The notes under the pieces: generated by a model
What the model was told of the DNA's origin: nothing
Seen by the model: the letters and a program-made list of their open reading frames with translations, nothing else
Databases searched by the model: none
Made by a program: the position numbers and the translations under genes
In this document: one piece after another, positions 1-64,000 of the stretch
How the letters are laid out: each line of letters begins with the position of its first letter
Position numbering within the stretch: the first letter of the stretch is position 1
Assembly: GCF_002024165.1 (NCBI RefSeq)
Contig: NZ_MWQN01000001.1
Span: forward strand, 5,187,501-5,251,500
DNA: 64,000 nt
From: Embleya scabrispora
Lineage (GTDB): Bacteria; Actinomycetota; Actinomycetes; Streptomycetales; Streptomycetaceae
Direction of reading: 5' to 3'

Positions 1-186
1 GCGCCACGCGCTGATGAACGCCTCCTGTACCGCGTCCTCCGCGTCGCCGGCGCTGCCCAGGATGCGCAGCGCGAGCGTGTACAGGGATCGCCCGTGCCGA
101 CGCATCAGCACCTCGAACGCCTCGGCGTCACCCTCGCGAGCCCGCACCACCAGGGTGCCCTCGTCGAGCTCGGCCTCGTCGGCCAT
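1..186 (-). CDS. ECF-type RNA polymerase sigma factor, N-terminal part (cut by window edge)
   Basis: The first 62 codons are visible; the rest lies beyond the window. The start ATG at 186 follows a strong GGAGGG ribosome site. The peptide begins MADEAELDEGT and carries the region-2 pattern of ECF sigma factors: an acidic GDAEAFEVLMRRHG stretch, then LALRILG and DAEDAVQEAF near residues 40-57, the core-RNA-polymerase and -10 recognition helices. It is divergent from the Asp23 operon starting at 474, so an envelope-stress role is plausible but inferred. Region 4 cannot be seen, so the subgroup is unknown. Confidence 0.9.
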   Translation of the reverse strand, partial: MADEAELDEGTLVVRAREGDAEAFEVLMRRHGRSLYTLALRILGSAGDAEDAVQEAFISAWR

Positions 187-473
187 CGGCTTTCCCTCCT
201 CGTCCCAACTCGGCGACCGTACTGCGCCGGAGGTCGCAAGACGAGAACCGCCACCCGTACGGCGGGCCGCGCGTTCGGTACGTGTTCGCGACCGCCTCGG
301 CGGGTAGCGTCGGATTCCGCGAAACATCCTCCGATCGACGCGTGACGTTCGCCCGGTGTGTGTGTCGTACAGGTGTGGTGAACCCGGCAAGGGGCACCGA
401 TGACAGCGGGACCGAGTGGGGTTCCGGTCGCAGGGTTCGGGCATTGCAGCCAGTCGAGGAAGGAAGTGCGCCG

Positions 474-965
474 ATGGCGGACACAACGGCCCAGGGCAAG
501 ACCGGCACGCAGGCGCTCCAGAAGGACGAAGAGCGTTCGGTGGGCAACGGTGGTCGTTCCACGGAGGTCGTCAAACTGGCCACCGACAAGGGACGCACGT
601 CGATCGCGGACGGCGTGGTGGCCAAGATCGCGGGCATCGCGGCCCGGCAGATCCCGGGCGTGTACGCGCTCGGCGGCGGCGCGGCCCGGGCGTTCGGCGC
701 GGTGCGCCAGCGCATTCCGGGGGGCAAGCCCAACGTGGCCCAGGGCGTCAGCGTCGAGGTGGGCGAGCGGCAGTGTGCCGTGGATCTCAACATCGTCGTG
801 GATTACGGCGTGCCCATCGCCGAATTGGCGCAGGCGGTCCGGGAGAATGTCATCGACTCCGTCGAGCGGATGACCGCGCTCGAGGTGGTCGAAGTCAACA
901 TCGCGGTGGACGACATCCACATCGACTACGACGGCGACGACTCCAAGGAGCGCCAGCTTCAGTGA
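474..965 (+). CDS. Asp23/Gls24 family envelope stress protein (first copy)
   Basis: A 163-residue protein. The ATG at 474 is chosen because GAGGAAGGAAG lies just upstream; the frame stays open further 5' but without a ribosome site. The Asp23 domain fills about residues 35-155, with features such as TSIADGVVAKIAGIAA, YALGGG, VDLNIVVDYG and VNIAVDDIH. Asp23 family proteins are abundant, membrane-associated through the anchor AmaP, and linked to cell-wall homeostasis in Gram-positive bacteria. It opens an operon with a J-like protein, a small membrane protein, a second Asp23 protein, a DUF6286-like protein and an AmaP-like protein, most of them overlapping by 1-4 bases. Confidence 0.93.
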   Translation: MADTTAQGKTGTQALQKDEERSVGNGGRSTEVVKLATDKGRTSIADGVVAKIAGIAARQIPGVYALGGGAARAFGAVRQRIPGGKPNVAQGVSVEVGERQCAVDLNIVVDYGVPIAELAQAVRENVIDSVERMTALEVVEVNIAVDDIHIDYDGDDSKERQLQ

Positions 966-1240
966 CGCGTGGGCCCGGCGACGACGAGCGGCGGAAACTG
1001 CTGCGCGAATACCGGGAATTCATCCGCACGAGCCACCCCGATCGTGGGGGCGACCCGGCGGAATTCGTCGCCGGGCTCGAACGCTTCAGGGCACTGATCG
1101 ACGCGGCGGGACCACCCGCGCCGATCCGTTCGGGGGCCGCGGCGGAGACTACGGTCTACCGCCGCGGCCGCTTGCCGGGCCGGCTCTGGCGGCAGTTGAC
1201 GGAGCGCCAGCGGCGGCGCAACAACCCGCGTGTCGAGTAG
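962..1240 (+). CDS. Minimal J-domain-like protein (HPD motif) in the Asp23 operon
   Basis: A 92-residue basic protein starting GTG at 962, overlapping the previous stop as GTGA, which implies translational coupling. Residues 12-50 read like helix II, the HPD loop and helix III of a DnaJ domain: KLLREYREF, then HPDRGGDP with His25-Pro26-Asp27, then EFVAGLERFRAL. Helix I and the zinc and C-terminal domains of true DnaJ are absent. The tail is Arg-rich (RQLTERQRRRNN). HPD is the motif by which J-proteins stimulate Hsp70 ATPase, so recruiting DnaK to envelope components is a reasonable but untested idea. The alternative is a fortuitous HPD in an unknown small protein. Confidence 0.8.
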   Translation: MTRGPGDDERRKLLREYREFIRTSHPDRGGDPAEFVAGLERFRALIDAAGPPAPIRSGAAAETTVYRRGRLPGRLWRQLTERQRRRNNPRVE

Positions 1241-1366
1241 CGGGCGGGTGCGACACCGATGGATTCCGGACAGCTCCGCGGCAGGACATCTTCGCGGCAT
1301 TCGGCCCGACAGGGGCCGGCAACTCGGCAACAACCAATGGTCGGTTCAGTGAGGAGTCGTTCGCCA

Positions 1367-1549
1367 ATGACTACACCCATGGTCGGCCTGTTGGTCGGCA
1401 TGGCCCTCGGCCTGGCCGCCGCGCTGGGCGGGTTCGGGGCCTTTCTCCTGGTCGCCGCCCTCGGGGTGGTCGGCTTCCTGGTCGGCCGCTTCCTGGACGG
1501 CGACCTGGATCTCGGCGAGCTGTTCAGCTCGCGCAATCGGCGCCGCTGA
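1367..1549 (+). CDS. Small membrane protein of the Asp23 operon (DUF2273-like)
   Basis: A 60-residue protein with two hydrophobic stretches (MVGLLVGMALGLAAALG and AFLLVAALGVVGFLVG) followed by FLDGDLDLGELF and a basic tail SSRNRRR. The ATG at 1367 follows GAGGAG at a suitable distance. Size, the two hydrophobic segments and the place between two Asp23 genes match the small DUF2273-type proteins that accompany Asp23/AmaP elsewhere. Its last base is the first base of the next start codon. The family assignment rests on context and topology rather than a diagnostic motif. Confidence 0.82.
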   Translation: MTTPMVGLLVGMALGLAAALGGFGAFLLVAALGVVGFLVGRFLDGDLDLGELFSSRNRRR

Positions 1550-1905
1550 TGCGCGCGGTACCGGCGGAGGGCCTGGCGCCGGCCGCGCACCGCGGAGTAC
1601 TGCAGATCGGCGGTCGGGTGGTGGAGAAGATCGCCGCCCGCGCGGCGCGTGAGGCCACCACCGAGGTCGCCCCGGACACCGTGCTGCGCGCCCCGAAGGC
1701 GGGCGCCACGATGCACCACGACCACGCGACGGTGAACCTCGACGTTGACGTGCCCTATCCCGGCCCGGTGGTCGAGATCGCCCGGACCATCCGGCAACGG
1801 GTGCGCGCCGACGTGGAATACCTGACCGGGATGCCCGTGGTGCGGGTGGACGTGACGGTCGCCCGGTTGACCCGTGGGGGGCACGGCAAGAGGAGAGTGC
1901 AGTGA
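1549..1905 (+). CDS. Asp23/Gls24 family protein (second, shorter copy)
   Basis: A 118-residue protein whose ATG shares a base with the upstream TGA. It has the same fold signatures as the first copy, in order: GGRVVEKIAARAARE, VNLDVDVPYPGPVVEIA, IRQRVRADVEYLTGMPVVRVDVTV. It lacks the long N-terminal leader of the first paralogue. Two divergent Asp23 proteins in one operon suggest mixed complexes on the AmaP anchor, which is inference. The end overlaps the next gene by GTGA. Confidence 0.9.
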   Translation: MRAVPAEGLAPAAHRGVLQIGGRVVEKIAARAAREATTEVAPDTVLRAPKAGATMHHDHATVNLDVDVPYPGPVVEIARTIRQRVRADVEYLTGMPVVRVDVTVARLTRGGHGKRRVQ

Positions 1906-2519
1906 GCCTGGAGGCTTCGCCGGAGGCGCCGGCCGACGGCTCGACGGCCCTGGCGGCCGCCGACGACTGGGGCGACGGTGCGAAGGTGCGCCGGGCCTGG
2001 TCGACGCGGGGGTTGCCGGCCGCGCTGGTGGCGCTGCTCGTGGGCGGCGTCGCGGGCACCGCGCTGTACATCGGCGTGACGGCCCGGATCGATCGGGCGC
2101 CGCGCTGGTCGCGCGACCTGTTGGAGCGGGCCCAGACGCACGAGTGGCGGGACAACTGGACCATCGCCGCCGGGGCGATCGCCGCCGCGGTGGGCCTGTG
2201 GCTGATCGTGCTCGCGCTCACCCCCGGACGGCGCGCGCTGCTGCGCCTGCGCTCGCCCGGCGGCGCGATGACCGTCTACATGACCCGGCGTACCGCCGCC
2301 TCGTTCCTGCGGCACACCGCGCTGGCCTCCTCGGGCGTGTTGGACGCGCGGGTGCGGATGGGGCGGCGCAAGGCGGTACTGCGGGTGGACTACCACTTCC
2401 GCGATCCGGACGATCTGCACGACGAGTTGATCGAACGCCTCCAAGAACGCGCGAACGCGCTCACGCTGGCCCGGGTGCCGCGCGTGGACCTGCGTCTTCA
2501 GCCCGTGAGCGGGAGGTGA
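1902..2519 (+). CDS. DUF6286-like two-helix membrane protein
   Basis: A 205-residue protein beginning GTG at 1902. Predicted membrane segments lie near residues 37-59 (LPAALVALLVGGVAGTALYIG) and 86-107. Between them is a short outside loop with RAPRWSRDLLERAQTHEWRD, and the C-terminal 95 residues form a cytoplasmic domain (TRRTAASFLRHTAL, VDYHFRDPDDLHDEL) resembling an Asp23-like alpha/beta unit. Proteins of this type sit next to Asp23/AmaP genes in streptomycetes; I recall the DUF6286 label for them. No enzymatic motif is visible. A structural or anchoring role in the envelope complex is inferred. Confidence 0.8.
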   Translation: MSLEASPEAPADGSTALAAADDWGDGAKVRRAWSTRGLPAALVALLVGGVAGTALYIGVTARIDRAPRWSRDLLERAQTHEWRDNWTIAAGAIAAAVGLWLIVLALTPGRRALLRLRSPGGAMTVYMTRRTAASFLRHTALASSGVLDARVRMGRRKAVLRVDYHFRDPDDLHDELIERLQERANALTLARVPRVDLRLQPVSGR

Positions 2520-2523
2520 GGCG

Positions 2524-3159
2524 ATGATGCGCACGGTCTGCAACCGGATCTTGCTGTTCCTGGCGGGGCTGGCCCTGATCGCCGGCGGGCTCGCCGTCGC
2601 CGCCCGCGGTCGCGGCTGGTACCCCGACCTGGTGCACACCGCGGACAAGCCGTTCATCACCACGAGTCAGGCCGAGCGGCTCACCGACCACGGCTGGTGG
2701 TGGTGGGTCGCCTTCGGCGTGCCGGGGTTGATCCTGGTGCTCGCGCTGTGGTGGCTGCTCGCCCAGGTGGGCCGGCGTCCGGTGCGGTCGATGCGGGTGC
2801 ACGACACGACCGACCACGCCGGCGACGGTCCGTCGGGACTGGGCACCGGGTTCGGCATGGTCGGCGACGAGGCGGACACGCTGACCGTCTCGGGCAACGC
2901 GTTGGCCGACGCGATCGAGGACGACCTGGCCTATGTGGCGGGTGTCGAGCACGTCACCGCGCATCTGGTGCGCCGGCGGCACGGGCCCACGCTGCAGGTG
3001 CTGGTCCGGGCCGAGCCGGGGGCCGAACCCCGCGAACTGCTCGGCGCGGTGCGCGACCGGGTGTTGCCCAACGCGCGCGAGGCGGTGGGCCTGGAGACGT
3101 TGCCCACGGTGCTGACCCTGCGGACCAGCCGAGGGCTGCCGAAGCGACACCTGGACTGA
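2524..3159 (+). CDS. amaP: AmaP-like alkaline-shock membrane anchor protein
   Basis: A 211-residue protein starting MMRTVCNRIL. One helix covers residues 7-27 and a second residues 59-81 (Trp-rich start, HGWWWWVAFG). The soluble C-terminal part resembles the Asp23 fold, with GNALADAIEDDLAYVAGVEHVTAHLV and LQVLVRAEPGAEPRELL. AmaP anchors Asp23 to the membrane in staphylococci, and this last gene of the Asp23 operon has the expected size and topology. It is followed by a strong hairpin at 3165-3191. The gene symbol is by analogy. Confidence 0.82.
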   Translation: MMRTVCNRILLFLAGLALIAGGLAVAARGRGWYPDLVHTADKPFITTSQAERLTDHGWWWWVAFGVPGLILVLALWWLLAQVGRRPVRSMRVHDTTDHAGDGPSGLGTGFGMVGDEADTLTVSGNALADAIEDDLAYVAGVEHVTAHLVRRRHGPTLQVLVRAEPGAEPRELLGAVRDRVLPNAREAVGLETLPTVLTLRTSRGLPKRHLD

Positions 3160-3164
3160 CCGGG

Positions 3165-3191
3165 CGGGCCGGGGACACCAACCCCGGCCCG
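3165..3191 (+). terminator. Hairpin terminator after the Asp23 operon
   Basis: Perfect 10-bp stem CGGGCCGGGG / CCCCGGCCCG with a 7-nt loop, six bases after the amaP-like stop. There is no U-tract, as is common for actinobacterial terminators. Confidence 0.65.
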
Positions 3192-3289
3192 CACCTCGGC
3201 CGGTGGGCCGCCTTCGGGCGGCGCGCCGCGTGTTCGGCCCGTGCGCCGTGCCCGGCTCGCGTACGGCGGGCCGCGGGCCGGGCTCGGGG

Positions 3290-4051
3290 TCAGAGGGAGC
3301 GGGCCAGTCCGCCGTCGATCGGGATCAGCAGGCCGCTCAGATAGGACGCCGCCGGGGAGAGGGTGAAGGCGGCCACTCGGCCGAACTCCTCCGGGGCGCC
3401 GTAGCGGCCCAGCGGGATGGCCTCGCTCTGCCGGGCCCGGGTGGCCTCCGCGTCGCCGCCGAGGTCGTCCAGCTCGCGCACCCGGTCGGTGTCGATCCGG
3501 CCCGGCAGCAGGCCGAACACCCGGATGCCGCGCGGACCCAACTCGTCGGCGAGGGACTTGGCCACCCCGGCCAGGCCGGGCCGCAGGCCGTTGGAGATGC
3601 CGAGGCCGGGAACCGGCTGACGCGCCGACGAGGAGAGCACGAAGCCGATCGCGCCGCCGGCGTGCAGCGCGGCCGAGGTGGCTCGGGCCAGCCGTACCGC
3701 GCCCAGGAAGACCGACTCGAACGACTCCCGCCACTGGTCGTCGTCGACGGCGCCGATCGTGCCGGCCGGCGGCCCGCCCACGCTCACCAGCGCGCCGTCC
3801 AGCCGCTCGAAGCGGGCCAGCGCGGCGGCGACGAGGCGCTCGGCCGCGCCGCTGTCCCCGTTGTCGGCGGCGATGCCCAGCGCCCGCTCGGGACCGCCCA
3901 GCGCGGCGACGGCCTCCGCCACGCGCTTTTCGTCCCGCCCGGAGACCACCACCCGGGCGCCGTCGTCCACCAGCGCCCGGGCGGTGGCGAAGCCGAGGCC
4001 GCGGGTGCCGCCGGTGACCAGATACACACGATCGCGAAGTCCAAGATCCAT
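3290..4051 (-). CDS. Atypical short-chain dehydrogenase (BKR-like, degenerate catalytic residues)
   Basis: A 253-residue SDR. The cofactor loop TGGTRGLG is intact at about residues 13-20, and SVGG stands in place of NNAG. At the active site the usual Ser..Tyr-x-x-x-Lys is changed: SSSARQPVPGLGISNGLRPGL aligns Asn where Tyr is expected and Pro where Lys is expected. A known SDR-like subgroup (BKR_like_SDR_like) has the same loss, so this is a lineage feature rather than a broken gene. The C-terminal YLSGLLIPIDGG is typical. Start at 4051 is preferred over ATG 4060, whose ribosome site would directly touch the codon. Substrate is unknown. Confidence 0.88.
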   Translation of the reverse strand: MDLGLRDRVYLVTGGTRGLGFATARALVDDGARVVVSGRDEKRVAEAVAALGGPERALGIAADNGDSGAAERLVAAALARFERLDGALVSVGGPPAGTIGAVDDDQWRESFESVFLGAVRLARATSAALHAGGAIGFVLSSSARQPVPGLGISNGLRPGLAGVAKSLADELGPRGIRVFGLLPGRIDTDRVRELDDLGGDAEATRARQSEAIPLGRYGAPEEFGRVAAFTLSPAASYLSGLLIPIDGGLARSL

Positions 4052-4120
4052 GCCGCCCATCCTGCCCGCTACCGGCCCCGAAGCCGGGTAAATGACAGGC
4101 CGTCAGGTCGGCCGGGTCGC

Positions 4121-4126
4121 TACCCT
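4121..4126 (+). promoter_or_regulatory. Candidate -10 box (TACCCT) for a leaderless sir2 transcript
   Basis: TACCCT lies 7 nt before the ATG at 4134, and no Shine-Dalgarno is present in between. This spacing would place transcription start at or near the A of ATG. Confidence 0.5.
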
Positions 4127-4133
4127 CGGTGGC

Positions 4134-4892
4134 ATGACCGAACAGATCGACCTCGTGCGGAAGTGGATCGCGGCTGCCGAGGACGGCGTCACCGTGCTGA
4201 CCGGGGCGGGCATCTCGACCGACTCCGGGATCCCCGACTACCGGGGGCCGCAGGGCGTGTGGACCAAGGATCCCGACGCGGAGAAGTTGGTCACCTACAG
4301 CTACTACATGGCCGACGAGGACATCCGCCGCCGCTCGTGGCTGCTGCGCCGGGACAACCCCGCGCGACTGGCCGGGCCGAACGCGGGACACGCCGCGCTG
4401 GTCGCGCTGGAACGGGCCGGTCGGCTCAACGCGTTGATCACGCAGAACGTGGACGGGCTGCACCGCAGGGCCGGCACCTCCCCGGAGAAGATCATCGAGT
4501 TGCACGGCACGATGTTCCACGTCCTGTGTACCGACTGCGACACGCGCACCACGCTGGACGCCGCCCTGGAGCGGGTCGAGATGGGCGAGGACGACCCGCG
4601 CTGCCTGCAGTGCGGCGGAATCCAGAAGACCGCGACGATCATGTTCGGGCAGGGGCTCGACCACGGGGTGCTGGAGCGGGCCGCGATCGCCGCGCAGGTC
4701 GGTGATCTGTTCCTGGCCGTCGGCACCTCGCTCCAGGTGGAGCCGGCCGCGTCGTTGTGCCGGGTGGCACGGGATTCGGGGGCCCGCCTGGTGATCGTCA
4801 ACGCGGGGGAGACGCCCTACGACCCGATCGCCGACGCGGTGATCCGGGAGCCGATCGGCGAGGTGTTGCCGGAGCTGGTCGAGGGGTTGTGA
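4134..4892 (+). CDS. Sir2-family NAD-dependent protein deacylase (sirtuin)
   Basis: A 252-residue sirtuin of usual bacterial length. NAD-binding motifs are GAGIS at residues 24-28, SGIPDYRGP after it, and TQNVDGLH near 103-110. The catalytic His is in IELHGT at about residue 124. A zinc site is formed by Cys132/Cys135 (CTDC) and Cys157/Cys160 (CLQC). The family removes acyl groups from protein lysines using NAD, producing nicotinamide and O-acyl-ADP-ribose. No Ala-Tyr-Arg desuccinylase signature could be confirmed by eye, so acyl preference is open. It is divergent from the SDR gene and convergent with SURF1. Confidence 0.95.
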   Translation: MTEQIDLVRKWIAAAEDGVTVLTGAGISTDSGIPDYRGPQGVWTKDPDAEKLVTYSYYMADEDIRRRSWLLRRDNPARLAGPNAGHAALVALERAGRLNALITQNVDGLHRRAGTSPEKIIELHGTMFHVLCTDCDTRTTLDAALERVEMGEDDPRCLQCGGIQKTATIMFGQGLDHGVLERAAIAAQVGDLFLAVGTSLQVEPAASLCRVARDSGARLVIVNAGETPYDPIADAVIREPIGEVLPELVEGL

Positions 4893-4910
4893 CCGGCGCG
4901 GGGGCCGGGG

Positions 4911-5714
4911 TCAGACCGTCGCGGCCCGCTCGTGCTCGTCCGCCGCGTCGCCCTCGTCGAGCGCGGCCAGTTCGGCCTCCAGCTCCCGGGCCTCGCTCCG
5001 GATCAGCTTGACGAACATCGCGAGCAGCGCGAACGCGAAAATCCACCACTGCACCGCGTAGGCCAGGTGCGGGCCCAAGTCCTCGTCGTCCGGCTCCGGG
5101 ATCAGCGCGGGGGCCCTGGCCGGCATTGGGGTCTGCTCGGTGAGTTCGACGTAGCCGCCGAACAGGGGGTGCGGCACCTTCGGGCCCAGTTCGAAGCCGG
5201 AGATCCGCGACACCTGGCCCTCGATCGCCGTCTGGCCGCGGATGCCGGAGTCCTTGCGCGTCTCGTCCGGGCGCAGCCGGCCGGTCACCGTGACCTGGCC
5301 GGTCGGCGCCGGCGGTACGTCGGGGCGGTCGGCGGCCTGCGGCGGGTTCTTCACCCAGCCGCGGTCGACCAGGAGGGTGCGCCCGTCGGCGCCGACCAGC
5401 GGGGTGAGCACGTAGTAGCCGGGCACGCCGTCCTGGGACCGGTTGCGTACGAGCAGTTCGTGCTCGGTGTCGTACCTGCCGGTCAGCGTGACCCGGCGCC
5501 ACTGGAGATCGCCCGGCAGCTTGCGGCCCACCGCGAGGATCTCCTCGGCGGGCGCCGGCTTGCGGTCGATGTTGGCGCTGATCAGGTCGTTGTGCGCGAC
5601 CTTGTTCTCGTGCCGGTGGAACTGCCAGAAACCGAGCTCGACCATGATGGGGATCAGCACGACGACGAGCAGCGCCATCGCGATCCAGCGCGGGGTCAGC
5701 AGGAAGCGGTACAC
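4911..5714 (-). CDS. SURF1 family protein (cytochrome oxidase biogenesis)
   Basis: A 267-residue protein. The frame is open much further 5', but the GTG at 5714 (VYRFLLTPRWIAM) is where SURF1 homology begins. The upstream Arg-rich extension looks non-coding. The first helix is IAMALLVVVLIPIMVELGFWQF with the typical GFWQ; the central domain has RVTLTGRYD, DGVPGYYVLTPL and LLVDRGW; the last helix is near QWWIFAFALLAMFVKLI. SURF1 helps assemble haem a into cytochrome c oxidase. The C-terminal 30 residues are acidic (ELEAELAALDEGDAADEHE). Confidence 0.92.
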   Translation of the reverse strand: MYRFLLTPRWIAMALLVVVLIPIMVELGFWQFHRHENKVAHNDLISANIDRKPAPAEEILAVGRKLPGDLQWRRVTLTGRYDTEHELLVRNRSQDGVPGYYVLTPLVGADGRTLLVDRGWVKNPPQAADRPDVPPAPTGQVTVTGRLRPDETRKDSGIRGQTAIEGQVSRISGFELGPKVPHPLFGGYVELTEQTPMPARAPALIPEPDDEDLGPHLAYAVQWWIFAFALLAMFVKLIRSEARELEAELAALDEGDAADEHERAATV

Positions 5715-5983
5715 ACCGGCACGGTACCCCTCGTCGTACGCGTCGCGTTTCGCCGGGTCCCGCCCGGCGCGCCGTGCCGCGAGCCGTCGTGCGGATCGGC
5801 CGGCGCGCGGTCGGCGGCGAAACGGGCGGGGTGTCCGGGTCGGCCGCCGGCCGGGGGTCCCCGCCGATAGGCTGCCCGCACGCCGTCTCCGGAAGCCTCG
5901 CCCGCAGGCCCCGACGGGCCACGGTGCGGACGCGGCATCGCGCCGCCGGCTCGGGAGACATCCAGCCTCGGGAGTCACACAGC

Positions 5984-6661
5984 ATGGAAGGTCCCTCGCG
6001 CGATCCCGTGCCCGGGCGACGCGGCACCGCCGGTCACTGGGTCGGCCTGATCGGGATCGCCGTCGTCGCGTTCGCCTCGATCGGCCTGCTGGGGTGGATC
6101 GCTCCGCTGGTGGCGGGAGTTCGTACCCGTCGGCGCTGGGACTGGGTGGTCCTCACGCTCAGCGTGGTTTTCCTGGTCCTGGCCTTCGTCTGCCTGATCG
6201 TGGGCAGCGAGACCGAGGACGAGAAGGCCGCGCGCGAGGCGGTGGGCGGACCCGCGCCGCAGTCGGTCCTGGACGACGTCGGGGCGGTCATGCTGCTCGT
6301 GCTGATGGTGGCCGTGCCGGTCTGGTGGTGCGTGCGGTCGGCCCGGTGGGCACGGGCGATGCGGGGGCAACTGCCGCCGCGGGAGGCCGGGTACGCGCCG
6401 TGGGCGGGGGTGGGCCTTTCGCCGCAGTCGTTGTCGCAGCCGTTGCCGCGACCGGTGGTGCCGGGCTACCCCCACCCCGGGCCGGCGGTACGCCCACACT
6501 TCGCGCCGTCCGTGCCGTCCGCGCCCCCGCCGGTCGCCCCGCCCGCGGCCGGGCCGCCGCCCGCCGTCGACGATCCCGCCGCCCGGGCCAGGGCCCGGCT
6601 CCAGGGGCTCAGCGAACGGCTGCGCGAACAGGACGGCGGCAACCCCGGCGGGCCCCGATGA
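5984..6661 (+). CDS. Three-helix membrane protein coupled to a Ser/Thr kinase gene
   Basis: A 225-residue protein that I do not recognise as a named family. Predicted helices lie near residues 19-43, 53-74 and 100-118, followed by a long Pro-rich cytoplasmic tail (PLPRPVVPGYPHPGP, VPSAPPPVAPPAAGPPP) and a short charged end. Its stop overlaps the kinase start as ATGA, so the two proteins are probably made together. The Pro-rich tail could be a substrate or docking segment for the kinase. That is inference from gene order only. Confidence 0.82.
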   Translation: MEGPSRDPVPGRRGTAGHWVGLIGIAVVAFASIGLLGWIAPLVAGVRTRRRWDWVVLTLSVVFLVLAFVCLIVGSETEDEKAAREAVGGPAPQSVLDDVGAVMLLVLMVAVPVWWCVRSARWARAMRGQLPPREAGYAPWAGVGLSPQSLSQPLPRPVVPGYPHPGPAVRPHFAPSVPSAPPPVAPPAAGPPPAVDDPAARARARLQGLSERLREQDGGNPGGPR

Positions 6662-8292
6662 GCGCGCCGGGCCGGGTGATCGCGGACCGCTACGAACTGT
6701 CCGCGGCGATCGGCCGAGGCGGCATGGGCCAGGTCTGGAAGGCGTACGACCGCACCCTTCAGCGCCGGGTCGCGGTCAAGCTCCTGCGCACGGACCTCGT
6801 GGACTCCGGCGGCGAGCGCGGCGCGATGGAACGCCGCTTCCTGCGCGAGTGCCGGGTCACCGCCGGCATCGACCACCCCGGTCTGGTCACCGTGTTCGAC
6901 GGCGGCGCGGACGCGGGCGAGTTGTACCTGGTGATGCAACTGCTCGACGGCTGCGACCTGGCCGACCTGATCGCCGAGCACCGGCCGCTGCCGTGGGAGT
7001 GGGCGGTCGCGGTGGCCGCGCAGATCTGCTCGGTGCTGGCCGCGGTGCACGCGGTGCCCGTGGTGCACCGCGACCTGAAGCCGCGCAACGTGATGGTCCG
7101 GCGTGACGGCACGGTCAAGGTGCTCGACCTGGGCGTGGCCGCGGTGCTCGACCCGGAGTCGACCAAGCTCACCACGACCGGCGCGATGCCGGGTTCGCCC
7201 GCGTACATGGCGCCCGAGCAGATGAACGGCATCGTCGAGCCGCGCACCGACCTGTACGCGCTGGGCTGCCTGCTGTACGAAATGCTGGTCGGCCGCGCGC
7301 CGTTCGCCGGGCCGACGATGGCCTCGGTGATGCTGGGGCACCTGAACACCGCACCCGAGCCGCCGGGCGCACGGCGGCCGGGGTTGCCCGCCGGCCTGGA
7401 CCGGCTGGTCCTGGACCTGCTCGGCAAGCAGCCCGACCAGCGGCCGGCGAACGCGCAGGAGGTCTACCGGCGGCTGGCCCCGCTGCTGCCGGCGCCCACG
7501 GGCGACGCGAGCGCGGCGCTGGCCCCGACCGCGCCGATGGACCCGACCCGCCCGCTGCGCTTCCCGGCCGCGCCGCAACCGCTGCCGGGGGTGCCCGCGC
7601 CGGTGCACGCGCCGATCCCGGCCGCGCCGGCCGCGTCGTGGGCGATGAGCGCCGGACCGGCCGCGTACGCCCCCAGGTCGGATCCGGACTGGGCCGCGGT
7701 GCCCTCGGCGGCGCCGCCCACGCCGGATGTGGGCAGTGCGCTCGACGAGGCCAACCGGCTGCTGGGCGAGGGGGCGCTGACCCAGGCGGTGGACGTGCTC
7801 GGCGCCGCGCTGCCGGTGGCCGTCGCGCGGCACGGCGAGCACGATCCGCTCGTCCTGGGCCTGCGCCAGGCGCTCGCCGACACGCTGCTCGCGGACCGGC
7901 AGTTCCGCCGCGCGCTGCCGGAACTGCGGTACATCGCCAGCGTGTTCGCGGCCGCGGGTGGGCCGGCCGACGCGGAGGCGATGGAGTACGGCAGGCAGGT
8001 CGCCGCGTGCCTGGAGGAGCTGGGCGAACTGCCCGCCGCGCTCGGCGAGTACCGGCGCCTGCTCGACCTGCACCGCCGGGTCCCGGACGCCGACGTGTAT
8101 CAGGGCTTCGACCTGCGCGAGCGCATCGGTCTGCTGCTCGCCGCGCTGGGCGACCCGTACCAGTCGGAGAGCGTGCTGGTCCCGCTGCTCACCGAACAGG
8201 AACACCGGCTGGGCCCGGGGCACCCGCGTGTGGCCACGCTGCGGCAACACCTGGCCCGGATCCACGGCGCCTCGGGGTATCGCCGCCGCTGA
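6658..8292 (+). CDS. Serine/threonine protein kinase with TPR-like C-terminus
   Basis: A 544-residue Hanks-type kinase. The glycine loop GRGGMG is at residues 19-24, the VAVK lysine at 41, the catalytic loop [10 protein letters not shown] from 137, DLG instead of DFG at 157-159, and YMAPEQ in the activation segment. A Pro/Ala linker spans about 285-355. Residues 360-540 form helical repeats ([50 protein letters not shown]) of TPR type. No transmembrane or PASTA segment is visible, so it is probably cytosolic or membrane-held by its upstream partner. Substrates are unknown. Confidence 0.94.
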
Positions 8293-8392
8293 GGGGTGCC
8301 GGCTCCGGCGCGTGCGGTCGGCAGACGGATCCTCGACCCGTACCTCCCCGAGCCACGGCGGGGGTGAGCCGGCGCGACCGTCGGCGGTTGTG

Positions 8393-8941
8393 TCAGGGGT
8401 CGCCCGCCCCGTCTTCCCCGCCCCGCCCGTGCGGCGCCGGGCGGAAGAGCGCGAAGACGAGCGACGCGTCCGGCAGTGCGGGGTCGGACAGTTCCCGGTA
8501 CTCGTCCGCGAGGGCGTTCAGCCGCGTCCCGAGCTCGGCGAACTGCTCCTCCGTGAGCCGCAGATGCGCCATCCGGACCTGCCGCTCGGGCTCGATCGGC
8601 GCCGCCTCCAGGTCGGCCACCGCGTGGCGCATCAGCACGTTCGGTCCGCCCTCGCCCGGTTCCGGGAGCACGATCGACCGGGCGGCCATCGCGTAGTACC
8701 GCTCGGTGACCCCCCGGACCTTGCGTGTGCGCACGACCTTCACCAGGCCGGCCCGCTCCAACAGCCGTACGTGGTAGCTGGAACTGCCCTTCGCGAGGCC
8801 GACCCGCTCGGCGATCTGCGTGATCGTGGCGGGCTCGAAGCGGAGCACGGCCATGATCCGGTGGCGCGTGAGGTTGGAGACCGCGCGTAGCTGTTCCTCG
8901 GTCGTGACTCGGATGGTCTCGGGGAGGTCTTGTGCGGGCAT
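8393..8941 (-). CDS. ArsR-type winged-helix transcriptional regulator
   Basis: A 182-residue protein. The N-terminal DNA-binding domain (about residues 15-90) shows LTRHRIMAVLRFEPATITQIAERVGLAKGSSSYHV-type helices and a wing at VRTRKVRGVTERYY. The C-terminal part (LRLTEEQFAELGTRLNALADEY) is a helical dimerisation region common in actinobacterial ArsR-like regulators without metal sites; no Cys ligands are seen. The palindrome GGTCAA-N6-TTGACC begins 9 bases upstream of its start and may be its operator. Confidence 0.9.
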   Translation of the reverse strand: MPAQDLPETIRVTTEEQLRAVSNLTRHRIMAVLRFEPATITQIAERVGLAKGSSSYHVRLLERAGLVKVVRTRKVRGVTERYYAMAARSIVLPEPGEGGPNVLMRHAVADLEAAPIEPERQVRMAHLRLTEEQFAELGTRLNALADEYRELSDPALPDASLVFALFRPAPHGRGGEDGAGDP

Positions 8942-8949
8942 GGCTCAAT

Positions 8950-8967
8950 GGTCAATGATCCTTGACC
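8950..8967. promoter_or_regulatory. Palindrome GGTCAA-N6-TTGACC, likely operator of the ArsR-type gene
   Basis: Perfect 6-bp arms separated by TGATCC, 9 bases upstream of the regulator start at 8941. This is the usual position for autoregulation by winged-helix repressors. Confidence 0.55.
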
Positions 8968-9143
8968 GTTGTGCAAGGGACGTCGCGACACGACGCACGG
9001 CATGACGATCGTCCCGGTGCCCGACGTGGCCCGGGACGCACCGCCCGCCTACCACGTCCGGGTCCGCGCCGGTGGACCGGCGGCCATGAGCCGACGGCTC
9101 GTCCGGCACAAACCTCGCGGCGACACGGGTCGACCGCGAGGCG

Positions 9144-9353
9144 GTGTCCGATCATCGCGCCCGAGACTGCCCCGTCGAGAGCGGCCCAGGGCGCATCACA
9201 ACCACGACATGGAGGTTGTCATGCGGGAATTCGGGCCACCCGGCCGACAACCTCTGCCTCGACAACGCCGGCGGATCCACGGCCGAGAACACCCCGCTCC
9301 GGCTCGCGGACTGCCGAGCCACCCCCGGCCAGAACTGGTACCTGCCGTCCTGA
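9144..9353 (+). pseudogene. Remnant of a ricin-B-type lectin (CBM13-like) domain
   Basis: A 69-codon open stretch whose last 35 residues match the repeat pattern of ricin B lectin domains: NLCLDNAGGSTAENTPL, then LRLADC, then QNWYL (compare the general Cys-Leu-Asp, Gly-Gly-Ser-Thr-Ala, Cys, Gln-x-Trp pattern). The first half shows nothing recognisable, and there is no signal peptide or catalytic domain. I read it as the leftover end of a secreted carbohydrate-binding protein; the flanking 8.97-9.6 kb otherwise lacks a convincing gene. It could instead be a small lectin peptide, but there is no clear ribosome site. Confidence 0.45.
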
Positions 9354-9604
9354 CCGACCGCCGAGCATCGCGTCGACCGGGCGACGGGAGGGACCGGTGA
9401 CGTACCGCCCGATCGCGATCAACGACCCCCGGCGGTACGGCGGTTCGAGAGTTGCTCCGGTCCGGCGGCGCGATCGCCCGCACTCGGTCGCGCGGTTCGG
9501 GGGTGGGCGCATATTTTCTGCCACTTGTCCGACATCGTGGTCTTCCGTAGCGGGCCGTCATGGGCGACCGTGGAGGCAGCGACGTGCGGAGGGGTGACGT
9601 GGCG

Positions 9605-10339
9605 ATGGAGCTTTCCGATGTGTCCCTGCCCTGGTTCGTACTCGGTGTGGCCGGCGCGGTGTCGTCCCTGGCGCTGCCCTGGTTCCAGACCCGGACCTAT
9701 CGTCGGGCGCGCGCGCTCGACTTCGACGAGTCGCGCTACGACACCGCGCCCGACACGGTCTTCCGAGTCCCGATCACGCCGCTGAAGGTCTACGCGGAGC
9801 CGGTCGCGGCGCGGGCGGTGGGCCTGCCGCTGGGGGTGGCCGGCGCGGTGTTGTTCCTGCTCTTCGGGCTGTGGCCGTCGATGCTGACCTGGTCGGTGTG
9901 CGGTGGCGTGACGATCCTGCTCACCCCCGTGCGCCGCGCGCTCGGCCTGCGGGTGACCCATCGGATCGCGCGCGATGTGCGGTTCCGCAACGGGCCGCTG
10001 CGCGATCGGGACGGCACGGTGATCGCCGAGCAGAGCTGGTCGCAGGTGGTGCGCACCTGGTATCGGCACGAGTATCGGGATCGGCCGCCGGGCGAGGACG
10101 ACCTGTCGGTGGCGGTACTCGGCAAGTTCTGGTGGCTGGCGGGACACCTGCTGTGCTGGCCGATCACCCTGCCGGGCACCCAGATCGTGCAGACCGCGAT
10201 GTGCCGGAACCCGGCCTGGTCCCTGGGCCACGTGGGCGACGACGCGGGCGCCCCGTGGCTCGCCGATCTCGGCGAGGCGCGAACCCCGGTACACCGCGAC
10301 GCGTCCGGGAAGGCTCGCCAGACCGCGCCGGACGGGTGA
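9605..10339 (+). CDS. Uncharacterised membrane protein
   Basis: A 244-residue protein, not recognised. Start ATG 9605 lies 10 nt after GGAGGGG; GTG 9599 is an alternative. Hydrophobic segments occur near residues 9-27 and as a pair around 75-110 (GLPLGVAGAVLFLLFGLWPSML, CGGVTILLTPV). The C-terminal half is soluble with HRIARDVRFRNGPLRDRDG and Trp-rich QSWSQVVRTWYRHEYRDRP. No catalytic motif is evident. It stands alone between an intergenic region and a convergent TetR gene. Confidence 0.78.
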   Translation: MELSDVSLPWFVLGVAGAVSSLALPWFQTRTYRRARALDFDESRYDTAPDTVFRVPITPLKVYAEPVAARAVGLPLGVAGAVLFLLFGLWPSMLTWSVCGGVTILLTPVRRALGLRVTHRIARDVRFRNGPLRDRDGTVIAEQSWSQVVRTWYRHEYRDRPPGEDDLSVAVLGKFWWLAGHLLCWPITLPGTQIVQTAMCRNPAWSLGHVGDDAGAPWLADLGEARTPVHRDASGKARQTAPDG

Positions 10340-10356
10340 TGCCGCTTGGGTGACGG

Positions 10357-10380
10357 GCGCGGCCCCCGGCTCCGCCGCGC
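10357..10380. terminator. Short GC hairpin between convergent genes
   Basis: GCGCGGC / GCCGCGC stem with a 10-nt loop in the 48-bp gap between convergent coding regions; possible bidirectional terminator. Confidence 0.4.
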
Positions 10381-10387
10381 GCGACGC

Positions 10388-10993
10388 TCACCCGAGCAGC
10401 GACTCCACCAGCGCCCGGACCGACAGCACGAACAGCCGGTCGCCGTCGGTGACGTTGCTCAGGCTGTCCGCCAGTTCCGGGTCCTCCCGGGCCAGCTCGG
10501 CCCGCCACTCGTCCACCGCCGGCGGTTCGGCCGCGCTGTTCTCCAAGGCCCGCTCCAGCATCACGAAGCCGGCGACCTGGTACTGCACCGCCTGGACCGC
10601 CTCGCCCGCCCGCGCGCCCCGCAGGCCGGCCGCCGTCATCTCGTGCACCAGCGCCTTGCGGGCGGGCAGCATCATCAGTGACTCCAGGCCGCGCTCGCGG
10701 ACCAGGCCGACCAGGTGCGGGCGCTCCAGGATCATGCGCCGGGTCGATCGCGCGATCGACACCACCCGCTCGACCGGCGTGCTCCCGTCCACCGAGATCG
10801 CGCCCATCTCCGCGATCACCCGATCCACCAGTTGGTCGACCAGCACGTCGCGGTTGCCCACGTGCCAGTAGATCGAGGTGACCGCCACGCCCAACTCGGC
10901 GGCCAGTTTGCGCATGCTGAGGTTCTCGATACCGGATTCCATGACGAGACGCATGGCGGTGTCGAGCACGGTGTCTCGCGTGATCCTGTCCAT
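10388..10993 (-). CDS. TetR-family transcriptional regulator
   Basis: A 201-residue protein with an N-terminal helix-turn-helix (residues about 5-50): ITRDTVLDTAMRLVMESG, LSMRKLAAELGV, TSIYWHVGNRDVLVDQLVDRV. The C-terminal ligand domain is all helical and gives no substrate clue. Start ATG 10993 fits the conserved N-terminus; the longer upstream open frame runs into the operator region. It is divergent from the decarboxylase operon, and a perfect 15-bp palindrome at 11076-11090 lies between them. It most likely represses that operon and itself. Confidence 0.92.
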   Translation of the reverse strand: MDRITRDTVLDTAMRLVMESGIENLSMRKLAAELGVAVTSIYWHVGNRDVLVDQLVDRVIAEMGAISVDGSTPVERVVSIARSTRRMILERPHLVGLVRERGLESLMMLPARKALVHEMTAAGLRGARAGEAVQAVQYQVAGFVMLERALENSAAEPPAVDEWRAELAREDPELADSLSNVTDGDRLFVLSVRALVESLLG

Positions 10994-11075
10994 CACGTCC
11001 CATTCTCGCGCCCCGGGCCGGTGACCCGATACACGGTCAACCGGGCCGCAGCCCTTTACCTCGCCGACCCACCGG

Positions 11076-11090
11076 TGTAACAGTGTTACA
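11076..11090. promoter_or_regulatory. Perfect palindrome TGTAAC-AGT-GTTACA, probable TetR operator
   Basis: 15-bp site, 83 bases upstream of the TetR start and about 160 bases upstream of the decarboxylase start. Divergent TetR regulators usually bind such sites. Confidence 0.72.
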
Positions 11091-11159
11091 GAGCAATCGG
11101 CACCACTGCGCTCGAGACCGCGACAACGGGGGTCGACGACCCGCGCGCAGCCCTCGCAC

Positions 11160-11222
11160 GAGCACCGAGCACCCGGCACCGAGCACCGAGCACAGGCACA
11201 GGTACGAGCACGGCATGAGCAC
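11160..11222 (+). repeat. GAGCAC hexamer cluster upstream of the decarboxylase gene
   Basis: Six copies of GAGCAC begin at 11160, 11167, 11181, 11188, 11206 and 11217. The cluster runs over the alternative ATG at 11215, which supports the downstream GTG 11248 as the real start. Confidence 0.6.
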
Positions 11223-11247
11223 GGCACGAGCGGAAGAGGTGAGGTAC

Positions 11248-12045
11248 GTGGCACGCATTCGGTACGGCGCCCGGCCGGCGGAGGCGCTGAAGAAGTCCTC
11301 CCGGGAACGATCCAGCCTTCCGGAGATCTGGTCCACCGGCGTGATGGCGATCTGGGAGACCGACCCCGAGGTGATCGCGGCCGTACTGCCGCCTCCGCTG
11401 GTCCCCGCCGACCGCCCGTTGGTCCGGGCGAACATCTCCGGCTGCGACATCAACGGCTACCCCCTCGGCGCGGGCGCGATCGCGGTGCGCTGCAAGCACG
11501 GCGACATCGAGGGCGACTACACGCTGACCATGCCGATGACCACCGAGCGTGCCGTGATCGGCGGTCGGGAGGTGTTCGGCGAGCCGAAGAAGCTCGCCGA
11601 CGTCAAGGTCGAGCGCGACGGCGACTCCGTCGTGGCCACCGTGAACCGGATGGGCGTCACCTACATCGAGGTCCGCGGCACGGTCGGCGAGGAGCTGCCG
11701 CTGCCCGAGCCCCGGCAGACGCTGAGCTTCTACTACAAGTTCCTGCCCGCCGTGGACGGCGACGGCTTCGACGCCGACCCGCTCCTGGTCCACGTCACCC
11801 GCAACGAACGCACCCGCAGCGCCCACGCCGTGACCGGCGAGGTGATCCTGCGCGACTCGGACTTCGACCCCGTCGCCGACCTCCCGGTCCGCAAGCTGAT
11901 CTCGATCACGCTCAGCGAGCGCACCTCCGACCAGCAGGGCTTCGTCGCCGAGCGGGTCAAGGCCGATCTGGTGCTGCCGTACATCCACCAGCGCTACGAC
12001 GACGTGCAGCAGATCACCGACGACCCGCCGCCCGCCACGCGGTAG
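11248..12045 (+). CDS. Acetoacetate decarboxylase family protein
   Basis: A 265-residue protein from GTG 11248, preceded by GAAGAGGTGAGG; ATG 11215 is in frame but has no ribosome site. The family active site is visible: GEPKKLADVKV at residues 111-121, matching the Pro-Lys-Lys of acetoacetate decarboxylase, whose first Lys forms the Schiff base and whose second lowers its pKa. Other family features are PPPLVPADRP, YPLGAGAIAVRC and FYYKFLPAVDG. Members decarboxylate beta-keto acids or act as related aldolase/cyclase enzymes. It opens an operon with an SDR and two metal-dependent hydrolases, so the natural substrate is probably not acetoacetate itself. Confidence 0.9.
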   Translation: MARIRYGARPAEALKKSSRERSSLPEIWSTGVMAIWETDPEVIAAVLPPPLVPADRPLVRANISGCDINGYPLGAGAIAVRCKHGDIEGDYTLTMPMTTERAVIGGREVFGEPKKLADVKVERDGDSVVATVNRMGVTYIEVRGTVGEELPLPEPRQTLSFYYKFLPAVDGDGFDADPLLVHVTRNERTRSAHAVTGEVILRDSDFDPVADLPVRKLISITLSERTSDQQGFVAERVKADLVLPYIHQRYDDVQQITDDPPPATR

Positions 12046-12096
12046 CACCCCGCAGGCACGGCAGCGACGACAACAGACGACAGGGGAATGGGACAC

Positions 12097-12987
12097 ATGC
12101 TGCAGGAATTCGACGGCAGAGTCGCCGTCGTCACCGGCGCCGCGAGCGGCATCGGGCTCGCGATGGCCGAACGGTTCGCCGCCGAGGGCATGAAGGTCGT
12201 GCTCGGCGACATCGAACAGGGCGCGCTGGACAAGGCCGTCGCCCGCATCACCGACGCGGGCGGGCGGGCGTTCGGACACGTGGTGGACGTGTCGGTGCGC
12301 GAATCCGTGTTCGCGCTGGCCGACGCCGCGTTCGAACACTTCGGCGCGGTGGACGTGTTGTGCAACAACGCGGGGATCGGGTCCGGCTCCGAGGGCAAGA
12401 TGTGGGAGCACGACCCCAAGGACTGGGACTGGTGCTTCGCCGTCAACGTGTTCGGCGTCTTCAACGGTATCCAGGCGTTCGTCCCGAGGATGCTCGCGCA
12501 GGACACCCCCGGGCACATCGTCAACACCTCCTCCGGCGACGGCGGCATCGCCCCGCTGCCGAACGCGTCGGTGTACGCGAGCACCAAGGCCGCGGTGGTC
12601 ACCATGACCGAGGCGCTGTACGCGCAACTCGGCCAGGTGCAGGCCAAGTTGGGCGCGTCCGTGTTGTTCCCGGGACCGAAGATGTTGCGTACCGGCCTGT
12701 GGGAGTCGTACCGCAATCGGCCCGAGCGCTTCGCCAAGTCGGTGCCGCGCAAGACGCCCTACAACACGCTCGACGCGTGGGAGAAGGCGATGCGCGACGC
12801 GGGGCGGGAGATCGAGTTCACCCCGGTCGAGTCGGTCGCCGCCGACGTGCTCGACGGCATCCGGGAGAACCGGTTCTGGATCCTGCCCGCTAGCGAGCAC
12901 AGCGACGCGCAGATCACCGCACGGTCGCGCAGCATGCTCGACCGCAGCAACCCCTCGTACCTCGAGACCTTCGTCCTGGACAAGTGA
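12097..12987 (+). CDS. SDR family NAD(P)-dependent oxidoreductase
   Basis: A 296-residue classical SDR. ATG 12097 is chosen because AGGGGA lies 9 nt before it, whereas for ATG 12088 it would touch the codon. The cofactor loop TGAASGIG is at residues 13-20, NNAG at about 90-93, Ser near 145, and Tyr160-x-x-x-Lys164 in VYASTK. It is the second gene of the TetR-controlled operon and may oxidise or reduce a hydroxy/keto group before or after decarboxylation. The C-terminal extension (about residues 200-296) is longer than in FabG-like enzymes. Confidence 0.92.
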   Translation: MLQEFDGRVAVVTGAASGIGLAMAERFAAEGMKVVLGDIEQGALDKAVARITDAGGRAFGHVVDVSVRESVFALADAAFEHFGAVDVLCNNAGIGSGSEGKMWEHDPKDWDWCFAVNVFGVFNGIQAFVPRMLAQDTPGHIVNTSSGDGGIAPLPNASVYASTKAAVVTMTEALYAQLGQVQAKLGASVLFPGPKMLRTGLWESYRNRPERFAKSVPRKTPYNTLDAWEKAMRDAGREIEFTPVESVAADVLDGIRENRFWILPASEHSDAQITARSRSMLDRSNPSYLETFVLDK

Positions 12988-12993
12988 GCGACG

Positions 12994-14316
12994 ATGACTG
13001 AGCAGAACGAACTCACCACCCCCTACACGATCATCTCCTCGGACACCCACGCCGGGTTGCCCACCGAGCTGTATCGCGACTACCTCGCCACCAAACACCA
13101 CGCGGCGTTCGACCAATTCATGTCCGAGCGCGAGGCGCAGCTCAAGGCGATCACCGATCTGGGCGTGCGCAACGAGGACTTCGCGGCGAACTGGTTCGAG
13201 ACCAACGAGGAGGTGCTGCGCAGCGGTTGGGAAGTGGACCGGCGCGACCTGGAGTTGGACAAGGACGGCGTGGTCGGCGAGGTGATCTTCCCGGACGCCG
13301 ACGCGGTCGAGTCGCGTACGTGTGTGCCGTTCGGCGCGGGCCTGGGCCTGTCCGGTGACCTGGATCCCGAACTGGGCCTGGCCGGCGCGCAGGCGCACAA
13401 CCGCTGGCTGGCCGAGCTGTGCAAGACCAGCCCGGAGCGGCGGCGCGGGGTCGCGCTGATCCCGATCACCGCGGCGCTGGACGATGTGCTCAAGGAGATC
13501 CGCCGGATCAAGGCCGACGGCCTGGGCGCGGTGATGATCCCCGCGATGTGGATGAACCAGACGCCGTACCACGACCGCAGGTACGACCCGGTGTGGGCGC
13601 TGTGCGAGGAGCTGGAGCTTCCGGTGGTCACCCACTCGGGCCCGGCCGACCGCGAAGCGTACGGGAACCACCTGGGCATCTACGTCACCGAGGTCACCTG
13701 GTGGCCGTCGCGGCCGCTGTGGTTCCTGCTGTGGTCCGGCGTGTTCGAGCGGTTTCCGAGGCTGCGGTTCGGGGTGACCGAGGCGGGCTGCTGGTGGGTG
13801 GGCAACCTGCTGTGGTTCACCGACCGGCTGCTGCTCGGCTCGCGCGGCGCGGCCAAGCTGGCCGGGTTCGAGGAGATCAAGCTGCTCCCGAGCGAGTACT
13901 TCGACCGCAACTGCTTCATCGGCGCCTCCAACACCAAGCGCCGCGAGATCGGCATGCGCTACGAGATCGGCATCGGCAACATCTGCTGGGGTAACGATTT
14001 CCCGCATCCGGAAGGCACCTGGCCGGAGACGCTCAACATCCTGCGCAAGACGTTCTCCGACGTGCCGATCGCCGAGACGCGCGTGATGCTCGGCGAGGCG
14101 GTCGCGGACGTGTACGGCTTCGACCTGGCCGCCCTGAAGCCGCACGCCGAGCGGGTCGGGGTCACCCCCGCCACGCTCGGCCAGGTGAACGCGGACGGTT
14201 CGGCGAAGGACCTGACGACCAAGTGGGCCGCCGCCGCCGAGATCGGCCGGCACTGGCTCACCGGACACGACACGGGCGCCGCGATCAACCCGAACGCGCC
14301 GGCCCAGGAGGTCTGA
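12994..14316 (+). CDS. Amidohydrolase-2 family metal-dependent hydrolase/decarboxylase (first of a pair)
   Basis: A 440-residue TIM-barrel protein of the amidohydrolase-2 group (COG2159-like), which includes ACMSD and gamma-resorcylate decarboxylase. Metal-binding signatures are Asp17-Thr-His19 in SSDTHAG, His in VVTHSGPAD, and WGNDFPHPEGTWP near the C-terminus, with FGVTEAGCWWV between. It starts 6 bases after the SDR stop. The last 60 residues (ADGSAKDLTTKWAAAAEIG) have no partner in the second copy. Either C-C hydrolysis or decarboxylation is possible. Confidence 0.88.
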   Translation: MTEQNELTTPYTIISSDTHAGLPTELYRDYLATKHHAAFDQFMSEREAQLKAITDLGVRNEDFAANWFETNEEVLRSGWEVDRRDLELDKDGVVGEVIFPDADAVESRTCVPFGAGLGLSGDLDPELGLAGAQAHNRWLAELCKTSPERRRGVALIPITAALDDVLKEIRRIKADGLGAVMIPAMWMNQTPYHDRRYDPVWALCEELELPVVTHSGPADREAYGNHLGIYVTEVTWWPSRPLWFLLWSGVFERFPRLRFGVTEAGCWWVGNLLWFTDRLLLGSRGAAKLAGFEEIKLLPSEYFDRNCFIGASNTKRREIGMRYEIGIGNICWGNDFPHPEGTWPETLNILRKTFSDVPIAETRVMLGEAVADVYGFDLAALKPHAERVGVTPATLGQVNADGSAKDLTTKWAAAAEIGRHWLTGHDTGAAINPNAPAQEV

Positions 14317-14322
14317 TCCCCG

Positions 14323-15609
14323 ATGACCGAGCGCACCACCCCGCCCGCCGTCCCGGGCGGCCCCCCGTTCACCGACCTACCCGAGCGCTACACGGTGATC
14401 TCGGCCGACTGCCACGGCGGCGGCGAGATCCACGGTTACCGCGACTACCTGCCCGCCCGCCTGCACGCCGAGTTCGACACGTGGGTGGCCGGCTACGAGA
14501 TCCCGTACCCGGACCTGAAGGGCGATCTGGGTCCGCGCAACTGGGACTCCGACCGACGGCTGCGCGACCTGGAGGCGGACGGGGTGGTCGCGGAGGTGAT
14601 CTTCCCGAACACCGTGCCGCCGTTCTTCCCCAAGCCGTCGTTGACCGACCAGCCGCCCGCCGCGAACGCCGGGGACCTGGCGCTGCGTTGGGAGGGGCTC
14701 AAGGCGCACAACCGCTGGATGGTCGACTTCTGCGCGGCGGCTCCCGGACGCCGCGCGGGCATCGTCCAGATCATGCTGCACGACATCCCGGCGGCGGTGG
14801 AGGAGATCCGCTGGGCCAAGGAGGCGGGGCTCACCGGCGGCGTGCTGCTGCCCGGTACCCCGCCCGGCTCCGGCCTGGTGCCGATGTTCGACTACGCGCA
14901 CTACGAGCCGCTGTGGCGGGTGTGCGAGGAGTTGGGCATGCCGCTCAACCACCACACCGGCTCGGCCGCGCCGCCGGCCGGGGAGACCGACGTGGACAAG
15001 GTGGTGTTCCTGACCGAGGTGTCCTGGTGGGCGCACCGCGCGTTCACCCACCTGGTGGTCTCCGGCGCGATGGACCGCCACCCCGATCTCCAGTTCGTGT
15101 TCACCGAGCAGGGCACCGCCTGGATCCCGGAGGAGACCCGGCGGCTGGACTACTACTGGCACCGGATGAGCACCGCGGTCGGCTCCCAGGAGTACGAGTG
15201 GGGCAGCGAGCTGGTCGGCCGGATGGCGCTCAAGCCCAGCGAGTACTGGGCCCGGCAGTGCCACGTCGGGGCCAGCTTCCAGCGTCCCGCCGAGGCCAAG
15301 CTGCGCTACCAGGTGGGCGTGGACCGGGTCATGTGGGGCAGCGACTACCCGCACAAGGAGGCCAGCCACCCGTTCAGTCGCGAGGCGCTCCAGCTCACCT
15401 ACAACGGCATCGACCCGGTCGAGGTCGCGGCCATGGTCGGCGGCAACGCGGCGAAGCTGTACGGCTTCGACCTCGACGCGCTGGCCCCGATCGCGGCCCG
15501 GGTGGGCCCGAGGGTCGAGCAGGTCTGGGCACCGCTCGCGCCGGAGGACATCCCGGTCGGCGCGGACAAGTGCCCGGCGTTCGTCGGGGTGACCGGCGTC
15601 AAGCCGTAG
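14323..15609 (+). CDS. Amidohydrolase-2 family metal-dependent hydrolase/decarboxylase (second of a pair)
   Basis: A 428-residue paralogue of the preceding protein, starting 6 bases after it. It retains Asp29-Cys-His31 in ISADCHGGGE, HHTGSAAPP for the second His, FTEQGTAWIPEETRRLDYYW, and WGSDYPHKEASHPF with the catalytic Asp. Both copies share LGFDL/YGFDLdAL-type endings before diverging. Tandem related enzymes may act on two successive intermediates or form a hetero-oligomer. The operon ends at the hairpin 15659-15694. Confidence 0.88.
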   Translation: MTERTTPPAVPGGPPFTDLPERYTVISADCHGGGEIHGYRDYLPARLHAEFDTWVAGYEIPYPDLKGDLGPRNWDSDRRLRDLEADGVVAEVIFPNTVPPFFPKPSLTDQPPAANAGDLALRWEGLKAHNRWMVDFCAAAPGRRAGIVQIMLHDIPAAVEEIRWAKEAGLTGGVLLPGTPPGSGLVPMFDYAHYEPLWRVCEELGMPLNHHTGSAAPPAGETDVDKVVFLTEVSWWAHRAFTHLVVSGAMDRHPDLQFVFTEQGTAWIPEETRRLDYYWHRMSTAVGSQEYEWGSELVGRMALKPSEYWARQCHVGASFQRPAEAKLRYQVGVDRVMWGSDYPHKEASHPFSREALQLTYNGIDPVEVAAMVGGNAAKLYGFDLDALAPIAARVGPRVEQVWAPLAPEDIPVGADKCPAFVGVTGVKP

Positions 15610-15658
15610 CCGGACCCGTGGGTCGGGCGTAGCCCGATCGCCTGCGCGGTTCCCGTCG

Positions 15659-15694
15659 TCGGCGGGGTCGGAACCCCCGTTCCGGCCCCGCCGA
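15659..15694 (+). terminator. Strong hairpin terminator after the decarboxylase/amidohydrolase operon
   Basis: 16-nt arms (TCGGCGGGGTCGGAAC and GTTCCGGCCCCGCCGA) pair at 15 of 16 positions around a CCCC loop, 50 bases after the last gene. Confidence 0.75.
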
Positions 15695-15782
15695 CACCGA
15701 CACCGCGAGCGGTGTGACGCCTTGCACAGGGCTTCGCGCCGGTGGGCGGGCGATTTTTCCGGTGAATCGTGTCGGTACGGCC

Positions 15783-15788
15783 TAGAGT
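15783..15788 (+). promoter_or_regulatory. Candidate -10 box (TAGAGT), leaderless methyltransferase transcript
   Basis: TAGAGT ends 7 nt before the ATG at 15796; no Shine-Dalgarno lies between. Confidence 0.5.
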
Positions 15789-15795
15789 CCGAGCC

Positions 15796-16599
15796 ATGAC
15801 TCGACCGGACTGGGCTCCAGAGCACATCGACATCACGCGCGCCAGCGTCGCCCGCGTCTACGACTACGCGCTCGGCGGCGCGCACAACTTCGCGGTCGAC
15901 CGCGAGGCCGCGGAGCTGGTCACCCAGGCGATGCCCGAGTTGCGCGACGTGCTGCGCGGGAACCGGGTCTTCCTCACCCGCGCCGTCCACCACCTGTTGG
16001 ACCTGGGCATCCGGCAGTTCCTCGATCTGGGCTCGGGCATCCCCACCGTGGGCAACGTGCACGAGATCGCGCACAAGGCCGACCCCGACGCGCGTGTGGT
16101 GTACGTGGACAACGACCCGGTCGCGGTCGCGCACAGCCAACTGCTGCTCGCGGACAACCCGAACGCGACCGTGGTGGGCGCCGACCTGACCGATCCGGCC
16201 AAGGTGATCGACTCGCCCGAGGTGCGCAAGCTGATCGACTTCTCCCAGCCGGTCGGCGTGCTGATCGTGTCGGTGCTGCACTTCCTGCCGGACGAGGCGG
16301 ATCCCGTCGGCGTGGTGCGCCAGTACATGGACGCCACCGTCCCCGGCAGCCACCTCGCCCTGTCCCACGCGCACCGCAGCGAGGAGCGCCCGGCGGGGAT
16401 GGACCGCGCGCTCAGCGAGTACTCGTCCAACGTGCAGCAGATGCACGCCCGTTCGCACGACGGGATCCTGGCCATCTTCGGCGGCCTGGAACTGCTGCCG
16501 GCCCGCCTGGTCCCGGTCGACGTGTGGGGTCCCGAGGGCCGGCTCGGCGACCCGGCGGTGAAGCTGCCTCAGTTGGCGGGCGTCGCGGTCAAGGCCTGA
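15796..16599 (+). CDS. SAM-dependent methyltransferase, DUF574/Methyltransf_19 family
   Basis: A 267-residue protein typical of this actinomycete family. The N-terminal signature SVARVYDYALGGAHNFAVDRE is diagnostic, followed by NRVFLTRAVHHLLD, the SAM loop FLDLGSGIPT, and VVYVDNDPVAVAHS with its acidic ribose-binding residue. LIVSVLHFLPD follows. These enzymes are numerous in streptomycetes and mostly of unknown substrate. It runs into a convergent gene, overlapping its 3' end by 31 bases. Confidence 0.93.
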   Translation: MTRPDWAPEHIDITRASVARVYDYALGGAHNFAVDREAAELVTQAMPELRDVLRGNRVFLTRAVHHLLDLGIRQFLDLGSGIPTVGNVHEIAHKADPDARVVYVDNDPVAVAHSQLLLADNPNATVVGADLTDPAKVIDSPEVRKLIDFSQPVGVLIVSVLHFLPDEADPVGVVRQYMDATVPGSHLALSHAHRSEERPAGMDRALSEYSSNVQQMHARSHDGILAIFGGLELLPARLVPVDVWGPEGRLGDPAVKLPQLAGVAVKA

Positions 16600-17006
16600 G
16601 CGGCCGGCACCGGGTTGTAGAACTCGCGCTGCCCGACCACCAGACCGTCCCGGAAGGTCAGCACCGCGATGTAGGTGTTGGCGTAGGGCCGGTCCGTGGT
16701 CCGGGCCCGACCCGTCCCGGTGAACTCGACGATCACGGTGTCCGGGTCCACGCAGTCGTGGACCCGGGTCACCGTCAGGCTCAGCTCGAAGACGCCGAGC
16801 GCGATGGCGAGGTAGGTCTCCACCGCGGCCCGGCCCTCGATCCGCACCGGCGGCGCGGCGTAGGGGAATTCGAGCACGACGTCGGGGTGGTAGCAGGCCA
16901 CCTGGGCCGCGCGGTCGCCGGCGCCGACGGCGGCGAGCAGCCGTTCGGCGACGCGGGTGTGGTGCGCGCGACGCGCCTGGGCCGGTTCGGTCGAATCCGT
17001 GGTCAT
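16569..17006 (-). CDS. SnoaL-like / NTF2-fold protein
   Basis: A 145-residue single-domain protein. The cone-fold pattern is VAERLLAAVGAGDRAAQVACYHPDVVLEFPYA, then IEGRAAVETYLAIAL, then DTVIVEFTGTGRART and YIAVLTFRDGLVVGQREFYNP, as in SnoaL-like polyketide cyclase and limonene-epoxide hydrolase relatives. Catalytic residues in this superfamily vary, so no reaction is assigned. Its 3' end overlaps the convergent methyltransferase gene by 31 bases. Confidence 0.87.
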   Translation of the reverse strand: MTTDSTEPAQARRAHHTRVAERLLAAVGAGDRAAQVACYHPDVVLEFPYAAPPVRIEGRAAVETYLAIALGVFELSLTVTRVHDCVDPDTVIVEFTGTGRARTTDRPYANTYIAVLTFRDGLVVGQREFYNPVPAAQALTATPAN

Positions 17007-17059
17007 GGCCGCACCCTGGCGCAGATCGGCCCACGAGGGAAGATCGCCTCCACGCGGGA

Positions 17060-18355
17060 TCAGGCCGTGGCGGGTTCACCGTCCGCGACGGGTACCGCGT
17101 ACGTCTCGGGCAGCAGGAGCAGACACGTCGCACTGACCGTCGCCGCGCCCGCCAGATAGGCCGCGACACCCCACGGTGTGCCGTCGCCGCGGGCCAGTTC
17201 CGTGGCCACCATCGGGGTCAGCGCGCCGCCGAGCACGCCGCCCAGGTTGTACGTGGTGGACGCGCCGGTGCAGCGCACCCGCGGCTCGAACAGTTCGGAC
17301 AGGTACGCCCCGACCACCGAGAACATCGCCATGAACGCGACCAGCGTGCCCAGGCATCCCAGGGTCATCCACATCGGCTCACCGGTGGCCAGCAGGCCGA
17401 GCATCGGGAACGCCCACAGGCCCATCCCCGCACAGCCCACCAGGCACATCGGCTTACGCCCGTACCGATCACCCACCACGGCGAACAGCGGGGTGACCAG
17501 GGCCATCCCGGTCACCGCGATCATGATGCAGGCCAGCATCGTGGTGCGCCCGACCGTCGGCCGGTCGTCGGCGTACTGCAGGGACCACGTGGTGGTCAGG
17601 TAGAAGCCCACGTAGCCGCAGGCCAGCGCCCCCGCGGCGAGCAGAACCACGCGCCAGTGCCCGCGCAGGAGTTCGCCCACCGGACTCGGCGAGGTCTCGT
17701 TGCCGGCCACGAGCGCGCGAAACGCGGGCGTCTCCTCGACCGAGGCCCGCAGCAGCAGCCCACCGGCCGCAAGCACCCCCGCGAACAGGAACGGGATCCG
17801 CCACCCCCACGCGTGGAACTGCGCGTCGGTCAGCGACCCGGACAGGATCAACATCAGCCCGTTGGCGAGCAGGAAGCCGATCGACGGGCCGCCCTGCGGA
17901 AAGCTCGCCCACAACGCCCGTCGCCCCGGCGGCGCGTGCTCGGTGGCGAGCAACACCGCGCCGCCCCACTCGCCACCCACGCCGAAGCCCTGGCAGAACC
18001 GCAACACCACCAGCAGGATCGGCGCCGCCACCCCGATCCGCTCGTAGGTCGGCAACAGCCCGACCAGCACGGTCGCCACACCGGTCAGGACGAGCGACAC
18101 CACCAGGACCGGCCGCCGCCCGCGCCGATCGCCCAGGCGCCCGAACACCACCGCGCCCAGCGGGCGCGAGACGAATCCGACCGCGTAGGTCGCGAACGCC
18201 GCGAGGGTGCCGGCGATCGGCGAGAAGCCGGGAAAGAACAGCGGCCCGAGCACCAGGGCGGCGGCGGTGCCGTAGACGAAGAAGTCGTAGAACTCGATCG
18301 CGGTACCGGCGAAGGACGCCGCCGCGATCCGGACCATGGAGACATTTCGAGTCAC
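17060..18355 (-). CDS. MFS transporter, metabolite:H+ symporter (MHS) type
   Basis: A 431-residue 12-helix transporter. The opening AAASFAGTAIEFYDFFVYG is characteristic of the MHS group (shikimate, alpha-ketoglutarate, proline-betaine symporters). The MFS loop GRLGDRRGRRPVLV lies after helix 2 and DRYGRKP after helix 8; RFCQGFGVGGEWGGA is helix 4. Members import organic acids with protons. It stands near the decarboxylase operon, so uptake of a carboxylic acid is plausible, but there is no shared transcript. GTG 18355 is used; ATG 18337 is an alternative. Confidence 0.92.
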   Translation of the reverse strand: MTRNVSMVRIAAASFAGTAIEFYDFFVYGTAAALVLGPLFFPGFSPIAGTLAAFATYAVGFVSRPLGAVVFGRLGDRRGRRPVLVVSLVLTGVATVLVGLLPTYERIGVAAPILLVVLRFCQGFGVGGEWGGAVLLATEHAPPGRRALWASFPQGGPSIGFLLANGLMLILSGSLTDAQFHAWGWRIPFLFAGVLAAGGLLLRASVEETPAFRALVAGNETSPSPVGELLRGHWRVVLLAAGALACGYVGFYLTTTWSLQYADDRPTVGRTTMLACIMIAVTGMALVTPLFAVVGDRYGRKPMCLVGCAGMGLWAFPMLGLLATGEPMWMTLGCLGTLVAFMAMFSVVGAYLSELFEPRVRCTGASTTYNLGGVLGGALTPMVATELARGDGTPWGVAAYLAGAATVSATCLLLLPETYAVPVADGEPATA

Positions 18356-18383
18356 ACCCCGCCCAACGATCGGGTGGGGGCGT

Positions 18384-18428
18384 GGTCACCCATGCGGCGG
18401 TCACCCATGCGGCGGTCACCCGTCCGGC
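18384..18428. repeat. 15-bp tandem repeat, three units
   Basis: GGTCACCCATGCGGC occurs twice exactly and once with two changes (GGTCACCCGTCCGGC), head to tail, just upstream of the MFS gene start at 18355. Confidence 0.8.
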
Positions 18429-18457
18429 GCGGTCCGGCGAACTCCCGAGGGCGGGGG

Positions 18458-19726
18458 TCAGGTGTTCGGGCCCGCCTGCGTCGGGTGGCTGCCGGCGGTG
18501 GGGGCGGTCGGTCGCGGGGGCTTCGGGGGTGGGCCGGCGAGGATTCGGCGCCAGGTCGCGGGGGACAGGGTGTCCTGGGACTTCCGGTGGGTGATTTTGG
18601 TGAGGGTGTGTCGGGGGGCCGTCAGGGCGGTGGCGGCGGACCACAGGGCGCCGGGGATGCGGCGGGGCTCTCGGCGCAGGCTCAGGGACTCCTCCGCGGT
18701 GTCGCGGTAGGGCTCCAGGCGTAGCGCGATGCGGAGCATCTCGCGGGCGGCGCGGCGGCGGCCGGCTCGGGCGGCGGTCCATACGCCCGCGTGGGCCTGG
18801 CGGGTGCGGATGTCGGGCCGGCCCCAGGGCATCGAGGCCGGCCTCTCGCCCCGGGAGACCGCGATCAGCGCGGCCGCCAGGTCGGTGCCGCTCGCGGCGG
18901 CGTTGCCCGGCTCGGCCAGGTGGGGGCGGACGTCCAGCCAGGCCGGCCCCGACGCGGTGCGCACGGCGTCCAGGGACAGGGCGCCGTGCCAGCCGAGGTG
19001 GCCGCCGAGCATGGCCACCTGTTCGCGGATGTCGGGCGCCACCACGCTGCGCCGCACCGCCGGACCGTGCAGATGCTCGTACGCGTGCACCGCGACCAGT
19101 CGGCCGTGCTCGAACACCGCCTGTGCGGACAGGACCGGGCCCGCCGCGGGCTCCTGCACCAGCACCCCGGCGCCGTCCACGAACGCGCCGTCGCGGTCCA
19201 ACTCGTCTGCCAGGCGCAGCAGTTGTTCACGCCGCTCGACCCGATGCGAGCCGAGCAGGGTCTTGATGTAGAGCGGCGGGTCGGCGACCTGGCGCAGTTC
19301 CTCGGCGGTGTGCACCACCACAGTCCCGGCCGGCTGCGGCATGCCGATCTCGGTCAGCGTGCTCGCCGCCGAGGCGCGGTCCGCGACGCGGCGCAGTGCG
19401 GCGAACGACGGTACGGCCAGGGCCACTCCGTGCGCGGTGATCCGCTCCGGGGCCCGGGCCAACACCGCGACGTGCTCGCCGGTGGGCAGCAGCACGTCGT
19501 ACGGCTCCGCCCCGAGCACCGCTTCCGCCCGGGCCAGCCAGGCCCACGGATCCGTGCCGAAGGCGGGCACCTCGTGCACCCGCGCCACCGACCGGGGGCG
19601 ACCCGGGATCGGCCGACCGGGCGGCGCCAACACCGCCGGCTCGTGCCCCGATCGCCCGACCGCCACCGCGATCTGACGTGACGTCACCCCGAAGCCGTCC
19701 CCTAGCAGCACGCGCACGGGGGTCAT
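18458..19726 (-). CDS. ATP-grasp domain protein of unknown substrate
   Basis: A 422-residue protein. The N-terminal pre-grasp fold (MTPVRVLLGDGFGVTSRQIA) resembles carboxylate-amine ligases such as PurK and CarB relatives. Other features are LLPTGEHVAVLAR, the ATP-binding PPLYIKTLLGS lysine strand, VLVQEPAAGPVLSAQ, and a metal-ligand region PAWLDVRPHLAEPGNA. The last 100 residues are basic and Pro-rich. ATP-grasp enzymes join a carboxylate to an amine via an acyl-phosphate. No neighbouring pathway genes indicate the substrate. Earlier upstream starts are unsupported. Confidence 0.83.
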   Translation of the reverse strand: MTPVRVLLGDGFGVTSRQIAVAVGRSGHEPAVLAPPGRPIPGRPRSVARVHEVPAFGTDPWAWLARAEAVLGAEPYDVLLPTGEHVAVLARAPERITAHGVALAVPSFAALRRVADRASAASTLTEIGMPQPAGTVVVHTAEELRQVADPPLYIKTLLGSHRVERREQLLRLADELDRDGAFVDGAGVLVQEPAAGPVLSAQAVFEHGRLVAVHAYEHLHGPAVRRSVVAPDIREQVAMLGGHLGWHGALSLDAVRTASGPAWLDVRPHLAEPGNAAASGTDLAAALIAVSRGERPASMPWGRPDIRTRQAHAGVWTAARAGRRRAAREMLRIALRLEPYRDTAEESLSLRREPRRIPGALWSAATALTAPRHTLTKITHRKSQDTLSPATWRRILAGPPPKPPRPTAPTAGSHPTQAGPNT

Positions 19727-19801
19727 CCTGGCACACCCGCCCGCCGTCGGAGCGGGCGGAATTCGTCGGCTCGGGCCCGCGTGTGGGGGTGCCGGGCGGA
19801 A

Positions 19802-19807
19802 TAGGAT
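19802..19807 (+). promoter_or_regulatory. Candidate -10 box (TAGGAT), leaderless start at 19815
   Basis: TAGGAT ends 7 nt before ATG 19815, which is favoured over ATG 19806 that would overlap the box. Confidence 0.45.
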
Positions 19808-19814
19808 GGTGTGC

Positions 19815-20141
19815 ATGCCTCGCCAGGGTCGGATCTCCGCGTCGACGTCGCCGGTTGCGGCGTTGCTCGTGCTGATCGGCCTCGGGCTGTTCGTGGACGG
19901 GGCGTTGCCCGTCCTGGTCGCCGTCGCGGTAACCGTCGTGCTCGCCCTGGCCGGTGCCGCCGCGGCGGGGGCACCGTCCGCCGAGTGGGCGCAGGTGCGG
20001 GGCGCGGCGCTGCGCAGACAGGCCGACCGGCTGGCCTTCCTGCCCTCGCGCGACCCCGACGGGCCGGGTCGAGCACGGCCCCGAGCGCCGGGAGCGGGCC
20101 CGGCGGCCCACGGCCGACCCGACCGCTTCGGCATCGCGTAG
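19815..20141 (+). CDS. DUF6412-like small membrane protein
   Basis: A 108-residue protein with a hydrophobic block at residues 12-50 (VAALLVLIGLGLFVDGALPV, LVAVAVTVVLALAGAA) and a C-terminal RLAFLPSRDPDGPGRARPRAPG. That last motif is the hallmark of small streptomycete proteins usually encoded just before a YidC paralogue, as here. Function is unknown; the link with membrane insertion is by co-location. Confidence 0.78.
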   Translation: MPRQGRISASTSPVAALLVLIGLGLFVDGALPVLVAVAVTVVLALAGAAAAGAPSAEWAQVRGAALRRQADRLAFLPSRDPDGPGRARPRAPGAGPAAHGRPDRFGIA

Positions 20142-20252
20142 CACCAGCGCCGGTACCCGCATTCCGGCACGCTCGATCCCGATCCCCGGTCCGGTGACTT
20201 CGGCACGGCCGCCCGACGCATCCCGATTCCCGCGTCACGGAAGGCCCTTCCC

Positions 20253-20936
20253 ATGTTCGGCATCCCTGTCCTCGGCGTCGCGCACGACGTCCTGCTCACC
20301 CTCGCCGACGCGCTCGCGCCGCTGCTCGGCACCGGCTCGGTGGCCGGCGCCGTGGTGGTGTTCACCGCGTGTGTCCGGCTCGCCCTCGTCCCGCTGGGCT
20401 ACGCCCAGGCCCGCGCCGAGGTGGCCCGCGCCCGGCTCGCCCCGCAGGTCGAGCGGCTGCGCCGGAAGTACGCCGGGGACCCGCGGCGACTGGCCCGCGA
20501 ACTCGGCGCGCTGCATCGGCGGGCCGGCACCTCGATGTTCGCCGGCGTGCTGCCGGCCCTGGCCGGACTGCCGTTCCTGTTCCTGACCTACCGACTCTTC
20601 GCCGGCGACCGCGACCTCCTGGGCCACACCCTCGCGGGCGCGCCGCTCGGCCTGCACCCGGTGGCCGGCCTCGGTGGACCGCACACGCCCGTACTGCTCG
20701 CCGTGACCGCGCTGATCGCGGGCGTGGCCTGGCTCCAGTACCGCCGGGCCGCCGCGGTGCCGAACACCCCAGCCCTGCTTCGGTGGATGCCCTTCGGCAC
20801 GGTCCTGACCGCCGCGTTCGTTCCGCTCGCGGTCGGCCTGTATCTGCTCACGAGCACCGCGTGGACCACCGCCGAGCGGCCGCTGTTGCGCCGACTGGCG
20901 ACGGCTCGTGCGGATCGCGTCGTACCCGGGCACTAG
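20253..20936 (+). CDS. YidC/Oxa1-like membrane protein (short paralogue)
   Basis: A 227-residue protein, shorter than the main actinobacterial YidC (over 300 residues). Features are a first helix VVVFTACVRLALVPLGYAQ, a charged cytoplasmic hairpin (ARLAPQVERLRRKYAGDPRRLARELGALHRRAG), and helices near SMFAGVLPALAGLPFLF, VLLAVTALIAGVAWL and the C-terminus. The YidC family inserts membrane proteins. The positive groove residue in the first helix (Arg in CVRLAL) is present. The short length and DUF6412 partner suggest a specialised copy. Confidence 0.87.
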   Translation: MFGIPVLGVAHDVLLTLADALAPLLGTGSVAGAVVVFTACVRLALVPLGYAQARAEVARARLAPQVERLRRKYAGDPRRLARELGALHRRAGTSMFAGVLPALAGLPFLFLTYRLFAGDRDLLGHTLAGAPLGLHPVAGLGGPHTPVLLAVTALIAGVAWLQYRRAAAVPNTPALLRWMPFGTVLTAAFVPLAVGLYLLTSTAWTTAERPLLRRLATARADRVVPGH

Positions 20937-20989
20937 CGTTTCGGGCAGTGACGACGTGAATCTGATCCGCGATCGGAAAAGGGCACCCC

Positions 20990-22006
20990 ATGGCAACGAA
21001 CAAGTTCGGCGCGACCTGTGCCACGTGCACGACCTATGTCAAGGCCGGCGACGGGCTGTTGGTCCGCCGGGACGGCAAGTGGGTCACGTACTGCGCCGAT
21101 TGCGGCGAGCCGAAGCCCGCCGCGCCGCCGCGCGGCAATCACGACGGCTGGCACCGGGGGCCGATGGCCGCGTTCGACGTGGAGACCTCCGGAGTCGATC
21201 CCCTCACCGATTTCATCGTCACCGCCGCCCTGGTGGACTCGACTGGTACCCGGCGGTCCTGGCTGATCGACCCGGGGGAGCGGGAGATTCCCGCCGAGGC
21301 GACCGCGATCCACGGGATCGACACCGCCCGCGCCCGGGCCGAGGGACGGCAACCCGCCCTGTGCCTGGCCGAGATCGGCGAGGCGATGGCCGAATACCTG
21401 GCCGCCGACACCCCGATCGCGATCTACAACGCGCCGTTCGACCTGACCATCCTCCAGGCCGAGCTGCACCGCCACAATCTGCCGCAACTCCCGTACACGG
21501 CACCGATCATCGACCCGCTGGTGATCGACAAGCAGCTCGACCGCTACCGCAAGGGCAAGCGCACCCTCGCGGCCACCAGCGCGTTCTACGAGGTGGTGCT
21601 CACCGACGCGCACACCGCCGACGGCGACGCGCTGGCGTGCCTGCTGCTCGCGCAGGATCTGGGCGCGCGTTTCCCGGAGTTGGCCGCCGACTCGCTGCGC
21701 ACGCTGCACGAGAAGCAGGTGCAGTGGTACGCCGAGCAGGCGGCCTCGCTGCAGAGCTATTTCGACCGGCGCAACCCCGACGGCGGCGGCGCGGTCGTCG
21801 ACCCGAACTGGCCGGTGATTCCCGGCGGTCCGGACGGGCCGGGCTCGCCGAGCCTGCCCGGTACCACCGGCGGATCGAGCGCGTGGCGGGCGGCGGACGC
21901 GGAACCGGACCGGTCCGGGTCGAGCGCGTGGCGGCCGGACGCCGGGTCGGGCGGGTCGGCGCCGGGATCGGGGTCGAGCGCGTGGCGGCCGGAGGTGGGG
22001 GAGTAG
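20990..22006 (+). CDS. DnaQ-like 3'-5' exonuclease with N-terminal zinc ribbon
   Basis: A 338-residue protein. The N-terminus has two Cys pairs (CATC at 10-13, CADC at 35-38) suggesting a zinc ribbon. The DEDD exonuclease core follows: FDVETSG (Asp63, Glu65), IYNAPFDL, and HTADGDA with the final His/Asp. AIHGI is also typical of DnaQ-type enzymes. After residue 260 the chain becomes Gly/Ser/Pro-rich and contains GSSAWR three times, the last near the end. It is not the polymerase III epsilon subunit by its architecture; a repair or RNA-processing role is possible. Confidence 0.9.
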   Translation: MATNKFGATCATCTTYVKAGDGLLVRRDGKWVTYCADCGEPKPAAPPRGNHDGWHRGPMAAFDVETSGVDPLTDFIVTAALVDSTGTRRSWLIDPGEREIPAEATAIHGIDTARARAEGRQPALCLAEIGEAMAEYLAADTPIAIYNAPFDLTILQAELHRHNLPQLPYTAPIIDPLVIDKQLDRYRKGKRTLAATSAFYEVVLTDAHTADGDALACLLLAQDLGARFPELAADSLRTLHEKQVQWYAEQAASLQSYFDRRNPDGGGAVVDPNWPVIPGGPDGPGSPSLPGTTGGSSAWRAADAEPDRSGSSAWRPDAGSGGSAPGSGSSAWRPEVGE

Positions 22007-22048
22007 CCGGCGGCGCGGATGCCACGAGGGGCCGGCCGGCACCGTGCG

Positions 22049-22741
22049 CTACGCCGTCGCGAGCGTGCGCAGCCGGCCGTCGATCAGCTCCACCGCCCGG
22101 TCCGCGTGCGGCAGGTGGCTGCGGTCGTGGGTGACCAGGACCGTGGCGGCGCCGCTCGTGCGGGTCAGCTCGGCGAGCAACGCGACGATGGCCGCACCGC
22201 GCTCGTGGTCCAGCGCGCCGGTGGGCTCGTCGACCAGGAGCACGCTCGGCTCGTGCATCAGCGCCCGGGCGATGTTCACCCGCTGCCGCTGACCGCCGGA
22301 GAGCCGGTGCGGGCGATGCTCCGCCCGGTCCGCGAGGCCGACCCGGTCGAGCAGTTCCAGCGCCCGGGGGCGGGCCTTGCGGGCACTGCCGCCGGCCAGA
22401 TGCGCCATCACCTGAAGCTGCTCGACACACGTCAACGAGGCGAGCAGGTTCGGCTGTTGGAACACGATCCCGATGGTGCTCCGGCGCAACCCGGCCCGCT
22501 CGGCCGGCCGCAGGGCGACCGCGTCCAGGCCGGCGATCGACACGCGGCCCGCGTCCGGCGTGGTCAGCGTCGCGGCGACGGCGAGCAGGCTCGACTTGCC
22601 GGACCCCGACGGGCCGACCACGGCGGTCAGGGTTCCGGGCGGCACGGCCAGTGAGACCCGGTCCAGTGCGGTCAGCCGACCGTCGCCGTCGGGATAGGTG
22701 AGCGTCACGTCGGCGAGGTCCAGGCCGGGGGACGGGTGCAT
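22049..22741 (-). CDS. ABC transporter ATP-binding protein (LolD/MacB-like)
   Basis: A 230-residue ATPase with Walker A GPSGSGKSS, Q-loop VFQQPNLLASL, signature LSGGQRQRV, Walker B VLLVDEPTGALD and H-loop VTHD. The LLASLT and TGALD wording is typical of the family paired with FtsX-like permeases. ATG 22741 follows GAGAGG. A second in-frame ATG at 22828 overlaps the permease stop as ATGA and would add 29 residues without homology. It works with the permease upstream and is divergent from a two-component system. Confidence 0.93.
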   Translation of the reverse strand: MHPSPGLDLADVTLTYPDGDGRLTALDRVSLAVPPGTLTAVVGPSGSGKSSLLAVAATLTTPDAGRVSIAGLDAVALRPAERAGLRRSTIGIVFQQPNLLASLTCVEQLQVMAHLAGGSARKARPRALELLDRVGLADRAEHRPHRLSGGQRQRVNIARALMHEPSVLLVDEPTGALDHERGAAIVALLAELTRTSGAATVLVTHDRSHLPHADRAVELIDGRLRTLATA

Positions 22742-22824
22742 GGCGGGCCTCTCGGGCGTGGAGGAGTCGGGCCGCGGGTTCGTCGCCGTGCGGTTCTTCG
22801 CCGTGTGGTTGATCGCTGCGCCTC

Positions 22825-23901
22825 TCATCGGGTCCCGCCGAGCGCGGTGTGCGGGTCGACCGAGGTCACCCGGCGTACGGCGAGCCCGGCGCCGACCATG
22901 CCGAGCAGGATCAACACCGCCCCCGGCAGGAGCGTGGTCGAGGCGTCCACCACGTAGGGCACTCCCGCCGGTGCGATCGCGCCGAACAGCGCGGCGACGC
23001 CGATGCCGACGGCGGTGCCCGCGAGCAGCACCAGGAACGCCTGACCGAGCGCGTCGCGCAGCAGGTAGCCGGTGGGTGCGCCGAGCGCTTTGAGCACCGC
23101 CACATCGCCCGCCCGCTGGATGGTCCAGACGGTGAAGAACGCGCCGACCACGAGCGCCGAGATGGCGAACAGGAACCCGCGCATCAGTTGCAACGAGCCG
23201 TTCTCGGCGGTGTACGACCCGATCGCCTTCCGCGCGTCGCCGATCGAGGTGCTGCGCGTGCCGATCGCCCGGTCCGCCGCCCCGATGTGCGCGCCGGCCA
23301 GGTCGAGCGCGATCACCGTCGCGTGCGGGCCGCCGCGCCGCGGTCCCGGGCGCAGCGGTTGCCAGTCGGCGAGTGTGGTCCAGGCGACGGGTGCGTGGCT
23401 GTACGAGGATCCCGACACCACGGCGGCGACGGTCAGCGCGGTGTCCGCACCCACGGTCAGCCGGTCGCCGACGCGTACGCGCAGTTCGTCGGCCAGGTCC
23501 CGGGACAACACCACCGTCCCGGGGGCCAGCCCGGCGGGGGCCAGCGGCCCGCCCGGCTCCACGCCGAACGCCGCCGCGGCGGTGGTCCGCGCGCCGACCC
23601 CGAGCCGGGTCATCGCGATGCCGAGCGGCGCGGCCGAGCGCACCCCGGGCCGCTCGGCCCAGCGCTGCCACTGCGTCTGCTCCACGGTCGAGTCGGCGAA
23701 CGAGACCCCCTGTCCGGGGGCGGGCGCGGCGAACGCGAGCCGATCGGCGGGCAGCGCGTCGATCGCCGACGTATTGGCCCGCCCCAGCCCCACGGTCAGC
23801 CCGGACACCAGCCCGACCAGCGCGGTGACCAGCACCACGGTGACGATCATCAGGGCGAACCGCCCCCGGGCGAACACGAGATCCCGCAACGCTACGAACA
23901 C
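22825..23901 (-). CDS. FtsX-like ABC transporter permease
   Basis: A 358-residue protein with the four-helix FtsX/MacB plan. The first helix is at residues 15-38 (FALMIVTVVLVTALVGLVSGL), then a roughly 200-residue extracytoplasmic domain, then three helices at about 245-270, 290-315 and 325-345. The GDVAVLKALGAPTGYLLRD coupling motif is between helices 2 and 3. Such transporters export lipids or peptides or transmit force rather than import. It is the first gene of the two-gene operon reading left, facing the kinase gene at 24012. Confidence 0.92.
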   Translation of the reverse strand: MFVALRDLVFARGRFALMIVTVVLVTALVGLVSGLTVGLGRANTSAIDALPADRLAFAAPAPGQGVSFADSTVEQTQWQRWAERPGVRSAAPLGIAMTRLGVGARTTAAAAFGVEPGGPLAPAGLAPGTVVLSRDLADELRVRVGDRLTVGADTALTVAAVVSGSSYSHAPVAWTTLADWQPLRPGPRRGGPHATVIALDLAGAHIGAADRAIGTRSTSIGDARKAIGSYTAENGSLQLMRGFLFAISALVVGAFFTVWTIQRAGDVAVLKALGAPTGYLLRDALGQAFLVLLAGTAVGIGVAALFGAIAPAGVPYVVDASTTLLPGAVLILLGMVGAGLAVRRVTSVDPHTALGGTR

Positions 23902-23934
23902 ACGCCAAGCCTGGTCGCCGGCCGCGTCCGCGTC

Positions 23935-23975
23935 ATCGATCGGGTTGACCGCCCCCGGTCAACCTTTCGATCGAT
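23935..23975. promoter_or_regulatory. Nested palindrome in the FtsX / two-component divergent promoter
   Basis: Inner arms GGTTGACCG and CGGTCAACC (9 bp, 4-nt spacer, 23943-23964) are flanked by outer arms ATCGATCG (23935-23942) and CGATCGAT (23968-23975). It ends 36 bases before the kinase start. A good candidate for the cognate NarL-type regulator's binding site. Confidence 0.65.
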
Positions 23976-24011
23976 GGCGGCTCCACCCGCCCCGGTTAGC
24001 CTTGACCCGAT

Positions 24012-25820
24012 ATGTACGCCGGTACCCCGACCCCCGTCTCCGTGCCCCGCGCGCTCCGCGCCTGTATGCATGCGCTGGTCGCGCTGCTGCTCGCGGTGGC
24101 CGCGCTGCGCGCCCTCGTCGGCACCGACGCCTCCGCGCCGCGGGCCGCGCTGATTTCGGTCGCCGCCGCGATCACGGCCGCCGTGTACGCGGTGGGCAAC
24201 CTGACCCCCTCGGTGGGGCCGTCGCGGCGGGCCTCGGTGTGGTGGCTGGGCGCGCTGGCGTTGTCCTGGTGCGGGTTGTACGCGCTCACGGCGGAGGGGA
24301 TCTGGTTCGCCTTCCCGCTGTTCTTCCTGGTTCCGCACCTGCTGCCCGTGCGGGTCGCGCTGCCCGTGGTGGGCGGGCTCGCGGGAATCGCCGTCGGGGG
24401 CTACGCGGCTCATCGCGGCGCGGTGTCGGTGGGCATGGTGCTCGGCCCGCTGCTGGGCGCGGCGGTCGCGGTGGCCACCGTGCTCGGCTATCAGGCGTTG
24501 CATCGGGAGAGCGAGGCGCGGCGCCGCCTCGTGGAGGACGTGGTCGCGGCCCGGGCCTCGCTCGCGGCGGCGGAGCGGCACGCGGGAGTGCTGGCCGAGC
24601 GTGAGCGGCTGGCCCGGGAGATCCACGACACGCTCGCGCAGGGCTTCAGCAGCATCCAGTTGTTGCTGCGCGCGGCCGAGCGGGCGCTGCCGGCGGATCC
24701 GACGGCAGCCGACCGGCACGTACGGCTGGCGCGGGTCACCGCGACCGACAGCCTGGCGGAGGCGCGGCGGTTCGTCCGGGCGCTGGCGCCGCCGGAGTTG
24801 GACGACTCCTCGCTGCCGGCGGCGCTGGAGCGGCTGTGCGCGCGGACGGCCGCCGAAGCGGACCTGGATGTGCGCTTCCATCGCACGGGGGAGGCGGCCG
24901 GGTTGCCGACGGCCGTCGAGGTGGCGCTGCTGCGGATCGCCCAGTCGGCGCTCGGGAACACGGTGCGGCACGCGGGCGCGGCCCGGGCCGAGGTGACGCT
25001 CAGCCACATGGAGGCGTCGGTGACGCTCGACGTGGTGGACGACGGACGCGGGTTCGATCCCGCCGCGCGCCCGGTCGGGACGGATCGGAGCGGGACCGCC
25101 GGGACCGGATTCGGGCTGGCGGCGATGCGGACTCGGGCGGCCGAACTGGGCGGAGCGCTGACGGTGGAGTCCGGCCCGGGGCAGGGGACGGCGATCGCGG
25201 TGACGTTTCCGATGCGGGCGGGGGAGCGGCCGGGGGCCTCGCCGGCGCCTGCGGGGGAGGGGATCGGGGCCGTTCCGCCACCTGCGCGGGAGGCCGGGGC
25301 TTTTCCGATACCGGAGACCGGCGGGCCCGGGGCCGGCCCCGCACCCGCCCGGGAGCGGTCGGGGTCCCTGCCGGCGCCTGTGCGGGAAGGGTCCGGGGCT
25401 TTTCCGGTGCCTGTACGGGAGGCTGGGGCTTTTCCGGTGCCTGTGCGGGAAGGGTCCGGGGCCGTTCCGGCAGCTGGGCGGGAGGTCGGGGCTTTTCCGG
25501 TGCCTGTGCGGGAGGCTGGGGCTTTGCCGGTGCCGGAGACCGGGGGGCCCGGGGCCGGCCCTGCGCCCGCCCGGGAGCGGTTGGGGACCCTGCCGGCGTC
25601 TGTGCGGGAGGGGGCCGGGGCCGTTCCGGCACCTGCGCGGGAGGAGCGGTCGGGGACCCTGCCGGCGCCTGTGCGGGAGGGGTCCGGGGACCTTCGGGTG
25701 CCTGTGCGGGTGGTCGGCGCCCTTGCGGTGCCTGAGACCGAGGGGCTCGGGACCATCGCGGTGGCTGCTCGGGGGCGGTCGGGGACCTTGCCGGCGTCTG
25801 CGGACGGGGGTGCGCGGTGA
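24012..25820 (+). CDS. NarL-type sensor histidine kinase with a long repetitive C-terminal tail
   Basis: A 602-residue protein. Five or six membrane helices fill residues 18-165. The HisKA_3 box REIHDTLAQGFSS holds the phospho-acceptor His, followed by the DSLAEARRFVRAL segment and the ATPase motifs NTVRHAG, DDGRGFD and GTGFGLAAMRTRA. Catalytic homology ends near residue 402 (AVTFPMRAG). The remaining 200 residues are low-complexity repeats of roughly VREGSGAFPVP and ETGGPGAGPAPARER, ending at the regulator gene. NarL-type kinases normally stop soon after the ATPase domain. The stop overlaps the regulator start (GTGA). Confidence 0.92.
   Translation: MYAGTPTPVSVPRALRACMHALVALLLAVAALRALVGTDASAPRAALISVAAAITAAVYAVGNLTPSVGPSRRASVWWLGALALSWCGLYALTAEGIWFAFPLFFLVPHLLPVRVALPVVGGLAGIAVGGYAAHRGAVSVGMVLGPLLGAAVAVATVLGYQALHRESEARRRLVEDVVAARASLAAAERHAGVLAERERLAREIHDTLAQGFSSIQLLLRAAERALPADPTAADRHVRLARVTATDSLAEARRFVRALAPPELDDSSLPAALERLCARTAAEADLDVRFHRTGEAAGLPTAVEVALLRIAQSALGNTVRHAGAARAEVTLSHMEASVTLDVVDDGRGFDPAARPVGTDRSGTAGTGFGLAAMRTRAAELGGALTVESGPGQGTAIAVTFPMRAGERPGASPAPAGEGIGAVPPPAREAGAFPIPETGGPGAGPAPARERSGSLPAPVREGSGAFPVPVREAGAFPVPVREGSGAVPAAGREVGAFPVPVREAGALPVPETGGPGAGPAPARERLGTLPASVREGAGAVPAPAREERSGTLPAPVREGSGDLRVPVRVVGALAVPETEGLGTIAVAARGRSGTLPASADGGAR
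25218..25817 (+). repeat. Coding tandem repeats in the sensor-kinase tail
   Basis: About 600 bases of imperfect repeats, in-frame, built on GGTGCCTGTGCGGGA-like and GGGGCTTTTCCGGTGCC-like blocks, plus two near-identical copies of a longer block encoding PETGGPGAGPAPARER (near 25312 and 25530). Repeats keep the reading frame open. Confidence 0.85.
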
Positions 25821-26446
25821 TTCGGTTGTTGTTGGCCGACGACCATCCCGTCGTGCGCGCCGGGCTGCGTGCCGTGTTGGCGGCCGAGCCGGACTTCGAG
25901 GTGGTGGGCGAGGCGGACACGGCGGAGCGCGCGGTCGAGTTGGCGGGCTCCCTCGCACCCGACGTGGTGCTGATGGACCTGCGCTTCGGCCCGGGCGCCA
26001 TGCACGGGAACGCGGCCACGGCGGCCATCGCGGCGCTGCCCCGCGCGCCGCACGTCCTGGTGCTGACCACCTACGACACCGACGCGGACATCCTGGCCGC
26101 GGTCGAATCGGGCGCGCTGGGCTACCTGCTCAAGGACGCCCCGCCGGAGGAGTTGGCGGCGGCGGTACGGACGGCCGCCGCCGGCGAGTCGGCGCTCGCG
26201 CCCCGGATCGCGGGCCGACTGCTCAGCCGACTGCGCCACCCGCAACCGGTGTTGAGCCCGCGGGAGATCGAGGTGCTGGGACTGGTCGCCGAGGGGTTGT
26301 CGAACCTGGCGATCAGCAAGGCGTTGTTCCTGAGCCAGGCAACGGTCAAATCGCATCTGGTGCACATCTACGCGAAGTTGGCGGTCGATTCCCGAACGGC
26401 GGCCGTGGCGGCGGGTGTTCGGCGGGGACTGGTGAAGCGCGGGTGA
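25817..26446 (+). CDS. NarL/LuxR-type response regulator
   Basis: A 209-residue regulator starting GTG in the stop codon of the kinase gene. The receiver domain has LLADDHPVVRAGL, the phospho-acceptor Asp in VVLMDLRFGPG, LTTYDTDADIL and the Lys in YLLKDAPPEEL. The C-terminal LuxR helix-turn-helix is SPREIEVLGLVAEGLSNLAISKALFLSQATVKSHLVHIYAKL. The FGPG after the Asp is common in actinobacterial members. It is paired with the kinase; its likely target is the divergent FtsX ABC operon through the palindrome at 23935-23975. Confidence 0.95.
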   Translation: MIRLLLADDHPVVRAGLRAVLAAEPDFEVVGEADTAERAVELAGSLAPDVVLMDLRFGPGAMHGNAATAAIAALPRAPHVLVLTTYDTDADILAAVESGALGYLLKDAPPEELAAAVRTAAAGESALAPRIAGRLLSRLRHPQPVLSPREIEVLGLVAEGLSNLAISKALFLSQATVKSHLVHIYAKLAVDSRTAAVAAGVRRGLVKRG

Positions 26447-26480
26447 AGCCCGCCCCGGACGCGCCGCCGCCGTCCCCGCC

Positions 26481-27761
26481 CTAGGCGAACCGCGAACTAC
26501 GCACCGGACCGGGCGAGTCGACCCGGTCGCGTGTCCCCGACAGCCACGTGCCGGCGACGGTTCGGGTGAACGTGCCCAGCGCCTCGTCGGGGTCGGCCGG
26601 CGCGTCGTCGTCGCCGGCGTGGTCATACGGCCCGGCGCGTAGCACCTCGGCCGCGTGGTCCGCTTCGGGGCGGGTGTCGGCCCCGTCCCCCACGCCGCCG
26701 TCCGGCCGGGCGAACAGCTGTTCCTCCCATGGTGCGTTGCCGTACTGGCGCAGCAGTCCCGAGACGTCCGCGGAGACCGCGGGCGGCTGTGTCCAGCACG
26801 TGGCGTGCTCGTACAGCACCTGCCCGGGGGCACGTTCGCGAAGCGTCGCGCACACCTCGGGGGCGAGATCCTCCAGGCGGTACGCGACGACGAGGGTGTC
26901 CGGGCGGGTGGGGGTGTACGACACGGTGGGCACGCCCAGCAGGTCCGCGGCGGCGAGGCCCATGATGCGGCCGCCCCGGTCGTCGAGGAGGGACACCGTC
27001 GTGGGCGCGACGCCGGCCGCTTCGAGGACGAGCACCAGGCGTCGCAGACCGTGCAGGCAGGACGTGTGGTCGTCCTGGTGCATCGCATAGCGGCCGGTCA
27101 TGCCGGCGGTGAAGCCGTACGGGGACAGCGTGGTCAGTACGCCGCCGGTCAGCGCGAACTGCCGACCGCGCAGGTCGAGATGGTCGAGGGCACCGGCCCG
27201 CGAAGCGGCGTCGGCGCGGTTCGGCATGCGGCTGACCCGGCCGTACGCCCAGGTCCACCTGTCCTCGTCGGGTGCCGGCAGGGCGGCCGCGTGTCGGCGG
27301 GCGCGGGTGAGGTCGCCGCCGAGGATCGAGTTGTAGACCAGCAGGTAGCGGTCGGGCCACGCACGCAGCTCGGCCTCGTGGGCTTCGAGGAGGGCGACGG
27401 CCTCGCCGTGGCGTGCCTCCGCCTCGTACGCCGCCACCAACTCGTTGCGCACGCCCGCCGAGCCGGGCACCCGGCGGACCGCTTCGGCGAGTGGGGGGAT
27501 CGCGGCGAACGCGATGCCGCGCTCGACGCACGCGTAGCCGAGTTCGTACAGACGTTCAGGGCTCGCCGGTTGTGCGACGGCCTGCTCGGCCGCCTTGGCC
27601 AGGTCGGCGAAGCCGGCCAGTCGCGCCGCCTTCTCCAGCGCCCGTGCCAGTTCGCCGAGGGGGACGGTGGCCGCCACGCCACGCAAACCGCGGATCGCGC
27701 CCGGGATGTCACCCGTCTCCAGGCACTGCCACACCCGGTCGAGATCGTTGTCGGTGTTCAT
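26481..27761 (-). CDS. TPR-like protein with an unrecognised C-terminal domain
   Basis: A 426-residue protein; ATG 27761 is chosen as the beginning of a regular helical pattern, since further upstream the frame is a shadow of the opposite strand. Residues about 20-190 form helical repeats (LARALEKAARLAGFADLAKAAEQ, AYEAEARHGEAVALLEAHEAEL, LTRARRHAAAL). Residues 205-360 form an alpha/beta domain with GGVLTTLSPYGFTAGMTGRY, LVLVLEAAGV, VSLLDDRGGRIMGLAAADLLG and TLVVAYRLEDL. I do not recognise this second domain. No signal peptide or membrane segment. It is convergent with the response regulator and divergent from an amidohydrolase gene. Confidence 0.8.
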   Translation of the reverse strand: MNTDNDLDRVWQCLETGDIPGAIRGLRGVAATVPLGELARALEKAARLAGFADLAKAAEQAVAQPASPERLYELGYACVERGIAFAAIPPLAEAVRRVPGSAGVRNELVAAYEAEARHGEAVALLEAHEAELRAWPDRYLLVYNSILGGDLTRARRHAAALPAPDEDRWTWAYGRVSRMPNRADAASRAGALDHLDLRGRQFALTGGVLTTLSPYGFTAGMTGRYAMHQDDHTSCLHGLRRLVLVLEAAGVAPTTVSLLDDRGGRIMGLAAADLLGVPTVSYTPTRPDTLVVAYRLEDLAPEVCATLRERAPGQVLYEHATCWTQPPAVSADVSGLLRQYGNAPWEEQLFARPDGGVGDGADTRPEADHAAEVLRAGPYDHAGDDDAPADPDEALGTFTRTVAGTWLSGTRDRVDSPGPVRSSRFA

Positions 27762-27896
27762 GGGGGACGAGCCTTCGACACGGGGTGCGGCCGGCACAAC
27801 CGGATCAGCCGTGCGTGGGCGGGCCTTCGGCCTCAGCCACAGCCTCGGGTTCGGGGTCGGGTGTTCGGGGAGGTGGGGTCGGGGGCGGGCAGGTCG

Positions 27897-27902
27897 TAGG
27901 GT
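27897..27902 (+). promoter_or_regulatory. Candidate -10 box (TAGGGT), leaderless amidohydrolase transcript
   Basis: TAGGGT ends 6 nt before ATG 27909, with no ribosome site between. Confidence 0.5.
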
Positions 27903-27908
27903 CTCGGC

Positions 27909-28994
27909 ATGACCGTGCTGCACGTGAAGGGCCGCGTTCTGGTCGGCCCCGAGGATGTCCGTGACGAGATGTGGGTGATCGGCGGGCGGATCACCTTCGA
28001 GCGGCCGACGTCGCTCGCCGTCGACGCCACGTTGGAGGGGTGGGTACTGCCCGGCCTGGTCGACGCGCACTGCCATGTCGGGATCGACGCGCACGGCGCG
28101 GTCGACGCGCCGACCGCCGAGCGCCAGGCGATCACCGACCGGGACGCGGGCGCGCTGCTGCTGCGCGACGCGGGCTCGGCCGCCGACACCCGCTGGATCG
28201 ACGGCCGCGAGGACCTGCCCCGGCTGATCCGCGCGGGGCGGCATCTGGCCCGGCCCAAGCGCTACATCCGCAACTACGCGCACGAGATCGAGCCGGGTGA
28301 CCTGACCGCGTTCGTGATCCAGGAGGCCCGGCGCGGCGACGGCTGGGTCAAGCTGGTCGGAGACTGGATCGACCGGGACACCGGGGACCTGGCGCCGCTG
28401 TGGCCCAAGGACGCGCTCCAGGCGGCGATCGCCGCCGCGCACGCCGAGGGCGCCCGGGTCACCGCGCACTGCTTCGCCGAGAACTCGCTTCCGGACCTGG
28501 TGGAGGCGGGCATCGACTGCATCGAACACGCCACCGGGTTGACCGAGGACCTGATCCCGCTGTTCGCCGAGCGGGGCGTGGCGATCGTGCCGACGCTGGT
28601 CAACATCGCCACCTTCCCAGGGATCGCCGACCAGGCGGGCGCCAAGTTCCCGACCTACGCCGCGCACATGCGCGCGCTGCACGCCAACCGCTATGCCACG
28701 GTGCGGGCCGCCTACGACGCGGGCATCCCGATCTTCGTGGGCACGGACGCGGGCGGCTCGCTGCCGCACGGCCTGGTCGCCGACGAGGTCGCGGAGCTGG
28801 TCGCGGCCGGCATCCCGGCGCGCGACGCGCTGTCCGCCGCGTGCTGGTCCGCCCGCCGCTGGCTCGGCCGGGACGCGATCGCCGAGGGCGCGTCGGCCGA
28901 CGTGGTGGTGTATTCGGCCGATCCACGGGCCGACGTCGGCGTGTTGGCCGACCCGCGCGCGGTGGTGTTGCGGGGCACGGTGATGCCGCGCTGA
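27909..28994 (+). CDS. Metal-dependent amidohydrolase (imidazolonepropionase/prolidase-like)
   Basis: A 361-residue amidohydrolase-1 family enzyme. Metal ligands are visible in order: DAHCH near residue 52, Lys in GWVKLVGDW, His in VTAHCFAE, His in IEHATGL, and Asp in FVGTDAGGS. The N- and C-terminal beta segments form the composite urease-like domain (VLPGLVD start, ADVVVYSADP end). Similar proteins act as carboxypeptidase-like or cyclic-amide hydrolases. The substrate cannot be told from sequence. The gene stands alone, probably on a leaderless mRNA. Confidence 0.9.
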   Translation: MTVLHVKGRVLVGPEDVRDEMWVIGGRITFERPTSLAVDATLEGWVLPGLVDAHCHVGIDAHGAVDAPTAERQAITDRDAGALLLRDAGSAADTRWIDGREDLPRLIRAGRHLARPKRYIRNYAHEIEPGDLTAFVIQEARRGDGWVKLVGDWIDRDTGDLAPLWPKDALQAAIAAAHAEGARVTAHCFAENSLPDLVEAGIDCIEHATGLTEDLIPLFAERGVAIVPTLVNIATFPGIADQAGAKFPTYAAHMRALHANRYATVRAAYDAGIPIFVGTDAGGSLPHGLVADEVAELVAAGIPARDALSAACWSARRWLGRDAIAEGASADVVVYSADPRADVGVLADPRAVVLRGTVMPR

Positions 28995-29018
28995 CGGGTC
29001 GCGACGCCCACCGTCAGC
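28990..29018. terminator. Hairpin spanning the stop codons of two convergent genes
   Basis: GCTGACGG / CCGTCAGC stem with a 13-nt loop; one arm contains the TGA of the amidohydrolase gene and the other the stop of the DUF6924 gene. Possible bidirectional terminator. Confidence 0.4.
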
Positions 29019-29469
29019 ACCGCAGCACGCCGTCGGGGTCGGCATGGGCGACCCTGGCGAATTCCGCGAAGAACAGGTTCGCGTCGGCGAGGTTGGCCTG
29101 CACGTTGTGCGTGGCGGCCGGCAGGATCCGGAACGCGCGCGGGGACGCGATGTCGATCGGGTCCGGGTCCTCCTCGTCGTATCGGGGGTCGAGCGCGAGC
29201 AGCGCATGATCGTCGCACCCCATGGTGTGCGGGTCGGCGACGAAAAGCACGAACGTGTGCGCGTCGTGTCGAGCTGCGGCCACGATGTCGTCGGGCTCGG
29301 CGTCCGCCCAGGCGGGATCGTCGACGAGCAGCACGATCGCCGGCCTGTCGTCGGCCGGCCCCCAGGGTTTCGCCAACTCCGCCATCACGTCGGTCCACGC
29401 CGCGTCGTTGGTGTGGTCGGTTCTGATCACCACGACCGTGTACGCGTGGTGTGGCTCGATCTCGGGCAA
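29014..29469 (-). CDS. DUF6924-like protein
   Basis: A 151-residue protein. TTG 29469 is chosen since CGAGGGGAG precedes it and the conserved pattern begins there (PEIEPHHAYTVVVIRTD). The family pattern is visible: VVVIRTDHTNDAAWTDVM, AIVLLVDDPAWADAEPDDI, THTMGCDDHALLALD-like segment, FRILPAATHNVQANLADANLFFAEFA, and a C-terminal GVLRC. I match this to DUF6924 by memory of similar small actinobacterial proteins. No catalytic role is known. Confidence 0.8.
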   Translation of the reverse strand: MPEIEPHHAYTVVVIRTDHTNDAAWTDVMAELAKPWGPADDRPAIVLLVDDPAWADAEPDDIVAAARHDAHTFVLFVADPHTMGCDDHALLALDPRYDEEDPDPIDIASPRAFRILPAATHNVQANLADANLFFAEFARVAHADPDGVLRC

Positions 29470-29703
29470 CGCACCGATCTCCCCTCGGCAGTCCACGCGC
29501 GACCCTGGCACTCGCCACCGACAACCGCACGCCTGCACGCCCTGCGACCGTGGCCGAAATCCGCCCCCGCGCGGGGCCGCCGGAGTGATTCGGCGACACT
29601 CCGTCCCCGCCCGGTCGTTGAACGCCGTGTCCGTCGACGTGATTCGACGGGCGCGGCGTCGGGGCGCAAGACCTCGGGGCCGGCGCAGCGAAAGGCAGCC
29701 CCC
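29470..29703. other. Intergenic stretch with no supported gene
   Basis: About 230 bases; frames remain open but with poor codon pattern and no ribosome site, and I see no hairpin, repeat or motif. Confidence 0.6.
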
Positions 29704-29886
29704 GTGCGAGGTTCGGCCCTGATCGCCCCCAACCCCGATCCACACCACCGCCGTCCCTTCGGCATGGTGCCCCTGCCCTACCCGGTGCCCGAGACCCCCG
29801 GCCCCACCCCCGCCGCACCCCTGGGCCATCCACCGGGGACCACACTCGACACGCCGGAGCCCTGGTATCGCGCCGACGGGTGTTGA
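29704..29886 (+). CDS. Candidate small Pro-rich peptide (60 residues)
   Basis: GTG 29704 to TGA 29886. The peptide is Pro-rich in the middle (VPLPYPVPETPGPTPAAP) and ends EPWYRADGC. About 80% of codons end in G or C, a little below neighbouring genes. The upstream AAAGGCAG is only a weak ribosome site; ATG 29764 would give a 40-residue version. No family recognised. The end lies one base before the convergent Liv operon ends. It may be noise. Confidence 0.3.
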   Translation: MRGSALIAPNPDPHHRRPFGMVPLPYPVPETPGPTPAAPLGHPPGTTLDTPEPWYRADGC

Positions 29887-29887
29887 C

Positions 29888-30568
29888 CTACGTGCGACGG
29901 GCGCTGTCCGGGTGGGACTCGTATTCGGTCGGGTCGCCTCTGAAGGTGACGGTGCCTCGGCTGAGGGCGTAGACGACCTCGGCGCGGCGCAGGGCCTCGC
30001 CCGTGTGCTGTTCGACCAGGATCACCGTGCGCTCGGCCGTGGCCAGGGCGGCCACCACGCCGTACAGGTGGGCCGCCACGCGGGGGGCCAGGCCCTGGCT
30101 GAGTTCGTCCAGGAGCAGGAGCCTGGCGGGGGTGAGCAGGGCCCGGCTCACCGCGAGCATCTGCTGCTCGCCGCCGGAGAGCGTGCCGGCCCGCTGCCTC
30201 AGCCGATCGGCCAGCACCGGGAACGCGGTCAGGGCCGGCGCCACGTCGCGGCCGTCGGCGAACAGGCGCAGGTTGTCGGCCACGCTCAGGCCGGCGAACA
30301 CCCCGCCCCGCTCGGGGATCAGGGTCAGGCCGGCGCGGGCGCGGCGGTCGGCGGGCCAGGCGGTGACGTCCACACCGTCCCAGGTGATCGTGCCGGCGGT
30401 GGGCCGGACCAGCCCGGCCAGCGTGTCGAGGAGCGTGCTGCGACCGGAGCCGTTGCGGCCGACCAGCGCGGTGACGGCGCCGGCGGGGAAGTCCAGGTCG
30501 ACGCCGTGCAGCGCCTCGACCGGGCCGTGCCGGACCCGAAGTCCGCCGACTGACAGGGTGATCGGCAT
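29888..30568 (-). CDS. livF: LivF-like branched-chain amino acid ABC ATPase with altered Walker A
   Basis: A 226-residue ATPase. Walker A reads GRNGSGRST (residues 37-45), with Arg43 where the nucleotide-binding Lys is expected. The signature LSGGE is intact at 130-134 and Walker B LLLLDE at 151-155. The H-loop reads LVEQ as in other LivF proteins. The D-loop region is SQGLAP. It is the last gene of an operon with LivG-like and fused LivH-LivM proteins, overlapping LivG by one base. The Lys-to-Arg change should weaken ATP hydrolysis at its own site; see findings. Substrate is inferred from family only. Confidence 0.88.
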   Translation of the reverse strand: MPITLSVGGLRVRHGPVEALHGVDLDFPAGAVTALVGRNGSGRSTLLDTLAGLVRPTAGTITWDGVDVTAWPADRRARAGLTLIPERGGVFAGLSVADNLRLFADGRDVAPALTAFPVLADRLRQRAGTLSGGEQQMLAVSRALLTPARLLLLDELSQGLAPRVAAHLYGVVAALATAERTVILVEQHTGEALRRAEVVYALSRGTVTFRGDPTEYESHPDSARRT

Positions 30569-31308
30569 CAGAGGTACACCTCCCGGGCCCGCGCGTCGCG
30601 CCGGATCTCGTCCGGGGTGCCGGCCGCGACGATCCGGCCCGCGGCCATCACGTGCACCGTGTCGGCCACCCCGAACACCAGGTCCATGTCGTGTTCGACC
30701 AGCAGGATCGCCAGGCCGTCGGCGGCCAGCGCGCGCAGTTCGCGGCGCAGCCGCTCGGTCTGCGCGTCGTCGAGTCCGCTGGCCGGCTCGTCCAGGAGCA
30801 GTACCGACGGGGACGCCGCGAGCGCGCGCGCCAATTCGACCATCCGCAGTATCGCGGCCGGGAGTTCGCCGGCCCGGGTGTACGCGTGTTCGGTGAGCGC
30901 GAGCCGGTCGAGCGCCGCCTCCACCGCGTCCCCGGTCCGTCCTCGGGCGGGATCGGGCAGGCCGAGCAGGCGGGCCGGGGCGGAGGATCCGGACCGGTTC
31001 TCCGCGGCCACCCGCAGGTTGTCCACCACCGTCAGGCTGGGAAAGATCGACACCGCCTGGAACGTGCGGGCCAGCCCGAGCCGGGCCCGCCGGTGCGCGG
31101 GCAGCCGGGTCACGTCGCGCGTGCCCAGGTACACCCGCCCGGCATCGACACGCCCACCCGCCAGGCAGTCGAACAGGGTGCTCTTGCCCGCCCCGTTCGG
31201 CCCGATCACCGCCGTCACCACGCCCGACGGCACGGTCAGGTCGACCCCGTCCACGGCCCGCAGCCCGCCGAACCGGCGAACCACCCCCTGGGCCCGCAGC
31301 GCGCTCAC
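30568..31308 (-). CDS. livG: LivG-like branched-chain amino acid ABC ATPase with degenerate signature motif
   Basis: A 246-residue ATPase from GTG 31308, overlapping the permease stop (GTGA). Walker A GPNGAGKST (residues 36-44) is intact, Q-loop RTFQAVSIFPSL is normal, Walker B VLLLDEP ends at Glu174, D-loop SGLD, and the H-loop His206 is in LLVEHDMD. The ABC signature LSGGQ is replaced by LPAAI at 149-153, in GELPAAILRMVELARAL. Related actinobacterial LivG proteins have LPTG-like variants, so this may be a clade trait taken further. It pairs with the LivF-like protein. Confidence 0.88.
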   Translation of the reverse strand: MSALRAQGVVRRFGGLRAVDGVDLTVPSGVVTAVIGPNGAGKSTLFDCLAGGRVDAGRVYLGTRDVTRLPAHRRARLGLARTFQAVSIFPSLTVVDNLRVAAENRSGSSAPARLLGLPDPARGRTGDAVEAALDRLALTEHAYTRAGELPAAILRMVELARALAASPSVLLLDEPASGLDDAQTERLRRELRALAADGLAILLVEHDMDLVFGVADTVHVMAAGRIVAAGTPDEIRRDARAREVYL

Positions 31309-33227
31309 CCGCCCACCTCCGCCCGGCTCGCGCGCACCCGCTCGCGCAGGGTGCGCCCCAGCGGGCCGAGCCGGACCGGCGGGGGCGGCGGCGCGGGCAC
31401 CGGCGCCGGCCCCGCGGCCAGGCGCAGGAGGGTCGCCGGGACGCCGCCGGGCATCCGGGACAGCAGCACCGCCAGGCCGCCGATCACGATCGTGGACATG
31501 CCGGCCGTGGCGGCCGCGTCCAGGGCGACCACCAGGCCGGCGGCCAACACCGCGCCGGCCGCGCTGTCCACGCCGAACACCACCACCGCGGCGAACCAGA
31601 CCAGGCCGAGCACCGGGTCGAAGGCCGCCGCGTCGAAGGCGCGCCCGCCCATCCCGAGCAGCGCGCCGCCGAGCCCGGCCACGCCGGCGCTGACCGCGAA
31701 GACGAAGACCTTGGCCGAGGAGACGTCCACGCCGGCCGCCGCCGCGCCGCGCTCGTGGTCGCGGACCGCGACCAGCATCCGCCCGAGCCGGCTCACGTGC
31801 AGCCGGCGGACCACAAGGAGCACCAGTACGAGGCAGGCCAACTCCAGGGCGTAGAAGGAGCGTTCCCCGTCGAACGGCCACGGGTGGTCGAGTGCGAGGT
31901 CGGTGGTGAAGCGCGGCTGGGCGAAGACGAACCGGCTGACCACCGCGGCCACCGCGAAGGTGGTCAGCGCCAGGGTCAGCCCGCGCCGCCGGATCGCCGG
32001 CCACCCGGTCAGCAGGCCCACCGGCACCACCAGGAGCGCGGCCAGGAGCAGCGCGAGCAGGGCCGGGACGCCCCGCCCGGTCAGCTGCGCCGCGAACAAC
32101 GCGCCGAGTCCGGCGAAGCCGGCCTGGCCGAGCGAGATCTGGCCGGCGTATCCGGTGAGCATCACCAGCGACACGAACACGATCGCCATCGCCGGCACCT
32201 GCTGCGCGACCCGCAGATGTTCCGTGCCCAGCGCGAGCGGCGCCGCGGCGACCGCGACGAACGGCACCCACCAGCCCACCGGCGCGCTCTCCCCGTGCCC
32301 GGTCCCTATCCGGGCGCCGGCCGCGCGTTCCGGGTCGGGGCCGCCGACCTCGACCATGCGGGGCAGTACCAGGAGCGCGACCAGCATCACCACCACGAAC
32401 AGGTTCGCCTGGAGCGCCTGGATAAGTCCCCACGAGTCGGGTTCGAGCCGGGACAACTCGCTCTGCCCCACCCCGATCGCCAACGCCGCCAGGATCGCCA
32501 CCGGCAGACTGGCCAGCCGGGCCACCACCGCGACGCCGATCGTCTCCAGGACGAGCAGGGTCAGGCCGTACGGATCCAGCCGCAGGTGCGGCGCGAGCAA
32601 CACGCCGGTCAGCCCCGCCAGCATCGACCCGAAGGCCCACCCGGCCGCGGCGACGCGATCGGCCGGCACCCCGGACAACTCGGCCAGGGCCCGTCGGTCC
32701 ACCACCGCGCGCAGCCGCACACCGAAGCGGGTGAACCGGGTGACGACGGCGACCAGTACGGCGACCGCGGCCACCACGCCCAGTTCGACCAGCGTCCCCT
32801 TGGCCACCGACGTGTCGCCGGGCAGGCCGACCGTGCCCGTCGGCACGATCGAGGGCGGATCGAGCCGGGCCTGGGTGCCCCAGGCCAGCGTGGCCACGCC
32901 GACCAGGAGCACGAACACGCCCAGCGAGGCGACCAGCATCCGGGCCGGACCGGCCCCCTCGCGGTGCAGACCGCGAAAGACGAAGCGCTCCAGGACCAGG
33001 CCGAGCGCCGGCGCCACCACGCCCACGTCGAGCAGTACCGCCGCCCACAGCGGCCAGCCCCACACGCGCACCTGCTGCCAGACGAGGTAGGCCACGATCA
33101 TCGCGAGTGCGCCGAAGGACAGGTTGAACACGCCGGTGGCCCGGTAGGAGGTGATCATCCCGACCGCCGCGAGCGCCGCGATCGCGCCCACGCCCAGCCC
33201 GGCGAGCGCCAGTTCGACGGTGAGCAC
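31305..33227 (-). CDS. Fused LivH-LivM permease of a branched-chain amino acid-type ABC importer
   Basis: A 640-residue protein joining both permeases that are usually separate. Residues about 1-305 are LivH-like (GAIAALAAVGMITSYRATGVFNLSFGALAMI, then TRFTRFGVRLRAVVDRRALAELSGV). After a linker near 315-345, residues 350-600 are LivM-like (LTGYAGQISLGQAGFAGLGALFAA, LGRMLVAVRDHERGAAAAGVD, GGLGGALLG-like turn). GTG 33227 is chosen as the start of the first helix; upstream sequence belongs to the preceding gene. The last 35 residues are Pro-rich and cytoplasmic. A fused permease is uncommon but known in actinobacteria. Confidence 0.9.
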   Translation of the reverse strand: MLTVELALAGLGVGAIAALAAVGMITSYRATGVFNLSFGALAMIVAYLVWQQVRVWGWPLWAAVLLDVGVVAPALGLVLERFVFRGLHREGAGPARMLVASLGVFVLLVGVATLAWGTQARLDPPSIVPTGTVGLPGDTSVAKGTLVELGVVAAVAVLVAVVTRFTRFGVRLRAVVDRRALAELSGVPADRVAAAGWAFGSMLAGLTGVLLAPHLRLDPYGLTLLVLETIGVAVVARLASLPVAILAALAIGVGQSELSRLEPDSWGLIQALQANLFVVVMLVALLVLPRMVEVGGPDPERAAGARIGTGHGESAPVGWWVPFVAVAAAPLALGTEHLRVAQQVPAMAIVFVSLVMLTGYAGQISLGQAGFAGLGALFAAQLTGRGVPALLALLLAALLVVPVGLLTGWPAIRRRGLTLALTTFAVAAVVSRFVFAQPRFTTDLALDHPWPFDGERSFYALELACLVLVLLVVRRLHVSRLGRMLVAVRDHERGAAAAGVDVSSAKVFVFAVSAGVAGLGGALLGMGGRAFDAAAFDPVLGLVWFAAVVVFGVDSAAGAVLAAGLVVALDAAATAGMSTIVIGGLAVLLSRMPGGVPATLLRLAAGPAPVPAPPPPPVRLGPLGRTLRERVRASRAEVGG

Positions 33228-33232
33228 GGCGC

Positions 33233-33898
33233 TCAGCCGTCGGCGCCGGGCGCGCTCGGCCCGTCGGTCCCGGCATCGCCCCCGAAGGCCCCGTCCGACC
33301 GTCCACCGGCCGCACCGCGAGCGCTCGAACCCGCCGCCGGGCCGGGATCGCACAACCGGCACGGCCGCAGGTCCCGATCCCGCACCGCCGCCGCATCCAC
33401 CGGCGTCACCCCGTTCTTGCCCCGCACCAGCGAGCACCCGCTCCGGTGATAGCGCGCTCCGCCCGGAACCGTCACCCACGCCGCCCCGGCGCCCACCTCG
33501 GCCGCCGCGTCGGTCGGCTCCGGCTCGACCAGCAGCTCGTACAGCCGGCCCATCATCCGCCGCAACTCCGCGTTCTCCACGCTCGTCCCGGCGGCGGCCT
33601 CCGCCGTCCCGCGCCGGGTCCCCACCACGAGTACCGCGCCCGCGACGATCAGCGCCGCGCCCGGAATGGTGGCCGAGGCCAGGTAGGGCAGTTGGCGCGC
33701 CTCGTACCGTTCACCCGACACGCCGTACCACCCCACCGCGCACAGCAGCGCCCCGCACAACCCGACGAACCAGCCGCCGTGCGTGCGCGCCAACCGCCGC
33801 AAACCCTCGATGGCCGGGGGCGCGGCGGCCGTACGCTGTCTTTCGGCAAGGGAGTTCGCCTTTCCCGTGGAACCTGCCGAGTTCGTCGAACCTGCCAT
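33233..33898 (-). CDS. Membrane protein with a Cys-rich metal-site-like C-terminus
   Basis: A 221-residue protein starting at ATG 33898. Two helices lie near residues 40-58 (WFVGLCGALLCAVGWYGV) and 70-92. A coiled-coil-like ENAELRRMMGRLYELL follows, and the soluble part has YHRSGCSLVRGKNGVTPVD, then RDLRPCRLCDPG. This His-x-x-x-Cys ... Cys-x-x-Cys arrangement resembles the Ada-like metal-binding modules at the ends of several actinobacterial membrane proteins. It lies 5 bases before the Liv permease and probably heads that operon. Role in the transporter is unknown. Confidence 0.8.
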   Translation of the reverse strand: MAGSTNSAGSTGKANSLAERQRTAAAPPAIEGLRRLARTHGGWFVGLCGALLCAVGWYGVSGERYEARQLPYLASATIPGAALIVAGAVLVVGTRRGTAEAAAGTSVENAELRRMMGRLYELLVEPEPTDAAAEVGAGAAWVTVPGGARYHRSGCSLVRGKNGVTPVDAAAVRDRDLRPCRLCDPGPAAGSSARGAAGGRSDGAFGGDAGTDGPSAPGADG

Positions 33899-34025
33899 AT
33901 GGTCCACCCGTCGAGTCCGCCCGATTGCGTATCGGTGCCTCAGCGTAGTTCGCCGGGATCTGGTCATACGGCCCGGAACACGATTGGATACCGAGTCGCG
34001 CATGGCAACATGACTTGCCGGTAAC

Positions 34026-34040
34026 CCAGGTACTACCTGG
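34026..34040. promoter_or_regulatory. Perfect palindrome CCAGGTA-C-TACCTGG between divergent genes
   Basis: 15-bp site in the 197-bp gap between the Liv-side operon (start 33898, leftward) and the lipoprotein gene (start 34096). Candidate operator; 55 bases before the lipoprotein start. Confidence 0.6.
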
Positions 34041-34095
34041 CTACATCAACAGCAACAGGACGCCGGGCGACCGGCGGAACGGGTGGTGAACGCAC

Positions 34096-34749
34096 GTGAG
34101 CGTGGACTTGATCAACGAGCGGGCCAAGCGGAACGGCACCGGTGCGGGTCGGCGCAAGGGCGCGCGCCGTGCGCTGCTGGCCCTGCCGCTGGTGGCGGTG
34201 CTGGTGATGTCCGGGTGTAGCAGCGACGACGACAAGGACGACAAGAAGGACGCCAAGGCGTCCCAGTCGGCGAGCGCGCCGGCGGCGGGTGGCCAGACCA
34301 GCGCCGCGACTCCGCCGGCCACCGCCTCGTCGCCCGCCACCGCGGGCGGCAGCAGCGGCGCCCCCTCGACCGGCGGCGGCTCGACCACGTTGACCGGCGA
34401 GGAGAAGAAGGTCGCCGACAACTGGGACAAGCTGTTCGACAACGCCCAGCCGCTCGACGCGCGCAAGGCGGTTTTGGAGAACGCGGACAAGATGGGCGCG
34501 CTCGTCGAGACGCTCGCCAACGACCCGCTGGCCAAGTCGGTCACCTCCAAGACCACCGCGGTCAAGATCAACGGCGACACCGCGGACGTCACGTTCGACA
34601 TCCTGCTCGCCGGCACCCCGGCGCTGCCCGGCCAGAACGGCAAGGCGGTCAAGCAGGACGGTACCTGGAAGGTCAGCCTGGGCACCGTCTGCACGCTGGT
34701 CGGCGCGCTCAAGCCGGGCACCGTCGCCCCGGGTTGCCCGACGGCCTGA
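34096..34749 (+). CDS. Secreted lipoprotein of unknown function
   Basis: A 217-residue protein from GTG 34096. It has a basic N-terminus, hydrophobic ALLALPLVAVLVMSG and a lipobox Cys at 41 (MSGC). A low-complexity Ser/Ala/Thr/Pro linker covers residues 45-100. The folded domain (about 105-215) reads LTGEEKKVADNWDKLFD, KAVLENADKMGALVETL, TSKTTAVKINGDTADVTFDILL and GTWKVSLGTVC, resembling low-molecular-weight antigen MTB12-like lipoproteins (a TetR-unrelated NTF2-like fold). The two late Cys residues may form a disulphide. Confidence 0.85.
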   Translation: MSVDLINERAKRNGTGAGRRKGARRALLALPLVAVLVMSGCSSDDDKDDKKDAKASQSASAPAAGGQTSAATPPATASSPATAGGSSGAPSTGGGSTTLTGEEKKVADNWDKLFDNAQPLDARKAVLENADKMGALVETLANDPLAKSVTSKTTAVKINGDTADVTFDILLAGTPALPGQNGKAVKQDGTWKVSLGTVCTLVGALKPGTVAPGCPTA

Positions 34750-34805
34750 CGCCCCACTCCGCACGGGCGGGTTCCCCGCCGACCCCGGGTCACCGAGGAG
34801 CACGC

Positions 34806-36191
34806 ATGCATCGTCGTATCCACGGACGGCGCATGCCGTGCGCCTCGGTGGCCCTGGTGCTGTCCGGCGTGTTGTGCGCGGTCGCCGCGCTGACCGGGTG
34901 CGGTTCGCGGCTGCCGGAGCGCGACTTCCGCGAGGATCGTGCTCCGGCACCCGCGTCCGCCGCCGCGGTGCCGAACACCAACACCGCGTCCGACGTGGGC
35001 GTCACGCCCACGGAGATCACCGTGGGCATGATCGACACCGTCCAAGGGGTGCTCGGCAACGAGACGTTCTCCGGGCCGATGTACGGCGCCCAGGCCTATT
35101 TCAAGGCGCTCAACGACCGCGGCGGGGTGAACGGGCGCCGGGTGAAGGTGTCCGCCTGCGACGACAACGGCTACGGCGTGGCCAACCAGCGCTGCGCCCG
35201 CCGACTGGTCGAGGACGACAAGGTGTTCGCCTTCGCGGGCAACAGCATCTACAGCTACAACGCCGCCCAGTACGTCAGCGACAAGGGCGTGCCCGACGTC
35301 GGCGGGCAGCCGATCGGGACCGCGTACGAGACGTACCCGCACCTGTACTCGATCTACGGATCGCGCGCGCCACGCGACGGCAAGGTGGGCTGGGACGGCC
35401 GGCTGTACGCGAGCACCGAGGTCTACCGCTACTTCAAGGAGAAACTCGGCGCCCGCACCGCCGCCGTGGTGTCGTACAACCAGGCCGACTCCGCGCGCTA
35501 CGCGCAGACCGTCGCCGACGGGCTGCGCTCCGAGGGCTACACGGTCGTCGAGAAGCAGGTCGACTTCGCGCTGCCGAACTTCGCCGCCGCGGTGGTGGAC
35601 ATGCGCAGCAAGGGCGTCGACATCGTCTTCGACGCGGTGGACACGCGCGGCAACGTCGAACTGTGCAAGGCGATGGACGGCAGCGACCTGCGGGTGACCG
35701 CCAAGGTGACCAACGTGCAGAACTGGAACGCCCGCGTCGGCGAGGACTTCAAGGCGTCCCCGACCTGCCGCAACAGCATCTACGCGACCGGCAACAGCCG
35801 GGGCTACACGGACACCGGGCAGCCCGCGGTGGCCGAGTTCCGGGCCGCGATGAAGAAGTACTTCCCCGACCGCGAGGACAAGCTCTCCCAGTGGGAACTG
35901 GAGGGCTGGGCCTCGGCGATGTGGCTCACCGACGCGATCGCCTCGTGCGGCGCCAAGGTGACCCGGGCCTGCGTCGAGGGCTTCGTCAACCGCCCCGAGG
36001 GCTACGACGCGCACGGCCTGCTGATCCCGGTCGACTTCAAGGCCGAACCGGTCGACCGCGTCGCCGCACCCACCCGCACCTGCTTCGACGTGGCCCGCTG
36101 GCAGGACGGCGCCCCGGGCGGCTGGATCGCCCAGGTGCCGGACATGACCACGAACTGCTTCGACGTACCGTCCCTGCCGTACAAACCGTGA
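34806..36191 (+). CDS. ABC transporter substrate-binding lipoprotein (Liv/periplasmic-binding type)
   Basis: A 461-residue lipoprotein; GAGGAG lies 7 nt before ATG 34806 and the lipobox is ALTGC with Cys32. The type I binding-protein fold is seen in ITVGMIDTVQGVLGNETFSGPMYGAQAYFKALNDRGGVNGRRV, DDNGYGVANQRCARRLVEDDKVFAFAG-like segments, GVPDVGGQPIG, and ARTAAVVSYNQADSARYAQTV. Several Cys pairs suit an exported protein. It is the natural partner for the Liv-type ATPases and permease 1-4 kb to the left, although it is on the opposite strand. Confidence 0.92.
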   Translation: MHRRIHGRRMPCASVALVLSGVLCAVAALTGCGSRLPERDFREDRAPAPASAAAVPNTNTASDVGVTPTEITVGMIDTVQGVLGNETFSGPMYGAQAYFKALNDRGGVNGRRVKVSACDDNGYGVANQRCARRLVEDDKVFAFAGNSIYSYNAAQYVSDKGVPDVGGQPIGTAYETYPHLYSIYGSRAPRDGKVGWDGRLYASTEVYRYFKEKLGARTAAVVSYNQADSARYAQTVADGLRSEGYTVVEKQVDFALPNFAAAVVDMRSKGVDIVFDAVDTRGNVELCKAMDGSDLRVTAKVTNVQNWNARVGEDFKASPTCRNSIYATGNSRGYTDTGQPAVAEFRAAMKKYFPDREDKLSQWELEGWASAMWLTDAIASCGAKVTRACVEGFVNRPEGYDAHGLLIPVDFKAEPVDRVAAPTRTCFDVARWQDGAPGGWIAQVPDMTTNCFDVPSLPYKP

Positions 36192-36535
36192 GCCCGGATC
36201 GCCGTCAACGCCCTTCGGCGCCGGCTCGGCGAGCGCAGTTGCGACCCGAGCGGGCCGAGCTGGTCGCAGGTTCGGCGATCACGCACACCGACACCGGGCC
36301 CGGCGGGACCTGTGCGCGACTGGCCGAACCCGGTGCGGCGCCGGCCCACTTCCAGGAGCAGGTGCGTGCCCGGATGCCAACCAGGGCCGAGGCGGAACAA
36401 CTCGGGCTCGCCGCCGGGGTGCCGGTGGTGCCGGTGTGTCGGACGGCCTTTGCCGCCGATCGCCGGGTCGTCGAGGTCAACAGCATGGTGATGGACGCCG
36501 GCTCGTCCATCCTGGAATACGACTTCGACGCCTGA
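36188..36535 (+). pseudogene. Truncated GntR-family regulator: UTRA effector domain without DNA-binding domain
   Basis: A 115-codon frame beginning GTG within the stop of the binding-protein gene. From residue 45 it matches the end of a UTRA ligand domain: HFQEQVRARMPTRAEAEQLGL, GVPVVPVCRTAFAADRRVVEVNSMVM, ILEYDFDA. The winged-helix half expected before it is missing. The first 40 residues (RRQRPSAPARRAQLRPER) look like the tail of the usual linker. Either a decayed GntR gene or a free ligand-binding protein; the former is more likely. It is followed by a strong terminator. Confidence 0.75.
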
Positions 36536-36555
36536 CACGCCGCGCCGCAAACGCG

Positions 36556-36589
36556 ACGCGCGCGGAAGCCGGTCGGCTTCCGCGCGCGT
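36556..36589. terminator. Perfect 15-bp hairpin between convergent genes
   Basis: ACGCGCGCGGAAGCC and GGCTTCCGCGCGCGT pair fully around a GGTC loop, between the GntR remnant and the M15 peptidase gene. Likely bidirectional terminator. Confidence 0.8.
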
Positions 36590-36604
36590 GGGTTCGGGTG
36601 GGGG

Positions 36605-37579
36605 TCAGTCGGCGTCGAGGGCGCTGGGGAGGCGGGCCGGGCAGCCGTTGGTGTACGAGGCGTTGTACTCGAAGTGCCATTCCTCGTTGTCGTACATCCG
36701 GCACCAGCCGTACTTGCTGCCCTTGGCCTGGAGCCAGGCCTGGGCGTTGGCCGGGTAGATGTCCACCGCGACGCCCCGGACGTGCATCGACTTCTCCGGC
36801 GGCAGCACCCAGTGCAGCGCCGCCTCGCGCGAGCCGACCTCGGCGATCTTGTCGTCCAGGAGCTTTTGCTGGTGCGCCCAGCCGCGTTTGCCGGAGTTCA
36901 GGTTCAGCTTGATGCCCTCGGCCGCCATCGCCTTGTCGATCTTTTGCCACGCGGCGTACGCGGCCGGGGTGAGCGCCTTCGGGTCCTTGGGCGCGTCCTT
37001 GTCGTTGGCGGGCGGCTTGGCGGTGCTCGAAGCGGTCGATTTCGGCGGCTTGGTCGTCGCCGACGTGCTCGACGAGGAGCCGGTGGAGGGTGCGTTCGTG
37101 GGAGCCGTCTGGGTGTTCGGGGCCTGCTCGGGGTTCGGCGTCACCTGCGCGCCCACCGAGTCCGCCCGGTCCTTCTTGTCGTCGTCGCCACCGCCGAGGA
37201 ACAACACCGCGCCGGCCCCGGCCCCGCCGAGGATCAGCGCGCCCGCCAGGCTCCAGGCCACCAGCTTGCCGCGCCGGCGCCGCGTCGGCGCAGGCGCGTC
37301 GGCGGGAACCGGTCGGGGCGGCTCGGCGACCGGCGCGGCCGAACCGACGGGCGGCTGCTCACGCGTGTACCAGTCGGCCGGAACCGGCGTGGTCTCCGCG
37401 TCGAACCTGCCCGGCGTACCGGGTATGCCGGGTGCGCCGGGCGGCTGCGATCCGGGTGGACCGGCCGCGTGCCCCGAGCCCGAACTGTGCTGTTCCCACG
37501 AGGTGTCCAGGAAGTGCGCTCCGTCGGGTGTGCCCCCTTCGTCGGGCTGTGGTTCTCCGCTGCCCGCTGCGTGTCTCAC
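36605..37579 (-). CDS. Membrane-anchored D-Ala-D-Ala carboxypeptidase-like protein (peptidase M15, VanY type)
   Basis: A 324-residue protein; GTG 37579 follows GAGGAGG at 9 nt. A Pro-rich cytoplasmic leader precedes one helix at about residues 86-108 (LVAWSLAGALILGGAGAGAVLFL). A Ser/Thr/Pro linker spans about 115-175. The catalytic domain has the M15 zinc pattern: SMHVRGVAVDIYP (Ser-x-His-x-x-Gly-x-Ala-x-Asp) and EEWHFEY. The enzyme would trim peptidoglycan stem peptides outside the membrane. No vancomycin-resistance genes are next to it, so a housekeeping or remodelling role is likelier. Confidence 0.9.
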   Translation of the reverse strand: MRHAAGSGEPQPDEGGTPDGAHFLDTSWEQHSSGSGHAAGPPGSQPPGAPGIPGTPGRFDAETTPVPADWYTREQPPVGSAAPVAEPPRPVPADAPAPTRRRRGKLVAWSLAGALILGGAGAGAVLFLGGGDDDKKDRADSVGAQVTPNPEQAPNTQTAPTNAPSTGSSSSTSATTKPPKSTASSTAKPPANDKDAPKDPKALTPAAYAAWQKIDKAMAAEGIKLNLNSGKRGWAHQQKLLDDKIAEVGSREAALHWVLPPEKSMHVRGVAVDIYPANAQAWLQAKGSKYGWCRMYDNEEWHFEYNASYTNGCPARLPSALDAD

Positions 37580-37695
37580 TGGTGAAGCCTCCTCGTAGTG
37601 AGCCTGGATCCTCTCGCGGATCACGCGCGCCGAGCGAGCCACGGTTGTCCCGACCCGTGTGGGATACACCACTGCAACCGTTCCGGCGTTCGGCT

Positions 37696-37743
37696 CGTAG
37701 CCTGGGGAGCACCGGTCGGAGCAACCCGCGTAACCTGGGAAGC
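37696..37743 (+). promoter_or_regulatory. Direct repeats with two -10-like elements before moaA
   Basis: CGTAGCCTGGGGAGC (37696-37710) and CGTAACCTGGGAAGC (37729-37743) match at 13 of 15 positions, 33 bp apart. Each holds a -10-like hexamer (TAGCCT, TAACCT). They may be tandem promoters or paired protein-binding sites, 42 bases before moaA. Confidence 0.5.
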
Positions 37744-37784
37744 TTGCCGCAAGGGACCGACCGCACGGAGGAGAGGGGTCGAAG

Positions 37785-38792
37785 GTGAGCACGCACCACC
37801 GCACCGGAGGACTCGTCGACGGTTTCGGTCGCATGGCGACCGACCTGCGGGTGTCGCTGACCGACCGCTGCAACCTGCGGTGCACGTACTGCATGCCCGA
37901 AGAGGGGCTGGACTGGCTGGCCAAACCCGAGCTGCTGACCGGCGAGGAGATCTCCCGCCTGGTACGGATCGCGGTGACCATGCTCGGTGTGCGCGAGGTC
38001 CGCTTCACCGGCGGCGAGCCGCTGCTGCGCCGCGAGCTGGTCGACATCGTCCGTGCGGCCGCCGCCCTGGAGCCGCGCCCGACGTTGTCCGTCACCACCA
38101 ACGGGATCGGCCTGGCCCGCCTGGCGCCCACGTTGCGCGAGGTCGGCCTGGACCGGGTCAACGTCTCCCTGGACACCCTCGATCCGGCCCGCTTCAAGGC
38201 GATGACCCGCCGCGACCGGCACGCCGACGTGGTGGCCGGGTTGGCCGCCGCGGTCGACGCCGGGCTCGGCCCGGTCAAGGTCAACACCGTGCTGATGCGC
38301 GGGGTGAACGACGACGAGGCCGCCGCGCTGCTGGCGTGGTGTCTGGAGCGCGGCTACGAACTGCGCTTCATCGAGCAGATGCCGCTGGACGCGCAGCACG
38401 GCTGGCAGCGCTCGGAGATGATCACCGCCGGGGAGATCCTGACCGCGCTGCGCGCCGCCTTCCGGCTCGACCCCGAGTTCGGGCGCGGCAGCGACCCCGC
38501 CGAGCGCTGGCTCGTGGACGGCGGCCCGGGCACGGTGGGCGTGATCGGCTCGGTCACCCGCCCGTTCTGCGAGGCGTGCGACCGGACCCGGCTGACCGCC
38601 GACGGGCAGATCCGCAATTGCCTGTTCGCGCGCGAGGAGTCCGATCTGCGCGCGGCGCTGCGCGGCGGTGCGGACGACGCGGAGATCGCCGACCGCTGGC
38701 GCGCCGCGATGTGGACGAAGAAGGCCGGCGCGGGAATCGACGACCCGGAGTTCCTCCAGCCCGACCGCCCCATGTCCGCTATCGGCGGCTGA
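37785..38792 (+). CDS. moaA: GTP 3',8-cyclase (molybdenum cofactor biosynthesis protein A)
   Basis: A 335-residue radical SAM enzyme; GTG 37785 follows GGAGGAGAGGGG. The first cluster motif is CNLRCTYC (Cys-x3-Cys-x2-Cys), then FTGGEPLLR, TTNGIGLARL and VNVSLDTLDP. The second iron-sulphur site is PFCEACDRTRLTADGQIRNCLF. The chain ends with Gly-Gly, the conserved GG tail essential for activity. It makes the first step of molybdopterin synthesis, converting GTP to 3',8-cyclo-H2GTP. Other moa genes are not in the window. Confidence 0.97.
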   Translation: MSTHHRTGGLVDGFGRMATDLRVSLTDRCNLRCTYCMPEEGLDWLAKPELLTGEEISRLVRIAVTMLGVREVRFTGGEPLLRRELVDIVRAAAALEPRPTLSVTTNGIGLARLAPTLREVGLDRVNVSLDTLDPARFKAMTRRDRHADVVAGLAAAVDAGLGPVKVNTVLMRGVNDDEAAALLAWCLERGYELRFIEQMPLDAQHGWQRSEMITAGEILTALRAAFRLDPEFGRGSDPAERWLVDGGPGTVGVIGSVTRPFCEACDRTRLTADGQIRNCLFAREESDLRAALRGGADDAEIADRWRAAMWTKKAGAGIDDPEFLQPDRPMSAIGG

Positions 38793-38797
38793 CCCGC

Positions 38798-38815
38798 CGG
38801 CGTCGTCGGACGCCG
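38798..38815. terminator. Hairpin between convergent moaA and the small zinc-protein gene
   Basis: CGGCGTC and GACGCCG pair perfectly around a GTCG loop, six bases after the moaA stop. Confidence 0.55.
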
Positions 38816-38837
38816 ACGCGCTCTCGCGCGACGCCTC

Positions 38838-39101
38838 TCAGGACCGCTCGGACGCCGATTCGCCCGGGGACTCGGGCTCGTGCCAATCGGCGAACGCCAC
38901 CGTGTCCTTGAGGAATCCGCGAATCCCCAGAAACTGGGCCAAATGCTCACGGTGCTCGTCGCACGCGAGCCACGTCTTGCGCCGTTCCGGGGTATGCAGC
39001 TTGGGGTTGTTCCAGGCCAGAACCCACCGGGCGTCGGCGCGGCAACCCTTCGCCGAACAGATCGGTCGACCGGGATCGGCGGGGGTGGGAAACATGCCCA
39101 C
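38838..39101 (-). CDS. Small conserved zinc-ribbon-like protein
   Basis: An 87-residue protein common near moaA and DUF3099 genes in streptomycetes. Potential metal ligands are Cys-x3-Cys in PICSAKGCRADARW and Cys-x-x-His in LACDEHREHL. Conserved WVLAWNNPKLHTPERRKTW and GIRGFLKDTVAF mark the family. It is often annotated as acetone carboxylase in databases, but nothing here supports that: it has no catalytic subunit features and is far too small. Function unknown. ATG 39095 is an alternative start. Confidence 0.85.
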   Translation of the reverse strand: MGMFPTPADPGRPICSAKGCRADARWVLAWNNPKLHTPERRKTWLACDEHREHLAQFLGIRGFLKDTVAFADWHEPESPGESASERS

Positions 39102-39392
39102 CAGTGTCGCAGACGAGGCCGTTCACTCCGGCGCGGTGCCCGTTCCGAGGAACTGACCCTGTGTCAGGCGCCAACCGGAGCGCTGCTCTCAGTAAGCAAC
39201 AGGCTGGTGCGGTATCGCCCTGCGGATCCACCTGCGGACCGGCGAAAGACCCCGGACACGGGCGATGCCGGGCAGCCACGGGGGGAGCCGCCCGGCATCG
39301 CGTCGGTCGCTCCGACGGGGGATACGGAGCACGTTTCGAAGTATGGCACGTCCGGCCGGCGGTTGAAGCACCAACCCGCGTAGCGCTTGCCG
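39102..39392. other. Intergenic region, no supported gene
   Basis: About 290 bases between two leftward genes. Frames here are open only by GC bias; the region presumably holds the promoter for the small zinc-protein gene. No repeat or strong hairpin found. Confidence 0.5.
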
Positions 39393-39932
39393 CTAATTTT
39401 TGACGCTGTGCGAAGGGGCACCCTTCGGGTCACCGATGTGGCCCCGATCGGCACCCTCGGGGTCACCGTGCGTATCCGAATCCGTGTGCGACAAAAGGTC
39501 GGTCGGTTCCGCGCCGGCCGCCGGCGGGGTACCGACGGTCGTCGTCCACGAGTCCTCGGAGTGTGTGTGCAACGTCTCCCGCTCGGCGCTCGTGAGCACC
39601 GCGCCGGGCGGCGGCTCCAGCGCCTTGGGTGGCAGCGGCGGTACGAACTGCGCCTGCACCGGCGCGTTCGAGGTGGGTTCGCGACCCGCGTTGGCCAGCA
39701 CCACCGCGATATAGGGCAGGAACAGCGCGCCGGCGACCAATATCCACCGCCACGGCGACGGGGTGAACACCGCCGCCACGAAGCACACGGTGCGGATCGA
39801 CATCGAGATGACATACCGGCGTTGGCGCCCGGCGACGTCCTCGGTCAGTCCCTTGCGCGCACCACTGATCTGGAATACCGCGCCCTTGGTGTTTTTCACG
39901 GTCCCACCGTCTCCGCCCATGTGACCACACAC
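39393..39932 (-). CDS. DUF3099 membrane protein
   Basis: A 179-residue protein, GTG 39932 with GAGGA upstream. Residues 20-85 carry the DUF3099 pattern: RRYVISMSIRTVCFVAAVF, then PSPWRWILVAGALFLPYIAVVLANAGRE, two helices with a tight turn. The remainder is a Pro/Thr-rich tail ending in acidic and His-containing sequence (THSEDSWTTTVGTPP, THGDPEGADRGHIGDPKG). Common in actinobacteria; no function known. Confidence 0.88.
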   Translation of the reverse strand: MCGHMGGDGGTVKNTKGAVFQISGARKGLTEDVAGRQRRYVISMSIRTVCFVAAVFTPSPWRWILVAGALFLPYIAVVLANAGREPTSNAPVQAQFVPPLPPKALEPPPGAVLTSAERETLHTHSEDSWTTTVGTPPAAGAEPTDLLSHTDSDTHGDPEGADRGHIGDPKGAPSHSVKN

Positions 39933-40033
39933 TCGTCCGCATCCTCACGGTACGCCCGCGTGTGCCCCGCACCGAGACCGGGGGCGGGAGCTTTGCCGTG
40001 AGCTGACCCGAGTGGGGGATGTGCCGGGTACGG

Positions 40034-40573
40034 TCAGTCGCGCCGGTCCAGGTACTCCGGCGGCACCGCCGGGACCAGCCAGACGCCGTTGTCCGAGCGG
40101 CGGAACGTATGCCCGTCGGCGACCATGCGCTCGGCCCGCACCGCGAACACCACCGGCCGACCGCGCCGCGCGCCCACCCGGCGCGCCGTCTCCACGTCGA
40201 CGGACAGGTGCACGTCGTGCCGCTCCATCGGCCGCAGCCCCTCGACCGAAATCGCGGTCGCACTCCGGGCGTTCGTCCCGTGGAAGAGCACGGCGGGCGG
40301 CACCGCCTCGACCAGCCCCAGGTCCACCGCGACGGTGTGGCCCTGACTGGCCCGGATCCGGGTCCCGTCGGCGGAGAATGCGAACCGCCGCTTGTCGTTC
40401 TCCGCGACCACACGTTCGAGCTGCGCGCGCGACAACGCCACCCCGTGCGCGGCGCAGGCCGCGAGCAACACATCCACCTCGACCCACCCGGCCTCGTCCA
40501 GGACGATCCCGAGCCGCTCGGGCTGATGCCGCAGATGCCGGGAGAGATACTTCGAAATCTTGACGATGTTCAT
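40034..40573 (-). CDS. kptA: RNA 2'-phosphotransferase (Tpt1/KptA family)
   Basis: A 179-residue protein of usual bacterial length. Start ATG 40573 gives NIVKISKYLSRHLRHQPERLGI, containing the conserved Ser-Lys/Arg..Leu-Arg-His. Further motifs are WVEVDVLLA, GHTVAVDLGL, FHGTNARSATAISVEGL and RHDVHLSVD. Tpt1 enzymes remove an internal RNA 2'-phosphate using NAD. Bacteria generally lack tRNA splicing that makes such phosphates, so the physiological role is open; ADP-ribosylation of RNA 5'-phosphate ends has been reported for some members. No ligase gene is adjacent. Confidence 0.93.
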   Translation of the reverse strand: MNIVKISKYLSRHLRHQPERLGIVLDEAGWVEVDVLLAACAAHGVALSRAQLERVVAENDKRRFAFSADGTRIRASQGHTVAVDLGLVEAVPPAVLFHGTNARSATAISVEGLRPMERHDVHLSVDVETARRVGARRGRPVVFAVRAERMVADGHTFRRSDNGVWLVPAVPPEYLDRRD

Positions 40574-40684
40574 GATGAACCCCAACAAAATCACGAAGCC
40601 GCACGAGGGCACACCGATTTTCCCGCGAGCCGACCAACGCGGGACGCCGAACCACAGCCCCGCCCCCTCGGGGCACCGAACAAT

Positions 40685-40868
40685 CAGCCGATCCGGCGCT
40701 CGAGGACAGCGGGCCGCAGGCCACGCCGAACCGCAGCCTCGGCACGGGGGGCACCGAACAAGCAGCCCGTCCGGCGTTTGAGGACACCCGGCCGGAGGCC
40801 ACCGCCCAACGGCGGCCTCCGGCGCTCGGGGAGCCCGAAACCCCTCAGCCCGTCCGGCGCTCGAGGAC
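40685..40868. repeat. Three copies of the streptomycete intergenic repeat
   Basis: The element (c-a-g-c-c-c then gtccggcgtttgaggac) occurs at 40685-40707, 40763-40785 and 40846-40868, with small differences, each followed by GC-rich hairpin-forming sequence (cgggccgcaggcc, cccggccggaggcc, aggcgggccgcaggcc). They fill much of the 328-bp gap between kptA and the TldE gene. Confidence 0.85.
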
Positions 40869-40901
40869 AAGGCGGGCCGCAGGCCGGCCCGCCCCGACCC
40901 G

Positions 40902-42307
40902 CTACTGCGCCCGACTCGGCGACGACATGTTGAAGTCCCGCACCCGCAGGGCCGGCATCGCCGCCCGCGTGAACCAGTCACCCCACTCGCGCGGATACGT
41001 ACGCTCGGTCCGCCCCGCCTCGACGGCCCGCCCCAACACGTCCACCGGCGACTCGTTGAATCGGAAGTTGTTCACCGCCCCGACCACCTCGCCACCCTCC
41101 ACCAGGTACACCCCGTCCCGGGTCAACCCCGTGAGCAGCAGCGTCTGCGGATCCACCTCGCGGATATACCAGAGGCACGTCAGCAGCAGCCCGCGCTCGG
41201 TCGACGCGACCATCTCCGCCAACGTCGGCCCGCCCGCCGGCGCGTCCAGGATCAGGTTGTCGATCTCCGGCGCGACCGCGAGCCCGGTCAGCTCGGCGGT
41301 GTGCCGGTTGGTCGACAGCGCGGTGAGCACGCCGTCGGTGACCCAGTTCGTACGCTCCAGCGGCAGCCCGTTGTCGAACACCGACGCCGTGTCGCTCGAC
41401 GCGTGCGCGATGGTGAACGGCGCGCTCTCCAGACCCGGGTGGTTCGGGTCGCTGTACAGGGTCAGCGGCAGCTCGGTGAGCCGGTCGCCGACCCGCGTGC
41501 CGCCACCCGGCTTGCTGAAGACCGTACGGCCCTCGTGCGCGTCCCGGGCGCCGCCCTGCCAGTACATGTAGACCATCAGGTCCGCGACCGCCGACGGCGG
41601 CAGCAGGGTCTCGTAGCGGCCCGCGGGCAGGTCGATCGTGCGGGTCGCCCAGGACAGCCGCTCGGCGAGGTCCGCGTCCAGCGCCGCCAGGTCCACGTCC
41701 CGGAAGTCGCGCGTCGGCGTGCCGCCCCACGCGGACCGGGTCAGGTCGCCCGACTTGGCGTTCAACTCGACGTGCCCGGTGGGCTGGTCGTGCCGGCGCC
41801 GCAGCCCGGCGGAGGTGCCCACATAGCTGGAGGTCAGCTGGTGCGAGGCGAAGCCGTACAGCAGCCGGTCCGCCTCCCGGGCCCGGCCGAACGCGGCGCC
41901 CAGCTCCGGCGCGAAGTCCGCGAACACGCCGATGGACGTCTGCGCCGGCGCCTCGGCGAAGCCGTCGTCCGGGCCGCCCGAGGCCCCCAGGAGCGGTCTC
42001 GCGTCCTCGGCCGGACCGGCTTCACGGGCCGCCGCCTCCGCGGCCCGTACCAGGCCCTCCAGCCGATCCACCGTCACGCCGCTGCGCGAGACCGTCCCGG
42101 ACGCGGTGCCCTCGGTGCCCGCGACCGTGGCCACCACGGTCACCCGCCGACCCCGCGTCTCGCCGTTGGTGGTCAGCGCGTTGCCCGCCCAGCGCAGGTT
42201 CGCCGCCGAGGTCTCCTCGGCGATCACCACGCAGCCGTCCGCCTTCGACAGCGCCAACGCCCGCTCGACCGTCTCGTCCGGCCGCGTCACCACGGTCTGC
42301 CCGCCGC

Positions 42308-42311
<4 letters not shown>
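40902..42311 (-). CDS. tldE: TldE/PmbA-family metalloprotease partner protein
   Basis: A 469-residue protein, ATG 42311 overlapping the upstream stop (ATGA). Family features are DGCVVIAEETSAANLRWAGNALTTNGE, VELNAKSGDLTRSAWGGT, DLMVYMYWQGGARDAHEGRTVF, FTIAHASSDTASVFDNGLPLERTNWVTDGVL, and EGGEVVGAVNNFRFNESPVDVL. It lacks the HExxxH zinc motif of TldD, as expected for the non-catalytic TldE half. The TldD/TldE complex degrades unfolded peptides and matures some ribosomally made peptides. No precursor peptide gene is nearby. Confidence 0.93.
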
Positions 42312-44953
<2,642 letters not shown>

Positions 44954-44957
44954 ACTC

Positions 44958-45737
44958 ATGGGCGACCTGCTTGCGGGCAAGCGCATTCTCGTCACCGGCG
45001 TCATCACCGACGCCTCCCTCGGCTTCCACGTCGCCAAGCGGGCCCAGGAGGAGGGCGCCGAGGTCGTACTGACCGGATTCGGCCGCCTCTCGCTGGTCAA
45101 CCGCATCGCGAACCGGCTGCCGAAGCCGGCCCCGGTGATCGAACTGGACGTGACGAACGCCGAACACCTCGCGGCACTCGCGGACAACGTACGCGCGCAC
45201 GTGCCGGCCCTGGACGGCGTCGTGCACTCGATCGCGTTCGGCCCGAAGGACGCCCTCGGCGGCAACTTCCTCAACACCGAGTGGCCCGACGTGGCCACCG
45301 CGGTGGAGGTCTCGGCGTACTCGCTGAAGTCGCTGACGATGGCCTGTCTGCCGCTCCTGGAGGCGAACAAGGGGCGCGGCGGCTCGGTGGTCGGCCTCGA
45401 CTTCGACGCGCAGGTGGCGTGGCCGGGCTACGACTGGATGGGTGTGGCCAAGGCCGCGCTCGAGTCGACCTCGCGCTACCTGGCCAAGTACCTGGGCGAG
45501 AAGAACATCCGGGTCAACCTGATCTCCTCGGGCCCGGTCAAGACGATGGCCGCGAACAGCATCCCGGGCTTCGAGAAGTTCGAGGGCGTCTGGAACGAGA
45601 AGGCCCCGCTGGGCTGGGACCTGCGCGACTCGGACCCGGCCGCGCGGGGCGTGTGCGCGCTGCTGTCCGACTGGTTCCCGAAGACCACGGGCGAGGTCAT
45701 CCACGTCGACGGCGGCCTGCACGCGATCGGCGCGTAG
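44958..45737 (+). CDS. fabI: Enoyl-[acyl-carrier-protein] reductase FabI (InhA type)
   Basis: A 259-residue enzyme. It has the FabI-type N-terminus LAGKRILVTGVITDASLGFHVAKRAQ, the SIAFGPKDALGGNF loop, and the catalytic Tyr-x6-Lys in GYDWMGVAKAALES. The substrate loop is GPVKTMAANSIPGFEKFEGVW, and it ends VIHVDGGLHAIGA. The FGPK and NSIPGF wording is closest to actinobacterial InhA. It completes each elongation cycle by reducing enoyl-ACP with NADH. It follows fabG by 4 bases, so the two are co-transcribed; a hairpin at 45830 follows. Confidence 0.96.
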   Translation: MGDLLAGKRILVTGVITDASLGFHVAKRAQEEGAEVVLTGFGRLSLVNRIANRLPKPAPVIELDVTNAEHLAALADNVRAHVPALDGVVHSIAFGPKDALGGNFLNTEWPDVATAVEVSAYSLKSLTMACLPLLEANKGRGGSVVGLDFDAQVAWPGYDWMGVAKAALESTSRYLAKYLGEKNIRVNLISSGPVKTMAANSIPGFEKFEGVWNEKAPLGWDLRDSDPAARGVCALLSDWFPKTTGEVIHVDGGLHAIGA

Positions 45738-45829
45738 CCGCGCTTCGCGCGGTCCCTTGCACGGTCGACGATCCGTCATGGGCGCCGACGCGCCGACGCG
45801 TGGCGGCCTCGGAGGAGCAGCCGACGCGT

Positions 45830-45876
45830 CCACAGCCCGATCACCCGGCCGACCAGGCCGGGGGGTCGGGCTGTGG
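45830..45876. terminator. Large hairpin between convergent fabI and a small membrane gene
   Basis: Outer stem CCACAGCCCGA / TCGGGCTGTGG (11 bp) with an inner stem CCCGGCC / GGCCGGG. Likely bidirectional terminator about 90 bases after fabI. Confidence 0.75.
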
Positions 45877-45989
45877 CATTTGTTGTGGGCCGCGGGGCCG
45901 CATGGGCACGCCGACGGCATACGCCGGCGGCGGGCGCCGCGACTCCGATCGCGAACGTCACGGCCCGGCGGGTGGGCGGAGGACCGCGC

Positions 45990-46283
45990 TCAACCGGTCG
46001 CGGCGGCGATCGTCGCCGCGATGCCGATCAGGACCGTGATCAGCAGCATGATGCCCAGGATGCCGCCCAGTTGTCTGGCGGAGGACTTGTTCGGGTCCGG
46101 TGGTGCCAGCACCGTCTGCCGGATCCCGTCGTCGCCGGACTCGGCGGCCTTGCGGGCCAGGATCTCGTTGCGCGCGTCGGACCGCGCGACTTCCTCCGCG
46201 TGCGTGCGCTCCTCGCGGGCCCTGCGGGCCGCCATCGCCCGCTCGTACCGCGCCTTCGAGGATTCGCCGGATGTAGCAGCCAT
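45990..46283 (-). CDS. Small tail-anchored membrane protein
   Basis: A 97-residue protein starting ATG 46283. The N-terminal half is a charged helix (SSKARYERAMAARRAREERTHAEEVARSDARNEIL), probably coiled coil. A short linker precedes one C-terminal helix, GGILGIMLLITVLIGIAATIAAATG. No family recognised. Convergent with fabI, from which it is separated by a terminator. Longer upstream frames are unlikely since the sequence there is a promoter-like gap. Confidence 0.75.
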   Translation of the reverse strand: MAATSGESSKARYERAMAARRAREERTHAEEVARSDARNEILARKAAESGDDGIRQTVLAPPDPNKSSARQLGGILGIMLLITVLIGIAATIAAATG

Positions 46284-46748
46284 GCGGACGAGTTTCGCAG
46301 ACCGGCGCCGGCGGGCCGGCGGAGGGTGAGCCCGGTACCCGGTTCGCCACCTGCCTCGGTACGCGTGGGCCGGCACCCGGCTCGGCGTCCGCCCCGGAGC
46401 CGGCCGCTCACGCGTTCGCCTGCCCGTATCGGGAACTCCGGCCGGCTGCCCGGGCGTTGTGCACACGTGTAGGCCCCCCACACGAGTGATGCCTTCCTCG
46501 GAAGATCGTTTTGCCATCGCCGCAGGTCACAGGGGCGTCCGGGGAACGTTCCCCTTACACGTATCCCGGTATGCCCCGAGTGATCACCAACTCCCTCCTT
46601 CTCAGGGGTGGGGCCAGCCCTACTACGCAGGGGTGTCTGCCCCCCCACCCGAAACACCGGTCCGCAGGATGTGGGCCCCGGTCCCCCGCCAATAGCGTTT
46701 CCGTGTCGAGGAAAACCTTCGGCAGCGGAGAACATAGGAGCGGGGACC
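46284..46748. promoter_or_regulatory. 465-bp divergent region before the MMPL gene
   Basis: No supported gene. It holds ACACGTGT at 46463-46470 and the perfect palindrome at 46541-46554; the ribosome site AGGAGCGGGG lies immediately before the MMPL start. Confidence 0.6.
46541..46554. promoter_or_regulatory. Perfect palindrome GGGGAACGTTCCCC upstream of MMPL
   Basis: 14-bp self-complementary site, 194 bases before the MMPL start; candidate operator. Confidence 0.5.
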
Positions 46749-49097
46749 ATGGCATCCAGGCGCAATTTGGCCGCCTCGATCGGTGGCTGGAGTGCACAGC
46801 ATCGGAAAACGGCGGTATTCGGGTGGCTGCTGTTCGTGGTCCTCGCCGTGGTGATCGGCGGTATGAGCGGGACGGACAAGATCACCGACGCCGAGCGCGG
46901 GGTGGGGGAGTCGGGCCGCGCGGCACGCATCATCGACGACGCGGGCATCAGTGAGCCCGCCGGCGAGATGATCCTGGTGCGCAGCGACAAACTCGTCGCT
47001 CAGGACGCGAAGTTCCGCGCGGCGGTGGAGGACGTGATCAACCGCGTCAACGCCACGCAGATCAAGGACAAGGGCCCCGCCACCCAGCACATGCGCTCTC
47101 CGTACGCCGGACAGGGCGGCATCTCGTCCGACAAGCACTCGGCGCTGATCCAGTTCGACATGGCCGGGGACAGCGAGAAGGCCGTCGACAACATCCAGCC
47201 GGTCCTGGACGCGGTGGCCGCGGCCCGCGGCGCGCACCCGGACGTGGCCATCGAGCAGTTCGGTGACGCCAGCGGCGACAAGTGGTTCAAGGACACCATC
47301 GCCAAGGACTTCACCCGCGCCGAATGGACCGCCGTCCCGCTCGCGCTCGGCATCCTGCTCGTCGCGTTCGGCGCCGTGGTCGCCGCCCTGCTGCCGGTGG
47401 CCCTCGCGCTCACCGCGTTCATCGCCGCGGGCGGCCTGCTCGCGCTGAGCAGCCACCTGATGCCGGTGGGCGACAACGCGCAGTCGGTGATGTTGCTGAT
47501 CGGCCTGGCCGTCGGCGTCGACTACTGCATGTTCTACCTGCGCCGGGAGCGGGAGGAGCGGGCCAAGGGCCGCGACCCCGAGACCGCGCTGCGGATCGCC
47601 GCCGCCACCTCCGGCCGGTCGGTGCTCATCTCCGGCATCACCGTGATCGTCGCGATGGCCGGCATGTTGCTCTCCGGTCTGAGCGAGTTCGAGTCGATGG
47701 CCTCCGCGACCATCCTGGTCGTGCTCACCGCGGTGCTCGGTTCGCTCACCGTGCTGCCCGCGCTGCTGTCGATGCTCGGCGACAAGGTGGACTTCGGCAA
47801 GATCCCCGGGCTGGCCAAGATGCGTCGTCCCACCGGCGGCAGCAAGGTCTGGGGCAAGATCCTGGGCGTGGTCCTCACCCGTCCCCGGGCCACCGCGGTG
47901 CTTGCCGGCGGTCTGTTGATCGCGCTGACCATCCCGGTGGTGGGCATGAAGACCGCCCAGCTGCCGCTCGACAAGGAACTGCCCACCGACCTGTCCATCG
48001 TGCAGACCTACCAGCACATCGAGAAGGCCTTCCCCGGCGGGCCGGCGCCCGCCCAGGTCGTGGTCAAGACCAAGAACCCGGACGACCCGAAGCTGGCCGC
48101 GGCCTGGGACGACTTCCGCCGCGCCGCGGTGGCCTCCGGCAAGATGCACGAGCCGATCGAGGTCGAGCGCCAGGGCACCACGAACATCTTCAAGATCTCC
48201 GTACCGCTCGCCGGCGGCGGCCTCGACAAGACCAGCAACGACGCCCTGGCCACGCTGCGGGACAAGGTCGTGCCGGAGACCCTGAACAAGGTCGACAACG
48301 TCCAGGACGCCCCGGTCACCGGCAACACCGCGGGCAACAAGGACTTCAACGACAAGCTCGGCGCGGCCCGGCTGCCGATCTTCGCCTTCGTGCTCGGCTT
48401 CGCGTTCCTGCTCATGCTGGTGTCGTTCCGCTCGATCGCCATCGCGGCCACCGCGATCGTGCTCAACCTGCTGTCGGTGGGCGCGGCGTACGGTGTGATG
48501 ACGCTGGTCTTCCAGCACGGCTACGGCGACTTCCTGATCGGCACCGACGCACCGGGGGCGGTCGTCTCCTGGATCCCGATGTTCCTGTTCGTGATCCTGT
48601 TCGGCCTGTCGATGGACTACCACGTGTTCGTGGTCTCCCGGATCCGTGAGGCCTACGACAAGGGCATGAACACCAAGGAAGCCGTGTCGCACGGGATTCG
48701 CACCACCGCCGGTGTGGTGACCAGCGCGGCGACGATCATGGTCGCGGTGTTCGCGGTCTTCGGCACCCTGTCGATGCAGTCGATGAAGCAGTTCGGTGTC
48801 GGCCTCGCGGTCGCGGTCCTGCTCGACGCCACGATCATCCGCGGTCTGCTGCTGCCGGCCGTGATGAGCCTGCTCGGCGACCACAACTGGTACCTGCCGC
48901 GCTGGCTGAACTGGCTGCCGCAGATGGACCACGGCGACGAGGCGGTCGACGTGCCGGCCCCGGCCGGCGAGCCGGTTCCGGCCTACGCCTCGGCGAACGG
49001 CTACCCGGCGCCCGGCTACGAGCCGGTGTACCCGGGGACCGGATACGACGAGAGCGTGTCCTCCTCGCGGCGGATCCCCCGCCCGCCGGCCGGCTGA
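46749..49097 (+). CDS. MMPL family RND-type transporter
   Basis: A 782-residue protein with the MMPL plan: helix 1 at residues 25-45 (AVFGWLLFVVLAVVIGGM), an extracytoplasmic domain, six helices (about 195-385), then the second set starting near 400. The family Asp-Tyr pairs are in IGLAVGVDYCMFYLRREREE and LFGLSMDYHVFVVSRIREA. The C-terminus is short and Pro/Tyr-rich (GYPAPGYEPVYPGTGYDES). These proteins export lipids or small molecules using the proton gradient. Substrate unknown. A large hairpin follows. Confidence 0.94.
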   Translation: MASRRNLAASIGGWSAQHRKTAVFGWLLFVVLAVVIGGMSGTDKITDAERGVGESGRAARIIDDAGISEPAGEMILVRSDKLVAQDAKFRAAVEDVINRVNATQIKDKGPATQHMRSPYAGQGGISSDKHSALIQFDMAGDSEKAVDNIQPVLDAVAAARGAHPDVAIEQFGDASGDKWFKDTIAKDFTRAEWTAVPLALGILLVAFGAVVAALLPVALALTAFIAAGGLLALSSHLMPVGDNAQSVMLLIGLAVGVDYCMFYLRREREERAKGRDPETALRIAAATSGRSVLISGITVIVAMAGMLLSGLSEFESMASATILVVLTAVLGSLTVLPALLSMLGDKVDFGKIPGLAKMRRPTGGSKVWGKILGVVLTRPRATAVLAGGLLIALTIPVVGMKTAQLPLDKELPTDLSIVQTYQHIEKAFPGGPAPAQVVVKTKNPDDPKLAAAWDDFRRAAVASGKMHEPIEVERQGTTNIFKISVPLAGGGLDKTSNDALATLRDKVVPETLNKVDNVQDAPVTGNTAGNKDFNDKLGAARLPIFAFVLGFAFLLMLVSFRSIAIAATAIVLNLLSVGAAYGVMTLVFQHGYGDFLIGTDAPGAVVSWIPMFLFVILFGLSMDYHVFVVSRIREAYDKGMNTKEAVSHGIRTTAGVVTSAATIMVAVFAVFGTLSMQSMKQFGVGLAVAVLLDATIIRGLLLPAVMSLLGDHNWYLPRWLNWLPQMDHGDEAVDVPAPAGEPVPAYASANGYPAPGYEPVYPGTGYDESVSSSRRIPRPPAG

Positions 49098-49121
49098 CCG
49101 CCCGCCACCTCCGCGGATAGC

Positions 49122-49155
49122 ACGGGTCGGGACCGGATACTCGGTCCCGACCCGT
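49122..49155 (+). terminator. Hairpin terminator after the MMPL gene
   Basis: ACGGGTCGGGACC and GGTCCCGACCCGT form a perfect 13-bp stem with an 8-nt loop, 25 bases after the stop. Confidence 0.78.
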
Positions 49156-49251
49156 CGTGCGTGTCGGCGCCGGCCGTCCGATTCGGCCGGCGCGGAGAAC
49201 GGAAGCACCGACCCGCAGTGCACAACGGCCGATGTCTGAGAGGCTGAACCC

Positions 49252-49767
49252 ATGGCATCCCACCGACAGCGCAATCTTGTGGTGATGAGGCACGCGAAGG
49301 CCGAGTGGCCCGACGGGCCGGACCACGAGCGACCCCTCGCCGAACGCGGCCGCAAGGACGCCGCCGAGACCGGGCACCGGCTGCTCGCCGGCGGCATCAC
49401 CCCGGACCTGGTGGTGTGCTCCCCGGCGGTGCGCACCCGCGAGACCTGGCGGCTGGTCGGCAAGGTCTACGACCACAAGCCGCACACCGTCTACGACGAG
49501 CGGGTCTACGAGGCGAGCGCGCAGGCGCTCCTGTACCTCGTGCAGGAGACCCCCGACGAGGTCGACACGCTGCTGCTGATCGGGCACAACCCTGGAGTGG
49601 CCACGCTGGTCAACGCGTTGGCCGGCAGCGGTGAGGACGACACGCTCGTGCGGCTGCGGGAGAAGTACCCGACCTCGGCGGTGGCCGTACTCAGCCTGCA
49701 CACCCCGTGGTCCGACCTCCAGGAACGCTCGGCCCACCTGACCAGATTCACCACCCCGGCCGGCTGA
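49252..49767 (+). CDS. sixA: SixA-type phosphohistidine phosphatase (histidine phosphatase superfamily)
   Basis: A 171-residue protein. The catalytic MRHAKAEW is at residues 12-19 (Arg-His-x motif), followed by DHERPLAERGRKDA, VVCSPAVRTRETW, and the second His in LLIGHNPGVATLV. Length and motifs match SixA-like phosphatases that remove phosphate from histidine. Actual substrate is not predictable. The gene is followed by a repeat-rich gap and the convergent serB. Confidence 0.92.
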   Translation: MASHRQRNLVVMRHAKAEWPDGPDHERPLAERGRKDAAETGHRLLAGGITPDLVVCSPAVRTRETWRLVGKVYDHKPHTVYDERVYEASAQALLYLVQETPDEVDTLLLIGHNPGVATLVNALAGSGEDDTLVRLREKYPTSAVAVLSLHTPWSDLQERSAHLTRFTTPAG

Positions 49768-50080
49768 CCGCACCGCTGCCCCAAACCGCCGGACCGGCCC
49801 CCAGCCGGTCCGGCCCCGAGAGCCGCTCCGGCACCCCCAGCAGTCCGGCCTTCAAAGCCGCTCTGGCCTCCAAAACCGCTCCGGCACCCCCAGCGGCCCG
49901 GCCCGCAAGACCGCTCCGGCGCCCCCAACCGGTCTGGCAGCCAAAGCCGCTCCGGCGCCCGTAACGGTCCGGCCCCGCAAGCCGCTCCGGACCCCTGAGC
50001 CGCTCCGGCACATCCAGCCCGTCCGGCGTCTGAGGACAAGCTTTTCAGCCCGTCCGGCGTTTGAGGACGGCCCACCCCGG
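49768..50080. repeat. Degenerate repeat array between sixA and serB
   Basis: About 310 bases of imperfect roughly 35-bp units built on GCCGCTCCGGCRCCCCC / GGTCCGGCC cores, about seven units. It ends with two copies of the same intergenic element seen at 40.7 kb (near 50015-50037 and 50047-50069). The array is GC-rich and can form several hairpins, and is not CRISPR-like. Confidence 0.8.
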
Positions 50081-50131
50081 CTCGGGAAGACCCAGGTACG
50101 CGGTCGACCCGACCCGGTCGGCCGCACGGCG

Positions 50132-51316
50132 CTATGCGTCGGCCGCGTCGGCCGCCTCGATCTCGTCCCGCGTGACCCCGAGCAGGAACAACACGGTGTC
50201 CAGAAACGGCACATTGACCGCCGTGTCCGCGGCCTCCCGAACCACCGGCTTCGCGTTGAACGCCACCCCGAGCCCCGCGGCATTGAGCATGTCCAGGTCG
50301 TTCGCCCCGTCACCGATCGCGACGGTGGCCGTCAACGGCACCCCGGCGTCCGCCGCGAAGCCGCGCAACAGCCGTGCCTTGCCCGCCCGGTCGACGATCT
50401 CGCCGACCACCCGCCCGGTGAGTTTGCCGTCGACCACCTCGAGGGTGTTCGCCGCGCTGTAGTCCAGCCCCAGCTTGTCCACCAGCGCGTCGGTGACCTG
50501 GGTGAATCCGCCCGAGACGATGCCGACCTTGTAGCCGAGCCGCTTCAGCGTCCGCACCAGCGTGCGCGCCCCGCGCGTGAGGACGACCTGCTCGCGCACC
50601 CGGTCGATGGCGTTCTCGTCCAGCCCCGCGAGCAGCGCCACCCGGGCCCGCAGCGACTCGGCGAAGTCCAGCTCGCCGCGCATCGCGGCGGAGGTGACCT
50701 CGGCCACCTCGTCCAGACAGCCCGCGTGCTCGGCGAGCAGTTCGATCACCTCGCCCTGGATCAGGGTCGAGTCGACGTCCATCACGATCAGCCGCTTGGC
50801 CCGGCGCCGCAGCCCCGACGGCTGGACCGCGACGTCCACCCCGCGCTCGGCCGCCTCGATGGCCAGTTCGAGCCGCAACTTGTCGGTTTCCACGCCGGAG
50901 ACCTGGAGCTCGATGGCGGTCACCGGATACTTGGCGAGTCGGAAGATCCGGTCGATGTTGGCGCCGGCGTTCGCGATCCGGTGCGCTATCCCGGCGAACG
51001 CGTCCGGCTCCAGCGGGTGGCCGAGCACGGTGACGTGCGAGCGGCCCTCGCCGCGCGGGCGGTTGTCGCCGACGCCGGACAGGATCTCCGCCTCCAGGCG
51101 CTCCCCGTCCGCCCAGCGGTGCACACCGGCCCGCAGTCGGCCCTCGTCGGTCGGCGTGGTGATCAGGACGCACAGCGTGAGCCGGCCCCGAGTGACGGTC
51201 TGCTCGACGTCGACGACCTCGACGGTGTGGCCGGCCAGGACATCGAAAAGGCTCGCCGTCACCCCCGGTCGGTCCTTGCCGAAGATCTTGACGAGAAGAG
51301 TGCGCGGCGCATTCAT
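50132..51316 (-). CDS. serB: Phosphoserine phosphatase with N-terminal ACT domains
   Basis: A 394-residue enzyme. The N-terminal ~175 residues contain ACT-like repeats (LLVKIFGKDRPGVTASLFDVL; SHVTVLGHPLEPDAFAGIAHR), followed by the HAD core: catalytic DVDST beginning at Asp180, GELDFAESLRARVALLAG, VSGGFTQVTD, and AIGDGANDLDMLNAAG. It makes L-serine from O-phosphoserine, and the ACT region probably senses serine. Length fits the actinobacterial type. Alone on its transcript, between a repeat array and the streptophobe gene. Confidence 0.96.
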   Translation of the reverse strand: MNAPRTLLVKIFGKDRPGVTASLFDVLAGHTVEVVDVEQTVTRGRLTLCVLITTPTDEGRLRAGVHRWADGERLEAEILSGVGDNRPRGEGRSHVTVLGHPLEPDAFAGIAHRIANAGANIDRIFRLAKYPVTAIELQVSGVETDKLRLELAIEAAERGVDVAVQPSGLRRRAKRLIVMDVDSTLIQGEVIELLAEHAGCLDEVAEVTSAAMRGELDFAESLRARVALLAGLDENAIDRVREQVVLTRGARTLVRTLKRLGYKVGIVSGGFTQVTDALVDKLGLDYSAANTLEVVDGKLTGRVVGEIVDRAGKARLLRGFAADAGVPLTATVAIGDGANDLDMLNAAGLGVAFNAKPVVREAADTAVNVPFLDTVLFLLGVTRDEIEAADAADA

Positions 51317-51402
51317 GATGCTTCACGGTACCGGCCGTTCGAGATCGACCGCCGCACCGGTCCACACTGCGAACAGCCGACGAATCGCCCGGCGGGCCGG
51401 AT

Positions 51403-52941
51403 TCACCCAGGCCAGGGGCCCGAGCGGGCCGGTCCCTGCGGATCGGGCGGGCGCGGCGGGCGGCGCGCGGGGTCGGGTCTGTTCGAGTACGGCGGCGGTC
51501 CGGGCGGCGCGGGTGGGCCCGCTGCCGGCGGCCGGGCCGAGGCGGGGCGCGGCGGCCCGGCGGCGAGTGGTGCGGCGTCCGTCCTGCGATAGCGCACCCA
51601 GTCCGCGAGCGCGCCGCCGACGAAGCCGGCACACGCGCCCCACAGCAGCCCGAGCAGCACCGTCCACAGATAGTCGGCGTGCAGCGACACCGACGCGCCG
51701 GGGGAGACCACCCCGCCGAACACCGACACCGCGACCTTGAGCTGAAGCTGCATCAGGTAGGCGATCACCAGCAGCCCGCCGGCCAGTGCCACCGCGAACC
51801 GCCACGCGTGCTGATGCGGACGCACCGACGCGGGCGCGCGCAGCGCCATCAGGGTCCCGCCGAGCAGCAGGAGCAGCGCGGAGAACAGCGGTACGAACCA
51901 CGCCCGCGAGTCCAACTCGGCCAACCGGTCGATCCGGATCGGCAGACCGTCCCCCGCGGAGGCCTTGACCAGCTTGCCCAGCGGCCCGGGCAGACCGAAC
52001 GAGAAGCCGCCGCCGGTGGGGTCGGTCGTGGTCGCCTTCCACGGAATGCCCAGGCCGAGCGAGGCGAGCAGCCAGACCGCGTTGGGCAGCGCGAAGAACA
52101 TGCCGCCGATCATGCGCTTCGGCGCGGGCGCGGAGGCGGCCACGAACGGCGTACCCACCACCCCCGCGACCACCGCGGCGATCAGCACCGCGAGCACCCC
52201 GGCCACCGGCGGACGCAGCACGGCCCGATGCCGCAGCCACTTCACCGGCAGCGGCCCGCGCGCCGACACCCCGACGGCGACGGCCAGGGTGATCGACAGC
52301 CACAACGCGCCGAAGGCGAGCGTGCCGGTCACGTCCGTCTCGAACCGGGCCGCGGCGCCCAGGCTGAAGACGTCCATCAGGCCCTGCGCCTTGGCGCCGC
52401 CGACCCGGGAGACGAACTGCTCGATGGGCAGCGTGTGTTTGCCCGTCGTCGCGACCACGCCGAGCGCGGCCATGGTGAACACCAGCACCCGCATGCCATG
52501 GACGAGCAGGTCCAACGCGCCGATCACCAGCCGGTGTCGCAGCGGACGCAGGAACAACCAGCCGAGCACCAGCGCGCCGATCAGACCGATGCCGAGCAGC
52601 ATGATGTCGACCTTGCCGCTGCCCTGCGCGAGCGAGACGTCACCGGTGAGTCGACTGAGAATGTCGTCGCCCGTACCGCTCTTCTCGGTGCCCTTCAGGT
52701 CGACCGTGCCACCCACCGCGAGTGCGACCACCGCCGCGACCAGCGCCGGCATCGTGCCCGAGCCCAGGTCGTCGGCGCCGAGCAGCCACAACCCGAGCCA
52801 CGCGGCGGCGGCCATCGCGCCGAACGCCGCGAGCACCGCGCCGAACGCGTGCAGCCAGGGCGCGAGACCGCCCCAGGGGGCGGGACCGGCCGATGACCGG
52901 GCCGGGGGCGGTGCGTTGTGCTGCTGCTGGTTCCAGGCCAC
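51403..52941 (-). CDS. Streptophobe-type multi-helix membrane protein
   Basis: A 512-residue protein; GTG 52941 follows AGGAG at 7 nt. About 10 hydrophobic segments are spread between residues 30 and 440 (WLHAFGAVLAAFGAMAAAAWLGLWLL, VDIMLLGIGLIGALVLGWLFL, GVLAVLIAAVVAGVVGTPFV, LLLLGGTLMALRA). The C-terminal 60 residues are Pro/Arg-rich. It matches the streptomycete streptophobe family of unknown function, usually near serB. DLKGTEKSGTGDD in a loop is the most polar segment. Confidence 0.85.
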   Translation of the reverse strand: MAWNQQQHNAPPPARSSAGPAPWGGLAPWLHAFGAVLAAFGAMAAAAWLGLWLLGADDLGSGTMPALVAAVVALAVGGTVDLKGTEKSGTGDDILSRLTGDVSLAQGSGKVDIMLLGIGLIGALVLGWLFLRPLRHRLVIGALDLLVHGMRVLVFTMAALGVVATTGKHTLPIEQFVSRVGGAKAQGLMDVFSLGAAARFETDVTGTLAFGALWLSITLAVAVGVSARGPLPVKWLRHRAVLRPPVAGVLAVLIAAVVAGVVGTPFVAASAPAPKRMIGGMFFALPNAVWLLASLGLGIPWKATTTDPTGGGFSFGLPGPLGKLVKASAGDGLPIRIDRLAELDSRAWFVPLFSALLLLLGGTLMALRAPASVRPHQHAWRFAVALAGGLLVIAYLMQLQLKVAVSVFGGVVSPGASVSLHADYLWTVLLGLLWGACAGFVGGALADWVRYRRTDAAPLAAGPPRPASARPPAAGPPAPPGPPPYSNRPDPARRPPRPPDPQGPARSGPWPG

Positions 52942-53254
52942 GACCGCTCCTGTCACGTGCGACCCGACCGCCGGTCGAGCGGGACAAACTCGACTATCGA
53001 GCCGCCCCGAGTCACACGTCAACGGATTCCGCCGGACTCCCCCCACATGGCACCCGGCGCCTTCACGACCGCGCCCGCGACCACGCGCCGTGACCGAGTT
53101 CTCGCGCAGCCGAGCGGCGGAAGGCGAAGTTGATGTTGGAATCGCCCTTCGGAGTGGTTCACGGTGCTTCCGGCCGAGAAAGCCTGCCCGGGAGGCCCCC
53201 GCGTCCCTACACTCTCGAAGGGTGGGGGACAGCTATACGCCAGAAGGACCGGCA
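52942..53254. promoter_or_regulatory. Divergent promoter region of streptophobe and FHA-ABC genes
   Basis: 313 bases, no supported gene. TACACT at 53208-53213 is a candidate -10 for the rightward gene, 41 bases before its start. Confidence 0.45.
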
Positions 53255-55804
53255 GTGCCGCACCTGACCGTCGGCACCAGCGCCGGTGCGCCCGTGATCC
53301 TCGATCCCGGGCGCGAACACGTCGTCGGCCGCGATCCGTCCTGCGCGATCGTGCTCGACGACCGCCGGGTGAGCCGACGCCACGCGATCCTGCGAGTCGG
53401 TCCCGACGGCTGGGAGTTCGTCGACGGCAACAGCGTCAACGGCTCGTGGATGCGCGGCAATCGGGTGCACCGCGTGGTCGTCGGCCGAGGTTGCGAGGTG
53501 CTGCTCGGCGACCCGGACGACGGCGACCCGCTGCGCCTCGCGCCGGAGGCGACCGTCACCGAGGTCGTGCCGCCGCGCGTCGCGCGACCCGACCACGTAC
53601 AGATCCCCGAACCGCCCGGCCGCGCCGAACCACCCCCGCACCGCGCCGAATCGCCGTACACCCCCGAGTCGCCGTCGATCCCCGAGCCGCCCTCCGTCCC
53701 CGAGCCGCCGCGCCGAGTCCCGGACCGGCCGAACCCGTTGGAGCGCGCGCACATCGGCGCGGGGCCCGCCGTCGACCCGCGCCCGAGCGTGGACCGGCAG
53801 CCCAGCATGGTCATCCCGCTCCCGGTCCGCACCCTGCGCATCGGCCGCGCGCTGGACAACGACCTGGTCCTCACCGACCTGATGGTCTCCCGCCACCACG
53901 CCGAGTTGCGCACCACACCCGGCGGCCGGCGCGAAATCGTCGACCTGGGCAGCCACAACGGCACGTTCCTCAACGGCCAACCGATCGAGCGGGCGCTGCT
54001 CGGCGAGGCCGACCTGGTCGGCATCGGGCACGCCACCTTCCGCCTCGACGGCCAGGAACTGCGCGAGTTCATCGACACCGGCGAGGTGTCCCTGGAGGTG
54101 CAGAACCTCACCGTCAAGGCCGGCAAGCGGGTCCTGCTCGACAACGTCTCCTTCCCGCTCGCCGAGCGCAACCTGCTCGCCATCGTCGGCGGTTCCGGCG
54201 CGGGCAAGTCCACCCTGCTCGGCGCGCTCACCGGCAGCCGGCGCGCGGCCAGCGGCAAGATCCTCTACGACGGCCGCGACCTGTACGCGAACAACGCCGA
54301 ACTGCGCCAGCGCATCGGCCTGGTGCCGCAGGACGACATCCTGCACGCCCAGCTCACCGCGCGCACCGCGCTGCGCTACGCCGCGCAACTGCGCTTCCCC
54401 GAGGACACCGAGGCGGCCGAGCGCGAGCGCCGGGTCGAGGAGGTCATCGGCGAGCTGAGCCTGGACAAGGTGCCGCGCGGCGCCGCCTCGCCGTACGCCG
54501 ACACCAAGGTCAGCAGCCTCTCCGGCGGCCAGCGCAAGCGGGTCAGCGTCGCCGTCGAACTGCTCACCAAACCGTCGGTGTTGTTCCTCGACGAGCCCAC
54601 CTCCGGTCTGGACGAGGGCCTGGAACGCTCGGTGATGGAGAAGCTGCGCGAACTCGCCGACGACGGCCGCACGGTCATCGTGGTCACCCACAGCACCCGC
54701 AGCCTGAACGTCTGCGACCGCGTGCTCGTGCTCGCGCCCGGCGGCCGGATCGCCTTCTTCGGCCCGCCCGACGAGGCGCTGCCGTTCTTCGGCAAGGGCG
54801 ACTGGCCCGAGGTCTTCACCATGTTCGACGACGAGCCCGACCGCGATTACGAGGGCCCGTTCCGTCGCTCGGAGTTGTACGGCAAGTACATAGAGGCCGG
54901 CCGGGACCGTGCGCACGCCGAACAGGGCGAGCGGCCACAGGCGAAGCCGCCCAAGCCGCAGGGCTGGTTCTCCCAACTGACCACACTGTCCCGGCGCTAC
55001 CTCGCGGTGATCGCCTCCGACCGCAAGTACCTGGCGCTGCTGGCGATAGCGCCGCTGTTCCTGGGCATGCTCTGCCGGGTCATCCCGGGCAAGCTGGTCA
55101 GTGCGCCGGGGTCGCCGCCGGGGTCGAACCAGGAGGCGACCACCAAGCTGCTCGTGCTGTTCGTGATCAGCGGCCTGATGGGCACCGCCACGGCGGTCAA
55201 CGAGTTGATCAAGGAACGCGCGATCTACCGCCGCGAGCGCAGCGCCGGCCTCTCGGTCTCCGCCTACCTCGGCTCGAAGATCCTGGTGCTCGGCCTGATC
55301 TCGGCGATCCAGGGCGCGGTGCTCACCGCCGTCGCGCTCGTCGGCGTGAAGTTGCCCGCCAAGGGCGTCGTGCTCGGCCCGCCACTCGTCGAGATCGGCA
55401 TCGCGGTGGTGTTGTCGGCGATCGCGGCGATGGCGGTGGGGCTGGTGGTCTCCGCGTCGATCGGCAGCGCGGAGTTGGCAATGCCGCTGCTCGTGGTGAT
55501 CGCGATCGTACAGGTGGTGCTGTGCGGCGGCCTGTTCCCGCTCAACGGCAAGGCCGGCATCGAGCAGATCTCCTGGCTGGCCCCGGCCCGCTGGGCCTTC
55601 GCCGCGTCGGGCAGCACGATAGACCTCGCCACCCAACTGCCGCTCAAACCGGGGGAGTCCCCCGACCCGCTGTGGAAGCACGAGCCGGCCGTCTGGTACC
55701 GCAACATCGGCATCCTGACCGGCCAGATCGCGATATACGGGATGATCGCGCTGCTCATGCTGCGCCGACTCGACCCGAAGACGCGGCGTCGGCGCGGCCG
55801 GTAG
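53255..55804 (+). CDS. ABC-2 transporter with two N-terminal FHA domains (single-chain)
   Basis: An 849-residue protein; GTG 53255 with AAGGA upstream. FHA domain 1 (about 1-100) has GRDPS at 25-29, SRRH at 40-43 and NSVNGS. A Pro-rich linker (about 115-180) leads to FHA domain 2 (TLRIGRALDNDLVL, SRHHAEL, GSHNGTFLNG). The ATPase has Walker A GGSGAGKST near 312-320, LSGGQRKRV and FLDEPTSGLDEG. Membrane helices occupy about 585-840 (ABC-2 permease). FHA domains bind phosphothreonine, so kinase-dependent control is likely. Similar to mycobacterial Rv1747, whose FHA domains are phosphorylated and bound by PknF. Confidence 0.95.
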   Translation: MPHLTVGTSAGAPVILDPGREHVVGRDPSCAIVLDDRRVSRRHAILRVGPDGWEFVDGNSVNGSWMRGNRVHRVVVGRGCEVLLGDPDDGDPLRLAPEATVTEVVPPRVARPDHVQIPEPPGRAEPPPHRAESPYTPESPSIPEPPSVPEPPRRVPDRPNPLERAHIGAGPAVDPRPSVDRQPSMVIPLPVRTLRIGRALDNDLVLTDLMVSRHHAELRTTPGGRREIVDLGSHNGTFLNGQPIERALLGEADLVGIGHATFRLDGQELREFIDTGEVSLEVQNLTVKAGKRVLLDNVSFPLAERNLLAIVGGSGAGKSTLLGALTGSRRAASGKILYDGRDLYANNAELRQRIGLVPQDDILHAQLTARTALRYAAQLRFPEDTEAAERERRVEEVIGELSLDKVPRGAASPYADTKVSSLSGGQRKRVSVAVELLTKPSVLFLDEPTSGLDEGLERSVMEKLRELADDGRTVIVVTHSTRSLNVCDRVLVLAPGGRIAFFGPPDEALPFFGKGDWPEVFTMFDDEPDRDYEGPFRRSELYGKYIEAGRDRAHAEQGERPQAKPPKPQGWFSQLTTLSRRYLAVIASDRKYLALLAIAPLFLGMLCRVIPGKLVSAPGSPPGSNQEATTKLLVLFVISGLMGTATAVNELIKERAIYRRERSAGLSVSAYLGSKILVLGLISAIQGAVLTAVALVGVKLPAKGVVLGPPLVEIGIAVVLSAIAAMAVGLVVSASIGSAELAMPLLVVIAIVQVVLCGGLFPLNGKAGIEQISWLAPARWAFAASGSTIDLATQLPLKPGESPDPLWKHEPAVWYRNIGILTGQIAIYGMIALLMLRRLDPKTRRRRGR

Positions 55805-55829
55805 CGCGCTCCGACCGCGGCCGGGTCCG

Positions 55830-55856
55830 CACGATCGTCCGGCGGCCGCGATCGTG
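55830..55856. terminator. Hairpin after the FHA-ABC gene
   Basis: CACGATCG / CGATCGTG 8-bp stem, 11-nt loop, in the gap before the convergent gene at 55938. Confidence 0.45.
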
Positions 55857-55937
55857 GTCGTCCGGCGCCGAACGCCGGTCGAGGATGCGCCGCGAGGAGC
55901 GGATCAGCCGGACAGGGTGCGACGTCGGCCGGAACTC

Positions 55938-56714
55938 TCAGGCCCGGTCCGGCTCCAGCGCGGCGCTGTACGCGGCCACCATCGCTCGTCGGCACGCCCG
56001 CTCCAGCGGGGCCAACGCGAGCAGCCGCGCCGATATCTCCGCCGCGCTGACCGCCCCGCCGTCCTCGCCGCTCGCCACCCGCACCACGGCGTGGATCCGG
56101 CGCGCCTGGTCCAGCACCCGCCCGGCCCGACCGGGATGGCCCGGCGCGATCCGGGTGTCCGAATCCTTGCGGTACAGCCCGGCCAGCGCGCGCTGCGCCG
56201 CCGGTCCGCCGCCGGCCACGTCCAGCCGGGTCAGGTCCTCGATCGTGTCCCGCATCGCCTCGGCCAATTCGCGCTCGGCCTCGGCCAGGAACGGGCCGGG
56301 CGCGGGCCGGTCGGCCACCTCGAACACGGTCCAGGCCACTCGTACCGTCGCGTCGTCGGCCGTACCGTGCCGGGTCACCGACGGCACCAGACCGTAGGCC
56401 GCACCCGGCGCGCCGACGGTGATCGCCGCCTCGCCCGCGTCGAGCGCGAAGTCGTTGAAGGCGGGCGGGCCCGGCAGCGCGAGCGGATCGCCGGCCACCG
56501 GCAGCGCCAGCCGCAGCCCGTGTACCCCCAGCGCGCGCAACCGCCCGAGCGCGAGCGAGAGCCCGACGGGCCCGGGCTCGCCGGGCACGCCCGTCACCCG
56601 ATGCGGCTCGTCCGTACCGAGGATCTCGGTCACCGCGTCGTCCGGCGCGACGTGCCCGGCCAGCAGGGCATTGCCCCATGCGACGAGAAGTCCGGAGCGG
56701 GGTTCGGCATGCAT
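55938..56714 (-). CDS. Conserved hypothetical protein
   Basis: A 258-residue protein without recognised domain or membrane segment. It starts HAEPRSGLLVAWGNALLAGHV, has LGRLRALGVHGLRLALPVAGDPLALPGP, then FNDFALDAGEAAITV and a helical C-terminal half (ELAEAMRDTIEDLTRLD, RVLDQARRIHAVVRVA). I have seen such proteins next to FHA-ABC or ATP-binding genes in streptomycetes but cannot name a role. A TACGCT hexamer 7 nt before the ATG suggests a leaderless mRNA. Confidence 0.8.
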   Translation of the reverse strand: MHAEPRSGLLVAWGNALLAGHVAPDDAVTEILGTDEPHRVTGVPGEPGPVGLSLALGRLRALGVHGLRLALPVAGDPLALPGPPAFNDFALDAGEAAITVGAPGAAYGLVPSVTRHGTADDATVRVAWTVFEVADRPAPGPFLAEAERELAEAMRDTIEDLTRLDVAGGGPAAQRALAGLYRKDSDTRIAPGHPGRAGRVLDQARRIHAVVRVASGEDGGAVSAAEISARLLALAPLERACRRAMVAAYSAALEPDRA

Positions 56715-56721
56715 GCCGACA

Positions 56722-56727
56722 AGCGTA
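56722..56727 (-). promoter_or_regulatory. Candidate -10 box (TACGCT, leftward), leaderless gene at 56714
   Basis: The hexamer on the minus strand ends 7 nt before ATG 56714, with no Shine-Dalgarno. Confidence 0.4.
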
Positions 56728-56897
56728 AGGGTGCTCACACGGGTGCTCACAACGCTCCCGGACACGACCGGAGGCGGTTCGGTGTCATAGGTTTCTCCCG
56801 GACCGGGTGCAACAACGCGGGACCACGGAGCGAGGCGGTGATCCCACACAAGGGGATGCCGTCCGGCGGCGTAGCGCACGATGGGGAGCTGGCAGGG

Positions 56898-57707
56898 ATG
56901 AGCGACGTTCTCGAACTGGTTGACGTATCGGTGGTGCGCGACGGTCGCCCTCTGGTGGACCAGGTGACCTGGTCGGTCGCGGAAGGCGAGCGCTGGATCG
57001 TCGTCGGACCCAACGGCGCGGGCAAGACCACGCTGCTGCAACTGGCGTCCACCTACCTGTTCCCCACCTCCGGCACGGTCGCCGTACTGGGCGAGAAGCT
57101 GGGCACGGTGGACGTGTTCGAGCTGCGTCCGCGCGTGGGCATGGCGTCCGCCGCGCTGACCGACAAGCTGCCGCGGCGCGAGCGGGTGCTGGACATCGTG
57201 CTGACCGCCGCCTACGGGATGACCGCCAAGTGGCACGAGCGCTACGACGCCGAGGACGAGCAGCGCGCCCGGCGGCTGCTCGACCAGCTCGGCATGGCCG
57301 AATACGTGGACCGCACGTTCGGCACCCTGTCCGAGGGCGAGCGCAAGCGGGTACAGATCGCCCGCGCGCTGATGACCGACCCCGAACTGCTGCTGCTCGA
57401 CGAGCCGGCCGCCGGGCTCGACTTGGGCGGACGCGAGGACCTGGTGCGTCGGCTCGGCGCGTTGGCGGCCGATGCGTACGCGCCCTCGATGATCCTCGTG
57501 AGCCACCACGTCGAGGAGATCCCGCCGGGCTTCACCCACATTCTGATGATCCGCCAGGGGCAGGTGCTGGCGGCCGGTCCGATCGCGGAGACGCTGAACT
57601 CGCGCAACCTGTCGCACTGTTTCGGCCTGCCGCTGATCGTCGAGCAGCAGTACGGGCGTTGGTCGGCGCGCGGGTTGCCCATGCCGGAGGCCCCGGAGGC
57701 GCACTGA
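56898..57707 (+). CDS. ABC ATPase, ModF/YlmA-like, without adjacent permease
   Basis: A 269-residue ATPase. Walker A GPNGAGKTT near residue 38, then TYLFPTSGTVAVLG, ELRPRVGMASAAL, and an LSEGERKRV signature (SE replaces SG). Walker B LLLLDEPAAGLDLGG and H-loop VSHHVEEIP follow. The VGMAS and SHHVEEIPPGFTHI wording resembles the YlmA/ModF subgroup of stand-alone ATPases in streptomycetes. No permease is next to it, so it may not be a transporter component. Confidence 0.9.
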   Translation: MSDVLELVDVSVVRDGRPLVDQVTWSVAEGERWIVVGPNGAGKTTLLQLASTYLFPTSGTVAVLGEKLGTVDVFELRPRVGMASAALTDKLPRRERVLDIVLTAAYGMTAKWHERYDAEDEQRARRLLDQLGMAEYVDRTFGTLSEGERKRVQIARALMTDPELLLLDEPAAGLDLGGREDLVRRLGALAADAYAPSMILVSHHVEEIPPGFTHILMIRQGQVLAAGPIAETLNSRNLSHCFGLPLIVEQQYGRWSARGLPMPEAPEAH

Positions 57708-57825
57708 CCCGGCGCGGGGGCGGTCGGATGCGGGGAACTCGGCCGTTCGTCCGCGGCGGCGTCGGCCGTTCCTCCGCGCCGATCATTGGTCCGAGAACAC
57801 CCTCCTGATCCGTGCGCCCACGATC

Positions 57826-57831
57826 TACGAT
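57826..57831 (+). promoter_or_regulatory. Candidate -10 box (TACGAT), leaderless NfeD transcript
   Basis: TACGAT ends 6 nt before GTG 57838; no Shine-Dalgarno. Confidence 0.5.
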
Positions 57832-57837
57832 GAAGTC

Positions 57838-58257
57838 GTGGACGCATGGATGTGGTGGCTCATCGCGGTCGGGGCGTTCGGCATCTTCGGCGTGCTCACC
57901 TCCTTCGTGGAGATGGGCATGCTCGCGGTCGCCGCGCTCGCGGCCACCATCGCGGCCGGAGCCGGTGGCAACTTCCTGGTCCAGTCGGTCGTGTTCGCGG
58001 TCGTCGCGATCGTGCTGCTCGCGTTCGTGCGACCGGTCGTGGTGCGCCACAACAACACGCCCGGGACCCGGACCGGAATCGACGCGCTCAAGGGCGCCCG
58101 CGCCGTGGTGCTGGAGCGAGTGGACGAGCACGGCGGCCGGATCAAGCTCAACGGCGAGGTCTGGTCGGCCCGCACGCTGGACACCACGGCCGTGTTCGAA
58201 CCCGGTGCCCAGGTGGACGTCGCGGACATCGTGGGCGCCACCGCCGTGGTGATGTGA
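57838..58257 (+). CDS. NfeD-like membrane protein, partner of SPFH protein
   Basis: A 139-residue protein with two or three helices in residues 5-70 (WWLIAVGAFGIFGVLTSFVEMGMLAVAALAATIAAG, FLVQSVVFAVVAIVLLAFV). The C-terminal OB-fold domain (GTRTGIDALKGARAVVLERVDEHGGRIKLNGEVWSARTL) is the NfeD signature. NfeD proteins occur next to stomatin-like SPFH genes, as here with the gene at 58376. They probably form a membrane microdomain complex. Confidence 0.92.
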   Translation: MDAWMWWLIAVGAFGIFGVLTSFVEMGMLAVAALAATIAAGAGGNFLVQSVVFAVVAIVLLAFVRPVVVRHNNTPGTRTGIDALKGARAVVLERVDEHGGRIKLNGEVWSARTLDTTAVFEPGAQVDVADIVGATAVVM

Positions 58258-58375
58258 CGATCCGATCGATTGCGCCGACCGTGTTGACGTCCCACGCCGG
58301 CCCGCCAACCCCTAGGCTCGAACCAGCCTCGAAATTCGCAGGCAGCCGCAGGCACGCAGGACCTCGGGAGAGATC

Positions 58376-59533
58376 GTGAAGGCCACCGCCGTCATCGTTC
58401 TGGTCGTACTCGTACTGCTGGTGGTCGTCGCCCTGGTCAAGACGGTCAAGGTGATCCCCCAGGCGAGCGCCGCCATCGTGGAGCGTTTCGGGCGCTACAC
58501 CCGCACTCTGCACGCCGGACTCAACATCCTCGTGCCGTTCATCGACCGCATCCGGCAGATGATCGACCTGCGCGAACAGGTCGTGCCGTTCCCGCCGCAA
58601 CCGGTGATCACCGAGGACAACCTGGTCGTCCAGATCGACACCGTCATCTACTTCCAGGTCACCGACCCGCGCGCGGCCACCTACGAGATCGCCAACTACA
58701 TCCAGGCGATCGAGCAGCTGACCATCACCACGCTGCGCAACATCATCGGCGGCATGGACCTCGAACAGACGCTCACCTCGCGCGAGGAGATCAACGCGGG
58801 CCTGCGCGGCGTGCTCGACGAGGCGACCGGACGCTGGGGCATCCGGGTCAACCGGGTCGAGCTCAAGGCGATCGAGCCGCCGCCCTCCATCCAGGACTCG
58901 ATGGAGAAGCAGATGCGCGCCGAGCGGGACAAGCGCGCGGCGATCCTGACCGCCGAGGGCCATCAGCGCTCGCAGGTGCTCACCGCCGAGGGTGACAAGG
59001 AAGCCGCCGTGCTGCGCGCCGAGGGTGAGCGGCAGGCCGCGGTGATCCGCGCCGAGGGTGAGGCGCGCGCGATCGAGACCGTCTTCGAGGCGATCCACGC
59101 GGGCGAGGTCGACAACAAGCTGCTGGCCTACCAATACCTCCAGATGTTGCCGAAGATCGCCGAGGGCAGCTCGAACAAGCTGTGGATCCTGCCCAGCGAG
59201 GTCACCCGCGCGCTGGAGGGCATCGGCGACGCGGTCGGCAACCTGTCCCCGAACGGTTCCGGCCCGGCGCACCGGGTGCCGCAGTTGGCGCTGGAGGAGG
59301 AGCCGGCCTGGCCCGGTTCGGCCGCACCCCCCGCCGGCCCGCAGTCGGCGGGCGGCCCGCCCGCCCCGGCACGCAAGCAGCCGGCCGGCAACGGAGCCTC
59401 GTCGGCGCCGCGCCCGCCCGCCGACCCGCCGACCGTCCCGGCCCCGCCGATCGACCCGCCGCGTCGTGGCGGCGCGCCCGCCGGCGACGTGGAGCCGCCG
59501 CACATCGAGCGTGGCCACCGCCCACCGCGCTGA
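58376..59533 (+). CDS. SPFH/band-7 (stomatin/paraslipin-like) membrane protein
   Basis: A 385-residue protein from GTG 58376 (CGGGAGAG upstream). One N-terminal helix (VIVLVVLVLLVVVAL), then the SPFH domain: VKVIPQASAAIVERFGRYTRTLHAGLNILVPFIDRI, then LREQVVPFPPQPVITEDNLVVQIDTVIYFQV. A coiled-coil segment rich in RAEGERQAAVIRAEGEA follows and LPKIAEGSSNKLWILPSEV ends the conserved part. The last 110 residues are Pro/Ala-rich, longer than in the E. coli QmcA type. Likely assembles oligomers with NfeD in lipid microdomains. Confidence 0.94.
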   Translation: MKATAVIVLVVLVLLVVVALVKTVKVIPQASAAIVERFGRYTRTLHAGLNILVPFIDRIRQMIDLREQVVPFPPQPVITEDNLVVQIDTVIYFQVTDPRAATYEIANYIQAIEQLTITTLRNIIGGMDLEQTLTSREEINAGLRGVLDEATGRWGIRVNRVELKAIEPPPSIQDSMEKQMRAERDKRAAILTAEGHQRSQVLTAEGDKEAAVLRAEGERQAAVIRAEGEARAIETVFEAIHAGEVDNKLLAYQYLQMLPKIAEGSSNKLWILPSEVTRALEGIGDAVGNLSPNGSGPAHRVPQLALEEEPAWPGSAAPPAGPQSAGGPPAPARKQPAGNGASSAPRPPADPPTVPAPPIDPPRRGGAPAGDVEPPHIERGHRPPR

Positions 59534-59622
59534 GGCCGCACCGCCTGCTGCGATGATCGTCGCGTCACGGCCACGGGGGGCGGCACAGTCCTCCCGGCGC
59601 CACGGTCATCGCGGCGAAGCGG

Positions 59623-60408
59623 ATGGGCACGATGGGCATGAGCTGGTGGGAAGCACTGGCGATCTTCGCCGCGGGCATCGCGGCCGGCGGGATCAACGCG
59701 GTGGTCGGATCCGGCACCCTGATCACCTTCCCCGTGCTGCTCGGCTTCGGCTACTCGCCGGTGACCGCGAACGTGTCGAACACCATCGGCCTGGTCCCCG
59801 GCTCGATCAGCGGCGCCATCGGCTACCGCCGCGAACTCGCCGGCCAACGCCCGCGCCTGCTCCGCCTGGGCCTGGCCTCCCTGCTCGGCGGCATCACCGG
59901 CGCGATCCTGCTGCTCACGCTGCCGGCGGGGGCGTTCAAGGCCATCGTCCCGGTCCTGATCGTGGTCGCCCTGGTGCTCGTGGTCCTGCAACCCCGCCTG
60001 GCCCGAGGCCTCGCCGCGCGCCGCGCCGGAAACGGCACACCCGAGGAGGGGCCGCGGCACGGCGGCGCGCTGCTGTGGGTGGCCGTCTTCGGCACCGGCA
60101 TCTACGGCGGCTACTTCGGCGCCGCCCAGGGGGTGCTGCTGCTCGCCCTGTTCGGCGTGTTCATCGCCGAGAACCTCCAGCGGATGAACGCGGTCAAGAA
60201 CGTACTCGCCGCCGTCGTCAACGGCGTCGCGGCCATCCTGTTCATGGTCGTCGCGGACGTCGCGTGGTGGGTGGTCCTGCTGATCGCCCTGGGATCGGTG
60301 ATCGGCGGCCAGATCGGCGCGAAGGTCGGTCGCAAGCTGCCGCCGACGGCCCTGCGAGCGGTGATCGTGGCGGTCGGCCTGATCGCGGTGATCCGCCTCC
60401 TGCTGTAG
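59623..60408 (+). CDS. Sulfite exporter TauE/SafE family membrane protein
   Basis: A 261-residue protein with eight hydrophobic segments. The family repeat motif occurs twice: GGINAVVGSGTLITFPVLLGFG near residue 22 and GIYGGYFGAAQGVLLLALFGVF near 158. INAVVGSG and VSNTIGLVPGSISGAIGYRREL are typical. Members export sulfite, sulfonates or other anions. ATG 59623 is used, but the ATG codons at 59632 and 59638 are close alternatives. It is convergent with the RidA gene, 15 bases away. Confidence 0.91.
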   Translation: MGTMGMSWWEALAIFAAGIAAGGINAVVGSGTLITFPVLLGFGYSPVTANVSNTIGLVPGSISGAIGYRRELAGQRPRLLRLGLASLLGGITGAILLLTLPAGAFKAIVPVLIVVALVLVVLQPRLARGLAARRAGNGTPEEGPRHGGALLWVAVFGTGIYGGYFGAAQGVLLLALFGVFIAENLQRMNAVKNVLAAVVNGVAAILFMVVADVAWWVVLLIALGSVIGGQIGAKVGRKLPPTALRAVIVAVGLIAVIRLLL

Positions 60409-60423
60409 GAGAGGCGGGCCCCG

Positions 60424-60864
60424 TCAGGCCGGCAGGTTCGTGTCGATGACGAAGGCGATCTCGACGACTTGGCCGGGCAGCGTCAGCTCGGTGACGCCGA
60501 CGACCGTACTGGCGGGGCGATGGTCGCCGAAGTAGGCGACGTTGCCCTCCGCCAGCGCCGCGGCGTGCCGTCGCAGGTCGACCACGTAGACGGTCTGCGA
60601 GACCACCTGGTTCCGGGTGATGCCGAAGTACGCCAGGACCTTGTCCAGATTCCGATGCACCTGCTCGAGCTGAGCCGCGAAGTCGTCCGCGTGCCGGAAC
60701 TCACCCGCGTCGTCGAACGAGAGTTGCCCGGAGACGTGGATCAACGCGCCGGACCTGATCGCCTGGGAGTAGCCGAAGTCGCTTTCGGCGGGGATGTCAT
60801 GGTTGAAGACGTCGGCGCGGGTATCGGTACGGGTTCCGGTCCGGGCGTTGATGGGGGTGGTCAT
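60424..60864 (-). CDS. RidA/YjgF family protein
   Basis: A 146-residue protein with YSQAIRSGALIHVSGQLSFD, AAQLEQVHRNLDKVLAYFGI, VVSQTVYVVDLRRHAAA, and PASTVVGVTELTLPGQVVEIAFV. The RidA active Arg normally precedes the final strands (the x-R in the PARxx motif); here HRPASTVV gives Arg-Pro-Ala, retained. RidA deaminates reactive enamines/imines. It is divergent from an HxlR regulator, so the pair probably responds to a common signal. Confidence 0.92.
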   Translation of the reverse strand: MTTPINARTGTRTDTRADVFNHDIPAESDFGYSQAIRSGALIHVSGQLSFDDAGEFRHADDFAAQLEQVHRNLDKVLAYFGITRNQVVSQTVYVVDLRRHAAALAEGNVAYFGDHRPASTVVGVTELTLPGQVVEIAFVIDTNLPA

Positions 60865-60969
60865 GATGCGTCGTCGACCCTTCGCTTTGCTCTCTTGTGG
60901 TTACTCGGGAACTGTAGGAGAGTGAGCGCTGACCTGGAAGAACGCACTTTTCGGTGACTGGGGAACCTC

Positions 60970-61353
60970 ATGGTGACCAAGCAGCAACTCGCGGGCCTAC
61001 CCGAGGACGCCGATCTGCGGCGCGCGGACTCCCTGGCGCGCGAGATCTTCTCCGACGTCGCCAACAAGTGGGCGCTGCTGATCATCGAGGCGCTGGGGGA
61101 CCGCACCCTGCGCTTCGGCGAGTTGCGGGCGGAGGTCGAGGGCATCAGCCACAAGATGCTCACCCAGAACCTGCGCATGCTGGAGCGCAACGGCCTGCTC
61201 GACCGGAAGGTGTACCCGACCGTGCCGCCACGCGTCGAGTACACCCTCACCGAGCCGGGCCGAGGCCTGCGCGCCACGGTCGACGCCATGTGCGGCTGGA
61301 CCCACCGATACCTGACCCACATCGAGAACGCCCGCGACCGCTTCGACACGTGA
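60970..61353 (+). CDS. HxlR-family winged-helix regulator
   Basis: A 127-residue protein. The HxlR pattern is visible: SLAREIFSDVANKWALLIIEALGDRTLRFGELRAEVEGISHKMLTQ, NLRMLERNGLLDRKVYPTVPPRVEYTLTEPGRGL. No conserved redox Cys seen before the domain. It lies 105 bases from the divergent RidA gene and likely represses it. The effector is unknown. Confidence 0.94.
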   Translation: MVTKQQLAGLPEDADLRRADSLAREIFSDVANKWALLIIEALGDRTLRFGELRAEVEGISHKMLTQNLRMLERNGLLDRKVYPTVPPRVEYTLTEPGRGLRATVDAMCGWTHRYLTHIENARDRFDT

Positions 61354-61489
61354 GGGTGCGGGCGGGGGGTCGCTCCGGGCCACGTGCCGCCGGCGTGCTC
61401 CGGCCCGCCGTCGGTTCCGCTCCCGGCTCCCGGCCGCCGTTTCGCGGGCCACCGCGTGTGGTGGTGAAGGCCCGTGAAACGATGCGCGG

Positions 61490-62482
61490 ATGCCCGCGAT
61501 CGTGCGTCCGACCCACACCGCCCTCGGCTTGGCCCTGGGTGTTGTACTCGACTCCGCGTTGGGGGATCCGAGGCGCGGTCATCCCGTGGCCGGCTTCGGG
61601 ACTCTTGCCGGACGCGCGGAGCGGGCCGTGTACGGGGACGGTCGGGCGCGCGGTGTCGCGTACAGCGCTCTGTGCGTCGGGGGCACCACGGCGCTCGCGC
61701 TCGGGGTGCGTCGGGTCGTCGCGGGTCGGCCCGCCGCCGCCGTCCTGGCCACCGCCGGCTGCACGTGGGCCGTGCTCGGCGGCACCACGCTGCGTCGCGA
61801 GGCCCGCGCGATCGCCGCGCCGCTGGTGGCCGGGGACCTCGCCGCCGCCAGGGAGGCGCTGCCGCGTCTGGTGGGGCGCGACCCGAGCCGGCTGGACGAC
61901 AAGGGCATCGCCCGGGCCGTGGTCGAGTCGGTGGCGGAGAACACGTCCGACGCGGTGGTGGCGCCGTTGTTCTGGGGCGCGGTCGCGGGCATCCCCGGGC
62001 TGCTCGGCTACCGCGCGATCAACACCCTGGACGCGATGGTCGGCCACCACACGCCGCGCCACGAGAACTTCGGCTGGGCCTCGGCCCGCCTGGACGACGT
62101 CGCCAATTGGCCGGCCGCGCGACTCACCGGGCTGCTCACCGTCGCGGCGGCCCCCGTGGTCGGTGGTGATCGCGGCCGGACGTGGGCCGTGTTGCGGCGG
62201 GACGGGGGCAGCCACCCCAGCCCCAACGCGGGCCGCTGCGAGGCGTCCGCCGCCGGCGCGCTGGACGTCACGCTCGGCGGCCGGAACGTCTATGCCGGCC
62301 GTACCGAGGACCGGCCCCGGCTCGGCGACGGCCCGCCCCCCGCCCCCGCCGACATAGCGCGCGCCAACCGCCTCTCGGCGACGGTCGGGCTGGCCGCCGC
62401 CGCCCTGGCCGTGGGCGCGGTGGCAGCCCGCGGGGCCGTCGCCGCCCGCGCGGCGCGCCGCATCGGCAAGGCGGTCCGATGA
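61490..62482 (+). CDS. cobD: Adenosylcobinamide-phosphate synthase CbiB/CobD
   Basis: A 330-residue membrane enzyme. Conserved parts are GVVLDSALGDPRRGHPVAGFG near the N-terminus, LVGRDPSRLDDKGIARAVVESVAENTSDAVVAPLFWGAVAGIPG, NTLDAMVGHHTPRHENFGWASARLDDVANWPAARLTGL, and DGGSHPSPNAGRCEASAAGALDVTLGG. It attaches the aminopropanol arm to adenosylcobyric acid. It is followed, 65 bases later, by CobQ, fitting cobalamin synthesis. The name CobD follows the aerobic-pathway numbering; in the anaerobic one it is CbiB. Confidence 0.95.
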   Translation: MPAIVRPTHTALGLALGVVLDSALGDPRRGHPVAGFGTLAGRAERAVYGDGRARGVAYSALCVGGTTALALGVRRVVAGRPAAAVLATAGCTWAVLGGTTLRREARAIAAPLVAGDLAAAREALPRLVGRDPSRLDDKGIARAVVESVAENTSDAVVAPLFWGAVAGIPGLLGYRAINTLDAMVGHHTPRHENFGWASARLDDVANWPAARLTGLLTVAAAPVVGGDRGRTWAVLRRDGGSHPSPNAGRCEASAAGALDVTLGGRNVYAGRTEDRPRLGDGPPPAPADIARANRLSATVGLAAAALAVGAVAARGAVAARAARRIGKAVR

Positions 62483-62546
62483 GCGTGCGCGTTTGTGAGC
62501 GTGGGTCGACTGGGCTTTGTGGGCTTCGAGTTCGGGAGGTGGAGCG

Positions 62547-64000
62547 GTGAACGGTGCGCTTTTGGTGGCCGGGACCACCTCCGATGCCGGGAAGAGCGTC
62601 GTGGTGGCCGGGCTGTGTCGGCGGCTGGCCCGCGAGGGGGTCAAGGTCGCGCCGTTCAAGGCGCAGAACATGTCGCTCAACTCGATGGTCACCGCCGACG
62701 GGGCGGAGATCGGCCGCGCCCAGGCGATGCAGGCGGCGGCGGCGCGGATCGAGCCGGAGGCGGTGATGAATCCGGTACTGCTCAAGCCCGGTGGCCTGAT
62801 GAGCAGTCAGGTGGTGCTCCTCGGCAAGCCGATCGCCGAGGTCGGGGCGCTGAACTACCGTGATCTGAAGCCGCGTCTGTTCGAGGCGGTACTGGAGTCG
62901 CTGGCCGATCTGCGGGCGCGCTACGACGTCGTGGTGTGCGAGGGCGCGGGCAGTCCGACCGAGATCAACCTGCGCGATCGCGACATCACCAACATGGGGC
63001 TGGCCCGGGCCGCCAGGCTGCCGGTCCTCGTGGTCGGCGACATCGATCGCGGCGGGATCTTCGCGTCCTTCTTCGGCACCCTCGCCCTGCTCTCCCGCGA
63101 AGACCAGGAACTGGTCTGCGGGTTCGTGATCAACAAGTTTCGCGGCGACGCACGCCTGTTGGATCCGGCGCTGACCCGGATGCGCGAACTCACCGGACGT
63201 CCGGTCATGGGCGTCCTGCCCTTCCTCGGCGGCCTGTGGCTCGACGTCGAGGACTCGCTCGCCCTGGACGCCGACCGGGGTACGGCCGAACCACCGCTCG
63301 GCGCGGACGTCCTGCGCGTCGCGGTGGTGCGACTGCCTCGGATCAGCAACTTCACCGACATCGACGCGCTTTCCGTCGAGCCCGGCGTGGTGGTGCGCTT
63401 CGTGAGCACGCCTGGCGAGATCGCCGACGCCGACCTGGTGGTACTGCCCGGCACCCGGGCGACCGTCGCCGACCTCTGCTGGCTGCGCGAACGCGGCCTG
63501 GACACCGCGCTGGCCCGGCGGGCCGCCGAGGGGCGGCCGATCCTGGGCATCTGCGGCGGCTACCAGATGCTCGGGCGCGAGATCGACGACGACGTGGAGA
63601 GCCGCGCGGGGACGGTGTCGGGCCTGGGCCTGCTGCCGGTGCGGGTACGCTTCGCCGCCGACAAGACCCTGGCCCGGCCGCGCGGTTACGCCGACGGGTC
63701 GCCGGTGACCGCGTACGAGATCCACCACGGCGTGGTCGACGTCGAGGCGGGCGAGCCGCTGTTCACCGACGCCGACGGCGGCGCCCTGGACGGCTGCCGG
63801 GTCGGCGCGATCACCGGCACGTTGTGGCACGGCGCACTGGAGAACGACGCCTTCCGCCGCACGTTCCTGTCCCGAACCGCCGCGTACTCCGGCCGCCGCT
63901 TCACCGTCTCCCCGAACACCTCCTTCGAAGCCGCCCGCCAATCGCGCCTGGACGCCCTGGGCGACCTGATCGCCGACCACCTCGACAACGCCGCGGTCGA
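62547..64000 (+). CDS. cobQ: Cobyric acid synthase CobQ (runs off window end)
   Basis: 484 complete codons are visible from GTG 62547, preceded by GGGAGGTGGAGC. The N-terminal synthetase part has [38 protein letters not shown], then [37 protein letters not shown] and [12 protein letters not shown]. The glutaminase part has the nucleophile Cys in [12 protein letters not shown] and EIHHGVVD for the triad. It amidates four carboxylates of hydrogenobyrinic/cobyrinic acid. The frame remains open at 64000, near the expected length end (about 500 residues). Confidence 0.96.

Follow-up and report, generated by a model that had tools for sequence, protein, structure and literature searches.

Motif loss concentrated in one composite ATP site of Liv-type ABC importers: a Walker A arginine in LivF of Embleya scabrispora and its relatives

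Gene set and motifs at the locus

We analyzed a 64,000-nucleotide stretch of Embleya scabrispora DNA (the window) that encodes a putative Liv-type ABC importer. Its genes, and the motifs of the two ATPases, lie as follows.

29888–30568, minus strand: LivF-type ATPase of 226 aa, with Arg43 in place of the Walker A Lys (translation, NCBIfam, model)
30568–31308, minus strand: LivG-type ATPase, 246 aa (translation, NCBIfam, Pfam)
31305–33227, minus strand: fused LivH-LivM permease, 640 aa, two BPD_transp_2 (PF02653) stretches (Pfam)
33233–34003, minus strand: small membrane protein of uncertain start, upstream neighbor of the permease, without Pfam family
34096–34749, plus strand: small lipoprotein-like gene between permease and binding protein, without Pfam family
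34833–36191, plus strand: substrate-binding lipoprotein, Peripla_BP_6 (PF13458), divergent, start set by eye
30434–30460, minus strand: LivF Walker A, GRNGSGRST (Arg43 codon CGC at 30440–30442)
30311–30313, minus strand: LivF Q-loop position, occupied by Glu86 (12 of 259 pairs have Gln)
30167–30181, minus strand: LivF signature LSGGE, intact, partner of the LivG Walker A
30104–30121, minus strand: LivF Walker B, LLLLDE, with catalytic Glu155 (Glu in 259 of 259)
30008–30010, minus strand: LivF H-loop position, Gln187 in place of His (LVEQ)
31177–31203, minus strand: LivG Walker A, GPNGAGKST, intact
30850–30864, minus strand: LivG signature, LPAAI (group norm LPTGT)
30691–30693, minus strand: LivG H-loop, His206, conserved in all 259 pairs

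Translation recovered at these positions every motif that the earlier note had quoted, both for LivF (GRNGSGRST, LSGGE, LVEQ) and for LivG (GPNGAGKST, LPAAI). The predicted LivF model covers the whole ATPase domain, with a mean pLDDT of 92.3, and its best fold match is 1ji0, a Thermotoga LivF-type structure. The LivF of the window is 82% identical to that of the nearest named record, E. scabrispora DSM 41855 (L024), whose contig is carried by G002, a genome of the same genus as the window.

The permease, LivG and LivF genes follow one another on the minus strand with overlapping ends. Pfam placed ABC_tran on both ATPases, BCA_ABC_TP_C on LivG, BPD_transp_2 on the permease and Peripla_BP_6 on the binding protein (E 9.2e-43). 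Thus, LivF/LivG-type ATPases adjoin a PF02653 permease and a Peripla_BP_6 protein is linked to them, the arrangement that defines Liv-type (HAAT) importers; LivF and LivG are separate genes, unlike the fused ATPase domains that define CUT2 systems (RbsA). The NCBIfam matches considered (the best 25 of 182 for LivF, the best 25 of 183 for LivG and all 7 for the permease) were below cut-off, with UrtE and LivF the best for LivF, and NCBIfam gave no match for the binding protein. Among six relatives, the permease was present in all six and a binding protein homologue was linked to the operon in five. The small membrane protein, which reads GWYGVSGE in the window, recurred as a GWYxxSGE frame in 6/6, and the lipoprotein-like gene had a BLAST homologue in 5/6, beyond the permease; both proteins, which recur beside the importer, are possible accessory subunits. 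Between the window and a sister genome (G001), dN/dS was 0.25 for LivF, 0.18 for LivG, 0.23 for LivHM and 0.14 for the binding protein.

Sampling of LivF–LivG pairs

Each LivF was paired with LivG by the best BLASTP match on one strand, the pairs were aligned and the motif columns were read. In the first set, the best frame was LivF-like at 220 of 229 loci, 212 of them unique; leaving out loci without a same-strand LivG, together with L005, L010 and L017, gave 204 unique pairs. The full collection comprised 259 unique pairs, and the tree was built from 159 of these, with the loci from pattern, CUT2 and synteny work (L230–L255 and L263) also left out. One row (L276) has no LivG Walker A in the alignment, which leaves 258 readable rows for that motif. 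The Lys-type group with a Thr-type LivG signature numbered 45 by rule and 44 once L092, a non-actinobacterial pair with a canonical LSGGQ, was removed. Genus, order and class names of the other genomes, G002 excepted, are presumptive.

Two composite ATP sites across 259 pairs

Each ABC ATP site is built from the Walker A of one subunit and the signature of its partner. From this the earlier note had argued for one intact and one degenerate site, a division that the motif reading of 259 pairs bears out. On the LivG side of site 1, the Walker A Lys was present in all 258 readable rows, and the Q-loop Gln, Walker B Glu and H-loop His in 259/259. On its LivF side, the signature Ser-Gly-Gly was found in 259/259, partly by construction of the search: 80 loci were found via peptides including GGEQQMLA. 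Site 2, in which the LivG signature faces the LivF Walker A, Q-loop and H-loop, was off-consensus in every pair read. The Walker A Lys of LivF was lost in 95 of the 259 pairs (Arg in 94), and the LivF H-loop position was Gln in 245, Pro in 10, Lys in 3 and Ser in 1, never His. Catalytic-motif losses were therefore confined to one composite site, with site 1 intact in all readable rows. No loss of the LivG Walker A lysine appeared in those 258 rows, which were gathered without a deliberate search for such loss. The catalytic Walker B Glu of LivF was kept in 259/259, so site 2 lacks the altered Walker B that marks degenerate sites of the exporter type.

These counts also shift the yardstick for individual motifs. 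The LVEQ H-loop, which the earlier note had added to the degenerate site, is present as described, but it is no defect peculiar to this LivF. Likewise, LSGGQ, against which LPAAI had been judged, is the wrong standard for LivG: a single LivG among 259 (L092) has it. Tyr at the first signature Gly, mostly as LPYGx or LSYGx, was found in 69 of the 84 Lys-type pairs outside the Thr-type group.

The Lys-to-Arg change in the Streptomycetales group

In the Streptomycetales group, the Walker A position of LivF was Arg in 74 of 75 unique pairs and Cys in one. The 75 unique LivF used CGC (32), CGT (31), CGG (10) and AGA (1) for Arg and TGC (1) for Cys, and by conservation Arg43 ranked within the top 44 of 212 LivF columns. 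Because the codon changes silently while the residue stays fixed, selection must hold Arg at this position. The earlier note had named a sequencing error at the Arg codon as one outcome that would undo its reading; with Arg in 74 of the 75 LivF and four codons in use, that error is rejected, and Arg43 is no accident of one sequence. The Walker A glycines and the Walker B Asp-Glu of LivF were likewise kept in 75/75, as was Gln187, and the invariant glycines and Asp-Glu suggest that the nucleotide scaffold of site 2 is maintained.

At E values up to 1e-54, a family search hit 57 of 394 genomes and yielded 57 LivF, of which 56 had Arg and one Cys; 8 of the 57 matches were flagged with a stop inside, and motifs were taken from stop-free frames. 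Outside the window's family, the LivF read from the same 394-genome draw had Lys in 46/46 (L161–L189 and L212–L228). Judged on these sequences, the Lys-to-Arg change is a real, old and preserved trait. Its history within the group may hold more than one event. Nine LivF of family f3 have Lys and fall inside or next to the Arg clade, with L133, L134 and L138 inside it, so a reversion or two gains are possible; the best tree needs two state changes, and a single gain was not rejected (p-AU 0.288). In each of the six f3 genomes with an Arg-type system (L132, L135–L137, L139 and L140) whose second system of the same kind was read, that paralogue was Lys-type (L256–L261).

Two further features of the Walker A loop were observed. 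The LivF of L112 (genome G018) reads GPNGSGCTT, with Cys at the lysine position. Arg at position 2 of the motif (GRNG; 30455–30457 in the window) occurred in 74 of 75 Streptomycetales-group pairs vs 8 of 129 Lys-type pairs, and outside this group the search pattern required it in the seed loci. Arg at position 2 may pre-adapt the loop to loss of the lysine.

LivG signatures and the order of events

The LivG partners of the 75 Arg or Cys pairs in the Streptomycetales group read LPTGT in 59, and the second Gly of the signature was kept in 74/75. LPAAI was seen in this genome alone; two Embleya relatives read LPAGI and LPAGV, from which its Gly-to-Ala change differs by one base (GGG to GCG). LPAAI could therefore be a sequencing error or a recent substitution. 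LivM and LivG shared one open frame in 48 of the 75 Streptomycetales-group pairs, against 2/45 and 8/84 in the Lys-type sets.

Lys-type actinobacterial pairs with a changed LivG signature numbered 44, of which 43 were Thr-type (mostly LPTGA or LPTGT) and one read LPGGT. In the trees, the Arg group nests among these 44. Since it is nested among Thr-type Lys pairs, the change in the LivG signature predates Lys-to-Arg. Of four independent pairs, a mean of 1.7 had both traits shifting in one direction and 2.3 showed no difference; the sign test on these pairs gave a median p of 0.5 and is without power. Strict coupling of the two defects is not supported, and a further change in the LivG signature does not regularly accompany Arg. 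Arg and the LivG signature defect are only loosely linked.

The earlier note had taken two independent changes landing in one site as a sign of co-selection. That argument is weak: the signature change is the older of the two, and the independent pairs moved together in 1.7 of four. The check that it had proposed, an alignment of LivF–LivG pairs, leaves co-occurrence weak and asymmetry standing; in its proposal of an asymmetric site arrangement kept by selection, the asymmetry and the retention of Arg hold, and the inference from paired changes is not supported. Repeated, one-sided loss in LivF is a better argument for asymmetry than two changes landing together.

The motif distribution suggests the following order. 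The absence of the LivF H-loop His and of the LivG LSGGQ (one row excepted), common to the whole sampled family, would be the first step. An LPTG-type LivG signature would then have arisen in one actinobacterial branch, followed by Lys-to-Arg in LivF of the Streptomycetales group and, lastly, by the Gly-to-Ala change in the LivG signature of this genome alone.

Recurrence in other lineages

Within the class, a DNA pattern for GRNG[AS]GR[ST]T was found in 17 of 394 genomes. Fifteen of these matches, including that of the window, fall in LivF, all within the window's family; those at L230 and L244 were dismissed as chance because they do not lie in ABC proteins. Across the phylum, 5 of 296 genomes matched, among them G991 of another class, and in the classes of the Duganella (L048) and Bradyrhizobium (L034) genomes the pattern matched 3/114 and 1/115 genomes, respectively. 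All five loci from the Duganella and Bradyrhizobium pattern work are LivF-type. The reversed control pattern also matched (one genome in the class, two in the phylum, two in the Duganella class and two in the Bradyrhizobium class), so each match had to be read or placed. The pattern demands GRN and misses other Arg-type Walker A motifs. Plasmid relatives, 27 in number, were picked by hand from 80 listed places, out of 258 and 50 matching records; they were found by similarity and not chosen by Arg, and 14 had Arg and 13 Lys.

Outside the Streptomycetales group, Arg-type LivF formed two further groups, both proteobacterial. Group C (9 rows) includes Cupriavidus, Variovorax, Azospirillum, Caballeronia and Duganella. 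Its Arg rows have LivG signatures LPYGR (5), MPYGR (3) and LSYGH (1), and seven Lys-type relatives have LPYGR or LSYGR, so that Arg rows and Lys relatives share the kind of signature. Group D (10 rows) includes Sulfitobacter, Rhizobium, Cupriavidus, Caballeronia, Thalassospira, Paracoccus, Phaeobacter and Variovorax. Its LivF have Arg and the partner signature has lost its Gly in 10/10 (to Ala, Ser or Pro, e.g. LSYAE, LSYSE and LTYPE); this is the only group in which Arg goes together with a lost signature Gly. A single clade of C and D was rejected (p-AU 1e-9), and a shared origin would therefore need several returns to Lys. The LivF of G991 (L262) reads GRNGAGRTT with Ser at the H-loop, beside a LivG signature LPQGN; its Arg, like that of L280–L284, is present by construction of the pattern. 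Its branch is very long (2.43) and its placement unsure, and none of 16 other LivF matches in 71 genomes around it had Arg.

The 159-row tree needs five changes, and its supported branches force four. Three origins of lysine loss are well supported (the Streptomycetales group, C and D), and G991 is likely a fourth. These trees indicate that LivF lost the Walker A lysine at least three times and probably four.

Several group D systems (L294, L295, L297, L298, L306 and L307) often stand beside fatty-acid, CoA or keto-acid genes, including acyl-CoA dehydrogenase, thioesterase, enoyl-CoA hydratase and SDR oxidoreductases. Given these neighbors, the group D substrate may not be an amino acid.

Proposed working of the importer

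The sequences show directly how the motifs are distributed and conserved, that LivF lost its lysine repeatedly, and that the gene set is intact and conserved. From them we consider it probable that this is a working Liv-type importer (putative substrate: branched-chain-amino-acid-like) and, jointly, that its two composite sites have different jobs, site 1 being hydrolytic and site 2 probably holding ATP with little or no hydrolysis. We infer that LivF and LivG form a heterodimer in which Arg cripples hydrolysis while ATP is still bound at site 2. Site 1 (LivG Walker A, Q-loop, Walker B and H-loop with the LivF LSGGE) would hydrolyze ATP, and site 2 (the same elements of LivF with the LivG signature) would act as a clamp that holds ATP, hydrolyzing it slowly or not at all. 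ATP binding would close the LivF–LivG dimer; hydrolysis at site 1 would reopen it, with site 2 keeping its ATP. Slow hydrolysis at site 2 is possible because LivF keeps the Walker B Glu, unlike most degenerate exporter sites.

The weakness of site 2 in every pair read could also mean that the site is irrelevant and drifting, with Arg as the easiest replacement and no selected role for it. Recurrent losses that are loosely linked to the LivG signature would fit such decay, as would LPAAI, a single private base. Drift should scatter residues, yet Arg stands in 74 of 75 LivF under four codons, with the Cys of L112 the sole exception, and both Walker B and the glycines of Walker A are invariant. 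We regard neutral decay as unlikely on this balance.

We give still less weight to the idea that Arg serves as well as Lys, so that both sites hydrolyze and the importer is symmetric in practice. Arg retains the charge, LivF keeps its Walker B Glu and Walker A glycines, and group C contains Arg-type LivF with LPYG-type partners. Set against this are the absence of the LivF H-loop His in 259/259 and of LSGGQ in 258 of 259 LivG, and an Arg Walker A site in ABCG5/G8 that is reported to be hydrolytically inactive (PMC7756502). Moreover, equal function would not predict a lysine replacement that goes unseen in LivG.

The composite-site logic would not apply if LivF and LivG formed homodimers or had other partners, which we consider very improbable. 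PDB sequence and fold searches found no structure of the complex, and the heterodimer is presumed by analogy with the family. The gene arrangement speaks for it: livF adjoins livG, and a LivH-LivM-LivG chain beside a separate livF fits one LivG per permease pair. Such a chain is encoded at L250 (7960–10617; 885 aa, two PF02653 stretches and one ABC_tran), and a second at L254 (7721–10417) is judged a LivH-LivM-LivG fusion from length and homology only; a separate livF adjoins each, and both come from a genus (g9) that is presumably Streptomyces. As fusion ties one LivG to each permease pair, a LivG–LivF heterodimer would be the natural assembly. A sequencing error or dying gene, to which the single-base distance of LPAAI from its relatives might point, is next to impossible for Arg43 and ruled out there, given Arg in 94 of 259 LivF, dN/dS ratios far below 1 and a gene neighborhood that is conserved.

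With the two sites dividing their work as proposed, a wider reading, which we put forward tentatively and at rather less than even chances, would make all Liv-type importers single-site ATPases, with LivG as the sole hydrolytic site and LivF as a standing ATP clamp whose Lys has, in several lineages, convergently become a fixed Arg, a trait not seen in LivG. This wider reading fits the pairs analyzed here. Liv-type importers are common in bacteria; if they pair one catalytic with one ATP-holding site, estimates of ATP per substrate and the mutational logic of the family would change. The natural recurrence of Lys-to-Arg, including paralogue pairs within genomes, offers ready-made variants for studying single-site importers.

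Comparison with known systems

Searches of the open-access full-text literature returned no account of ATPase asymmetry in Liv importers (the match concerned a chemoreceptor), which is no proof that it is unpublished, and nothing on a degenerate Walker A or H-loop in branched-chain amino acid ABC transporters or on the Walker A of UrtD/UrtE. Ordinary Liv/HAAT importers (LivF-type 1ji0; LivG-type 1g6h, MJ1267) share the ATPase pair, permease family, fold and LivF H-loop Gln; they differ in that 1ji0 retains the Walker A Lys and the MJ1267 signature is LSGGQ.

The closest motif likeness is to ABCG5/ABCG8, where the ABCG8 Walker A has Arg (GSSGCGRAS) and the ABCG5 signature reads ISTGE in the same composite site (PMC7756502); GRNGxGR[ST]T and LPTGT are their counterparts in the Liv group. 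The same paper describes this site, with its Arg Walker A and Thr-type signature, as inactive, and reports that the same changes put into the intact site kill the transporter (PMC7756502). By contrast with Liv systems, ABCG5/ABCG8 is a human, eukaryotic sterol exporter whose ATPase and membrane domains share a single chain. Among exporters, Pdr5 and related fungal PDR proteins have one site with Walker A Lys changed to Cys, as in the LivF of L112, together with a changed H-loop and a changed partner signature (PMC7756269). They are full-length exporters and differ in having lost the Walker B Glu too; making all four deviant-site motifs of Pdr5 canonical is reported to have abolished activity (PMC7756269). 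In P-glycoprotein, Lys-to-Met in one Walker A is reported to leave about 15% of transport (PMC4846820).

CUT2 systems are bacterial importers, as Liv systems are. In PMC11466899, RbsA and NupO of B. subtilis are described as missing the Lys of the second Walker A, with one signature deviant; unlike Liv systems, they have both ATPase domains in one chain, with other substrates and binding proteins. A CUT2-type protein of this genome (L247:1462–3009) has Walker A motifs GENGAGKST and GLVGAGRSE and signatures LSPAQ and LSGGN, with LSPAQ as the partner signature of GLVGAGRSE, and adjoins a PF02653 permease, of the same family as the Liv permease. Its second domain reads ISSE, by eye, at the H-loop His position, in line with its Arg Walker A. 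Two importer groups with a PF02653 permease thus have an Arg Walker A. Degenerate sites have known parallels in these systems; a Liv importer with separate ATPases and a recurrent, preserved Arg Walker A site is a new form among them.
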